Shown here: in pieces, positions 1 through 64,000 of the stretch
Layout: each line of letters begins with the position of its first letter
Numbering within the stretch: the stretch's first letter is position 1
Source: Protonemura montana
Taxonomy: Eukaryota > Arthropoda > Insecta > Plecoptera > Nemouridae
NCBI GenBank assembly: GCA_947568835.1
Contig: OX387602.1
Location: forward strand, 16,791,021-16,855,020
Length of the DNA: 64,000 nucleotides
Direction of reading: 5' to 3'
Made by a program: the position numbers and the translations under genes
The notes under the pieces: generated by a model
Seen by the model: the letters and a program-made list of their open reading frames with translations, nothing else
The model's database searches: none
Told to the model about the DNA's origin: nothing

Positions 1-797
1 AATAGTGAACGAGATGAGCCTGGTCGTCAAATACGCGGACAATCCCGGTATAGTATGACGTGGAAAATTTTGGGGAAAATCACGTAAGTATGGGCTAACC
101 ACACTCTGAAAAGCTGGTGTTGAACCGAAAGATGCATTGCGGACGTCCATCGAATGACAGCTTCAAGTGCGATGGCTACTTTAGACGACTGGCGGGAGTG
201 GATATCGAGGCGTTTTGTAATGTACTTCTTGTACTTCTTGTTTGAAAGCAGGAGGAGGACAGTGACTGGAGTAGGAGAGGGAGGGATCTTTTCAGTGGTC
301 TGGCCACTAAAAACCAGAGCATTTGATTTGCACTCAGACACAGACACATACACACACACTTGTTATATATACAAGTTTTTCAGAGAGTTGGGTGTGGTAC
401 TCTGAGCATGGCCGAGTCTTTCTTCGGTTTCTTTCGTACAGCAATGATTGCAACTTGTTCGTTGCTTTTCTTATTAAGCGATATCAATTGTCTATTGTAA
501 TACCGTGAAGCTTCATTTCCGCTGTCAGGTAAAATACGAATAATTTATCATCGGCCCGTTTATGGATTTATATAATATACTTAGTTCAATAAATAAATCA
601 TAAAGTGTATATCACTCTAATAGCCAGCTATTGCCTCTACGAGTTAATCCGTAGCTCGACACAAAATAGAAAAAATCGACCCATGCTGCAACGGTGCACA
701 GGAGCTTGTGTACATGTGACATCGATTTCTATAATATTATAAATTGTTAACAGTATTATGCATTCAGCTGTGTGCAGCGATACGCGATACGTACAAA

Positions 798-814
798 CCC
801 CCCCCCCCCCCCCC
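798..814. repeat. Poly(C) tract, 17 bases
   Basis: An uninterrupted run of 17 C on the + strand, which is poly(G) on the other strand. It is one of four long G/C homopolymers in the window. Confidence 0.95.
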
Positions 815-1382
815 AGCTATTTTTCAGCTGCATTTTTCGCGAGAGGAAATAAACACATAGTTGGGTTCGTTATTGTGTGTCGTTCCACATTTCAAAACGT
901 TGGATTGCGACCGGGAATTATAATAGTAAACTGCATATAGCGAAATATTTTTCACTTTATTCCCTTCACGTCATCGCAAGAAGAGCTGTATGCAGCATAT
1001 AATATACACTTGGTGAACTACATTGTTAACTTGTATTTTTGTTATTCAGTCGCATTTTTATGACATTAGTACTAGTTTTGCAAGTTTTTTTTTGCTCTGC
1101 ATTTAGATGTAAGCAAGAAAAAACGCGGCAATTTTCATTAGAACGAAACAAGAATAATATAATCACTTGTAGTGACCAGACTTCGTTAATTTTATCGTGG
1201 TATTAATTTGATGAGATGAGAAAAATATGGTAATCTTGAAATTACCAAGTGTGAGCAAGTTCGGAAAGGAAATGACCATATTATTACCTCTCAGCGAAGC
1301 GACCCTCGAAGAAGAAAGAGTGCAGAAAGGAAATGGTTGACCGTTCAAGGCCAAGCGCTTCCGGGAAAGGTGCAATTTCCTC

Positions 1383-1395
1383 GGTGGAGGCGCCG
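1383..1395 (+). promoter_or_regulatory. Recurring 13-mer, copy 1
   Basis: The sequence is GGTGGAGGCGCCG. The same 13-mer, allowing C or T at position 9, recurs at 10055, 14825, 30499 and 39622 on the same strand, with unrelated flanks. A DNA-binding protein site is inferred; the factor is unknown. Confidence 0.4.
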
Positions 1396-4300
1396 GGCTA
1401 TCCGTCACCGGAAAACGAAGGCGTGTTCTAATGAACTGTTTCCAAGATCCGTTTAGTGCTCCTCGAAGTGAATCAAAATGAAAAAGGGAAAAAGGAACTT
1501 TTTTTGTGTTCCTGTCAATGTCATTTATAAAATAATTAGCTTTTTGTACGACCGTGACAGTTTGTCATCAGCGCAATAAAAACTATACATTTCATTTCAA
1601 TAAGTTGTCTGGAAAAAGCCGACGTCGACTCCTACGCCGACGCCGTCGTCGTCGCCCATTGTTGGCTTGCAGCGACGCCAGTTGAAAGCTGATTTCCCAT
1701 TGACATCCTGATATGTCACTTCCCGTCAGCGAATCGATGCTTTATTACATTTCTCATCCTATTCCACACAAATGTACCAGAATTTCTCCGCTCGAGTTTT
1801 TGAATCGAGCAACGCGAAATTGTATGTGTACGAACTATTTGTTTTATAAATCTGAATTGATTATGACATTCAATATTTTTATGTGTCGCAAAAAAAGTAT
1901 CCCTTCCTGGGCCCGTGGCATATGTGTACCTACCATCCTTTGGTAAACGAAAATAGTAACCACGTCTACCGGTCGCTAAAATTATAATGATCAGCGCATG
2001 AAGCGGAGTTTTATTCGATTGCAAATATTGAACACCGATGTAGGCAATGCTCTCGAACGCTAATGAATCCTATGTTTATTCATGTTCTTTTAATCCAAAT
2101 GAAACCAATAAAACCAACAAGTGATGCTTCAAACATTACATTTAATAATCGAAACGTACATGACTGCCAGCTCTACCATGTGTGTTTACGTGTGTGGTCG
2201 CGTATTTTGAATGTGGCTGTACGCTGTATCGATATTTCGTGGATCCTTCACCCGTGTGGAAATCAGAGCAGCCATTTAGTTGTAGCCGAGGAGGTGGAGT
2301 ATCGTCGCTGTATCCCTTCCGTTACCTTGCTACGACTGGCCCCATGTGTTCTGCTCCGACGGCCGGTCCCAGCGCCGGTCCCAGCGACGGTCGACGTCGA
2401 CGACGCCGTGGACGCTCGTTCCCCCAAACCGCGCGCCGTTGAACCATTTACCCTGAACCCGTTTCCAAGCACCGACTGCAGAATGGACAGTTTAGTCCCG
2501 CGGGAACGCGCGGCATCTTTTAAGGAGACTATTACTCCAGGAACTGGGATTTCTTCTGTGTGATGCAGTATTAATAACAGAGATTGCGCTGGCCGACTTT
2601 TTCCTTCATCGCAAAGACAATGGGCACAGAAGACGTTAAATGGGTATGCGAAGAAATTCCTGTCGCGTCTGTAATGGCGCGACAAACACATTCTCTCCGT
2701 GATAAAGGACGATACAACGTCGTAATTATTGAATAATAAGAAATGAAACAGCTTCTCCTTTTTAGCCCCGAAAGTGTACAGTTTAGAAAGATCAAACAAA
2801 TCCACTGAGTCGACGGTATTGATGTAACATATTACATTTTGTCTTTGACTTATTTTGTTGATAAAATGTATATAGCGAAAGAAGAGAGAATAACTCTAGA
2901 TTTGGAACCACTCAAGTGACTACCGAGCCCCAAGGAATATTCTATAACGGTCAAGGGACATTCTTGTTCAACTCGCGCCGCCTTGACTGATCCGCAGGGC
3001 TCGCAAGAATATGACAAATTGTGTTTTTATTGAAATAGAAATAGCACTAAAGAACCTTCTTTGGTCATAAAGTTTTCAGTATTGATTTGCATTATCCTGG
3101 CCATCGCATAAAGGTATATATTACATAAACGAAAACGCGCACGTATGCGTGTAGCGTTTTAGAATCGAATACGATATTGCGAGTGACTCCGCAACCACTT
3201 ACATTGTCGACTTATATTTCGGGTAGGTATATACGTAACGAACGCGATACAATAAGGCTCCTTGGGGATCCTGCTCGTCGTACGCTTAAACGAAGTCGCC
3301 GTTATTGCCATAAGCCAGTTAGCTAGCTTCCTACCTTCAAACGTGTCTGCCGTGTACCTAATGAATCCGATTATGCACACTAATCAGCATCCTTTTCGAT
3401 GCATCACTCCCTGCCTGATGGGCGTTGCTAACAGTACGCTATAGCTGGTAAAGTACAGTACCATAACCAGCCAGCTACCCCTTACATAAATCCGAGGCCC
3501 ACGGGGAGCCGATGTATATTGCGTGCAAAAAGTTGTCGCTATGAATAATTTGGTGTTACTTAGAGCTTGTCATTTTCCTCTTGATTGGATGGCAGGGGGT
3601 GGAAAGAGAGAGAGGCTGGAGTATTATTTCAAGTGACAGAATGTTTCACAAGTGACTGTATCGCCTGGGGGGAGAAGTTCAACTAAAAAAAAAAACTCGA
3701 AACAGTTTCTGTAGTTGGAATGGGACGGGCGGAGGGAATGGAAAGGGAGGCTTCAAAATGTCACTCTCGTCTTGCAAATTTGCACACACGAACCCACACA
3801 TACACACATGCACACTCACGCAGAGATGGTACGCACATTTTCCAGTGTCTATACCGGTTGCCATGCTATGGTTTAGATGTCATCCCAACCTTCATAGGCG
3901 ACGGACGACCTTATAGAGGGTCTAGGCTCTGCCATGGAGTATAGTAACTCTCAGATGTGGCTCTTCTGGGCTCATTGCCACAAATATTTCTGACGCTTGC
4001 AGCTTGCTTTATGCTTGCCGTAATATAATGTTGACAAAATATTCAGAATTAAATTGTGTCTGAGATGAACTTAATTGAAATATTTTTGGGGCCGCATACC
4101 AAACATTGCTGTTGATTTCCAGCGTAGGTATATTTACTACGGTACACACATGCTTGCACTAGCTAGCAGTCTATAGCGCTTGACGCTTTCGCTTTGGTTG
4201 CCCCACTCACTTTGGGCGCCCGCCGAGATTGACTTCGTAGTTTGCGAATTGTTTGCGCGAATAATGCTTGCCGGTAAAGCCATGATACCTACGCAAGCAC

Positions 4301-5515
4301 GCAGGGCACTTCTTGTAAACTCGTCCGGAGAGAGAGCAGGCGCGCCGAGGTAGCCTTTGAAAGCCCCCTTTCAATTACATCCATCCAAAATCAAGCCCTC
4401 AGCCCTCGTCGCTTTTTATTTTGTCTATAATTGAATCAAGAGTATGTTATAAAGCTTACGGAGCTATAAAAATAATGCAGCTGCCTTGATAAGAAGATTA
4501 GAAGGTGTTTCGTTGGGAACTTAAACAATCACTCCCTCTCACAGTGTGCGCGCTAGGAAAATGGTTGGGGTAGAAAAATACGAAACGTGAAAATTGAAGC
4601 AAGCTCGAAATTCATTGGGAAGAATAAATCTTCGTGACCTGAATTCAGTGCAAACTGCAAAGATAAACGAAAAACCTTAATTTCAATGACATGGGCAAAG
4701 ACTTGTAACGTAAAAAGAGATCGCATTGAGCTTCATCAGTCCATATTCAATCCGAGAGGGCGGGCGGCCGGGCGGGGGTGACCCGGTCCACGGCGGGTCC
4801 TCGGTGCCGACGCGAGGGTACACCCTGGACCGGGAAATGCAGCCGTTGCATTATCTGCACCCTTTCGCGGACTGGCTCGCAGATTGCGCGTCGCCTGCTT
4901 TCCGCCTTTCGCTGCTTTTTAATCAGACCAGCCAAGAATAAGAAAAACTTATCCATAGAGCGCGCGAGCAAATTCTCAAACTTTGTCGCAAACTTCATTG
5001 AAATTTATGTGTTTTTTGATCGCATAATTCGTTTTGCATTTTTAGAATGTTTTTAACAAAAACTATTTCATATTTGCATGCATTTGTTTTAACACACATT
5101 TTAAATAGTCATACAACTTTTCTTTATTAGACAACTATTTATAGTCGTGCAGTTTCACAATTTTCAGTCCCGCTTTTTTTTGTTGTATAAAAATTAAATG
5201 AAAATAAGAGCACGGTGTTAAATAAATTAAAAACGTTACTGCCAAACGAGGCTGCGTCTCTGCGTAGTGTTGCCTTCCGGACAGCTCTGCGAGAACCAGC
5301 GCCAATGAAGGGAGCAGCCTTTATCAAACAAAACAAACGATTCAATGCAAAAGCGTTTAGAGACACATACTTTTTTCTAGTTAGGTGTTATGTTTTATTT
5401 GTCTTCTCTTATCGATAGACATTCGCAATATGAGTTAGAGCTCATTGCTCACTCTTCCGCAAGAGCGAGCTCGGTCTCCTCTTAACTGATAATTAATTTT
5501 TGATTACTGATTAAT

Positions 5516-5552
5516 TACTAATCTCGATTGTCTTTGTCATTTCAGGTGAGTA
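5516..5552 (+). promoter_or_regulatory. Recursive splice site (zero-length exon, ratchet point)
   Basis: A branch-point-like TACTAAT at 5516-5522 is followed by a pyrimidine-rich stretch, a TTTCAG acceptor ending at 5545, and directly by a GTGAGT donor from 5546. An acceptor abutting a strong donor is the known signature of recursive splicing in long insect introns: the upstream exon joins here, regenerates a 5' splice site, and is spliced again. The site is on the same strand as the receptor gene and about 33 kb before its first recognised exon. This suggests the first intron spans most of 5.5-38.6 kb and that exon 1 lies upstream of 5545. Confidence 0.55.
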
Positions 5553-6332
5553 CCAGTTCAGCGTTCGAGCGAGCCCGCTCTCGAGTTCTGTTCACGGTAG
5601 GCAATATTATATTTAGGTCTTTGGGAGCCAAAACAAATAACGTTATTAAAATGAGGCTTGAAAGCTGAAAATGGTTTCGTTTCAAGCATGAAATGAAACC
5701 GTCTTATAGACAGACGACTGCGAAATATATTCCATTACATTTCGGCAGTAGTACCTATAGCTTTCTCATTCTGGAGTAAATATAGCGCACCGAGTGGCGA
5801 CTTCATACAAGTACATGCGTGCTGACGTACGAGCTAGCACCAAGAGACTTTTTAGCTTTTGGCAGTTTTTTCCCATTTACGTTACCATTGCTGTAACGTA
5901 TTGTACATGCCAGTATATACAGACCCACCATATTTCGTTTTCGTTCATATGTTTTTAGACTTGCCGTCTCTCCTAAATCGGTAAAATTATTTATTTAACC
6001 AGGCGTTAAAAAAAACATGGTCTTTCACCACTACGCCGGCCACGCGAAATCTCACGTCGTCTGTTAATTTGAAATATGAACCTATTTATTTGAAGAGCTA
6101 ATTTTCCTCGAAACTCACGTATGCTTTTTGTGGGATCCCAGCAACACTTTATACAAGTAAAGCAATTTGTTGAACGGCTTACATCTGATATCAACGTGCA
6201 GCGGTGTATATGTGTTTGCCCCAAGCCTGTGTTTTGACAATCTTCCTGTCCATACACCGGCCTTCCACCTCCTGGGGGCTTATGTTTACCACAGCTGTGT
6301 TCTTGTGTTGTCAAACGTATATCTAGAGAGTG

Positions 6333-6396
6333 AGCGGCGACGGCGGCGTCGGTGGTGGCGTCGGCGTCGGCAGCAATGTCGGCGTCGGCGGTAGTG
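6333..6396. repeat. Imperfect GGCGTC-type triplet minisatellite
   Basis: Repeated GGCGTCGGC-like units with substitutions. Similar GTC/GAC-rich islands are scattered through the introns, for example near 1622, 7410, 22190, 37150, 39655, 40475 and 44140. Confidence 0.7.
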
Positions 6397-9303
6397 CCAG
6401 CTAGCTAGCCGCCTAGCTCCACCCCTCCCAGGGCTCGGAGCCAGGCGCCTGTGCCCCATCCACACTGGAGCGCTAGCTATACAGCTTCCCCATCTCATCT
6501 CTGCTATTCGCACGCTTGCATCCCCGTCGTGGCAAGCTCCTCGCTTGTTTGTTTTGCATGTGGATGCGACTTGAGCCGCGAGCAGGGGGGATCAGCCAGT
6601 CCTTTCTTGCTCGACCCCATATCACTATTTAAAACTTTTAGAGATTACAGTTTTTTGCAAAGCAAAAAATTGCCAGATGATGTACTCAGCGCGAGCAACT
6701 CGATGTTAGGCTACACTTCATTGGTCTCTGTCTCTGTCTCTCAGTGCCTCTCACTGGCAACTTCTCCCCTGCACTGCAGTGTGAGATTGCAAAAACTCTC
6801 AAGTGTGCTTTTAACTTATAACCCCTCCTCATTTCGTCGTGCCTGCCTCTGCAAACATAATGCTAACTGAGAATAAACCGTTGTAGCGTTTTGAGCTCCT
6901 TGTGAGGTGAGCTATACGTAGCTTATTTAAATTTCACCTTGTACCTACTCGGCGGCGGTGGCGGCGGCAGTTTAAGAAATGCAAACAATCTGAATCTCTT
7001 CGCTCTCGAGATTGATGATGCATTATTAATGTGTGATCGCAATTTCACTGTTCTACGTCGCGGGAGATTTAAAAAGAAATTCGCATTTCAAATCCTCGTT
7101 AAATTAATGGTTTGTTAAGAATACTTTGTGCATACACCCACACCCAACCCAAATACAATAATAATATATACATATATAATAGAAACCAATTCGGGGCTCG
7201 CAGAGTTCGTTTCCAATTTCTGTATTCAGCCTGCCACCCGTTTATTTTCCGCGGTATAAAAATCTTTTTTCCATGCCGTGGCAGTTTTTTTGTATAAATC
7301 ACATTATATTCGAGAGAATTTCGCGCAGTAGCTAAATAAATTGAATCGCCAACATGGTAGTGACACAGTCAATGAAAAACACCATTATATCAGTGTCAGG
7401 TGTTGTGAATGTACGCCGACGCCGACGACGCCATGTCGATATCGCCGTCGAACAGGCCCGGTCGCTATAGATCGGGCACATTTATAACTTGCGCGCCGTG
7501 GAGAAAATCATGTCAAAAGATAAGGGCAAGCCATGTGTGGAATACCGTTTCGCAATCGAGCCAGACTCAGTTGGCTTCCGTACGTCCGCCACTATGATGC
7601 GACCAATTGATCCCCCCACCCCACCCCAAACCCTTCGTGTCAAAATGAAACCACCGACCACTTCTCGGTTTAGTGGTGGTGCCGGGTTCTACATTACATA
7701 TGTCTAGTTTCGGGCAGGCAAACTCAACTTGAGCCAAAAACCATGGATAGTGTTTTTGCATATCGATTCGGAGTCGAGAGCAAAGACTGGAGCGAGCGTG
7801 GGCACATAATAAAGCTAGCGGCAAACTTTTCATCCACTCCGTGGACATTGTGAAGTGGAGGAGCTTATTCACAAAACAGTGTTTGTGCGCGCGAACAGCA
7901 TCAAATCGTATCATTCGTCAGGACACTTGTTTCTCTTTGTGGTACAAAATGAGGTGCATAAATAATTAAAATCAATCATTTTTAGTGTGCCTTCGCTTGT
8001 GTAGACTTTGTGTACGCATATATAGGCGTACACACTTATATAATAGCCTTACTTTTAAGCTGTCAAAAAATATTTATTGTCCTCAACAATAAAGCTGTGC
8101 CCGTGCGTAATTATCACAAAACTACCCTCATTCGCGCACAAAGGAAAGTATATTCTTATTGCAGTGCCCTTTGAAACAGATCTTTTCAAAAGTGATAATT
8201 ATTAATTAAAAGATTACATCGTAATTGGGTCATCCAATCAACTTTGCACAAAAGATGTAGGCTTTTCCTATACTAATTCCATCCCTCTTTGAACTTTTTG
8301 TACGAACATCTCTACTTGGGGGTAGTTAGAGTTCCAGAGATATGCTACATCAAACATTGCCATGGTGCAGCGTCGTTGGCGTTTCTCTAATAGCAGACGC
8401 CTCTGGGCGTCGGTTTCGGCATGACGCCGTTTCTAAAAATCCCTCACAGAATTGTGCCGAGTGCCGCAGCCGTGCCGCGCTGCAGCGTTTTAATTATAAT
8501 AGCTCTATGGGAGTCCAGTCAGTCCCATATTATCATCCCGTTGTTTGACATGGCTGCTGCTTCGGCTTGACGACAGCCCTGAGGCTAGCTGCCATTTTCA
8601 GAGCATGTCATCTCTGCTGGTAATAGTCGCTCCCGTACGTATCCTCTCGATCCTGGCGAAGAATTAGAATTGCCGCACATTACTGAGAGATAAAGCACAG
8701 CGAGTGGCAGGATTTGGTTCAGTTTTTTATGTAAATTACAATCATTATAGATACGACGAGACAAAATTAATTGAGCTATGCATGTAAATTTTGTGCCCAT
8801 CTAGTAAATCTATAGGATACTTTATCCGACTCCCTTATTATTTATTCATTTTACAATGGTTTGCAGGTGCCTTTGAGGATGGTACTTTAGAACTGCAGTT
8901 ACAGGCATAAAACCCCCGACATGATTTGGTTAATAACTGTAGTCTTACGCTGTGATTGATATCATTCTGTAACTAATAGTCGCAGGTTTATAAAACAATT
9001 CGTTCCGTTCGATCAGATTTATTTTGCTTTATGAAAAGTGCAATGAATTGTGAAAAATGCAATGAATTGTGCAAAACATCCTCTTGGAGATATTAATTAG
9101 GCTAGGCGGTTGATTGAAATTTAATTATTTAGTCGCACGTTGGTCGGTTTTTTTAATGCACTTTAGACTGGTGGCATACTTGGCGAACCAATTGAATGTT
9201 GCAACTTTTGCAACAACTGCGCGTGGATCCTTAATTCAATTTATAAGTTGGCCGCAGAACTGGACGAACCGTACCACAGCGAGTGAGTGGCCGGCTACAG
9301 CTT

Positions 9304-9321
9304 TATATATATATATATATA
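9304..9321. repeat. TA dinucleotide microsatellite
   Basis: About nine TA units in a row. Confidence 0.85.
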
Positions 9322-10054
9322 TCCACACTATATACAATCACACACTCTCGCTCAGCCCGGCGACTAGCGAGAGGGCTGTTTTTCTCTAATTATTGAAGCC
9401 CGATTCATTCGCGGTTCGGCGTGAAGCGAGCAAAAAATGCTAAAGCCTTTGCTGCTTTTCAGATTTAATTCCAGCAAAGTGTCTGACTGTTTCATTATTG
9501 TGCTCTCAACCAATGAGAATTCGCTAGCTTGGAACGCCGCTATGGCACTCTTTTGCTGTTATGGGAACCTGAAGAGATGATCCAAATGTGTTTCGGTACA
9601 CGCCTGTAAGGGCGCAGGCCAATTTTGAGTATTAAAAGTACACCGTCAACAAACAGGCTTAATGTCTTCGGCATCAAAGAGTGGTACTTTTATACGTAGA
9701 GTTCCAACGAATTCATAGGTAACATACGTGTACTTACAACTTCTTTTTACATAACTTGTATACGTTTTTGCACCCAACGTAGATCGCTGGCAAATCTCTA
9801 AAGCTGATGTGGCATGGAGGCTTACCCTATCTCGAGTCGAGTTCTAAGCTTTATTCGTGACTGCAGTTTCGGTCTCTTTTGCCATTACTGCTGTACAGTG
9901 CATCGCACAGTGCAAGTACACTTAATGCACATAAAATCATATTACCAAGCAAATGCCTTTGTTTAAACTTAATTAGGGCGCTCGGAAGTAGCCATGCCAT
10001 TATGGGGGATTATGTTTTACGTTGTTACGTTGGGGGTACGTGGTATGTTTCAGA

Positions 10055-10067
10055 GGTGGAGGCGCCG
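10055..10067 (+). promoter_or_regulatory. Recurring 13-mer, copy 2
   Basis: Reads GGTGGAGGCGCCG, identical to the copies at 1383 and 30499, in unrelated flanking sequence. Confidence 0.4.
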
Positions 10068-13000
10068 CAGAAAGCGGAAGGCCCCACTGTAACGGGCTTA
10101 GTAGGTAACATCCAAGTGAACGTCAAGATACAATGAGAACCCAATTTCAGTATCCTTTGCTGTTGGTAGTATGTTTGATTAAAAAATTTCGCCTCTTCAC
10201 TGAGCGTCCGCGCAATTTCGCATGCACTAACGTTTCACCTTACAAAGTTGTATGGTCTCTTCCAAAACGAGCGTCTTTGCTAGCTGAAAACACACTCTCA
10301 ACGAGCAGCGTGGTGGCTCTCGGAGCGGGCGCTATCTAGATCAAGCAGCTCATTTCTAAACGTACGTCGTTTGCCATGGCATCGTATTGACGTGTAAAAT
10401 GCGAATGCAATATACTACTTGCTGTTTCTGTGAGCCTATCGCCGGAATGGATCGAAAGCTGTTGCGTATTTCATCCTTCTTTATCTCGTGCTGCGGCGCC
10501 TGCCTCCATCCCATCTCTCATGCGCCTCTGCACCCCTCGTTTGTTTAGCATATTCATTGGACGAATTCGCGTTTTTCTGTTTTGGTATATATATTTTTAT
10601 TTTTTGAACGCTAAACCAGAGCTCATGATTTTTCTGTTAAAATATATATAAAAAAAAGCGCGGGCATTACACATAAACTGTTCCGCTTGTCTACATTTTT
10701 TTTGTCGAGATGTTACGCAGCAGATTTTTGGTCATTTCTGTTTTCTGAGTCTAATTCAAGGCGTATAAATATCTATATATCCTCTCGGTGTTCCGTTATC
10801 CTGTGAATTTCTACCGCATATAAATTTATCCGGCTATTATTCCAGGGTGGAGAAACTTTTTCCAGCATTCGTGACCTACACGTGGGCGCTCTGGATACCT
10901 CGGCAAACCGAGAACCGGGAAGTTTGTTGTCGACGACGGTGTGGTGCGGTGCGGGGTGCCTGCTAACTGCAACAGTTCTACCTACCACTAGTTCACCCCC
11001 CTTTCATACGGGAACGAGACCAGAGTGCAAGGCGCGATATGAATCTCAACTAATAACATTACATTTAACGCGGGGCGGCTGCGGATCGCTTCACTGAAAT
11101 ATGGGTCATGGACTTACGGCCAACTCTTCAGATACGAAATAATAAGGGCTTTAATTAACACCAGTTCCGCACGCGACGTTAAAATTCGCGCGCGCGTTAT
11201 TGCAAATTAAATTATACGAAATTGAAGTTGAAACACATTGGTTTTTATGTTCATGAATCTCATTAAACAGCTGTTTCTGCTTCAAGTTTATCATGTTTGA
11301 AAGGTTAACCCTTTTGGCAAAATACAAAAATGATCTGTTGCCCTTCATAAATATGCTACTTTATCCCGATGAAATCCACGAAAAGAGTAATCAGAGTGCA
11401 ATGATTTCGATTGAACACACAAGTAGCATCAGCGACAGGCCAGAGCGAGCAGCACTCGAACACCCCTGTACGTGTCGCATTAAAACGCTAATTAGCTAAT
11501 TTCGAATTGGCGATCACCATTACACTCTCGGTACCACGTTCAAAGGCACGCTGGCTTAGCGAGCGATGCTAGTGTTACACGACACCCTCTGACACATCGC
11601 CGTCAAAACGTGCTGCAGCCACTACATACCCAAACATTTTTTTTTATTGTTATCCAAAAGCGATTCGTTCATCAACTTCCTATTAACTCATTAACTACGC
11701 GAGTCGACAAATTCGATACTAATTGCCGCGCGTTAATTAATGCACACCGAAATTGTAAATAAACATTTTTCAAAATGAATACGTGCGAAGCGAATAATTT
11801 GTTTGCGAAGAATCCGAGTATAGTTTCACTTCCGTTTTGTCGACAACATTGAAACACCGCATAGTCCGAAGCTTGTTATTTTCCAAATTAATCAACTACT
11901 AATTAGCGATGTACTAGTTGTCTCGGTGCGAGTCGTGACCAGCCTGGTGACAATGCGCGGATTATGTAGCCTCATCCCCCAGTTGACCAACCCCCCGCCC
12001 TCCGCCCGCCGATATAAAGCTGGATGACACGGGGAGAATGAATAATATATGATTGTCGTGCATGACCGACACGTATTGACGCTGCTGGATAACGTTCAAG
12101 GAGGGGTAGCAATGTTAATTAATCATTTATTACCTGTCTAAGTCTATACACATGCTCGCACAAGCCGTATTGGTGAATTGGTTTAGAATTGGACCCCGAC
12201 TTCACTACAGATATATCATGACAATAAGTCGATTCCTAGAAGCCGTGGTAATTAATGCTGTAAAGTTAGTCGATCAAATTGGAGGATCATGGCTTGTCTT
12301 AACGCGCCATCGCTGAGAATTTCGCGATCGAGGGTGTGCTGACGTATACATAGAGCGTACGACTTGTTCCTCTCTTGTTGGAATTAGAGCCGTAGCCATT
12401 AGTTCACTTTCGTGGTAGTATATTAAACAGAATTTAATTGGAGGCAATTTGCTTGATAAAATTTTCTGAATGTAAGTTTGATCGATAAACAGGTGTAACG
12501 CGACCCCAGTTTACCCTCGGCAGTTGGGGGCACTCGAGACGTACAGGGTACGGCTTTCGCGTCTGGAATTGCGGTGAGATGTGTACTCAGGCCTCAGAAA
12601 GGGTAAAACTGCAAACTGTACCTGTCTTTACATTTACCCGTATTCACCTTGGAGAGAGAGAAATGCAGGGAGTAACACACCCGCGTGTAGAGCATACGAC
12701 AAAAGAGCTCCGCGTAATGAAGGATTCTCTTTGAATAATTGAGTCATTTTGTGATTCAGTTTAGAGCGTACATGCATAATTTCTGTGACGCTCTTTTGAT
12801 TATTAAGATGAGATCAAAATCAAGTTATCTTGCTTAGCATATTGTGGTGTGAGTGTGAGAACTACGAACATGTGTGTGTAGTAGCTGATTTTGTATCCGG
12901 GACGATATGGTTGCGTGTTCTGATCGTTCTGATACTGCAGGTACCTTGGACAGAGTGTTGATTTTAGATACAATGTCAGTCGGTATTGGCCGAGTGGAAC

Positions 13001-14134
13001 TCACATATGCTAAAACCTTCTTGACCCAACTGATACAGTTGGCTTAGTGTAAGCTGCAGCGTATAGTCCTGGTTGAGCACGGATTTCGGGAAAGCCTTGT
13101 TGGGGCCGGGATCGAGGCTGGGTACACGGGCGGTGCGAGTTTCGACTTCACCACTTATTAACCGTGATTCGCCAAAGCGCCGCTCGCGTCCGGTTTAATC
13201 ACAAGCTGACCAGTCTTTGGAAATGCTGTCTTGCGAGAAATTAATCGATCAGCTGGCCGGCTGGCTGGCTCCAATACCGACTGAAGTGTGCTTTTATCGT
13301 GTTTAAGCTTACCGATGGAAACGTTGATTTTCAATTTTGCAATTTGGCTTTTTCAATTATTGATACATTTTCCGAAAACCTTTAAAATCTTTAAACTTCT
13401 TGCCTGCAATTGCGCATGTGGTAGAATCACTCGCGAATATGTGGAATTTTAACACTGGTATTTTCCTAGGGCATTGCACGCCGGAGTGTCGCTTCGTCGC
13501 TTCAATTTATAAATTTGAAGGTTTAAATGAACAGATATTTACAAGTAATTCGACCTCACGTTTCATGTGTTCTTTATTATCGCAACCAACCCAACCACCC
13601 ACCTAAAAGATACGCTCATCCTTCAAGACGATTACAAAAAAAGAAGATTACACGAACTCCGAGTATAAAGGCAGTCGCTGACACACACGCTCTTGAGATG
13701 GAATAGCCATGGGACTGCGGAGAAATCACCAACAAAACATTTCGTGTTCCAATATTGCGAATCACCAGCTTCCCCCCAGAATCCTTTCTCCCGACAAGCA
13801 GTTATTTATAACTCGGTATCAATCTTCTAGTGCAGATGAAACTTGAAAACACCGCTCAGGAATCTTATCCAAACCTGCCAAATTTGTGGCCTGAGATATT
13901 CACACACGGACACACACAGAGGCGAGAGAAAAAGTTGCTTCTCAACTACTTTACGTATACATGCTCTTAAAAACAGCAATGGAATTCCTAAGCATGCTTA
14001 TCAAAGCAATTAAACTTTGCGTCGTTGTTGTAGCTTACCTACGTGAATTTTGGGTAAACATGTAAACGTAGAGAGAGCGTTTGTTGTGCTAAGTGTAAAG
14101 CAAAAGCGGGACAGATGTGGGATGGGGTGGGTCT

Positions 14135-14158
14135 GGGGGGGGGGGGGGGGGGGGGGGG
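14135..14158. repeat. Poly(G) tract, 24 bases
   Basis: An uninterrupted run of 24 G preceded by other G clusters. In a + strand transcript it could fold into G-quadruplexes. Confidence 0.95.
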
Positions 14159-14824
14159 AGAGGTGGGTCGCAAGTAAAACAAGTAGAAGTGACGGAAGGG
14201 CTTGCGAGCAGTGGCCCATGCCCGCTTGGCCTGCGACACCGCACACTAGCGCCATGCGGGGGGGCTCCAGGGGTCTGACCTCCCCTGGGTAGGACTCCGA
14301 CTGTTGGCTGCTGTGCCCTCTCAGTTAAGACACCATTGTGCCACATGGGCAGCAGTGAACACTGAACGTTATACGCCTACGGTCTGCAGTGGGGGTCGGC
14401 TATTTCGGTGCTCATTTATTTTGTCGAATAATCATAATAATAATAACCGTTTGGCTGGTTATAGTGCAATTGTGATTAAATTTATAATCACTATTTACAC
14501 GTGCATGAAACGAAATTGTAGTTTGTATCGATCTAGTTTATAGAGAGATGGAATAACGATATGCAAAATTGTGTTGTCATAAAGTTATGTAGGTCATATA
14601 GCTGTATTTTAAGTTCGTATGAGTGAAAATTTTATACTTGAGAAAATTTGCATTGCATAAATTATTTTCCGCGAGATATCATTTGAACAGCATATAAATT
14701 GTTTTGTTTAAAAAGTCCAGCGAAATATGCTAAAGATTTTTTTTATTAATTTTTGACGTCGTCCACTGTTCAAATTAGTTTCAACGTGGCCACGTTTGCG
14801 GTTTGGAAAAAGAAACCGGTTGTC

Positions 14825-14837
14825 GGTGGAGGTGCCG
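14825..14837 (+). promoter_or_regulatory. Recurring 13-mer, copy 3
   Basis: Reads GGTGGAGGTGCCG, with T at position 9 as in the copy at 39622. Confidence 0.4.
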
Positions 14838-17421
14838 TGGCACCGAACCCGGCACCTCACTTTAAAGCTGTTCGACATGCAAGCGCCGCGCTTGGTAGCG
14901 ATATCAAATATTGAACTTTGTCTACACTTCTTGCCTCAACTTCCAACTCCCCAACTGCAAAGTTATGACGCCGTAAATTCAGCTCGCGTTTGTTTCAAGT
15001 AGAATATTTTGAACCGGGATCAAAGTCGCAACTGAGCGGGGGGAAGGATGTTTCGACCCCCCCACACAACGCAATCACTTTTTTCGTGCGCGACTTGGCC
15101 GGACCGGGACCGGATCGGGAACCGGGGCTCAAAGATAACGAATAGCCAGAACAGTTTAGTTGACCTCTCGTGTTTATTTATCGGTGATTTCAGTCGAATC
15201 GATGTCCCGATGGCGGCCGGCGACGCCCGCGACGCCCGTCGATGTGATGCGACGCCCGACGAGGGGTGAACTGATTTGCATTGTCCTCCTGCCTGCTGCC
15301 ACTGCGTGAATCTTGCTGGCCCGGGGCTCAAATAAACACAGAGAGAAAATACAGTCCGTTGATTACATTTTTACACAAAAAAAAAGTTAGTGCTCGTTGA
15401 GTAAATTGACTAAAATACACGGGAATTTCACAGAACTCCGAGTGAATAATTTAATTTTCAAACGCTAAACTCCCTCCATTTGTCACAGCTGTGGAAGAAA
15501 CATTTTTTTTTTTGTTGTGATAGCTCAACAGATATCGCATTTGCGTGTGCGGATGCAAAATTTATAGCTTTTGTAGCTGTTTGCCGTATTTTCGTGTTTC
15601 TGTCGTAAAACAGAATGGAATGAAACTTTAGAACTTAAACTCGATTCTTTATTTACCTAACGGTTATTTCGGTCTGTCCAAATGCGATGCACATCAGAAA
15701 GGATGCGAACAAATGATTCCTGTAACAATAGCGGGAATGGTTGACATGGAAAAGCTTCGCGACGGAAAATTCAAAGCAAACAAAACTAAATTTAGAAAAT
15801 ATCACCGATGTAACGCGAGAAAGTTTACAGCTAACAAACTAACTAACAATGGTCTCAATTTAGGTACAAATTCCATCGCTTCAAGCTTTAAAGCGCATGC
15901 GTTTGCTGCAACTTAAAATCGAGATAAACAGGGCAAGATGTGTCTTGCAGTTTTACCAGTTTTACAGAGAAAAAAAATTATATGTACCTAGTCGATGCGT
16001 TTTGCTCGCAGACACAAAGTAGTTTCCATGAGTTTATGTATAGGTACTATCTACTATGTTGGTTTTTATTATATTTATTTAAGTTGGAATAATAAGTATA
16101 ATTTGAATAATCCAATTAGTGCAAGGGTTGAATGTATTTCATTTCCGCTGGAAAGTTTGCATAATGCCATTATTTCAACAGAGATGGATGAAAACGTGAA
16201 GCCGAGGTGAGGTGTGTTCAGATTTTCTCGGCGATGCATCTGTAGACGCAAAACATTATCCACATCAAACCATACGCCTTGCATAGTAAATAGTGGTCTA
16301 CTATGGAATGCACCAGCCGACTATTTGCCCAGCCGAGCGCTGCCGAAAAAGAGTCTAGGTATACCTAGCGTACTAGATTTTCATACAAAAAAAAAACGCT
16401 TACCTATATAGGTATATTTTTACATCATATAATTTTCCTCTCAAATATATCTCAACCGAAGCCTCTCTCAGCAACACTTTGCATTAGTAGTACGAATTCT
16501 CAAGTGTCGAATCCTTTTCATCTTTTTCTGCTATTCATTCCATATTTTCCATTGGCAACCTTCTATTTATACATAACTTGTCAAAAGCATTGGGGGTGCA
16601 ATTTTATTATGCCAATTCTTGTACGAAACCAAATCTTTCAATCCGTTATCGGAACGCTGTAAAGAAAAGAAAACAACAGCATCACGTAACATTTTCAACA
16701 GTAGCCAACAGCAAGCCGTGCATGTGAGAGGAGTGCAATGGTTACCATTATTTATCTAAACCGAGGCACGGTTTGCTCCAGATTTCCTCATTTAACCGTT
16801 CGTAATTTGCATCGATTCCTACAGCTACCCCATCTTGATAAGACCGCGTCGTAGCTGCATTTATCGATCAACAAACACACTGCCTTACGTTCCACCATCC
16901 TGCGCTCAATTAACTGGCCGTAAGTTTCCCGCGGTGAGAGCTAATATGCGCACTCCAGTGTCTGGAGCTACAAACCATGTGCCGTACTAGTTCCGCTACC
17001 TCAAGCCAGCCAAGCCAAGCCAAGTACTTGCGGTGTACATACTTGCTTGTAGAATGTCTACCCATGTATACACCTAGACATCCATCCACTTCGCCGCCGG
17101 TAGATAAAACTTGCGAAAGTGCACCCATAAACGTGATCCACCAGGTGAACTTCACGCCTCGCTGCAGCCTCAGTTCGCAGTTTTCCTCCAAAATTATAGA
17201 TTTTCTTTATCTAGCTGCTGCTTATGGAGCATATAACTGGGCTGGGAACATTGCCGGAGCGCCACCACACAAAAGACGGACGGGTTTGGGTGCCAATCAG
17301 CGCCGGGGATGGATTGGCTTCACCCCTAACAGGGCTCAAGGTCTTATCCCCGGTAAGTCTATAGGAGCACCAAGTTTAGTTATTTACTTAATCCATACTT
17401 TCTGTTCGACGTAATGTTATA

Positions 17422-17598
17422 ATGTTAGTTGAAATGGCTAAGCTAGTTGGATCTAGCAGCGAGCTCGTTGGGTGGGTTGACTTTACAATCAATATGCTGC
17501 AAACAAGGGCCAACGCCGCTGAGCTCGAATCCTTGGATCTCCGTTGGAACGCAGAGATAGCGGCAGCCCATGCAGTTTCCGCTGTATATAACCTTTGA
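17422..17598 (+). CDS. Unrecognised 58-residue open frame, doubtful
   Basis: A short ATG-to-stop frame whose predicted product is rich in Ala, Leu and Glu, with an amphipathic central part and few low-complexity residues. I recognise no family. The surrounding 17.2-17.75 kb block looks different in texture from its neighbours, and a strong-looking donor (CCG followed by GTAAGT) lies just upstream at 17352. It may be a chance frame, a small peptide or the remnant of a repeat; I lean to chance. Confidence 0.12.
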   Translation: MLVEMAKLVGSSSELVGWVDFTINMLQTRANAAELESLDLRWNAEIAAAHAVSAVYNL

Positions 17599-18036
17599 GA
17601 GGATTTCTGGCAAGGAAGACGCAGGGCTTTCTTACTAGCCGGATCTGGCTCTTCCCGAACCTAATTCCTTACAGCCAGAGAAAACAAGCCCGCCATTAGT
17701 TAGTGCCAGGGCAGCCCCTCGTAGGGGGAATAATTAGCCTTTCTTACGCTATATAACGAATAGAAATGCAATCATGGAAAATTTATAGAAGATCCGATGT
17801 TCTCATTAATAATGCACTCGAATGAAAAGGTTGTTTTTATACAAAAGAAAATACCTCTACTCTTCTTTTAAGCGATTATTAGAGGTGCAGAAAGTGGTTT
17901 GATAACAAATTAAAGAAGCGACCCGTGCATGGCGATTGGAGTGATATAGCTTTTAGTCTTATTGAATAATTCTCGGGCTGGTCGTGCCGGGTTTGAGCGA
18001 GTGAATTGTGTGAAAACTACTCGGATGGCAAGGCTG

Positions 18037-18076
18037 TATATAAAAGAAGAATGAGCTGCACTTTACGAACAGTTCG
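18037..18076 (+). promoter_or_regulatory. Candidate TATA/Initiator core promoter
   Basis: A TATATAAAAG box at 18037-18046 is followed by an ACAGTTC Initiator-like element whose A lies at 18071, 32 bases after the first T of TATAAAAG. That is the normal insect TATA-to-start spacing. No downstream core element is evident, and no coding exon is recognised just downstream. It could start an alternative transcript of the receptor gene or a non-coding RNA, or be a coincidence. Confidence 0.3.
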
Positions 18077-21000
18077 AGCTTTTTCAAACTGTTGCCGAAC
18101 GGGTTGAAATCGATTCGCACACTTCGCTCTAGTCATTCATGTAAAATGGTAGAGTCGTCGTGTTTTTTTCTTCTCTCTCCATCAGCAGATTTGTTCACAC
18201 TGTATTGTTTTCGCGATACTTGATTTTAATTAATTGCCAACGATTCTGTGACTCTTTTCGGACTTTTTTTCGCCGCGTGCGCTAAACTGTTTCAACACTA
18301 GCCAATCCTTGCCATTAGTTTTATTTACAGATCCTAATCTAGCGTTTAATCAAAACGACTGGTCGCGTGGTCGGCCATTAGTCTGTCTTCCTTCCCTACA
18401 AACACTAGCGTTCCCGATCCCGAATCGCCTGCTACGAGCCGATCCATCCCGTCCTAACCGATACTTGACTTCGATCAGCTAGAGAGTCCCATGCAAATCT
18501 GCCACCTGTGATGGGCGCTACGCCGTGCCGCGTCGTCCGCGCCACGGGCAGAATGCACAGCTCTTAAATATCCGTCTGATGGAATATAAAAGTTACTTGT
18601 GTATAGACCTCATGTCAACAAGTTGCCCCTAAGTTTGAAGATTATAAACACACCTGTAACGTCGGTATCCAGACGGAAATAGACGCGCTCCCAAAACCGA
18701 AATAGTTTGCCAGGATTCGTCCAATTTTTCAAGATCGTTCCATAATAGAGTAGCCCGTGCTCTCGCATCCGCCATGGATTTATTCAAGTGCAGTCGGGGC
18801 TGCGCGGCGCGGTAGAGTTCTCTGTTAAGTACTATTCAGTGTTTATAGCCCACACTGTTCCTGTGCCTGGAGCAGAGCCGCCGAAAGGAGGATATTTACA
18901 CAATGGCGGCGAGGAATGGGTTCTAGGGGATGAAATGAAATAATCAAGGCTCAATGAGAATCACTAGGCAATAGTTTGCGTCTCTGATTGGATTTCCCTT
19001 TCGGAATGAACGTGCGGCTAAACATATTAAAACGCTTCGCTCTGTACAGTCGCACGTCCGGCGGCATTTTATATTATCCGCTACATTCGGCGCAGTTTGC
19101 CATTTGCTCTCATCTCTCCCCAGGCCCTGTGCCTGTGTGCCATGCATATGTCAAAGCGTTATCGTTATTGAAAGCTCTGGTTTGTAACATGTAAATTACC
19201 AATTTCAAAAAGTAGTTTTATCGTTTGCGGCGCCCGGATTCCCGACGTTTGGTTCAATTTGTGAAACACTGACTGCGTTGGCGCTGCTTTCGCAAATGCT
19301 AAAAACCTTTCTCCTTTCACCTTCCTTTTACCTTTTTCCAGCTTCACGCGCTTCTCTGCATATAACTTCATTAATATTTGAGACGCGCGTTTTTCATCTC
19401 TCTTTTGCCTCTGAGAGTTGTATATATAGGCGACCTCTTTTACGGAATAGGAATAGCATGGGTATACGTGAGACCCAAGTACATTGTTCCTCGTTTCTCA
19501 TGGCTTTGTAACATCAAACACAAGACGACGGAGACGACGACGGTAATATTCCTACTCTCCATTTCCACACTTCGCCAGCGTGTAATTATTATGCGTGGAG
19601 AATATGCTAGTTGGCTCCGCCGTTGCCGTACACATAAAGATCATCATGATATTCGCGTCATTCTTCTTTGAATATAAGTTCACATTGTAATTCCATTGAG
19701 CTGTACGTTTTCGGGAAGTCTTCCAACCTCTTGTTAATGCCCTTCACAGAAAGATGTGCCAGATATTTTGGCGCCAATTTGCATGTCTCCTAGATCACAG
19801 CCAAAACTTGAGAGATTGCTGTTTTATAGCTGCGAATTGGACTGCGCGCAGCAAAGGCAAGCAGGGGCTGGAAATTTGTTGGCTGTTTTTGTGTCGTCGT
19901 TGTGATCGACATAATGGATGGTGATGAGACGTCGAGAACGCCGCCGAGGCTCGAACCGTGGGCCCATATCCATCACGGGGGCGCGAAATTAATTTACGAG
20001 GCTGGCAGTTATGGCGTATGATTCCGCAGTATAGCAACGGGCATTGAGCAGAGAGCAAACACCACGCGAAATAATATCGTGGCTCTGCAGTTTTCATCCG
20101 TTTCTCTCAGTATATATGTATGTACCCCCATTCCACACGGCATATTCGCATCATATCCACAAAGCTCAAGCGATTTCATTCCGCCTTTTAATTGACATCG
20201 CAAAAATCTCTGCCGATGATAATTGCATCTGTTACAGGCCCTAAACTATTTGGTATCGCTATTTTAATGGGTGCACTTATCATTTATAGTAATCCCCCGC
20301 ATACACCGCCATCGACCGCGTGTTTAGCGTTGACTTCGACGACGTTTTATTCCGTGCAATTAAAATGCATTCGCCGTCCTTGTTTGTGTCAACTCTTCTG
20401 GTGAAGTGAAACAAATGAGCGTCTCTCTCGTCGGATTGAAGATTTTGAAATATTTTACATGGTGGTAGAAAAGAGGAATTCCACGACAAAGCAAAATACT
20501 TTGAAGATGGGAACAAATTATGCCCCCGGATAACATCTTTGTAAGTTGGTAGAGGAAGAAATAATTGTCCGTGATGGTTGAACGAGTTGACAAGGTTTAA
20601 GTGTGATTGATATAGTATCCTGCAGGACTACCTGACATTCTCTGCAAACCAGCGCCGCCAACTCTGAGCGGCGGCGGCGTCGTCGCGGTAAGAGGTTGCG
20701 AAGAAGAGGTTACGAATAATGCCTCTCTGGATCCGCGAGGTCCGCAAGTCGCTGCAACAGTTACACGAGAGTTATAATGTTACGATATCAAAATGGAATG
20801 GGAAACCTCTCAAGAATGCCCGCGGCCGACGCGCTATATATATAGTACAACGTTTCCACGACGCGACTTCTTTTTAACGTTCCGCAAAGTTTCGGGGCCG
20901 CGGAATGAGTTTGAGGAATAAAAATATGGAACTGTGGATCACTCTGCTTGAAATAATGACATAGGTCTAAATTAGTATTTGATTATAATTTATCGAAGTT

Positions 21001-24000
21001 AACTTTTCTTTTCGTTTGTATTAAATGGCATTACAAAAAGGGTGTCTAAAGATTCACGCTGGCTCTTCCCAAAAAAAAAGTGTGCTGCTATCTAACTTTA
21101 GAAAAGTTCCTAAGTGGAAACTGGAAAGTGATGCATGAAATCGACGGCGAAAAGTTTGCCAAATTCATTTACTGACGGCATAATCTTGCGCCCATCGCCC
21201 ACAGACTCCCACGGCCGTGTGATAGCTCGCGAATAAATCGATTAACGTACACAATAAGATTATGATGAGGGTTTTTCTCTCGGTGCCTCGCCATTTGATT
21301 GGGGGTAGGTACGTGCGAATGATGTTATGCCATATAGGGTGGTGGCGGCAAGGGATTTATGGCACTAGCAGGCCAGTCGCTCGGTTGCTTGGCACTGAAA
21401 CTGTGAGCGTCGCGACGCCTGCGACGCTTGAGACGCCGTGCGCTTTGCTCCCCGCAAAGCGCCGCGACAGATTGCGAAGAGCACGGCGCAGATCGCACAA
21501 GTGCATGCACGGATCTACCCTACGTCCTGGCAGAGAGCAGAGAAATAAGCCTTCAGACGTTTTGGCCCTCTGTATAGCTCGCAATTCAAGCGCGAGGAAA
21601 ATCTCACATATTTATATTCCACGCCGAATGTTCTGCTCTCTGGTTTTAAAATATTTCCCTCGTGCAAGCGACTTGACTTCTCTTTCAGCGAATAACACCG
21701 AGTTTATACAAATGGTGCGAATATCGCACATGATGGCCGCTGAACAACTTGCGTCGCCGCCAAACTAATAGACAGCAATAGTTGGCGATGGTAATTCGTA
21801 TGGCCATGCAGCGAGATGCTGTCCCGACCGGCGGACGACGGCGAGCGGGCGAGTTTCCCGTGTTTTTTCCTCGGGCAATTTGTTAATGGCGTTGGGGATC
21901 GTTTTGTTCCGAACCGACCGACGCCACCGTGGTCTGAAATAAAACAATGGCGACTCACGACGTCCGTAAAGCCATTTATACGCGGCATGCCATTTGCACA
22001 GTACGCGACGAGAAACCCCTGAACTCGCCGAACGCTTGCAGAGATATTTCACCGCATTTCTGATTTAAAAATCACTTTCGATCGCTTTGGGAGAAATTGC
22101 ATAGAAATAAATGATATAACAATAATTCTGGATTTGTATAAGACGTCGTAGAGCGTCGATTGCGACTTGCGAGGGCGAGGGCGTGGCGCGGCGTTGGCGG
22201 CGTCGACGTCGGCGGCTCATTGAGCCAAGGAGAACGCCGCTGCCGACGACGCCGCTCGCGACGCCAAAACGACGCGTATAACTTTGATAGAGTGGCCGTT
22301 AAAAGCGATGGTAAATATATTTCCATGTGGGCTGAATCATCCCCCAGGCAGGCTCCTGCCTCCGCCGCTACTGCTGCCTCCTCTGCTGCGAGAGATCAGA
22401 TTGCAAAACAAATGAATCTTGCAAGAAAGTTACCACGGTCCTAAATCATTATCGTGTGTTTATATACCGCATGGGCATGGCTCTTTCGAGATAACACAAT
22501 CAATTTGATTTTAATTTCCACTTCCTGTTTGTGTGCCAATTCGAAAAGAATCGTTTGATGGTTTCTGCAGATATCGAGACAGATGGATAAATTGGTCAAT
22601 TTTCCGTTGGCTCAGAGACCCACATATTGGTCCAGGAGTTCGGTTCGCGTTCCACGGAGCTGCCACGAGCAAAACGACAGTAATTTAGTGGCACATTTCT
22701 AGCTGCCATGTCATCGAAACTATATATGTGCTGCGAAGTAATCCAGCCGAAGAATAGACATGATATAAGAAAAGATTGCCTCTGTTTTGATCGATCAGCA
22801 AACTTGTTCAATCTGTTTAGCGGTGCTCCGTTTTACCAACCTAATTTCAGGATGGAGGACGTGCTCTCAGCGAGATTAACATTACATTCATAATGATAAT
22901 AAAATTTTAATATCCCGCTTTTTTGCTTGCTCCCTTTGGTATAAAACTTTTCAAATTATGCAACTTGTTTACGACGAGGCAACGGTCCTCGCGACTAAAT
23001 AATGTCTCCTAAAGCAAGACATTTGATGAAAATATATCCTCTCAACTGAAATGTGGCGACCCCACAATCATCACGCATAAGAACGTTTTGTCGTTCTACA
23101 AACAGCCATATATTTCAATAGCTTTATCATAAATATAGATTCCAATTTATTTTAATATCGAAGTCTTCCATCGAAGCACGTATGCGTGTGTGTGTATAGA
23201 ATTTAAAAAAACGAGCGCGCAAGAGTCGCGCGCCCAGATACGCAATCTATCCTGGCCGAACTAGGGCCGGAAAACCAGAACGCGATCAAAAAAAGTACAA
23301 GAAACTTTTTTTATTTGCCATATTGAAACTAAGTTCATAGCATTACCTCCGATAAGGACATGCAGTTTATTTTCGAAAAGAAAAAAAAAATGGGTGTTGA
23401 TTGATCTATGGTCATGAAGTAGGTAAGTAACTCGTCAGCTTCCTGTGAGACCATGTGGCTGTATTTTTTTTTGTATCATTATTTTATTTTAATCCGAATG
23501 AAGACAATTGTGTGCTCTTTCTTTCAACTCTTTGCTGTCCAACGCAACAATAGGCACTCTATTTTAATTTAATACGTGTCCCCGTGTAAACAAGTCGGTT
23601 GTTTCTTCAGTTCACTCTGGGTATCCTTCCTTCCGTTTGCATAACTTATTCGAGCTAACATTTGTGTAGGTACACAGCCTAAAGACAGAGTACACCAGAC
23701 ACCGAGAGCTAAGTCTGACCGACATACTACTAGCAATGTGACGAAGCATGTTGCGCTATAGGTGTCTTGTGGGCAGTTAAATCCCCACCTTCTTTACGTG
23801 CCTGCGAATCCTTTGTATCTTCTCACATAAAAATGTGTCATCCCGTGGATTTAACAACAAACTATATTTCTTATTGCCTTGACCCTTGGCGATAGACGTT
23901 GGCAGGTCTGCAGGCAGGTTTGCAGGCGTCTCGTTCACGGCTCCGTGATCATGCTCCTCTCATTTCCCACGAGAAAATAATTAGCTACACAAACTTTAAT

Positions 24001-27000
24001 TGGGAGTATTTCTCATACATGCAAACTATTAATAAACTTGCATCTTAATCGCGATGTATAGTTGTTGAACAAGAAAGAAGATCGTAATTAGAGACTGTTG
24101 ATTGAATTCGGAAACGTCATCTGCAACGATAATATTCATGTGAGCAGCGAATTCAGTGAGTCATGTCGACAGCTTGAAGGTCATCTTAAGCTTTATTCCA
24201 TGCTTTGGACCTGGCTCCTCCACTGGTTGCTCTTCAAGATTTCTCTCCACCGGCTATTTCGTACGTGGTAGGTTTCCACTTCATAGCAGCTTCTCTCCAC
24301 ACACTTTCATTACGGCCTCAGGCTGGGGCTAACTGTGTACTGCAATGCCAGATATAACCATCAACTACATGGCAGTAAATTGTTGTAGATTTCCCAAACT
24401 ATATACGGACTTTCCACGTGAACAAAACCATTTTCTCGTTAGCTGAGAGATGCGTACACGTATTGCTTATTAAATATTACTGGAAATTAATGGTAGACAT
24501 AACTTCTGGTTTAATGAAAACATATTCATATACATGTATTATTCACCACATCGTTTATAAATCACACGTCCTAGTACTATACCGTGTAGTTCTGTAATTG
24601 CACCAACTCCAATCAATGAATTGCGGATTATTATATGCTATGAATATATGGGACAAAATGGATTGTACAAAGAGATTACACTTGCGTGCGACAGTAACGT
24701 GATCGATATTACAAATGACGGTAGAAGTGACTGCATTTCTTCTGCAAGATCATAAATAACAAAAGTTTAATTTAATTTGGCAAGTCTGGGGAATGGAACA
24801 CGACACCAGGGTTCACATTCACCAAAAACATTTCCAACGTCTTCTGTGGACCGCTAGCTGCTCGGTCAACAGTTGCCATGCACTGTCGCCACATGTCTTA
24901 CAAGAGAAACAGCAAAACTAGTCCGTGTTATATCAACAAGAATTAACTATACCCCATGTCAAGCCAGGTCCTCGTCGAGATTCGAGACGCGATGCTCTGC
25001 CGAGCGTCCGTGTCGAGATTTGCATAGCAACCCGGCCGCTCCACGCAGCCTCTTCTTCTTCCTTGGTAACGACGCTGGCTGGGTGCGTTGCGACGCCGTC
25101 TCTTTCCTGGATAAATCAATGGTTCCCGGTGATCAGGATCTGTGAGCACCATGCAGTGTGCGTCGACGACTCTAGCAAGCTTGCTTGGAATCATTTCAAC
25201 GGATAATTGGGTGACGGGGAAACTTTCCTCTAGTTTTTCCTGTTCTATGACGTGGATATTTCCTGCATGAATGGTGTATGCATCATTATATAAGGGCTGC
25301 GCCGAGGGCTAGCTTCAAAAGTTCACAAGGATGAAGGAAGAACTCAATTGAAGTATGGAGATGAGATAGCGACCTACACATATTATACACAGTAATACGC
25401 ACAGAAACGATATCATAACAAAGGCTGTTTGTTATGAAAAGTTAAATTGGAATCTCTCTTGTAGGAGAAGGATGGTCTCGTAGGGCGCATTTGAACGTGA
25501 AATGCAATTAGCAAATATCGCAACACAATATTCTTTAATTGAGAGAGATCTTGAGTTGTAAGACAATACTTCTAAGTGTGTTCCCAGCTGCTTCGCATCG
25601 AAAGGCGTGCGTTTTTATTTGTTTCCGTCTGAATAACTGTAATATAGATTTCAAAGTTGAAAACTACTCGAGTATAAAGGAAATGTTATTTCAAAAAGAG
25701 TGGAAGATCATAGCTCCAGAGAATATAATATTACACTGCCGGTGTTTGTCCAATATATGTATAGCTTTATATTATGTGAACTACATAATAGGTGGATCTA
25801 TATTTCCTGTTATAGGATGATGGTCTCCATTTACCAGGTTATTCAACGAATACATAATACCACGATTGTGTAATTTGTCCCCTTGACCGAGTTTGAAAAA
25901 AGGGGAAAAAACTTCGATAACCGCTTATCAACTCGGAAGTTTAACTGGTCGAAAATTTCGTTGCGGCTCTATCCACGATTCTTTACATTGGCGACAGCGG
26001 TGGGTGCATTCGCCATAGCTAGAACGCAGAGAGTTTGCCTCCCGAAATCCTTTAATCTCGAAAGTATCTTAATCGAGCGCCATCATCTTGAGAGATGTGC
26101 AAAGTTGTGTGTAGAAATTGCAGCGCAGCCGAGAGCTGCCCGTCCTTTCCAACAATAATACAAAGTTTTTCGAGCTGCAAGAGTTTGTTATTTTCGAATG
26201 GAACCAAGATAAGTTCACATGAGGTCATGACAACAGGCCCTGCAAAACTACTTGAACGTGAAATAAGAAATCATGCATCTTGGCTTAAAGATTTCGCGAG
26301 CTGCTAGAGCTGCCGCGGTGCCGTTCTCAGCTCGCAGAGCTCTTTGCGGAACGGAAGCGTGTTTTTCACGGACTTTGTTGTGACATATTGCAAGCAAGCT
26401 GCAAGTAAAAGCATCCTGCGATGCTTCCGTCCGCCGAGCCCCGTCAGCTTGCGCAAGATTACTCCGTAGCACGTTAGAAACTGGAAGTACTATACACTAT
26501 ATAAGTATACCTACCTCCTTGTAAGTCGCAATGAATAATCATTAGCGAGCCCATACCTACTTCGTACGTAACTTTTAAGTGATCGTTTCCATTTCGTTTT
26601 ATTGATGTACGGTTATTAGATATCAGCAAAGTTGGCATATTATTATAGTTCCTAAACTCACTTACAGCTCTTCGCGTAATTGACTGCAAGATAGTATAAG
26701 TTGCATAATAAATTATTCTATTCCAGTGCATCTCTATTTGAACTTCAAAGTGAGTCAACGTCCCGAAATTAAATGATTTGGAAGTGCAAATAGACGTAAA
26801 AACACTAATTTAATAACTTCGATCGTCTCTATGGTCGGATTTTCCAACCGTCGTGGTAACGTATCAATATCTGTCTGTATATGCAGAAGATTCTGGCCTA
26901 ATTTGGAAAGAAGCCAGGGCTACCATATTGAAGCTGGAATAAATTCGTCCGACTGGGGTTTTGTTTAGCGCGAGCCACCCCCTTTAAAGGGCCAGCCGTA

Positions 27001-30000
27001 TACAGCCGACAGCGCTAGTTCGCTCTGTACGGTGCATAAAATGCTAGCACGCCCCGTAATCCGGCGTACGACCCCGTACACGGAGAAAATGGCGCAATCC
27101 TCGTTAATTTTCAGACTTAAACGTGCGTATGGAGCAATGCTCAGTTCGATAATCACCGTTCGAAAAGTTGTTAACGATGATCCGACTGTATGAAACAATT
27201 GAAATCATTTTGCTCGGGCTCGAGCTCCCGTTCTGCGCTCTTGCCTATTGTCATTCTTTTCCCGGAGCAGGCGTTCCCTGCTCATGCGCGCAGGGTGCAG
27301 AAAATTTCAAACTTTGAGTTGGAGAGAAAAAGTTAGCTACTGTTTTGATCCACTTAGTGTGAAACTTGAGGTCAGCTTGGTGTTAAAAACCAACTCTGTG
27401 TTCGTGCATGAAACAACAAAATATAATGCAATTATAATCACGGTAAACTAAGTTAGTATGGTATACAAACTTAAAGTTGATAAGTTTAAGTTATACAAGA
27501 TGGCAAAGCGCGGACTGACGTATATAAGGGAGTGTATTTTCAGTTTTAGCAGCATTGCTGTTAGATGTCTCTCAAACTGAGAACAAATATTAATAATAGG
27601 TCCATGCTACACTTGGAGCTAGAAGAAATATTTATATACCAAAATGTGTCTACAGTGTTATTTATTGTTCGGGGCTGACTTTTTGTTCTGAAACGCAAAC
27701 TCTTTAGCTTCTGAAATGTCGTTATTTATTTTGGCTCATATTAAATTGAACCAGCCTCTTTTTAGATCGTCGTATAAAATAAAGTACAAAGTTATAGGCT
27801 AAGACCATATATAAACCACAAAGTAAAGAAGAACCTTCTGGGAGCAGGAATGGGGATGGAGACAGAAGAAGCGGCGCTCCATTAGCCGGTGCTATCGTGC
27901 TGTCGACAGCACGCATCGCTTATGCCAAAGCGAGGGGATAATACGTGAATTTACTCTTATGATGTGAACGATGATCAAGTGATACGAGAATGTGCCATGC
28001 TCAGCATAATCACTTGATATCGGCTCTTGATTGGCAATGATTCGATTAGGGGCGACCGCACTATAACATACTATCATTGGCCGATATGCGGCGGATTTCT
28101 GTATATTCACTTGGTGGTAAATCGAGAGTACAATATGGGCTCGAGTTTCAAGGACCAAGAGCATTACTTCAATCGCGCTCAATCCTATGTTAATTGCATT
28201 TGAATTCGAGAGAGAGAGAAGTTTGCGTGAAATCTGGGCAAAATGAATGCACCTCGGCGCGAGTGAATTAATTTGAATTAATTATTTTAAGCAGTGAATT
28301 TAGCTAGACAGTGTAATTTTAAGTAAGTGGAGTATAGGCTTCAAAGAGTCCTTTCCATATCCATCAAAGGATTTTCAGCGCGCGATGCGTGCGGTTTTTT
28401 TTAATATAGAATTATCCGGCACATGTAGCGGTGGATACATAAACGTGTCATACTCCTACAACACTTTGTGCAGCGAAACCTTTGGCAAGAGCAAGGGTCG
28501 TGCGTGCCGGCTTGCAGAATACCTACGCACAATGGGCCCCGCGTACGCCCTGCGTGCCCGCACCCGCAGATAATGCTGATTAAAGGGTGGATGTGCAAAC
28601 TTTTCGTGACGAGCAGACAGTAAGCCCCTTTCATTATGCTCACTCCTCCACCAACTCAATATTATAGAGCAGCATATTTATCTATGGCAAATATAAACTA
28701 ATTCCTGTGCCAAAATTGTTATTGTTTGCCGACGGTAAACGGTTTTCAGGGCCGGAACTCTATAATTTTCTATCACTCTACCAAGCGGAAGTGCCTATTG
28801 TAATTATTACTTCTCTATATACCTCTGTGCAGGGTTCAGTACTTGACAAGTCATCTCGTCTAGTTAACTCCAAGGAAGTTTACTGCATAAACTTGTGTAA
28901 ATGGTGTTCTGGTTATGACATCATCAGCGTTCATGTCTTGAGGATGGGAAGACGAGAACGAGACGTAGACCCGCTCCTTTACCCGGTGAGCTTTAGCTTG
29001 ACTGCAAGTCGCTTCGTAAATCTGGCGATAATAACTGCGAAAAGACGATCAGATAAAGCACCTTCTCCTAAGTGAGTGCATCCGGGGCCAACGCTGCTGT
29101 CTCCCCCTCCACCGCGCTGAACGCGACCCATCAAATAGACAATTATTGTGTTTGCCTTGCGGATTTAAATTGAAATCGTCTTGGCGTTAATTCTGGCGGA
29201 AAAGTGCTTCGCGTGGTCTGATACAATATCCGAAGTAACGCGCGCGGGACCATGCAGAGAGCCGCGGAAGTAAAAGCCCGTGATTGAAATGGAATCAATT
29301 TCGAACGCTTTATCGAGTCTGTCGGTAGACTTCTAGCGACGATTTATTTGCAGTCGGGCTTACAATAATTATTTAACTTTTATCCACTTGTTCAATTGAG
29401 TCGGGAACGCGATCGAATCACGAAAATAAATAGCCAGCGACTGCGAATTGGACCAATCCCGAGTTATTTCTTATTGCTTGACCTATCTTTTGCGTCGAAG
29501 AACGTGCACCGTTGATCCCCGGTCTCATTTGTTAGAATCACAGAATCGTCAGGACGCGTGCAGTCGTGCAAAATGTGCCACACAGCACGCTCTGCGCCGC
29601 AAGCCTTGCGCTAATTCAAACTGGCAATCGCAAATGCCATGTAGCACATGGCCCATGGGATCTTTGTCAATGATAATTCTGCAGGAGTCTTCTTCCTAAG
29701 ATAATGTTAACATCGGAACAATCGCCAACTTGGTCTCTTGGCACATGCGTTGGCAAATACAATAACTCTGGCTGCATAAACACCTATTAGATTGAACAAT
29801 AATATAACGGAGGGGGACGAGATGTGATCATGACTTTTGGCCTGTGATTGTTGGGGAACAATTCCAAAGACACCTGTGGGGCACAAAATGCCCGGCACAT
29901 TAGTTCTATCAGTGTTTAAAGCGTAATCACGGCACATCCGAGTTGCATTCCTCGCGGCCGCTGGCTATAACGAAGAAGTAGATATTACACGACCACAGAA

Positions 30001-33000
30001 CTTGGAACTAATAAACCGAGAGAGTAAACACATTCCGTGCCGTTGGATTGCCTCCTCGCTCGGATATCTTTTACCTACCTCGCGGTTCTTTTGTGCGTTC
30101 TCTGGAGTTTTTGTAATTAAATTCAAAATATCTTCGAGAAAACCTATCTGACTACTTTTAAAAAACGTTTAATTTTTAATTTTCTTTTCATTAAAAGTTT
30201 CCTTTCATGAAGAATTTGTTTTTTTATTACAAATTTGTTTCGCGTTTAAGAATTCATGACGGAATGGTTCTTGATAATATGCGTGGCTGAAGGGCTGAAT
30301 AATGTAAAAAATATATATATATATAGGAGGCGCCCTGTTTCCATTATTTGCATGAACACTCTCGGTTCGCAACGCAAACAGTTAATGACGGAATGAATTT
30401 TATCTGCGGCTGGGTCAATAATGACATGTGCCGCGTGGCCGGCGAAACAGGCGCTCTTTTCCCGGGCAGTCCCGAAAAGCCGGGACTTGGCCGCGCCCGG
30501 TGGAGGCGCCGGGTCGGGATGCAACCCGCAGAGCACCGTTTCCGCTCCCGTGGGATTACACGCGTTTCCACTAACCCCGCTCCGGCCTCCGGCATCAGCC
30601 AGACAAGTTCTGGTATGCCGAACTGCTTCAATCTGACTATCAATTATTAATGCATGCTTATCATTGAATTATCGGATATGTGTTAGGAACAGAGTTATAT
30701 ACATTGTACATGCGAGTGTTTGGTGTTTCCTTTTCAATCAAAATACGGTATTGGACGCATTTGCTTTGGGTAACACGAGTGCCAATTAAAATCTGGCCAT
30801 TACTCGGGTTTGCTTTTGCTTGCGCCCTTGCCAGTTCCATCCGAAATTTCGAATGCAAAGGGCTTCAAGTGAATCGCTCCTGTTTCCACAGGCTGATACT
30901 CTAATATGCAGCCTATTAACTTATTATCCAGAGCCCATGCGAGGCCCGAGCTGCTCGAATTCTGGACCGAGTGCTGGAGAGCTCCGACACCGCCACCGCA
31001 GTCCGCCGAAAATACACGCATGGCTAATTTACTTTGTATCCATTATTCATTCCACATTAGTGGTAACCATGTTCGATGCGCCATATACATCCAATCGAAT
31101 TCCAAATCTATTAAACGCATTTGCAATTAGTTTGGAAGCTAATTCATTATTGAGAATCAATTGAATCAAACTCATACCTATTACTTTTTGAGATACCTGG
31201 TTCAGGATTGTGTTCAGGGTAGAGAGCTTCTGACAGACGTGCGTTCGGTATCATGGCACGTGCGTTGGATGTGGATGCGCTAACCAATCCTACCTACTCA
31301 CCATGTTAGTAACGCACATTCGACGCCTTTTGTACGGTGACGTCACTAATTACAGTCGTTGGCGTGATGTTATTCAGCGCCAGGCCCCGCGCGGCGTCGG
31401 CGTCGCGACGTGACGTGGGGCTGCACGCAATCTCAATCAAACCTCGAGACTTCCAATTGATTCGGACAACGCTCCGGTTGAGAAGGGAAAAATACGTGCG
31501 GTGGCAGGAGGAAAAAAAGAGGATGTGAAATTCCGTTTATCTCTTCGGGGCCGGTGGTGGTGTCACCTCCAATCTCTGTGATTATAATCCTGATCGGCCG
31601 TTCATATTTAAAAACCTTCGAAGAGCACATTTGTGTTAGCTGTCTGAATAGCGTGCTTTTAGTAATCTCCACCTCGTGCGGCTTGCGAGCACTCTCTGGC
31701 GGCCTCATGCAAAGTTTCCCTGTCCGTTGGTCTGCACTTTTTCAGGTTATTTTTTTGACAACACCTTTATATATGCGCAATGTTCTGCGCGAAGCTGGTC
31801 GCAGAACACGAGATGCCTTTGATAGGGCCATGTTGGTCCAAGCATAATATCGTTGGCTGTAGATTGCGAACGTTAAGATGAGGCGGTAGAAAAGGGATGC
31901 AGTTATTACAAAAAGCGTATTATTTTGAATTCACAAGAACTAGCATGCGGCTATACCTATAGTCACACTCAGCAGTATGGCGAATGGCGACAGCAAAGGC
32001 GAGCGCAAATTATTAATTATTATCTCTCCGCGTGTGCACCATGACAGAGGGTAGAACAGCAAGAAATGCAATTTCGCCATTTTCTTTGTGCCTTTTAAAA
32101 TCACATTTTCCGAATGCGCGTCGCGCGCGCAGCTCTCTGAAATGTAATTTAAAAAATCTCTCGTTTATGCAAAATAAATTCTCCGCGCCACGAACTTGAG
32201 TCATCCACGCTGCAAATCGTGCGGGGCCCGTGTGACAACCTAATCTGGGACGCCGTACTTTCGTTGCGCCGCGCAATTAACAAAACGGAAAAAAAACACA
32301 AAAAAACAATGCCCTCCATTCTGATTTCAATCCAATTCTCGGCTGCAAATGATCCCGTAATTATTATACACGCTGTAAATGTAATGCAACGACTTGGCTC
32401 CACGTAGCGGTCGCCGGCTCAACCGAAGTCTAGCTCGCTTATAGCTGCTGCTGCCTGCTATATCTGGGCATGTTCGTTACAACTAAAGCACGACCACCAC
32501 GCTTAAAAAATCAGTTCAACTTTTCTTGCGCCGCGGGGCAAAAAAAGACTCAAATCTAACTCGTACATGGGATGCTATGTCGACGGTGGATAGACGTTTT
32601 TTGTTAGCTCACAACAGACTCGATTCAAGGTTGGTTGTAGTTTAATTGCGGACATTGAGCTGTGGATTGGAAGTTGTGTACTAGAATCTGGCTCGGCGTT
32701 GCGGTGTGGCGCGGCGGGGTGAGTCCACGCGGCCAGCTCGGGCCGCTCGAGCAGTGGCACCGCGTCCTCGTCGTGCAACGGCTCGACGGCAAAATGGCCG
32801 CGGGCAGAGCGGATGCTCCATCCGGAGGCTGCCTGCCTGGCGATGCCACACCCAACTCTTGCACGCTCGTCGGCCCGGCCGGTCGGACGCAATAGATGAG
32901 ATTAGGAGGGCACTGCCGAAAGACAAACTTCGTCGCTCGTCACGTCTAACTGAAATACTGGTGTACCTATATATGTTTGCCGCGAGATGATCTTATTTTG

Positions 33001-33194
33001 TTCTTGCACTTTGGGGATTTCCATCTTGTGTACGTTGCTATACAGCGTCAGCCGCTATAGGCTACAACAAACGCTCATCTCGTTATCGTCGATCTGTGGC
33101 GGTGGTCATATACTTATCATGCCAACTAAACTGAAGTAGCGTTCATCCTAAGAGCAAATTGCGATTCGGAGACAAAGTTTGTTCGCCAGCCAAG
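18077..33194. other. Non-coding, probably intronic or regulatory DNA
   Basis: No gene is supported. Several open frames of 60-168 codons exist on both strands (for example 21262-21768), but they overlap, lack recognisable domains and fall in GC-rich patches where stops are rare. A further 13-mer copy lies at 30499 and triplet-rich patches at about 20670 and 22190-22260. Weaker TATA-like sequences near 25288 and 27521 lack a properly spaced start element. Confidence 0.5.
30499..30511 (+). promoter_or_regulatory. Recurring 13-mer, copy 4
   Basis: Reads GGTGGAGGCGCCG inside a GC-rich patch. Confidence 0.4.
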
Positions 33195-33287
33195 ATGATG
33201 AGCACTCTAATCCTTGTCTTATTGTGTGTTTCGTTAAGCGGTTGGCTGTCTTCGAGTCTTACTCGAGCTTCTCAAACATTTTCATAA
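33195..33287 (+). CDS. Candidate signal-peptide mini-exon, unproven
   Basis: A 30-codon frame starts at ATG 33195 in a CCAAG-ATG context. It encodes two Met, then a strongly hydrophobic Leu/Ile/Val core, then small residues, which is a classic signal-peptide layout. It is on the receptor's strand, 5.4 kb before the first recognised exon, which itself needs an upstream exon ending in phase 1. A phase-1 break exists at 33240/33241, but its donor (GTTGGC) is poor. It may be an alternative first exon or a chance hydrophobic frame. Confidence 0.18.
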   Translation: MMSTLILVLLCVSLSGWLSSSLTRASQTFS

Positions 33288-36200
33288 CATCGAGAGCGCC
33301 TACCGCACTTTCGCTTGCAACCCTTTATTAGTTCTCTGCGTAATTGATAAACTTTGCAAATGAGGTAAACAAAGGGATTAAAAGATTATTCCTCAAAGAT
33401 ATACTGTTATTAACCTCTTCGAGAAAATGATTCTACGTAAATTGCAATATCTAGTCGAGCAATTTGTCTTTTGGATTCCATGTTCACTCTGTTTCTTGTA
33501 AATTCAGCGGTCCGGCGTGGACATGTTCATAGTGAGAGTCGTAATCACAAAACCTAGTGAGATTAGGTAACGCAATTATAAGAAAATGTGATTTGGTAAC
33601 GAACAATCCCTTCGGGGTGGGCCCAAATCCTAATTACTTGGAAATTACCCGGGACGAGGGAGGGAGTAATTTGGGGCTCGCCCGACCGTTCGGCTTTCGG
33701 GGAGCGACGACGCTGGTCAGCGCTGACTGCTGAGATGGTTCGACCATGCTAAGACTCAGCTGAAAATTGGATTTCGATTCGGAATTTTCTTTACACGTAT
33801 TCCGTCCTCATCCGAATCGAAAAGAAACAGGCCGAGCATCTTGCTCTTTCCCTGGATTATACCATTTAGCTTGGCTATTATTCGATGTCATGTATAAATT
33901 GAGTTACGTCGAGTCTGCTCGTCGAATATAATTGTCTCTCCTCCGCGTGGCCTATATATCCTGTGCGTCATAGCGTCGTATCTGACTCCCAAGCAAGGCG
34001 TGGAATTACGCGAGTGGGTTATTTAGTGGGTATTGGACCGGTACAGCCCGAATCTTGTACGCGGTAGTGAGGCAGCAGTGCGTTAAGGAAATATACACGG
34101 CGTCTCAAATGGGTAGGACTTGTCTTGTTAACTATTTCTAATGAGTGACGTAATGTTCAGTGACATTTGTTACAACCAGTTTGAAGACGACGGTGATATT
34201 TCAGCAAGATTAATGTTTCCAGTTGGATGATGTAGTAAAGTCCCACAAGAAATTGAATCGTACCTTAAGAGCTGCGACGACTGCGAGTGAAGATTTCTGC
34301 CATTTAAATGGCATCATTTGCCCGAGTTTTTGTCGGGTTTCCAAATCAATAAAAGTTTGATGGATCGACATGCGATAGAGATTGCAGCGAGCGAGCACGC
34401 GGACTGTGCAAGAATGCAAGTCTATCTTCTCCCTCTTTCACCTTTGATAAACTCGGTGCTGATAGACGTTCGATTTGGTGTCTCTTGTTCTCCAAATCGT
34501 ATCAGACGACGTGACATCGAGCTACTGTCGGTCTGGTCCATTGGATATCCTCCCGTCTCGGAGCTCCAGATCGACATCTCTTTTTTATGAGACCGGTAAA
34601 ACTTGAATACTCTCCCCATTGGGAGATGGTAATTCGAAACAGGAAACAGCACAAGAGAATATTGTGTTATCGGAGAGAATTTGAATTAACTTGATAATAA
34701 CATTAAAAACACAGTGAAGTTAACGAATATAAAAAAACGACAAGAGCTAAAAATAAATGTGTAATGTAATCACGAGTTGTGCAATTAAATTAGTTAATTA
34801 GTTGAGCGTATACGTTCGGTGGACATGTCGACTGGCTCCGTCGCGAATAACGCGGAGCTGCGTTTGTGAATTCTACTTTTGAGCGAATTTCTATTTTCTT
34901 TCGGTCTAGTTGAGCTGGAAATTGCATTATGCCAACGGGGAATGAGGCAACCGTGTGGTGGGTAAGGACGTACCCTCGTGGACGCGGACGATGCTGCTGG
35001 CGAACCATCTCTCTTCCAGGAATACCCCCAGGGACGTCTCAGACCTAAAGACTCGCACCAGTCGACGCCAGTCTCTGGTATCAGCTAGCTTCTTGTCGAC
35101 CAGCATTAGCCGTCAAATCGTTAACCGTCGGTATTGATTCCGAAAGGCGTTAGAAAACTCTAATTAACAGATTGCATTTGACACATAACGATGATCAAAT
35201 ATCGTATTTTAGAATTGTTACAAAATAAACCCATTTGAAGTAATGGCCTGGAATTAGCAGATAACACTCCATATCCATCCGTGTACCGCGGTGCTCGCTC
35301 CGGGTCGCATATTTAGTACCTTTTCCATGCCGGTGGTGGGATACACAATGTTCGATTACAACTTGACCCGTGGGATTGCAGGCAGCCACTGTTATATGTT
35401 CACGGTTACACTATTATTGTATTTTATACTTTTGTTTGGCATTTCCACGTCATGCATTCGCGAATCGTATCGGCTTTGACGTGGTGGGCCTCTCCATGCC
35501 AGCGCAATATACGCAACGCAAGACCAATCAGACAAACACAACGGCGCAGCTCTCTTATATTTATTGGAGTAGATTCAACGTTAATCCCCCTCGACGGCGA
35601 TCCATCTACCGCTAAGATGTTGTTCCAACACGCCAAATGGGCAAATATTGGTGGGAAACGTATTGTTTCGAGCAGCCGTCGAGCTGAGACAAGCCAAATG
35701 AAATCGAGATTTTGGCACGCCGCGTTGACTTGGCGAGCTCTCTTCTTCGCACGCTCGGCTCCCATGGGCATCGGTGTAATCCGGTTAATCCAGATATGAT
35801 TCGATATCCCCATAGTATCATTTCAGCACACAGGTGTTGCTCGGTAGGCAGGCTGCGTGCAAGGCACCGAGCCGGGCTTTGCGCAGGGAACGGTCCGTCA
35901 CCTCTCTCGGTCCACCCAAGACCGACGGGACGGTCCAACCTTTGGGTACAACCCTAGGCCTGACCACGGTCCGATCGCAGCCGTTTGGCGAGAGTGTTTA
36001 GGTTACCGTCGTGGGAACAGTCCATTCATCAGCCGCGTGACGTACCTGTTCCTATCTGGCCACGGGAGACCATTGCCTCCTGCTCCTTGCTATAGAACGG
36101 CCAAGTCTGCGCCTGAGAACGGAAGTGGCCGCCTTGTATCTGCTGCCTCCATCTTCCCAGGACGTACTGCTAATTGCAACTAGCGATACAATGGAGTAGC

Positions 36201-38606
36201 TGCTTATAGTACACGACGCGATGCGATAATTGGTCGAGAAGAATTAATGAATAATCCATTGCTGATTCGAGGAGCTGGCAATTTCCTCGGCGGCGTTTTT
36301 CTGTCGACAAGACAACAAAGTCTGGCGATGACGGCGGCGGCCCGGTCTGGCCCGGCCGGCCGCTGACTGGTGAAGGATGGAAAAGGTTAATAATATGCAA
36401 ATGTCGACGAGGGGTGTGTTGAGAAGGAAGTACGGATAACTGTCGGCGACCCGGAAATAAAGCGACGCGCTGATATATACATAAAGACGTTTTATTGAAA
36501 CGCAGAGGAAACGTTATATTGATTCTTTGTCAACACTCTCTGGTTCCACACGATGAATAGTCAAACAGAAGCAATCTGGACCGCGGGGTCGGCGTCGCCG
36601 TCACCGTAGCCGCGGTCGCGTCCTTTGCAGATATACTTGACGCTGATTGGTTGTGGAATTGACCCCGTTAAGGGTGCGACGGCTTCGGCGACGTCGGACC
36701 AAACACAGGTCGACTAAACTATGCGCGACGCGATCCAAGGCGATTAGAGCGTTGTGCCTGCAGCCGGGAAGCGCTGCAGTCGCGGCTAATGAACGAAAAC
36801 GGGCCATGTCTGATTGAATTGTGATTGGCCCGATGAGTGGCTGTTGATTAGATAAGATCGGGGGCCGATCGCGACGACGACTAACCGGGTGACAATGGAC
36901 CGACGCCTCGACGACGTCGGTGTCCCGGCGGATAATCGCCCCGCTGAGTGGCGCTTGCCAGCTACGCGCTGGGTGACCTCATCTCGACAACAATGAGTGC
37001 CGCGTCCCCCGCACATTGCCGTCTCGTTGTACGGGGGCGGGAAGGAGGGGAAGACGCTCTCAGGGGAGGATGCCGTTGTCGAGAGCTAGCAATCGGTGCG
37101 GTGTGAGGTTGTCTGTCTGCTTTGGCTGCTGTCTCTCTGTGTATTCTTCATCGACGACGGCGACGACGACGAGTCGTATTCTTGGTTGGCTGGTTCTTGG
37201 TGGAAACCGCACCTCAGGATCTTCGCTGCTTCTGGTAATTGAATTCGCGATTGAATGGACGCAGTGAAAAGAACGCCGCGGCGCGAGGAGCTGGCGCTGC
37301 GACGACGCCGCGCCCTTCCTTACAAACTGAACCTCGACGGCGAAACAATGAGTTATTAAAACGTGGAAAGAGTTTTTCACGTGCAGAGCGCGTTTTTATT
37401 TTATCTCCACGCCTTTTTCCAGCAGCAGCCACCAAAGCAGAGCGGATTTATTCGTAATGAAAAGCAACTAAGCTGGGTGGGACTTGTACAATTTGTACTC
37501 CTTTTTTCTTGCTGAATGTAACCTAAGAGAAAATACTGATCCCGCGACTAATTGGGCCTTTCGCCGCGTGTCAACGGCAGTGGCCATTTCGCTATTGGCG
37601 CAGTCGACCCTGCGCCCGATTTCCTGCCTCCCTCCGCCTTCCTTCCGTCCTTCCTTCTGTCGGCCCATACACGCGACTCATCGCTTGCTTCTTACTTCCA
37701 CTGCTATTTCACGGCATGACTTGCATGGCAGCTCACGACGACACTCGCAAAAACAATCTAATCAGCTTATATTATATGAAATATTGCATCGCAAAAACAC
37801 CCTCTTGTATAGGTGCTCGAGATTATCTTCGCTGGAAATTGCAAACCTAGCACAATTTCTAATTTCCTTCCGTGCACTACGTAGCTTTCAATACTTGCAG
37901 TAGAAGAGCACTTCAGCATGCAGTGATTTCATAATGATAAAGTTGCTCAAGATGAGCCATGCAAAAACTCCGTCATAGTCCACAACATGCTCATAAATGA
38001 TTACATATAATATAATATTACATATAAACACATTACTACACACTATATAAAACCTCGACAGACGACAGCGTATATTTCCATGTAGCACACATGTGCATAA
38101 TTATATGATGGATTTTCCCAAAAGACGAATAGACGAGGGTCTGAAAATGACGTGTCCACTTTAACCCCTTATTATTCAGCCGAGAAGATTAATTTGCGCT
38201 GATTAGCGGACAATAATGGTATAAATTATTAGCCTGTCGCATATGCGGTGAACCTAGCTACGAAGAGCGCTCTAGTCGGACGCGTTTTGCATTTCGCAAC
38301 ATGTACTGAAGTACACACGCTTCGTGCTCTCCATTCATTCCTAACCATACGCGCGCGTGTGTGCATGTGAGCGACATTTTTACAAATATTTGTAAACCCT
38401 TTATTACGGTCGGATTTTTCAAAAACTATTTCTGTGCCGGGGTCACGTGCGTCGAAATTGCACATACGTGATGCCAATACCTTGCCTCGTATGATGGCAG
38501 TCTATAAAAGTTTGATTGCTATCATTTGAATAATGAGCCTTATAGCAAGCCGTGTTCCATGATCTCTCCATGTACTGACTCTTCGTGTGTTGTTTGTGTG
38601 TTCCAG
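33288..38606. other. Non-coding DNA before the first recognised receptor exon
   Basis: No coding region is supported. The stretch 35.8-37.4 kb is CpG- and GC-rich with many GAC/GTC triplets and could be regulatory. A TATAAAAG at 38503 lies about 100 bases before the exon, but I found no well-spaced start element with it. The last bases form a good pyrimidine-rich acceptor (TGTGTGTTCCAG) for the exon at 38607. Confidence 0.5.
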
Positions 38607-38741
38607 TTGATGGCCAGCAGCAATATTTCCGAATCAAGCCGAAAGACGTGCGCGTCCATGAAGGCAGAGAAGCGACACTCCACTGTGAGGTCACCAACCA
38701 AGCCGGGCAGGTGCAATGGACCAAAGACGGTTTCGCTCTAG
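38607..38741 (+). CDS. sns: Receptor exon: first half of Ig1
   Basis: It enters and leaves in phase 1. It encodes DGQQQYFRIKPKDVRV, the first Ig cysteine in LHCEV, and the family signature VQWTKDGFAL. Flanks are a TTCCAG acceptor and a GTAACT donor. This is the most upstream exon I can support. Confidence 0.9.
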   Translation: MMASSNISESSRKTCASMKAEKRHSTVRSPTKPGRCNGPKTVSL

Positions 38742-41700
38742 GTAACTAATGGCTGGACCCTCCCTCCAACGCTGCACGCCTCCTGCTGCTATGCATCTTC
38801 AGCCATATGATGAGTCGTACATTACAGTATATAGTGTGTCCAAGCAAAGGATTTTGCTGTCCGTTCTGCAGCGTCATCCGTTCCTCTTTCTGCTCGAATA
38901 TGGGAAGCTGAATTGGGAACGCAAAGCCAGCGATTTTGAATGGAGTTATAATAGTGGCTGAAGTTACTAATAGTTTATATTGTTTGCTACCTACTACACT
39001 GTGCAGTTTATATGGATAATTTTGTGTTTGCGATATCTAGCATGCGATTGGTTTCGTCAGCACGCATTTTTGTTTTCTTTTCTCGATAACTCACGGGGCA
39101 AACTTATTTTCTGGGGTTTCATTTCATTATCGAAAAATGTTCAGACGTCAATGCCTACGCTTCCGAAAAGTCGTACGGTAGTAAATTATGAAAGAGAAAA
39201 CTTGCGGGCTCTGGAGAAAAAACATGCATACCTGGCACGACATACCATCTATATATAGTTAATAAGACTATATATCATCCTTTGAATTAAAAATTTTCAT
39301 ATTCATAAAAAAAAATCCTTTAGTAACGAAGGTTACTAAAATCTCGTTGGCATAAAGTGTCGACCACAGAGCGTTAGGGTGCGTCCCCGGACCCCAAATC
39401 TTGAGCGCACTATTTTCCCTGTTTCCGTCTATCCGTGGTCGCTGTGCTCGGCGTCACGCGCTAATGATCGGGGAGGAATTACGATCACGAGCAAGACGAT
39501 AAACAATGCCCGGCGAATCATATTCAGCGCGAGCGACTCGGCTGACATTCACAATCAATTATGCCCGTTGGAGATTGTGCGGCGCCGATGATTTATGTCC
39601 GCGACAGCATCCAATGGGCCCGGTGGAGGTGCCGCTTTGCGATACGCTAAGGCGTCGTCGTCGGCGGCGTCGACGTTCACCTCCATAATCTCGCTCGACT
39701 CGCGCGACGCTCGGACAGTTGAAATGGAAATCCTGAGAGATTGTTGCAGCTCCTACGAACGTTCCTGTCACCGAGATTATATTTTCATCCTCAACACGGA
39801 CTCCTGTGGGTTGAATATATCCGTTGCGGCTGAAATATTGAAATAGGATAAACCCTAAACATAATATAGGCAAGTACGGACTGCTAAAACATTCCGTATA
39901 GCGTACTTTATATACGAATAACCACTATTCATTATTGACGATGGTAATTTAGACTCAGAAGATTGTTTTTTAAGCCTTTTAAAGCTTGACTATCGTCCTC
40001 GGTTCTCTAGCAGCTTTTTTCTAATCCTGATTAAATTTTAAGAGTGGTTTCATATCTCGAACGTAGAGCTAAAATAAATGCGAAATTCGAAACAGAAGAC
40101 ATTTAATCGCATTCGTCCGTCGTTTCAACCTCCAGTAGCAGAGATAGAAATCGTTAAGGATAATCTTAAATGATTTCACGTCTTGGTTTGATACGAAACA
40201 AGTAGTAGTTCTCCTGAAACAAAAAAAAACTGGATTAATTGAACGGTTTGGATAGCGTGGGCTAATGTAAAAAGTGTGGTTTGCCAAACTTTCGACGCTA
40301 TACGCTTACAATAATGGCTGTAGCATCCTGCTACGGTTTTTCGAATCGCCTTGCCTTTCCGACAGGTTTTTCCTCTTTGCCTCCTTCAGGACTCCCTGGA
40401 CAGGATCAGGGTCGTAAAGTATCGTCCCTCTCGTATCGCAGCGGTCGGGCCCGCCGGATCGGTCAAGCGAGACGCCGCCGTCGTCGTCGTCTTCGACGCC
40501 AACCTCTTGCCCCCGCAACTTGGAACGAGCTGTTAACGGTTTGCCCGAGTCTTATAGGGGAGATCCGCACAAGCTCTCCACTTTATTACTAATTAATGCC
40601 GGCCGATCTCTTCCCAACTGCCGCCTATAGCTTATTTTTATCGTTGACACGAAATAAACAGAGAATTTACTCGCAGGACGAGGCTAGAAACCGTTTGATC
40701 ACGAGAGCCTGACCGCCTATCATCGCCGCACACCTATTTTTACAACGCGGTCAAGATGGCAAAAGAAGAAAAAGTGCCGAGTCGTGCCGTAACTTATTCC
40801 CTGCAAATATAATCACATTTCAACTTCGTCCACGAGTTGAAAGTTGTCCAAACTCCAAAGTTAGTTGTTACGTCCATAAACTTGCCGAGCGTTTGTTCTT
40901 CCGAAGACCTCCGTCCAGGTGGACCATCATACCAGATGAAGCTAACGAGAAGCAACAATAGGATACCCACTAAGAGAAAAAGAAGTAGAAGCCGTCCCCG
41001 GCCGAAGTCCTGACCAGTTTGCTCCACTCCTCACATGGGTTCGGCTGCTGCAATCATTATTATAATGTATCTATGGCGGTCAGATGCTATGCAGCCACTG
41101 GTCCGTTAGATTCACCTACTACCTAGCCTACTTAATGACCAGCGCATGTTTTTACACAAGTTCAATGTAATTATGTTGTGTGTGCTTTCGTTACCTCACT
41201 ACGCTCATTGATGGCTGTACGCACTACTGGTAGTTTTTCATGCAATCAAGAAAGTGATTGAAGGAAACACCTTGCTGAGTGCCAGCTGACATGCGAATCA
41301 CCATGTGCGTGGGGGGCGCGTAAGAGGCTCAGAATGTCATTATTTATGTAGGCGATATATCTTCGACAAAAAATCGCCCGCAGGAATAGGTATTTAAATA
41401 TTTCAAGTAACCTACGCAGTGTTTGAATACTGCAAAGTCTTCTCGTTTTTTGCAGAAAAATATCAATTAGCATAAAACAGAATGAAACGTATGGCGATAT
41501 TTCCAGTCATTTGTTTGTCCTAGATACTTATAGCAGCCCCCGTATACAACTACAGCACACCTTGTCGATAGGGCAGGGCGCTGTCACAATTGGTGGCAGA
41601 TTACATAAAGGTTAAAAATGCATGCATAATTTTGAAAACTCGTAAATTTGTTATTTGCGTTTTGTTATATGTGAAGAGATGGTTATCATCGGGAAGCACA

Positions 41701-44700
41701 CTGTCATTGCGGTGGGTCGTAGCTATTGAATCAAGCTTTGTTTTCATCCATTGTCTCGAAAGCCGACTCTGTTTTGTCCAATCAGAGATGCGTGCTCCAG
41801 TACATTACGAGCTCCATCAATTCAACACACGCGGCTGCAGACCAAACTGTGTGATGGACCGTTTTTATTAGATTCGAACATCTTGCTTTACTCTGATTGC
41901 AATTAGAAGGATTTAATTAATTATACTTGCGAGTTGCAAGCCATTCCCTTTTAATATCTGAGGGCTTGTATTGCAGATACTGTACTCATATTATATTAAG
42001 TATTCTAATAATAATTTGCTTAGCGTCGTGGTTGAAGTCTAATTAAAGCGAAGAAACTTGTCTTAAGTAAATTTATCGTCTCAAATATCATGCCGAGATT
42101 ACACAACTGCATCGTACCATTTCCAGTACAAATAACATGAAAAATAGAAAAGAAAAGAAAAGCCTAACATTTTGTGTAAAATTCCTTTCGTTCAGCGAGA
42201 GCAAATTAGCTGTTGATCTTGACGAGATCGGGCTCGGCCCCAGAGAACAGACCACAGCAGAGATTATTTATTCGAACCTTCTGTCTGTCTATTGCCTGGC
42301 TATTGTTGTGCTACCACAATAGTGCTACTTTATCTGAGATCGTGAATAGACCCATAAGCGTGAGCCGAGAGCCGGCCGATCAAACCACGTCACGATCTGC
42401 CCTTTTTGTGCGTTTAAAAAACATGATTAGTAAATTTGGAAGGAATGGAAAACCAACAGATACTGCGTAACCGATAAAGACGCCTCCAATTCAGTCGTTA
42501 CGCTGTAATCTTTAATGTTACCTGTTTTTCAGCTTTTTCATTTTTAACCGAAATCGACTTGAAATGTGGCATCAACCTGTTTACCGATGATCGCTCGATA
42601 TAAAAAGAGATGACCCGTTATAGGCACCTTAAGCCGATGTTAATAGAAGATCGTAGCATAAAATTAAAGAAAGCTAGTGATTCTATGCTACATTGGTGGG
42701 TAGACTGTAGGTAGCATTTTTGTAGTCGCATACCGCTAGCCCCAATCGAGATAATTGTTGTAATCTATGTCGTCGAGAGTCGAAGGTATCGTACCCATTA
42801 GCGGCTGCTGCGCGACAAAAACATTTTCTTGTTCTGGATCAGCAGACATGAATCGAATGCTGAATGTCTCAACCGATTGAACGCGTGATTGACTGCAAGC
42901 AAGTGGCTTTAATTGCACTTGACGATGCACTTTGTGTGCGTACGCGACACGTGCTCCACGCACGTGTCGCCTGCGTTTGCTCGATGCATTCCACTGCGTT
43001 TCCAATAAAATGTAAGTCTGGATGGGTATCCTTGGATCTGCATTCAGCCATCTCTTTGTGATGCGACCAAGGCTTCTAGCAAATGTCCCTCTAACCGACC
43101 GGACAGACTCCAGTAGTTCATCACAATACTTTTTCTTGTGATTAATCGTAAAATTATGTTCACGAGCTACGCATGTCTGATTTCCAACTAGATACACCAC
43201 GTCTTGAATTCTGATTCTAGGAAAATTAAATCCAAAAAGAAAAATCAAATTGCCCATTCCTGAACTTAAGTGAGTAAAATTTATCGCTTTTTCCCTCCGC
43301 AAGCTATGATTTCTCACATCCTCGGCATCTTCGCACGATTGATCCTCTTACATGAAATTGCCTTTCGCCTAGAGAGGTTTTAGTTGAGATCGAGTTGCAG
43401 CATTAATGCACGCTAGAGGTACGACATCGATTCTTAACTTGCTCGGGTAGAACGACATATTTTATTGGTAAAAGCCAAAAGATTCTGGTTATCGAGTACG
43501 TGGCATTTGAACGAACTCACAAAATAGATAGGTATATATACCCACATCCGATCAGTGTCTTTGAAGCCCGTCGATCGCCACTTGACTGCGAGCGAACGAC
43601 TCGCAAGCAAGGCTGCAACTTGAGACTTGGCTGCTGCAGGTGAATTGCACGGAGGCTCGGTGACACAATAAAACACCAGAGAGTGCTCAGCGAACACCTT
43701 GATGTTGTCGCAATCGAGTGCCGAACGTTATTGCTCTCCATTTCAGGCTTCAGCGCTGTCATCCCGGGCTTCCCTCGCTACTCTGTGATCGGCGACGGCA
43801 AGAGCGGCGTCTACAACCTGCGAATCAGCAACGCCTCTCTGGAGGACGACGCCGAGTACCAATGCCAGGTCGGCCCCGGGAAGTTCATCAAAGCCATCCG
43901 CGCGAATTCGAGGCTCAGCGTCATCTGTAAGTACACAGCCATGCGATAAATTATTGAAAAAGGTGTTCAATATTCAGTTGTTGAAACGCGACAATTATAT
44001 GTCACATGCAATATTCCAGCTCGATGTATATAGTGGGAATAACTCGTATAACGATTGGGTTGTTAATATGAAATATCGCCGGCACTGTCGGTGACAGACA
44101 ATCAATGTGTCAAACATGTGATGTCGTTATGCTGGCGGCGGCTTCGTCGTCGTCGTCGTCGCGAAGGCCTGGCCGCGCCAATTGTCACATTTCGACGATC
44201 GGGAAGTGGAACAATGGGTTTGGCGGGCCGACGTCGTTTGTGCAAGCGTCGAGCTCTGAACTTCCTTTTTTCGTAGTGAAGATAGAGAGAGAAATATATA
44301 TTGTTTTTGACTTATTTGTGTATCGTCGTCCAATATCCTAGCATCACAAGAGGAAGCCAAGAAAAAAAGGCGATATATTGAATATTGGAATTCTTGTGTC
44401 TCGCAGCTCCGCCGTCGTCTATTGAGATTGTCAATCACTCTGCCAACGCCAAGCTAGAGATTCGCGAGAACCAGGAGTTCCAACTCGAGTGCCAAGTGAA
44501 GAACTCGAAACCGGCAGCCAAGGTGGTCTGGTACCGAGGGAACGTCGAGCTGAAACTAGGTACGTCGCATCCAACCTCTCCCTCACAGTTTTCTTGGTGC
44601 CGTGTCAAGAAGGAGCGCGGCCTCCCCGCGATGCCGCGTCGCTTTCGTGGGACGTGCCAACTTGTCACAGAAGTTCGCTAATTTCCATCCCTCCGAGATC

Positions 44701-47700
44701 CATCACGCCTGCATCCATTTGTGGCCCGATTTCTCCCGCTCTCGGTGCGAGTCTGGAATCCTGGTTTCCTCGCCGTGCGGCGTTCGGGCACGGGGACACG
44801 AGGGGTCCTATTACAAACGATATTGCTGAGTGGATGGATGGTTAGTCTCATCCGTCAATAATGACAGCTGGGGAGCATTTTAACGCGTGCTTTATGCCCA
44901 CCCCCGCCCGCTCACCCGCCCACTGCTCCCAGTTCACCCTTGCCCTCACCCCTTCTCCCTCGGCGCGTTCAAAATAAACACGCTATAACTTTGCTAGAGC
45001 CAAGATTCGGGAGATATTTCCATGGAGCTCAACTGCATAGGCCACAACATGACTAATCGGGCGGTTAGTGTTTCAACACATCAATTCAAATTTAAAACAA
45101 ATCATCCCTAGAGAGAACAAAGTGAAAAGTGTATTTGCAGTTTTTCAAGCGATGTGTTGGCGACCTGGAAATGGGAGTTTTTGTTTTCTTAGCGGAAAGT
45201 TCGCGAGTCAAATAATGCCAATATTGTTCGCCGTCGTATTAATCATTAATTCGCGCCATTATGAAAATCCTCTTCCGACGAGTTGTCATATTTTATTCCC
45301 GATTTCGCTTTTAGAATTTTAGAATAAAGTCATTAATCTTTCTGCAACGTGTCATTGTCTGGATAACAATCTTTCTCTGAAACATTTCAAGCTGATGAAT
45401 ATTCCCTCCATCTTCACCTACAAAACACTTATGACTCCATAAATCACAAATTTGCGGAACGGCACGGCGTTTATCATTCGAAGTCACTTCGGTGGAAGCG
45501 CCCGATTCTACCTCGTGTTTTCCGAAGCGACCCTCTTCATTAACGCCCCCCAAGGGCTTCTCTTATTTCCCCTTCATGGCCCATTGATAGCCAACGCGTC
45601 TGGACCAAGTTTATCTCAGTTCGGAACTGAAAAATGGGAGACACTAGATATTGACGCAGTGGGTGTTTCAATGCATGCCACATAACTCTTGTCATTTTCC
45701 AGGTCAATGAATATTTGGGCTTTCGACTTGAGAAAATCGCAAGCAAATCAATCTCGTGGCGTTCTTGATAACGCCGAAACATCAACACGCGTTGTTTCAA
45801 CTGTTTTCCAGACAAGCGAGAAGACACGACTGTCGAAGTGGAATCTGCAGACCGCAGGTCTAAGCGCTTCACAGTGACTAGCCGAATCAAACTGCAGCCG
45901 ACCGCTGAAGACGACTACGCGGACTACACATGTGAGGCGAGGCATGAGGCCCTGCCCAGCGATATGCCTCTGAGAGTCACCGTCCAACTGAGCGTACAAT
46001 GTAAGGTGGAATCGGCTATCGCCGGTTATCAAAATTACAATATAAACAACCTTGGGAGTGTATGAGAAAATGGTCCCTAGGGATGCAAGAAAGGAGTTTT
46101 CAGAAATGGAGCGTTTGCTAGGAATAGAAGCGATCGAAGGAAGTTTGTGTGGGTGGGTGGGGAGGTTACTGTTAGTTTCAAAGTTTATGTGTGGGACGAA
46201 CTGCATTGCAATAGGGAAGTTGGAGTGAAAACAAAATTGCGATAGAAAATGATGTTATGTCTGGACGCTGGATATCCTCATTTAATATATAATGCACTGT
46301 TAAATTCCAGCTCAATCAAGACATGGGATGAATATTAAATATGCTCATAAATATCACTATGACATACCTATATACATGAGGGCATCCAAGAATTTTACAC
46401 TTGCATAATAAAGCATTCTCTCTGGTAGTGCAATACATATTTCATGGCTCACAAACTTTGTAATATAAATAATGGAATGCCAGCTTTTTAATAAACCTGC
46501 CCTGTAAAAATATCATTTGAAACCTGATGGTTTTTTGCAACACTTTTCTAATTCGATGCGCCCCAACAGATCCTCCTGGAGTTCCGTACATTGAGGGCTA
46601 CACGGAAGGAGAGACTATACGACGTGGACAATCGATGGAGATGACCTGCCGATCTCGAGGAGGAAACCCGCCGGCGCAGCTTATCTGGTACAAGAACGAC
46701 GAGCAGATCCGCATGGCATACCGCACCAACGGACGGCTCTCTGAGAACATCTACTCATTCACGGCAGACTCGAGCGACAACAAAGCCAAGTACCGCTGCG
46801 AGGCATCGAACATCATGAGCCCGGCACCGCTCAAGACAGAAATTGCACTCACTGTGCTATGTAAGTAGTTTCTGCCATTAAGGATTGAGTTTTCCCATCC
46901 ACCATTGGTCAAATACAAGCCTTCACTCATATTATAAATGTCAAAATATAAAAAGAATGCAAGGGGATTGAAGATTTAACAAGCTACCAATATAATTGCC
47001 AGGCCTGGTCTACTTTTTCACACAACTTTTATTACTGCCAATACCAGGAGGAACTAATGACTGGAAACTAATTTTCTCTTTTTTGTTGTATTTTAGATGA
47101 GTTTTGCATGGGGCAAACCAAACTCCATTTACAAATGTGTTGGCTTTCAAATTACCATGTGGGCAGAGAAAACTTTATTCAATCTTCATTTCTACTGAGA
47201 ATTTACTTTCTGTGTGAAATGCATTGTTACACATGACATGTGGCAATGGAACCTGTAACAGAATAAGAAAATCTTGTCAATTAGAGGAGTGATTTTGCCG
47301 CATCATTTGCCTTGCTTGGATTTCCTTTTTGCATCAAGAAGTTGCTGAAACATGTTTCATTTACTAATTGCTAAATGTAACAAGTCCAACATAGCAAACC
47401 AGCTAGTAACCAGCCTACTAAAGAACCTCGTTTTTGCAATAAATGTTTACTGCTCTGTTCTATTCCACCCAAACTTGTTTTTATAACAAGTTGGTAATAA
47501 TAACTTGCAACAATCATTTACCCACCAAGCATTAAATTAACTCCTGGTTCTGACATAGGTTTTTAGTAATTAACCAACTTCAGTCTGAAGTTGTTTCTCA
47601 TTTTCAGATATTACTAACCAGTTAAATTATATGTTACCCAGTCATTTATGAGTCCTAATAAATTTGGAACCCTGTTTTTCAATGATTTAACATGGCTTCC

Positions 47701-50700
47701 CTTGCATGAACGTCTGGAAGATAAAGCTAACAGCTTATTGTGCATTCTAGTTGCGCCGGCGCAGGTGACGATAACGGGAGCGACAGAAGCCCGTGTCGGT
47801 GACTCGGTGCAGCTGATCTGCACCACGGCCAACAGCAACCCACCGGCGGAGATCAAGTGGATGGTGAGCGGCAAACACGTCCGCAACGCCACTGGCCGCA
47901 CGGTTGTCTCACCCGATGGCGGATGGGTCACCTCATCCAACATCTCCGTGCCGATTGGGCCGAACAAACGCTCACTAGTCGTCATTTGTCATGGGCTCAA
48001 CATGCAGCTTACTGAGAACGTAGTCAGCACACACACAATCAACGTGCTACGTGAGTTACACTGATAGCTGGTTGGCGGTTTTAGTGGATTCATTGTTGTG
48101 GGATATGCCTTCTTTAGGGCTGTTTTAGTTTGTAACTGTTCTATCAAACAAGACTTTATATAAGTCTGTCAGCAAAATTAGCTAGTGGAATGCTTCAAAT
48201 CAAAAACTATCTTTTGATATCTTTTGGTTTTATCTTCATTTTGATTATTTGTCGCTAAACATGACATTATATAAAACGTCAGCAAGTTAGTAAAAAAAAA
48301 AGCCGTAATTATTAATTCACTTTCTTTAGATCCTCCAAGCCAGCCAATAATCCATGGCTATGAGAAAGGCTCCAATATCGTTGCCGGCACCATCACGAAG
48401 ATTGCGTGTACATCATCTGGAGGGAATCCTCTTGCAACTGTTGCCTGGTACAAAAACGACAAGCCTGTAAACTCGGTGACCGAAGTGAACGATCAAAACC
48501 GTTCGGTGACTTCAAAGGTCACCATCGTTACGAACGTCACCGACAACGAGGCTCGCTACAAGTGTGAGGCAACCAACTCAGCGTCAGACATCCCGCTCTT
48601 TGAGACTGTCACCCTCAACGTACACTGTAAGTACACTGTGTACACTGTACATAAGTTTTGGAAAGAAAATAAATAGGAAAGAGGATAGTAGTGTTTCAGA
48701 AAGAAGCCATCTTAGAAGCTACCTGTGTTGTTTTTATTAGAGGAAACATGTAATTTTGCTCTAGTTCTTAAAGTCCTAACTGCAAATTATTTTAGTTAAT
48801 TTCTTTAACAAATGTAAGCGCAGAAGTATCTAACAACTTTTTATAGACACAATGCATGCTTTCAATGCTATGTTCTAACATGTCCCGTCTTTGCAGTTCC
48901 CCCAGAACACGTGCAGATCCGCAAGGACCCGATGGAGCTTAAGACAGGAGTGAGGGCGACGCTGACATGCGACTCGAGCTCAAGTAACCCGGAGGCACGC
49001 CTAAGCTGGTGGCGCGAAGGCATCCCAGTGGCCGGGCTGACCAACACAACCAAACCAGGCTTGCATGGCGGCAAACTGTCCAGCATCGCGCTCACGCTCG
49101 ATATCAAGCCCGAGCTCAACGGCATCGTCTACACATGCCAAGCAACTAACGAGGCTTTGCAACGCAGCGTGCACGATGCCATCACCCTTGAAGTGCTTTG
49201 TGAGTAGCTTTACTGACGTTGAATAGGATTGAAGTTTAACCAATCGGCAGTTTCAACTAGCATCTGTGTCTCAGCCTAATTGTCATGCAATATTTTGTAA
49301 TTTTTGTAATTAAAAATACTTCTCTATTATTGGGTTTCTTCTTGTGTCATTATAACTCTTTGAATGTCCATTGCTTCACAAGTGTTGGCTGTTTGTATGT
49401 TGGTTGTTTGGTGGCTTATCCAGTACATTTTTATGTCTTCACTGCCCATAAAGTTCACACTTTTTGTGCCTTTGCAGACAAGCCAATGTTTGAGGTGCCT
49501 GCGATGGAAGCGCAAATCGGCATCGAAGGCCAGCCGCTAGTACTTGCAGTAGAGGCGAAAGGAAACCCCTCGAGTATCGCGTACACATGGACCAAGGATG
49601 GAAAGAAAGCTACGCTTGCCGAAGGACCCGTCCTGAATATTACCAAGCTACGAAAGGAGGACTCCGGTGTCTTCAAATGTGAAGCCGTCAACAGCGAAGG
49701 CTCTTCTTTCGTCAAGATCAACCTCACAGTTCAATGTAAGATTCGGGTTTGTTTGCTTATATGGATTTATGTTTGGTTTACCTTTAATAAGATACCAAAA
49801 ATAAATTTGAATACTGTCACGATATCCATTTTCAAAACTTGATGCTATCAAGAAAGTTGCATATACAGTGGCTGACCTCAGTCGATACAAACTACAATAC
49901 AATTCCATGTGTGTTCAACTATTAATGCAATTACTTCTTTCACCAGATTCTGCCACCATCAAGCCTGAGCCATCAGCTGTGTTTGTGAATCCCGGTGAAG
50001 ATGCACAGCTGTACTGCGTTGCGGAAGGAAACCCATTAGCAGAGAGCCACATTAGCTGGCGCCGCGAAGGCTTCTCCAACGAGGATATGGAGTCCCGCAC
50101 TGCGAAATCGTACCGAAATGGCACCTCCTTCCTGGCCATCCACCAGCCTACGAAAGATGACAACGGCCCATTTGAATGTATTGTTAACAACGGCATTGGA
50201 AACCAGTCCACCAAGTCGGTTTATCTTGTTGTGAAATGTAAGTAAACTTTAAATAGCAAGATTCACCAAACACATAACCTTTTTGAGCCAGGAATTTTTT
50301 CTAGAGTGATCACTATTTACATGTTGTGGTTTGTTTTGTTTAGACAAGCCAGAGATCGACACATCCCCGCAAATCTCGAAAGCGGCGAGTAACACTGGAG
50401 ACATGGCTCGCCTTGTCTGTCGTGCATCTGGCGCTCCGAAAGTGCGCTTTGTTTGGTCGCGAGAGGGCGGAATTATTCCTGTCAACCAGACAGAGAAATA
50501 TTTCACAGAATATCATCAGGTAAATAGGATATTTTGCTTGCACAGGTTTGTGCTTAAAAAAGTAGATTAGGATTAGGATTGGAAGGGTTTTGGATTATCT
50601 CGAGACTGTTCTTACAGTGTAACTTTTCCTCAAATCAGCTCATTTCATCCCATTATCATTTTGTTATAACTTGGTTCCCTTGTTTCAGCTCGACTTGGTG

Positions 50701-53640
50701 ACTTACGAGACAGTTTTGCTTGTGAAGCATGTACGCTCGTCCGACTACGGCGGCTTTGAGTGTGTAGCTCGCAACGACATTGGTTTTGCAACAACGACGA
50801 TTCGGCTAGACGTTACATCGGCCCCAGATCCTCCATCGGCTCTCACAGTGCTAAATGTGACCCACGACAGTGTCACCATCTCCTGGATTCCAGGTGAGGA
50901 ATTTCTGAATGCTTGTACTACCTAAATCTAACTAATAAATGCTTATATTGTTTGTCTAGTCTCTAACTGTTATAACAATATTGTTTTCTTTTGCAGGGTT
51001 TGATGGAGGCATGGAGCCATCCTACAGGCTACGCTATCGTCTGTTTACCAACACCGAGGATGGATACCGCTATGTCGATATTTTGACTCCGAATGCGACT
51101 AGTTTTGTGTTGACAGGTCTGGCCATGGCCACGGACTACACAGTCAGCATCATGGCCTTTAACAAACTCGGCAGCAGTAAATACTTACCCGACTTACTGA
51201 AGGCACGCACCTCAAGTGAGTACTCAAATTGTTGCAATCATTGTTATCTGGATTTATGGATGGATATTTGGTGTGCGGATAACTGTGAATTTTGCTAAAC
51301 AATGTAAAACTAGTAAACAAAAGTTTAGGAGAAAAACCAGATCAAAGTTGTTTCCAGTTTTATACTTTCTAATAAATTAACAAAGTTTATACTTTCTTCA
51401 TGTTTAACACACTTTGTAATTGATAGCGATACGAAATTACTCTACTCACCTACTGCCTGTAAAGTAATTAATTTGTACCCCTCGTGAGCATCTCAACAGC
51501 TTCACACATTAGTCTTATTATTACGCCTATTTATAATCCACGCTTACTGGCTACCGCCATATCACGCTTCGCTAACCCTGCCAATGCTTCTAATTCTTAA
51601 CAACGCTAATGTTTAACCGCATGGGTGTAACGGTGGCTGCATGTTGGCTGTCCTAACAGATGAGGCTCCTCCTTCGTTTCACTCCCCGAGCCAAGACGAG
51701 CAACAAGGTGGTGGGCTCGTGGTCCTAATCGCCACCATTGTCGGCACCGCGGTGTTGATTCTCAACGTGCTCTTGATCGGCTGCTGTTTGCACCGCAGGG
51801 CCAACAAACGTTTGACAGGTACGATTGCTATCTTCACATTCTAGGTCATGCCGATCGGCAGCAAGCAATCGACGAAATCCTGCTCGGAAAGGGAGACATT
51901 CCGCGCCAGGTCATTATCGGAGTTGCCCTCACTGCTGGTCTTTTGGTAGTAATCAATGTCATCATTGTTTTCTACTTCATTTACAAAAAGAGAAGCAAAA
52001 GACTTAAAGAAGGTATTGTCAATGTCCTTTTATGATTTAATTATCTGTTTGTTTATTTTTTAAATCATTGTCATTAGCTACGAGGTGTCATTTCACTGCA
52101 TTATGAAGAAAGGAAAGGACAAAAAATATTGCATTTTTCACACAATAGATTTTCCAATCTACCTCAATTGTTTACTTAACTGATCGCCCTCACAGGTGAT
52201 TTAAACAAGAAAAGTAGTTCAAATTGACTTATCTTTCTATTCTTGTTCAGCGGCAAGTGAGCAGAGCTCCAGCAAGTCAGCTACGATAGAGATGTATGCA
52301 CCAAGCAGTTACAACGAAACTGTTACCGGGGAGACACTCAGCTCCGTGTCAGAGAAGAGTGAGAGCTACTCCAACGGAGACGGCCAGGGAGAATACTTGG
52401 TACGGACAGGCCTCGGTCATAAGTTGTGATGAAGTTGCTTGTGGATTTAACCACGATGAAATGTAGTACTCCACAGAAGTTCATCATAAAAGCCAGATTA
52501 GCTCCAAAGTCACAAACACTTTCATGGAAATCAGTAAGCGATGGATATGCAGCTCTGCCCTGTTTGTTGATGGAAAAACCATTCCAGTATAGTCCTAGGA
52601 AATAAATGAAAACCAAGACCAGGGTAGCTAGCTGCCAGCATCAAATCCAAATGTCATGTGATATTGTGAGATCCTAATAGAATATAAATCCCTTCCTCTG
52701 ACGATTGATTTCATTTTCACAGGAGGACGGCACTAAGGCTGCGGCCAGCACTTATCTGATTGATCAGATGGAGTACCCATACACTCCGTACCCCAACTAT
52801 GAGATGCAGCACCAACCGAAGCTTCACCAGGAGGAGGTGCAGCAGCACGACATGTCAAGGAACACGTACAACCATGCCATTGATGGTATGTCGAACATTG
52901 CATAGAATGGAAAGAAAGCTAGACTTCCAGTCCAGCTTCCTTTCCATCATCCGCTTGCTGGTTTAAGCTCCCTAACGGAAATGCCAAAAAAACCAAAAAA
53001 CATTGCATAGAATGTTATCCCACGAAAGCATAAGACTATGAATTTGTAGAGCTTCTTAACAAAGAATTCATCTGTATGTTGCTACGTACAGGTTTAGGAA
53101 ATGTAATGACCATTTTAAAATAAAAAAAGGACAAAGGAGATTTTATAACATCCCTGCTAACCTTATAACTTATAAGCCAAGGATTCATTTCAGATAAAAA
53201 GTGCACTGTTACTTAACCAAATAGTCAGCTCGTCCAAGAAATATAAATGCAGTGGCAAAAGGCTCTACCTAACTTGCAATGCCTGTCTGTTCACAGCCCC
53301 CAAGCTGCACTACAGCAGCGTTCCTGCAACGCACGTCGTCGACGGACCGTACTACAACATCTCGCCCGACGCGCGCTACATCCCCTACCCAGCGCAGATG
53401 GAGTTCTCGCACGTGCCGCAAAGCGTTGGCAACACTGGGTCGTTGCGTCGGCCGCAGCATCGTGGCCCCGTGGTGCCGCCTGATGTTACGGTTTCTCACA
53501 CGCTGCCCCCACAGCACCACTTACACAACGGGCCGTCCGTGCTTGCCGCGCACCACCTCCCGCCTGCGCCCATGCTCTCTACGTTTAACCCCGGACTCAA
53601 CTATCCGCCCACCATGGAGCAAGAGGGGCATCTCGTGTGA
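38607..53640 (+). CDS. sns: Nephrin-family Ig receptor (sticks-and-stones/hibris type), full recognised coding span
   Basis: A single-pass cell-adhesion receptor. Known insect relatives bind Kirre/Roughest-type partners in trans in myoblast fusion, nephrocyte diaphragms and eye patterning. Seventeen exons join in one frame of 1270 codons: nine Ig domains, one fibronectin III, one membrane span and a cytoplasmic tail. The first Ig is diagnostic, with QWTKDGFALGF followed by IPGFPRYSV and DDAEYQCQVGPG. All introns are GT-AG and most are phase 1. The start codon and signal peptide are missing: the first exon here begins mid-codon (phase 1) after a clear acceptor. An alternative membrane exon is listed separately. 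Whether it is the orthologue of sns or of its paralogue hbs cannot be settled here; the symbol marks the family. Confidence 0.88.
39622..39634 (+). promoter_or_regulatory. Recurring 13-mer, copy 5
   Basis: Reads GGTGGAGGTGCCG, inside the 5-kb intron of the receptor gene. Confidence 0.4.
42736..43317 (-). CDS. Unrecognised antisense open frame in the receptor intron
   Basis: A 193-codon frame, the longest in the window, that is not a shadow of a known exon. A good pyrimidine-rich acceptor on the minus strand ends at 43217, so the real coding part, if any, could be 42736-43216 as a terminal exon. The predicted C-terminus is acidic and Tyr/Asp/Asn-rich (DDIDYNNYLDWG), and the middle is basic. 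I recognise no domain and see no membrane span. It could be the last exon of a nested gene, a pseudogene or chance. Confidence 0.2.
   Translation of the reverse strand: MRNHSLRREKAINFTHLSSGMGNLIFLFGFNFPRIRIQDVVYLVGNQTCVAREHNFTINHKKKYCDELLESVRSVRGTFARSLGRITKRWLNADPRIPIQTYILLETQWNASSKRRRHVRGARVAYAHKVHRQVQLKPLACSQSRVQSVETFSIRFMSADPEQENVFVAQQPLMGTIPSTLDDIDYNNYLDWG
43747..43926 (+). CDS. sns: Receptor exon: second half of Ig1
   Basis: Phase 1 at both ends. It encodes GFSAVIPGFPRYSV, YNLRISNASLEDDAEYQCQ and the closing strand IRANSRLSVI. The match to the nephrin/sns first Ig is strong. The acceptor is TTTCAG and the donor GTAAGT. Confidence 0.93.
43927..44406 (+). other. Intron of 480 bp
   Basis: Contains a perfect small hairpin-like GTC array at about 44143-44167 (CTTCG, five GTC units, CGAAG). 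Nothing else is seen. Confidence 0.8.
44407..44559 (+). CDS. sns: Receptor exon: first half of Ig2
   Basis: Phase 1 to phase 1. It encodes PPSSIEIVNHS, the B-strand cysteine in LECQV, and VVWYRGNVELKL. The GTACGT donor follows. Its match to the sns/nephrin second Ig includes the WYRGNV motif. Confidence 0.92.
44560..45811 (+). other. Intron of 1252 bp
   Basis: Splits Ig2. Open frames just after the donor at 44560 are read-through with no Ig features. I see no alternative exon. Confidence 0.75.
45812..46000 (+). CDS. sns: Receptor exon: second half of Ig2
   Basis: Phase 1 to phase 1. It begins DKREDTTVEVES and carries IKLQPTAEDDYADYTCEA with the F-strand cysteine, then LPSDMPLRVTVQLSV. The acceptor is TTTTCCAG and the donor GTAAGG. 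Confidence 0.9.
46001..46569 (+). other. Intron of 569 bp
   Basis: AT-rich intron with no feature seen. Confidence 0.8.
46570..46860 (+). CDS. sns: Receptor exon: Ig3
   Basis: A single symmetrical phase-1 exon encoding one complete Ig: PPGVPYIEGYTEGE, cysteine in MTCRSRGGNPPA, LIWYKND, and KAKYRCEASN. The donor is GTAAGT. Confidence 0.93.
46861..47750 (+). other. Intron of 890 bp
   Basis: AT-rich with no coding feature seen. Confidence 0.8.
47751..48050 (+). CDS. sns: Receptor exon: Ig4
   Basis: A symmetrical phase-1 exon for one Ig. Cysteines fall in QLICTTANSNPPA and VVICHGLN, with the core Trp in EIKWM. The donor is GTGAGT. Confidence 0.92.
48330..48626 (+). CDS. sns: Receptor exon: Ig5
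   Basis: A symmetrical phase-1 exon for one Ig. It starts PPSQPIIHGYEKG and contains IACTSSGGNPLA, VAWYKND and ARYKCEATNSA. It closely parallels the Ig3 exon, which suggests an internal duplication. The donor is GTAAGT. Confidence 0.93.
48897..49199 (+). CDS. sns: Receptor exon: Ig6
   Basis: A symmetrical phase-1 exon for one Ig with LTCDSSSSNPEA, SWWREG and VYTCQATNEA. The donor is GTGAGT. Confidence 0.93.
49478..49735 (+). CDS. sns: Receptor exon: Ig7, lacking the first cysteine
   Basis: A symmetrical phase-1 exon. The Ig fold is clear from YTWTKDG and EDSGVFKCEAVNSEG, but the B strand reads PLVLAVEAKGNPS, where a cysteine is expected. The usual disulfide therefore cannot form and the F-strand cysteine is unpaired. 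The exon is also shorter than its neighbours (258 bp). Confidence 0.9.
49947..50237 (+). CDS. sns: Receptor exon: Ig8
   Basis: A symmetrical phase-1 exon with AQLYCVAEGNPLA, ISWRREG and DDNGPFECIVNNG. The acceptor is TTTCACCAG and the donor GTAAGT. Confidence 0.93.
50344..50519 (+). CDS. sns: Receptor exon: first half of Ig9
   Basis: Enters in phase 1 and leaves in phase 0. It encodes KPEIDTSPQISKAAS, RLVCRASGAPKV and FVWSREGG, ending YHQ before GTAAAT. It is one of only two phase-0 breaks in the gene. Confidence 0.9.
50689..50893 (+). CDS. sns: Receptor exon: end of Ig9 and start of fibronectin III
   Basis: Phase 0 to phase 1. It completes Ig9 with SSDYGGFECVARNDIG, then starts the FN3 domain with APDPPSALTVLNVTHDSVTI and the conserved SW. 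The donor is GTGAGG. Confidence 0.92.
50997..51215 (+). CDS. sns: Receptor exon: rest of fibronectin III
   Basis: Phase 1 to phase 1. It encodes GFDGGMEPSYRLRYR, FVLTGLAMATDYTVSIMAFN and KLGSSKY, the typical FN3 F and G strands. The donor is GTGAGT. It must splice to one of two membrane-span exons. Confidence 0.92.
51216..51659 (+). other. Intron of 444 bp before the alternative membrane exons
   Basis: AT-rich with no further exon seen. It ends in a CTAACAG acceptor for exon A. Confidence 0.75.
51660..51818 (+). CDS. sns: Receptor transmembrane exon A (alternative)
   Basis: Phase 1 at both ends, 159 bp. It encodes a Ser/Gln/Gly-rich extracellular stalk (EAPPSFHSPSQDEQQGGG), a membrane span beginning LVVLIATIVGTAVLILN, then basic HRRANKR. 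The donor GTACGA starts at 51819. It joins in frame to both the FN3 exon and the tail exon at 52251. It cannot be spliced to exon B because only 26 nt separate them. Confidence 0.85.
51845..52012 (+). CDS. sns: Receptor transmembrane exon B (alternative)
   Basis: Phase 1 at both ends, 168 bp. It encodes a different stalk (HADRQQAIDEILLGKGDIPR), a membrane span beginning VIIGVALTAGLLVVINVI, then KKRSKRLKE. A pyrimidine-rich acceptor ends CTAG at 51844 and the donor GTATTG starts at 52013. In-frame with the same partners as exon A. The branch point for its acceptor must lie within or at the edge of exon A, so use of A and B should be mutually exclusive. Confidence 0.85.
52251..52399 (+). CDS. 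sns: Receptor exon: cytoplasmic tail, part 1
   Basis: Phase 1 to phase 0. It encodes ASEQSSSKSATIEMYAPSSY and a Ser/Glu-rich stretch ending GQGEYL. It has potential Tyr and Ser phosphorylation sites and no enzyme domain. The donor is GTACGG. Confidence 0.85.
52400..52722 (+). other. Intron of 323 bp
   Basis: No feature seen. Confidence 0.75.
52723..52885 (+). CDS. sns: Receptor exon: cytoplasmic tail, part 2
   Basis: Phase 0 to phase 1. It encodes a Tyr-rich run (STYLIDQMEYPYTPYPNYEM) and a Gln/His-rich part. Tyrosine motifs of this kind act as SH2 docking sites in nephrin relatives; here that is inferred. The donor is GTATGT. Confidence 0.87.
52886..53296 (+). other. Intron of 411 bp
   Basis: AT-rich, no feature seen; it ends in TTCACAG. 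Confidence 0.75.
53297..53640 (+). CDS. sns: Receptor last exon: cytoplasmic tail C-terminus
   Basis: Enters in phase 1 and ends with TGA at 53638-53640. It encodes APKLHYSSVPATHVVDGPYY, then Pro/His-rich sequence with SH3-like proline runs (RGPVVPPDV, LPPAPM), and ends EGHLV. A hydrophobic C-terminal valine may bind a PDZ domain, as known for related adhesion receptors. Confidence 0.9.
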
Positions 53641-53995
53641 TGCTGTCACCGTAATCGCCACTCGTTGTTATCCCCTCCCCAGACAAGCCCTGAAACGGCC
53701 CGAAGACAAAGTCACGACGGTCACGACTGGACAATGTTAAGCCTACGAGAAAGAGATTGTGCCTACCTAGCATTAGGTAGTTAGTTTTTTGACTTTGAAT
53801 TGACATGTCCTGTTTTAATTTTGGCCGAATGCGTGTTTTAACGTGTTTCGTCGATGGATATTATGTATGTTACGTACGTGCAAGTTAAATTATATTTATC
53901 AGCTATCCGGTGAAATCAGTGTGGAATGCATAGACATACAAGTGATGGCTTGTGTCCGATAACTTGACTCGGAATAAATCGTTCCTGGCCCCGGC
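53641..53995 (+). other. Receptor 3' UTR with candidate poly(A) signal
   Basis: Non-coding after the stop codon. A canonical AATAAA lies at 53973-53978. Longer forms reaching the AT-rich stretch near 55.7 kb cannot be excluded. Confidence 0.55.
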
Positions 53996-56520
53996 CAAAC
54001 CGAACGGTACCATGCAGGCTCATTTTAAGTACTTTAACATTAATCCGATGCCAAAGTAAATCAACGCCAACAATTTATGCGGTTTACTGATGGACGTAAA
54101 CGAATGTTGCGGCTGCGCATGTTCTCAGTGCTTCCGTCAAAAAGGTTATGGTGCTACCATTATCGCATTTTTGTGTTAGCTGTTTTTTTTTGTTTCGTAG
54201 AATACTCGTCAGCTTATTGTGACCAAACGAATGGCCTAATTTACTGTGAAACCAGTCATTAGGATAGAAGTTAATGGTAGACGCTTCACTCTTCTTTACC
54301 ACCGAATTGTATATAAGATGATATTCTTATTTCTCAAGAAATCTTCGGTGCAACTGTGCTGTGCTATAATAATTAATGACTGTGACTGTACATAATAACG
54401 AAAAAAGGGACACCCTTAGCCGCTGGGATACAATGGGGTTCAGTTACAAACGATTGTTGTTAATATGGGTGTTACAAACTGTCAGTCGTGAACAATGAGT
54501 GCTACTGCAGAATCCGTCTCTATTGCATCACTTCATATTTGAACAAGAACCTTCGCCAAAATTGAAGAATAGAATGTGTTTTTGGCAGCATTGTGTGACG
54601 ACTTGCAGTGATCGTTAATGAAGATCTTTGTTCACTGTTTCGATCCTATTGAGTGAGTGTACTGAGATCCAAAATGCTTTGCCTACTTGTGTTATATAGT
54701 AAGTCAGAGCGGAAAGGAGGTATGCTTCATACTTTGTCATAGTCTTAGTTTTTAATCATACTTGATTCTGTTTGGTTTAGAAGCTTTTGGAAAGGGAGAT
54801 GTTCTTTGAAACAATTATTCAGAGGACATGAAACTAGACGAGTGATTTACTCAACAGCTCAATCATCTTGGATGACAAATGAATAATTTCACAAATAACT
54901 AAGACTGAAGATGAAAAATAACACATTAAAAACGAATCCTGGGTATCAATAGGATATGCACTTAAAAACAAAATGGGTAAAAATCAACCAGTCCATGTCT
55001 TTTGATCTCATTTTCTTACTTTGTACTTAAATAATTCAAACATTTTGCCAGTAACTATGAGAATAGAAACTATGTTTTCAACATCTCCAGATCATAAATA
55101 ATTACTCTAAAAATGCCAGGAAGTGCATAGCCTATCATGGAAGAAATTTAACTGAGAAGTGGAAAAATGTTAGTAACCAGTCCACGTTGTCTGCTTGAAT
55201 GATATTATCTGTGTGGTGGGAAATGTCCTGTTCAAATTGGGAGTATCCAAGGGCTACAGAGCCTATAACCCGCTCGCTCGTAATCCTCGTGTATCTAATC
55301 TGTTTTTCTTGCGATTTTAATAAGGACAGCAAATTCAGACAGGATTAGTTTTCGCTTGCAGCCTAGCCGTTGTGCGTGTGAAACCTAATAGTGCCGAGAA
55401 GCATCCAGCTCCTAAGCAATTACCAGCTCAAGAACGTTGAATAATTGAAAATTTCTGTACGTTTGTAGAAATGTTTTAGATGGTCTATTTTCTATCGATT
55501 TTCGTAGCAGAATGCACGTTATTCGTTAGGGAAACCAGCGTGCTGCTACTAAGAGAATTGATGATATTAATATTACTATTGGTTCAACATTAATATGATT
55601 AATGTTCCAGTTTGATTGTTGATTGTCATTGTATAATATTACTTGGTATATAAATTAAAACCAAAGAATAATTATAATAATATAATATGTGGTGTAATTG
55701 ATTGTTAATTTCTTTAAAGTAGACACCTTTCCTTATGAACTTAAATTGCCAACACTGCAACCTTTTTCTAAGATCAAACCTAGGAAAAATCTTCTTAAAA
55801 AAATGAGAAACCTATATCACAGTCAGTAAGGCAATGGGAGCAGTTCCTGTGAACCAATTTTCCAGGCTCAGTGCAATGAGACGGGTAAACTTTTTCTCAT
55901 CGAACATCGACTAGAAGCCCCATACACCCCATAATTTCTATGCATTTGCAGCTAAGCGTGGGAATGTTTGGGTCGGAACCAAAGACTATAGATAAGAAAA
56001 CAAGATAACTTTTGGCCTCTTGGATCTGTGACACATGTCGCTTCTTGGAAGACATTTGTGGCCTTGGTAGACCCCAAATGTTAATTATCCATGAAACCCA
56101 CCATTTAGTAAATCATTGGCCATCATAAATAATTGTTTCACTGTCTTGAATGATTATTTGATCTACTTTTCGATTACTTCAAAATCAATTGCTAATCAAA
56201 ATCAAAATTATATCAGCAAAAATATGAAAAAAAAAAAATGTTTTTAAATTTAAAAAAAAAATGAACTACCAATCAAAATATACCAGCTGGTAGGCACCCC
56301 GTGATACACATAAATACCACGGGACTGCCTATACGGCAGGACGACCTAAACAAAATCGTCTAAAACGTGACATTAAAGAGCCTTTTGGTACCAGGCGCCC
56401 AGCCGACGGAAGAGTATCGCCAAATAGCGTTGCACATGACGTCACACGCCATGTGCTCGATCGATTCCACCTTCCCAGCATCGATCGACTGAAGCTCGGC
56501 TCCTCCCATTTTCTGGCGGA
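53996..56520. other. AT-rich intergenic DNA or long 3' UTR
   Basis: No coding region is seen. It is AT-rich with runs of A, and 55560-55700 is especially AT-rich. It could hold extended 3' UTR of the receptor gene. Confidence 0.5.
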
Positions 56521-56523
56521 TGT

Positions 56524-56615
56524 TCGATGGCCGCAATGGTAAGAGCGGCAACGTCTGAAATCATCTCAGTCAAATCGCCTATCGCTATAATGTACTTGTT
56601 TCGATACGAGAAAAG
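56524..56615 (+). repeat. tRNA-like sequence 1, degenerate
   Basis: A box-A-like TGGCCGCAATGGTAAGAGC at 56528-56546 and a weak box-B-like GTTTCGATACGAG at 56598-56610. It is probably a tRNA-derived SINE fragment; the folded arms are not convincing. Confidence 0.4.
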
Positions 56616-56755
56616 TTCACAAATATTGCCAATACCACTCGTGGCGCAGGGCGGTCATGCCCCTACGAAGAGAACGCCCAACCCTGGACAAAAAAGGCGA
56701 ACATTTACAAAAAGGTTGATTTTCATTTAAATGCTCGAAAATGAAGTGCTGGTGT

Positions 56756-56772
56756 GGGGGGGGGGGGGGGGG
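56756..56772. repeat. Poly(G) tract, 17 bases
   Basis: Uninterrupted G17. Confidence 0.95.
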
Positions 56773-57409
56773 TACTCATTGAATTGTTCACAGAAGATAA
56801 GAGTACAGAAGATAGATAGAAGATAAATGTACCACCATTTTTTCGAGTTTTTATTTTCATTTACTCATAGTAAATATTTAATTCTAAGTGATGGCCATCA
56901 CTCAGACGTCTTCATTGACGGCTGTATGGACTCTCGAACGAACTTCGTGACGTCACAGCACGATCTTAAAACTATAGCTTCTGTATGTCGGAGAGCTTTG
57001 AAACCTCTTCCAATCGATTTGTTGGAAAAAACCAATCGAAAGATGTAGACGGTGACATTCGCCTAACTATCGTATTTCCCCGTTTAAAAGCCAATATAGC
57101 TCCGAAAAATACCAAATCGTAACATTTCAACATTTTGTTCTTGTCGTTATTGTTCTTCGCCACAAGTCCTGACTGCGCATGCTCGCTGCGTGGAATTCCT
57201 CAACTCGAGTATTTAACATTTAATATCAATTTATTGGAGCTTTTTGAAAGTTGGATGAAGCCAAAATTGGAAATATATATGTAGCGTGTAATAAATTAAT
57301 ACACTTTTATAAGGGATGCATTCACCCTCTGTAGCCAGTGGCCAGTATTCAGTGATAGCTTAGGTTCATGCTAGTATTTGATCAATTATTTCAGTTGACG
57401 ATAACGGAT

Positions 57410-57495
57410 GACAGATAGTCTAGTGGATAGCGTACGAAGCCAGAAAGCTTAGAAGTTTCGCAATTAACGTGATGCCCGGTTCGTATCGCTGTGCA
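57410..57495 (+). repeat. tRNA-like sequence 2
   Basis: Box A TAGTCTAGTGGATA at 57416-57429 and box B GGTTCGTATC at 57478-57487, in the right order and spacing for a pol III internal promoter. It is more likely a SINE head or tRNA relic than a working tRNA, because I could not close the acceptor stem. Confidence 0.55.
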
Positions 57496-57914
57496 CGTAA
57501 ATATTTTGCTTTTTCAGTTTTAAACTGTGTGAACAGTGAATGTCTAATTTGATACAACCAGTAAATTTATTTATTTATTTATTTAATGCTACGTACAATT
57601 ACAGAGTATTTGTGTGAGCCTAATTGTTAAGGAACTTATATCATCAATTTAGTTCCATATTTAACCTTTAATTGTATTTAAATATTCTTCTATTGAATAA
57701 TAGTACGGATTTTGGATTAAGAAAGCTTTGAGAGTAGTGTTAAAGATGGTACGGGTTGGCAAATTAGTGATGGATGTTGGAAGATGGTTATAAATTGTTG
57801 TGCAGAGGTAATGTGGGCTGTGTTCAAAGAGGGAATGCGAGTGAGTGCAAAAATATGCAAAAATTGAATTTCCAGAAGTAACCACCCTTTAGCAAAAAGA
57901 ATTGAAATAACCAT

Positions 57915-58083
57915 CAAAAAAACGAACCAATTCGTTTAAAAAAAGACGACGTCTTCATTGATTGAGTGTACCAATAGGTACGAAATGAAGCCACAATAAA
58001 CTTTGTAAATAATTGCCAGAACTGGAAACATGTAGCGTTCAAAAGAATTGAAATATACGTAAATGCAGACGTCTATCCCCTCC
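57915..58083 (+). repeat. Left inverted arm of the foldback element
   Basis: Reverse complement of 58533-58701 with one visible mismatch. It ends in CTATCCCCTCC. Confidence 0.9.
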
Positions 58084-58145
58084 AAGTTGCTGCACTAACT
58101 TTCATCCCTCCAACCTCTCTCCCAAACAGAACTGGTCATGTGTAT

Positions 58146-58228
58146 GGTGGTCACCCATCCAATACCTGACTCAGCGCAGTGTTGCTTAACTTCGGTGATC
58201 CAACGAGAACCGGTGTTTCCAACACGCC
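58146..58228 (-). pseudogene. 5S-rRNA-like sequence within the foldback element
   Basis: Read on the minus strand it contains CGGTTCTCGT, GATCACCGAAGTTAAGCA and TGGATGGGTGACC, which are the conserved 5S rRNA box A, intermediate and box C regions in the right order. The 5' and 3' ends of a mature 5S rRNA are not matched, so it is a 5S-derived repeat (as in SINE3-type elements) or a relic, not a working gene. Such a sequence could still drive pol III transcription of the element. Confidence 0.75.
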
Positions 58229-58512
58229 AAACCGTTCGGTTTCAATCCTTGTTTCCCGGGAGTCCATTCTCCCATAAGAGCAATGTTAAATTGCTGGTGA
58301 TTTGTCAAAGTGCGGTCGTGCACGCACTCCCCGGCCGAGGCAACTTGCTCGTCTACTATTTGACTTGGACGAATTGTTAGTTCCATAAGAGCAATGCTAA
58401 TGGCCATAGCCAAAATCGTAGTCTCGTAAGCGCAAAGTGATTATTACCTTTGACTATTGTCCTAATTTATGCATGGGGATGGGGTGACGACATCGTGCGG
58501 TGGGCTGGGGGT

Positions 58513-58530
58513 GGGGGGGGGGGGGGGGGG
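58513..58530. repeat. Poly(G) tract, 18 bases
   Basis: Uninterrupted G18 next to the right inverted arm. Confidence 0.95.
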
Positions 58531-58532
58531 AG

Positions 58533-58701
58533 GGAGGGGATAGACGTCTGCATTTACGTATATTTCAATTCTCTTGAACGCTACATGTTTCCAGTTCTGG
58601 CAATTATTTACAAAGTTTATTGTGGCTTCATTTCGTACCTATTGGTACACTCAATCAATGAAGACGTCGTCTTTTTTTAAACGAATTGGTTCGTTTTTTT
58701 G
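58533..58701 (-). repeat. Right inverted arm of the foldback element
   Basis: Reverse complement of 57915-58083 with one visible mismatch. Confidence 0.9.
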
Positions 58702-58754
58702 GTTATACAATACACATATCCATTGTAATATCCATTTATATCACTATATCCAAT

Positions 58755-58816
58755 ATATCCAACAGATTGCGCTGGGGGTCACGGTGCGACTAAACACGAC
58801 TGCATGTTCGGTGAAA
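58755..58816 (+). repeat. Second inverted repeat pair, left arm
   Basis: A 62-bp arm starting ATATCCAACAGATTGCGCT, matching the reverse complement of 60269-60330 at about 57 of 62 positions by eye. Confidence 0.8.
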
Positions 58817-59049
58817 TATTTACAATAAGAGAACCTGGAGGACCTGTGATCAGACAACGGAGTTCGACTGTCGAGTTCCTCCAGTCGAACTGTGATGATG
58901 CTTGCATCATCGCGCTGGATCTTGCCAGATCTTTTCGTGCAAATGTGCAGGGGCAAGTCCCTCTATCTCGGTGCTGTTACTGGAATTTTCTGATCTCCAG
59001 GTGGCGTTCAGATATTTGGCCATACTACTTATTACAAAGAAAAAAAACT

Positions 59050-59118
59050 AAAGTCGGCGGGAATCGAACGCAGGCCTTACCGTACCGCATTCGGATACCT
59101 TAACAGCTCGACCTCGAC
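59050..59118 (-). repeat. tRNA-like sequence 3
   Basis: On the minus strand a box-A-like GAGCTGTTAAGG is followed by box B GCGTTCGATTCCCGC. It lies within the second inverted repeat pair. Confidence 0.6.
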
Positions 59119-59272
59119 AGCAGATAAACATGTTAGAAATTTATTTGTAATTATATATTGCTAAACTATGAAGAAGAGAAGCATGTTGATGATTAGAAAA
59201 CATATTGGTTACTTCGGTCGAGAATTATATCGTTAGCATTTTAGTTGGTTTATTTCCCTTGGTTGAGACCCG

Positions 59273-59345
59273 TAGACCGTAGCTCTGTGGTAAGCGCTGT
59301 GCTTCCAATCGCGCGTGTGTTGCGTTCGATTCCCGGCATAGCTGC
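59273..59345 (+). repeat. tRNA-like sequence 4
   Basis: Box A TAGCTCTGTGGTAAGC at 59280-59295 and box B GCGTTCGATTCCCGG from 59322. It has good pol III promoter boxes but no convincing cloverleaf. Confidence 0.6.
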
Positions 59346-59649
59346 TTTTTGGTTTCTTACCATCGAACTAGATAACTCTTAGTCAAATATGAAAAATTAT
59401 TAAAAGTCCAGAGTGTAGTAGAAATTTCCGCCAACAGGTGGCTCTAATTGTGTGTAACTCTAGTTCCCATTCCTATATACTTGATGCTAGTCGTACGAGC
59501 TGCACACGGGGTATAGGTGGGGTTTGGGGTCGTGGGAACGGCCCGCAAAATTGGCGGGAGCGACTGGCGCGAAGCGCCAGGAGCGCCCGGCAATTTTGCT
59601 ACTGTCTAAACCATACGCCCAAAGAAATGGCAAAAAAGCGACACAAGGC

Positions 59650-59735
59650 ACATACGTGATTCGAACCGAGTAGTTCGTCAATCCTATGATCATGTGACCG
59701 ACGAATTCGATGCCTTTAACCGCACGAGCAAGCGG
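59650..59735 (-). repeat. tRNA-like sequence 5
   Basis: On the minus strand TGCTCGTGCGGTTAAAGG precedes CGGTTCGAATCACG, box A and box B in order. Confidence 0.6.
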
Positions 59736-59837
59736 ACATATGTTATCTACCACATATTTTAGATATATAAGTCTCTTGACTCCGGCTATCACTGGTGGGT
59801 GTTGGATGTCGTATTCCAACGGTAAAATGGTGCCTCC

Positions 59838-59916
59838 GTCGAGTGGATTCGATCCAGGTAGCGGGTACCTTTGTCGTTACCGAAGCAGCGACTATACCAT
59901 AGTGCCACGTAGACGG
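59838..59916 (-). repeat. tRNA-like sequence 6
   Basis: On the minus strand CGTGGCACTATGGTATAG precedes CCTGGATCGAATCCA, box A and box B in order. Confidence 0.6.
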
Positions 59917-60268
59917 CCATTCGCTGTAGAGAAAGATCAACCTATCTGAATTTCATGTTTGAAAACCCGGCTTACTGTGCCGCTACATGATATCGACTTC
60001 ACTCTCTGTTTAGTTCGTTTTAAAATCGCCAGTCCGGAACTTATCTCTAAAAGTAATTAAAATATCACGGCCAATTATTATTCGTCCTCGCAAGCAAGAG
60101 CTACCACCTCACCTAGCAGTGCAGATGCACTCGACAACTCAAGAATATGGGCTCTAACCATTTGCAATAATCTAACGTGAGAACGCAAGCTTTAGAGGCT
60201 GACTATAGGAACGCCAGTCTCAGCACGATGCACGGTTGCACAGATCCTACTTACTCTTGTTTGTTAAG

Positions 60269-60330
60269 TTTCACCGAACACGCAGTCGTGTTAAGACGCA
60301 CAGTGACCCCAAGCGCAATCTGTTGGATAT
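60269..60330 (-). repeat. Second inverted repeat pair, right arm
   Basis: Reverse-complement partner of 58755-58816. The pair encloses 1452 bp with four tRNA-like sequences. Confidence 0.8.
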
Positions 60331-60419
60331 CAAATGTACTCAATCAATCAATGCTGGACTTCGGTCGGTAACCCGGATATTGATACACCTGATGCTAAAA
60401 AAATATATAATACTATAAT

Positions 60420-60482
60420 TGACCGGGATTCGATCGTGGACCCTTCGCCACATCGACCAGACGGCCTCACCTCTCGAATTAC
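60420..60482 (-). repeat. tRNA-like sequence 7
   Basis: On the minus strand GAGGCCGTCTGGTCGATG precedes CCACGATCGAATCCCGG. Confidence 0.55.
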
Positions 60483-60655
60483 CTACTTCGGACGCAGAAT
60501 CCGAATCGGCAGTATCGAAGATATTTTCGAGTTTTACATTTTCGATTATTCAAAGCTCCCAGATCTTTCATCTAGAAGAATATCTGACGTCCAGTGGTGG
60601 CGCCGGGTTTCAAAACTAGTGTCCCGAAATTCATGACCATGTGTAGTTGAAAACA

Positions 60656-60697
<42 letters not shown>

Positions 60698-60708
60698 TCA
60701 CCGCCGCC
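60656..60708. repeat. CCG trinucleotide microsatellite
   Basis: About 13 uninterrupted CCG units, a TCA interruption, then more CCG. Confidence 0.95.
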
Positions 60709-60994
60709 GCCAGATGCACTGGCTCGGTTTGATCCGAGCACTGCCATCCTGACACAGACCCCCGACATTTTTTTTACTTGAAATATTAGGAAACCCCTCA
60801 CTACCATCCTGTCCACAAAAAAATTAATCTGATAGGTTTTGAAGCCAAGCCGCCAACATGCAAGTGGAGAAGTATAGATCGTATATATATTCTATAAATA
60901 CCTTGACAAAAAAAAATTTCAAAAGTATTCTATGGATTATTTTATCTCCATTTCTCCAACAGAAGTACGTTCCAAACGAAGTGCTTAGGTTGCA

Positions 60995-61058
60995 GGAGCC
61001 GAGAATCGAACCGCGGACTACTGGCACGGAAGACGACAACCAGAGGCTGGAGGATTTA
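60995..61058 (-). repeat. tRNA-like sequence 8
   Basis: On the minus strand CCAGCCTCTGGTTGTC precedes CCGCGGTTCGATTCTC, box A and box B in order. Confidence 0.55.
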
Positions 61059-61127
61059 ATATTTAACACCTGATGACAATTTTCGACATTCAGTCAAGTC
61101 GCCGATTTATGAAGAACAAAATACGGA

Positions 61128-61208
61128 TTGGCTGGGGTTCGAACTCGGGACGGTCGGATGTTTTAGGTGGACAGGCGACCTATTCATCGTGCCATCGAGT
61201 CGATCCAA
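61128..61208 (-). repeat. tRNA-like sequence 9
   Basis: On the minus strand CTCGATGGCACGATGAATA precedes CCCGAGTTCGAACCCC, an excellent box B. Confidence 0.6.
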
Positions 61209-61265
61209 GTCGACAGATGGAGGGAAATAACAAATACTTGAATAGCAAAGGACGGCCCCATCGTC

Positions 61266-61324
61266 AACTAGATGTACTAGATGAACTAGATGAACTAGAT
61301 GAACTAGATGACTAGAGAACTAGA
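61266..61324. repeat. Short tandem repeat of a 9-bp unit
   Basis: The unit is GAACTAGAT with three to four near-perfect copies and partial flanking copies. Confidence 0.9.
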
Positions 61325-63140
61325 TGTATGAAGCTGGAATCATTGCATGAAAAAAATTAGCTGGAATAAGTTGAAAGTCTTCTCTCTACAAAGATAGTTT
61401 CTGCCAGCCATTTTAAGCATACGGGAATTGTTTACTTTTTGTGAAAAATTCAAGGAGGTACCCCTCATTCATTTTCACGAAAATAAATAAAGACAACATT
61501 TTTTGTTATTTTTTAAATTTTTGTTCAAAGCTGAGCAAAAATTTTGACTGGCAGTTACTTGGAATCACATTACAACGACTGGCGTTACCGTCGAATTCGC
61601 TACCCGGCATGTGATCTAGCGTGATTCCAGAACAACAACTATTTTTTCTGGTAGAAAATCGCCCTATACTTATACGGCTGTAACTAACCCATTCTTTTCT
61701 ATAAGGTACTACCGTTGAGGTACTACCTTAGATCTAATACTTGCAATTGTGATAGAATTGACATAGAATTAATTCACATCTCATATAAATATTCAGACAA
61801 TTGGAATACTTCATCCTAACATTATCATCAAATTTTTAAATTTTGTGAGTACCTCGCAGTAAAAGCTAGCAGATGCAATCTGAAGGTCGATTATGTGACT
61901 CCACTTACCCATAAAAAATGCACACCCGTAATAACATAAGAATAAGATAGCAGAATTGTGAAGCTCTGTCATGCGATATCAGCATCTCCATGGCCACCAA
62001 ACGTTGAATCTACCTTTGAACCTCAAATGCTTGATAGTTTATTTGTTTTCAAAGTTGGCAAGAAAAATTACCAACTTACAAAAATTTGAGCATACGAATT
62101 GTTACTGTGTTATTGTTACAATTTGGGAGACGTGGCCACGTGGTCAAGTATCAAGACCATATTCAACACGTTAACACGTTAACACGTATTTTTGTGCAAA
62201 CAATAACGCACCTTTTGAACTAGAGGTGAGAAATGTGCCAGATGGATGTGGATCGCACGTGATTCCTTGATACCATTACCCAATTGAGTGAGAAATTACT
62301 CGGCTTATGCTTCGTTTTCGTGGTTCTCTCAGCCCAAGATGATAAGAACCAAAGGAAATTATCGTTTTAGATTCCACGCCTGCCCTCATCGGGGTTAGTT
62401 GCGTCGACGGCAACCACTCAATCAAATGCATTACCTCCACAATGTCGGCGTGCACACTCCACGGCAAAGCTCCGTGGCGTGGACCCAACATACGCACGAC
62501 GACAGCGATGGTGGACAGCATCTCCACGATTCCTTTGTATGCTTCTTTGTTTGAGTAAAAGGTTTTTCAATTCAGCTGTAATTGACCTCGATTTGAAATG
62601 GAGGTTTGGGAGGGAAATGTTAAATTAAACACTGCCATACAAATATGAGTACAAATATGGATCAATATCATATTGTATTATAAAAATAGATAATTATCCG
62701 TTAAATATTAAACTAAGAATTACGCAGGTAGGTACCATGCCAACGAAAAAAGAAGAAATTACGTCGCTGAGTAACAAAATATGTTTTTAAATCTTTAAAT
62801 GTAAAAAAAACTATGTCAAGATTGTCTAAAAAAACGTACATTCTTTGATCCTAAAATATTGGGATCTGGAACTCGACAACAATTTCTTGATTGGCCGTGA
62901 ACATAAACCATCGAAATATTGATAAATTCGATCTCCTTGATCTGATAAACTAGTGACCTTTATAACGAGAAGACGCTATTATCTTGTCTCTCATTGCGCT
63001 GACAAAAAAGTGCCAATGATTAAAAAAAAACGTGAACGAATAAAAAAACAGTTTAACTTTCGCTTTCAGCTCGATTGGCATGCAGAGTAGGTACAGTGTC
63101 TACATAGTTGAGGCATATTTATGTTCCAAATTTGCCAGCT
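61325..63140. other. AT-rich intergenic DNA upstream of the sulfatase gene
   Basis: No convincing gene. A minus-strand frame at 62276-62527 lies in a more GC-rich patch and has no recognisable domain. A TCAGAC Initiator-like element at about 63148 precedes the sulfatase start codon and might mark transcription start. Confidence 0.5.
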
Positions 63141-63222
63141 CTCTGACTCAGACGCAATCGCGACTATCTCGTGATATATCGCGAAGTTGTTACTGTCGTC
63201 GCTGCCTTGAGACGGTGTGAAC

Positions 63223-63324
63223 ATGCTTGGAGAAATACTGTTGGCTGTCTTGACTTTCTACGCATGTCAGGCATGCGCTGCATCTGACCAGCCGAATATT
63301 ATCACCATCTTAGCCGACGACCTA
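63223..63324 (+). CDS. Sulfatase exon 1
   Basis: Start codon, signal peptide and the first metal-binding aspartates (ADDL). It leaves in phase 0 with donor GTAAGT. Confidence 0.88.
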
Positions 63325-64000
63325 GTAAGTAAACATCCTCGTCTTTTCATGATCTACCACACAGGATCCTGCAAATATATAGTTTAATAATTGAAATTAA
63401 TATTACAATAATTTGTTTTCCGTCACTTATGAGTGCATTAAAAGTAACTTTTCAGTCTTTTAAGGAACAATGATCTCGGCTACAACAGATGATTTTATTA
63501 CAGGGATGGAACGACGTCGGTTTTCACGGTTCGAACCAGATCCCAACGCCCAACATCGACGCCCTGGCTTACAACGGCGTCATCTTGAACCGGCATTACA
63601 CCCTCCCAACGTGCACGCCATCACGAACAGCGCTGCTGACCGGAATCTATCCGATAAGAACAGGTAGGGAAAAATTGCCTTCCAAGTATCGGCCATGAAC
63701 AACATTATTTCATAGCAGCAAGCTAAAATATCACGACCTGATTTTTTCTCGTATATGTTTGTAGGAATGCAGGGGTATCCCCTCAGAGCGGGTGAACCGA
63801 GGGGTTTGCCGCTGGGAATAGCTACGTTACCAGAAAGACTCAAACAGCTCGGCTATGTGACACGAATAATAGGAAAGTGGCACCAGGGATCGTTCAGGAC
63901 CGAATACACGCCAACAAAACGCGGATTTGACTCTTTCCTGGGATACTGGAACGGCTACAACTCATATTTCACCGATGAGCTAAGCGAAAATGTTAGAACA
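63223..64000 (+). CDS. Type I sulfatase (arylsulfatase B/J-like), 5' part, runs off the window
   Basis: Hydrolyses sulfate esters, typically of glycosaminoglycans or sulfolipids, in lysosomes or outside the cell. Three exons (63223-63324, 63504-63663, 63765 onward) join in frame for about 166 codons. A signal peptide (hydrophobic [14 protein letters not shown]) precedes the metal-binding [15 protein letters not shown]. The active-site CTPSR has its cysteine at 63612-63614, the residue converted to formylglycine in this family. [14 protein letters not shown] and GKWHQG follow. The start is chosen because it gives the signal peptide. The exact substrate and the C-terminal two thirds cannot be seen. 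Confidence 0.9.
63504..63663 (+). CDS. Sulfatase exon 2 with the active site
   Basis: Enters in phase 0 after TTACAG and leaves in phase 1 before GTAGGG. It encodes [21 protein letters not shown] and [11 protein letters not shown]. Confidence 0.92.
63765..64000 (+). CDS. Sulfatase exon 3, cut by the window end
   Basis: Enters in phase 1 after TTTGTAG. It encodes [29 protein letters not shown] and [18 protein letters not shown] and is still open at 64000. Confidence 0.9.

Follow-up and report, generated by a model that had tools for sequence, protein, structure and literature searches.

Two adjacent membrane-anchor exons, probably mutually exclusive, in a nephrin-type receptor gene of Protonemura montana

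Gaps too short to be spliced keep neighbouring exons apart by steric hindrance, a known basis for mutually exclusive exons. In human genes, where the figure legend counts 629 clusters, too short a distance from donor to branch point (<50 bp) is a proposed cause of exclusivity and applies to 57 of them (9%); the same article calls a TM-helix exon pair highly unlikely to splice as independent cassettes (PMC5740500). In the exon 6 cluster of Coleoptera Dscam1, more than 45% of the introns that separate variable exons are described as shorter than 50 bp (PMC8042237). Two arthropod adhesion genes apply exclusive splicing to the membrane span itself. Insect Dscam1, which like the gene described here encodes an Ig-superfamily receptor, carries two mutually exclusive transmembrane-domain exons, 17.1 and 17.2 (PMC9880076). 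The resulting TM1 and TM2 forms are reported to go to dendrites or axons, their spans acting in a sphingolipid-dependent manner (PMC9880076), and two exon-17 variants are listed for each Coleoptera species examined (PMC8042237). Arthropod N-cadherin has a likewise mutually exclusive pair, ME-18a and ME-18b, which codes for part of the transmembrane domain; the pair is conserved in arthropods but single in Apis, and its isoforms show graded homophilic interactions, with no difference in localisation between 18a and 18b in the account given there (PMC2655722).

The window analysed here, a 64,000-nucleotide stretch of genomic DNA, carries at 38607-53642 on the forward strand a gene whose exon model is open throughout. 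Its assignment as a nephrin-type receptor in the initial annotation is supported: the best solved match is SYG-2 of C. elegans (E 1.4e-51), and the gene has the layout of the nephrin family (Sns, Hibris, SYG-2), with tandem Ig domains, one fibronectin III (FN3) domain, a single membrane span and a cytoplasmic tail, the latter presumably similar to those of Sns and Hibris. Receptors of this type act in slit diaphragms and in synapse choice. A search for a signal-peptide exon in the gene model found none. Queries combining anchor and tail, or FN3, anchor and tail, had no match outside the locus at E <= 0.001 in the same genome (6 and 8 candidates scored). The conserved tail has no relative among viral contigs, nor has the FN3-anchor-tail query among plasmids and prokaryote genome contigs; these are non-animal collections and have no bearing on conservation. 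A TTAGG repeat of arthropod type, TTAGG being the usual telomere unit of arthropods, agrees with an arthropod source. The features discussed below are, in order:

38607..51215, + strand: 13 ectodomain exons, an Ig array followed by one fibronectin III domain (Pfam Ig families and fn3)
50997..51215, + strand: exon preceding A and B, in the FN3 region; donor CAA/gtgagt, phase 1
51660-51818, + strand: exon A, 159 nt, alternative stalk, span LVVLIATIVGTAVLILNVLLIGCCL and HRRANKR stop-transfer
51810..51816, + strand: best-scoring candidate branch point for B, GTTTGAC, with its A at 51815
51819-51844, + strand: 26-nt gap in which the donor of A runs into the acceptor of B
51845-52012, + strand: exon B, 168 nt, alternative stalk, span VIIGVALTAGLLVVINVIIVFYFIY and KKRSKRLK polybasic stop-transfer
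52251-52399, 52723-52885 and 53297 to the stop, + strand: three shared cytoplasmic-tail exons (the model ends at 53642)

On recheck all positions first proposed for A, B, the gap, the upstream donor (51215) and the downstream acceptor (52251) proved correct. The two exons lie side by side, are similar in length and are phase 1 at both ends, and each has its own acceptor and donor with GT/AG sites: ...cctaacag and CAG/gtacga for A, ...cacattctag and AAG/gtattg for B. Each contributes one span: the highest mean hydropathy over 19 residues is 2.74 for A and 2.82 for B, and no other site in either protein exceeds 1.43. Exon A has a CysCys pair at the cytoplasmic face, while B contains no Cys. Any homology between the two is tentative: only 6 of 32 aligned residues are identical, the alignment score is reached in 1 of 2000 whole shuffles but in 256 of 5000 segment-wise shuffles, and their best DNA alignment is short (score 17, with no control run).

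A strict scan asked for exon-like segments that are phase 1 at both ends and encode a span with 4 or more K/R after it. Over the two strands of the window it returned exactly two matches, which are A and B; 20 Markov-generated 64-kb sequences, read on one strand each, gave none. When the scan was relaxed to any phase and a hydropathy of 2.2, A and B were still the sole matches in the window, and none turned up on either strand of 20 stretches, 10 kb each, taken elsewhere in the genome. Beyond A and B, neither scan brought up any further anchor exon in the introns on either side. The presence of two complete membrane-anchor exons thus stands as first described, these scans picking out A and B alone with none in the controls, and the pair exceeds chance expectation.

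The gap was said to lie far below the smallest other intron of the gene, and it does: that intron measures 103 nt (50894-50996). For B, the best branch-point candidate falls inside exon A, 4 nt before A's donor and 30 nt before B itself; this placement is inferred with a hand-typed consensus matrix. The whole gap is itself shorter than the donor to branch point distance (about 50 nt) below which steric hindrance applies. Joining A to B would place two spans in one chain. With only 26 nt between them there is no room for donor, branch point and acceptor to be properly spaced, so that A cannot be joined to B. A and B are therefore quite probably mutually exclusive transmembrane exons whose exclusivity is enforced by the short gap. 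The exclusion put forward in the initial annotation has both the anatomy and the known rules of splicing in its favour. The donor at 51215 would be spliced to A's acceptor or to B's, and the exon chosen would then join 52251. Occupation of one splice site would block the other, since the likeliest branch point for B sits inside A. Such either-or splicing would therefore yield two receptors that share ectodomain and tail and differ in stalk, span and juxtamembrane region. In the A form the CysCys pair could be palmitoylated, and the B form would present a longer polybasic stretch.

Both exons are presumably used, and the coding evidence bears on this. Synonymous codon choice supports coding in A (its score was reached by 0 of 2000 null draws) and, less strongly, in B (34 of 2000). 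It may be instead that only one exon, probably A, is in use, in which case its partner (probably B) would be a relic or a cassette that is included very rarely. The codon use of B is indeed the least gene-like: its synonymous score (-0.057) lies under all 17 gene segments (0.04-0.58, segments which also trained the score) and its in-frame codon score (0.004) under all 13 ectodomain exons (0.223-0.746, exons which trained the score), slightly below one of its own reverse frames (0.036). The in-frame score of A (0.214) is just under the ectodomain-exon range, the best of 213 intron windows reaching 0.327. The donor of B (2.41 bits) is also the lowest-scoring of the gene, under all 15 others (leave-one-out 4.9-11.6), at a level that 15.7% of the window's GTs also reach. 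The acceptors of A (3.34) and B (3.07) are towards the low end of what the 16 others span (leave-one-out 0.8-10.7), scores attained by 11-12% of all AGs. Against a relic, B keeps an open frame through all its 168 nt, has the right phase and encodes a full span with its stop-transfer. A run of 57 open codons has about a 5% chance at intron composition before any span is required, and no such segment arose in the 20 Markov sequences. Nor is B a fresh copy that has not had time to decay, since its sequence bears almost no resemblance to that of A. We consider decay or near-disuse of one exon unlikely.

The regulated alternatives might also lie elsewhere than in the choice of A or B. If the gap were retained, A's frame would continue for 8 residues past its last whole codon to a TAG at 51842-51844, giving an anchored receptor that ends there; if both exons were skipped, a soluble receptor would result. 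Skipping both does keep the frame, as originally stated, and by frame a soluble form is possible. That carries little weight: among the 13 introns following the ectodomain exons, with donors from 38741 to 51215, 12 are phase 1 in any case. A stop codon upstream of exon junctions is expected to expose a message to decay, and the retention stop precedes three of them. Alternative polyadenylation after A was rejected, as neither AATAAA nor ATTAAA occurs in the two exons, in the gap between them or in the intron that follows B; one AATAAA lies upstream of A, at 51371. Retention or skipping also leaves B unexplained as a complete anchor exon, and we regard either as the regulated choice as very improbable. 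A third account keeps the pair exclusive but has the choice set mainly by regulators, such as RNA-binding proteins or competing RNA structures, rather than by the gap. It overlaps with exclusion by the gap and does not add to it. Docking and selector pairing operates in Dscam1 clusters (PMC8042237). Just upstream of A are two GCATG motifs, at 51619 and 51639. We take GCATG to be the Rbfox core, but pairs of it within 25 nt occur 4 times among the 61 sites of the window, so that this pair is unremarkable. None of 6 region pairs paired better than its own 60 shuffles (20 to 55 of 60 were as good or better), in a crude test on long-region duplexes of a single species that short conserved pairings could escape. 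Regulators may bias the choice, but joining A to B is already forbidden by the gap alone; that they mainly set it seems rather unlikely.

Exclusive anchors enforced by the gap remain the preferred reading, and the anchors themselves are of a kind already known from Dscam1 exon 17 and arthropod N-cadherin ME-18. Dscam1 is a different gene, with 10 Ig and six FN domains (PMC3364881), as against the nephrin/SYG-2 type found here; the genome's own Dscam_C match lies on C16. N-cadherin is a cadherin and not a member of the Ig superfamily, and ME-18 encodes part of a span whereas A and B each encode a whole one. The cadherin-tail family is represented in the same genome by 4 stretches at three places (C3, C1 and C16). 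The locus at C3, which we take to be N-cadherin with an ME-18-like exon, has a single transmembrane exon in the 10 kb read, and tblastn found no second copy of it within 10 kb; 20 kb at C1 held no clear anchor exon. These cadherin controls (C3 and C1) thus provided no positive exon pair. In having a gap, or a distance from donor to branch point, of less than 50 nt, the A/B pair resembles the human short-gap clusters and Coleoptera Dscam1 exon 6 as described above. We know of no short-gap mutually exclusive exons that are the transmembrane exons of a nephrin-type gene. The literature searched, at the level of listings and passages, gave no report of a transmembrane-exon pair in such a gene, and the words hibris, sns, hbs and transmembrane are absent from the main text of a 2011 method paper on predicting mutually exclusive exons.

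The closest relatives by architecture are Drosophila Sns and Hibris, C. elegans SYG-2 and vertebrate nephrin, which share the Ig array, the one FN3 domain, the single span and the tail. Sns and Hibris are described as acting in myoblast recognition and fusion (PMC6469413). By analogy with Dscam1, the two anchors may steer localisation or clustering, and their choice might conceivably alter membrane partitioning, shedding or partner choice. A bolder scheme, which we hold to be quite improbable, would have a single nephrin gene switch at the level of the spliceosome between a palmitoylatable, raft-seeking anchor (A) and a polybasic one (B). Splicing would then serve where flies have two genes, sns and hbs, and each dipteran duplicate would have retained one of the anchors. 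If the exclusive pair is real, Dscam1 and N-cadherin would be joined by a third adhesion gene whose splicing varies the membrane span itself. This would suggest that anchor swapping is a recurrent route to diversify adhesion receptors while leaving ligand binding untouched.

The pair lies in one multi-exon gene on the + strand of the window (C1:16791021-16855020, in a genome of 258 Mb and 34 contigs). The exon model comprises:

38607-51215, + strand: 13 ectodomain exons
51660-51818, + strand: anchor exon A (159 nt)
51845-52012, + strand: anchor exon B (168 nt)
52251-53642, + strand: 3 cytoplasmic-tail exons

It is open throughout (1269 residues with A, 1272 with B) and carries no signal-peptide exon, none being found upstream within the window. 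The intron between the first two placed ectodomain exons (38742-43746) measures 5005 nt, the other introns of the model 103-1252 nt. Pfam profiles delineate an Ig array (Ig_3 in 8 stretches, V-set at the N-terminus) and a single fn3 domain, and the first 415 residues retrieve SYG-2 of C. elegans as the top solved relative (E 1.4e-51), with Roughest and Kirrel-1 next. This array together with the SYG-2 match identifies the product, at the sequence level, as a nephrin/SYG-2-type receptor, as the initial annotation had proposed. The tail presumably resembles that of Sns/Hibris. Searches of the same genome for a paralogue, with the anchor-tail (6 candidates) or FN3-anchor-tail (8 candidates) segments, gave no match beyond the locus at E <= 0.001.

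The coordinates, lengths, phases, donors and acceptors first assigned to A and B were all recovered on re-examination, as was the disparity between their 26-nt gap (51819-51844) and the smallest intron elsewhere in the gene (103 nt). A strict scan of both strands of the window (pyrimidine-bearing acceptor, phase 1 at both ends, length 100-250 nt, hydropathy >= 2.6, then >= 4 K/R and a donor), a mould that misses real transmembrane exons of other shapes, matched A and B only, and 20 Markov sequences of 64 kb each gave no match. With any phase allowed and the hydropathy threshold lowered to 2.2, A and B were again the only matches in the window, and 20 segments of 10 kb each, drawn from four contigs and read on both strands, yielded none. 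The pair is not due to chance: A and B are genuine alternative anchor exons.

Both exons have modest total codon scores (0.214 for A and 0.004 for B) compared with those of the 13 ectodomain exons (0.223-0.746), on which the score was itself trained; 213 intron windows average -0.41 with a maximum of 0.327, and one reverse frame of B reaches 0.036 versus 0.004 in-frame. Because membrane spans have an unusual residue composition, synonymous choice was tested alone by redrawing the same protein 2000 times with intron-like codons. The score of A, inside the range of 17 gene segments, was matched by 0/2000 draws, and that of B, beneath this range, by 34/2000. On splice-site scores derived from the gene's other sites, the A donor (6.5) is ordinary, the B donor (2.4) is below all 15 other donors, and both acceptors are low but within range. 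Coding is therefore well supported for A, and weaker but supported for B.

Donor 51215 would join the acceptor of either A or B, and the donor of either exon would join acceptor 52251; joining A to B would require a 26-nt intron. With a simple matrix based on the branch-point consensus, the top-scoring candidate for B is GTTTGAC (51810-51816, A at 51815), within exon A, 4 nt upstream of its donor and 30 nt upstream of B, a position in which use of the A donor and use of the B branch point would rule each other out. Only one of the five candidates listed lies in the gap (-1.74 versus 4.33 for GTTTGAC). A and B are thus very probably mutually exclusive. If joined without the gap, they place two spans in one chain; if the gap is retained, the A frame continues for 8 residues to a TAG stop. 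This TAG (51842-51844) contains the AG of the B acceptor, which doubles as a fail-safe stop. Skipping both exons does keep the frame, as first noted, but this is not evidence of the suggested soluble form because 12 of the 13 introns following ectodomain exons are phase 1.

No base pairing exceeding shuffles was found to guide the choice, and no remarkable motif to explain it. Two GCATG sequences, which we take to be Rbfox cores, occur at 51619 and 51639, <=45 nt upstream of A; this pair was discarded as notable since equally close adjacent pairs occur four times among the 61 GCATG sites of the window.

The two anchors differ. A has a stalk rich in Ser/Pro/Gln/Gly and a CysCys at the inner face, possibly a palmitoylation site, while B has a charged stalk and a polybasic KKRSKRLK. 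Their ungapped alignment has 6/32 identical residues, with Asn-Val in the span and KRL near the end common to both. Its score is matched by 1/2000 whole and 256/5000 segment-wise shuffles, which leaves descent from a common ancestor by exon duplication plausible, though unproved.

Elsewhere in the genome, a cadherin locus, presumably N-cadherin-like, has just one ME-18-type transmembrane exon (L014:8078-8236), no second copy being found in the 10 kb read; with one such exon, it failed as a positive control for a known anchor pair. A single exon of this type is also reported for Apis (PMC2655722). Counted with overlapping starts, TTAGG x6 is present 6912 times in forward and 6102 times in reverse orientation, which fits an arthropod. 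Internal TTAGG arrays on C1, the contig carrying the gene (e.g. C1:16524876-16526433), are far from the ends of its 33 Mb, a hint of interstitial telomere repeats or of elements that target telomeres.

Among known systems, a short donor to branch point distance is a proposed cause of exclusivity (PMC5740500), and introns <50 bp are common in the exon 6 cluster of Coleoptera Dscam1 (PMC8042237). Vertebrate nephrin concentrates in lipid rafts, podocin directing it there (PMC12284917), which makes anchor choice a sensible control point. The literature searched, mostly outside subscription papers, yielded no report of a transmembrane exon pair in a nephrin-type gene, and gene databases may already annotate this one. 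Two arthropod adhesion genes possess the same kind of switch: in Dscam1 the choice between the two exon 17 spans determines, in a sphingolipid-dependent way, whether the product goes to dendrites or axons (PMC9880076), and N-cadherin ME-18 isoforms have graded homophilic interactions, with no localisation difference seen (PMC2655722). As far as these sources extend, A and B would bring to a nephrin-type gene the kind of anchor switch known from other adhesion genes.
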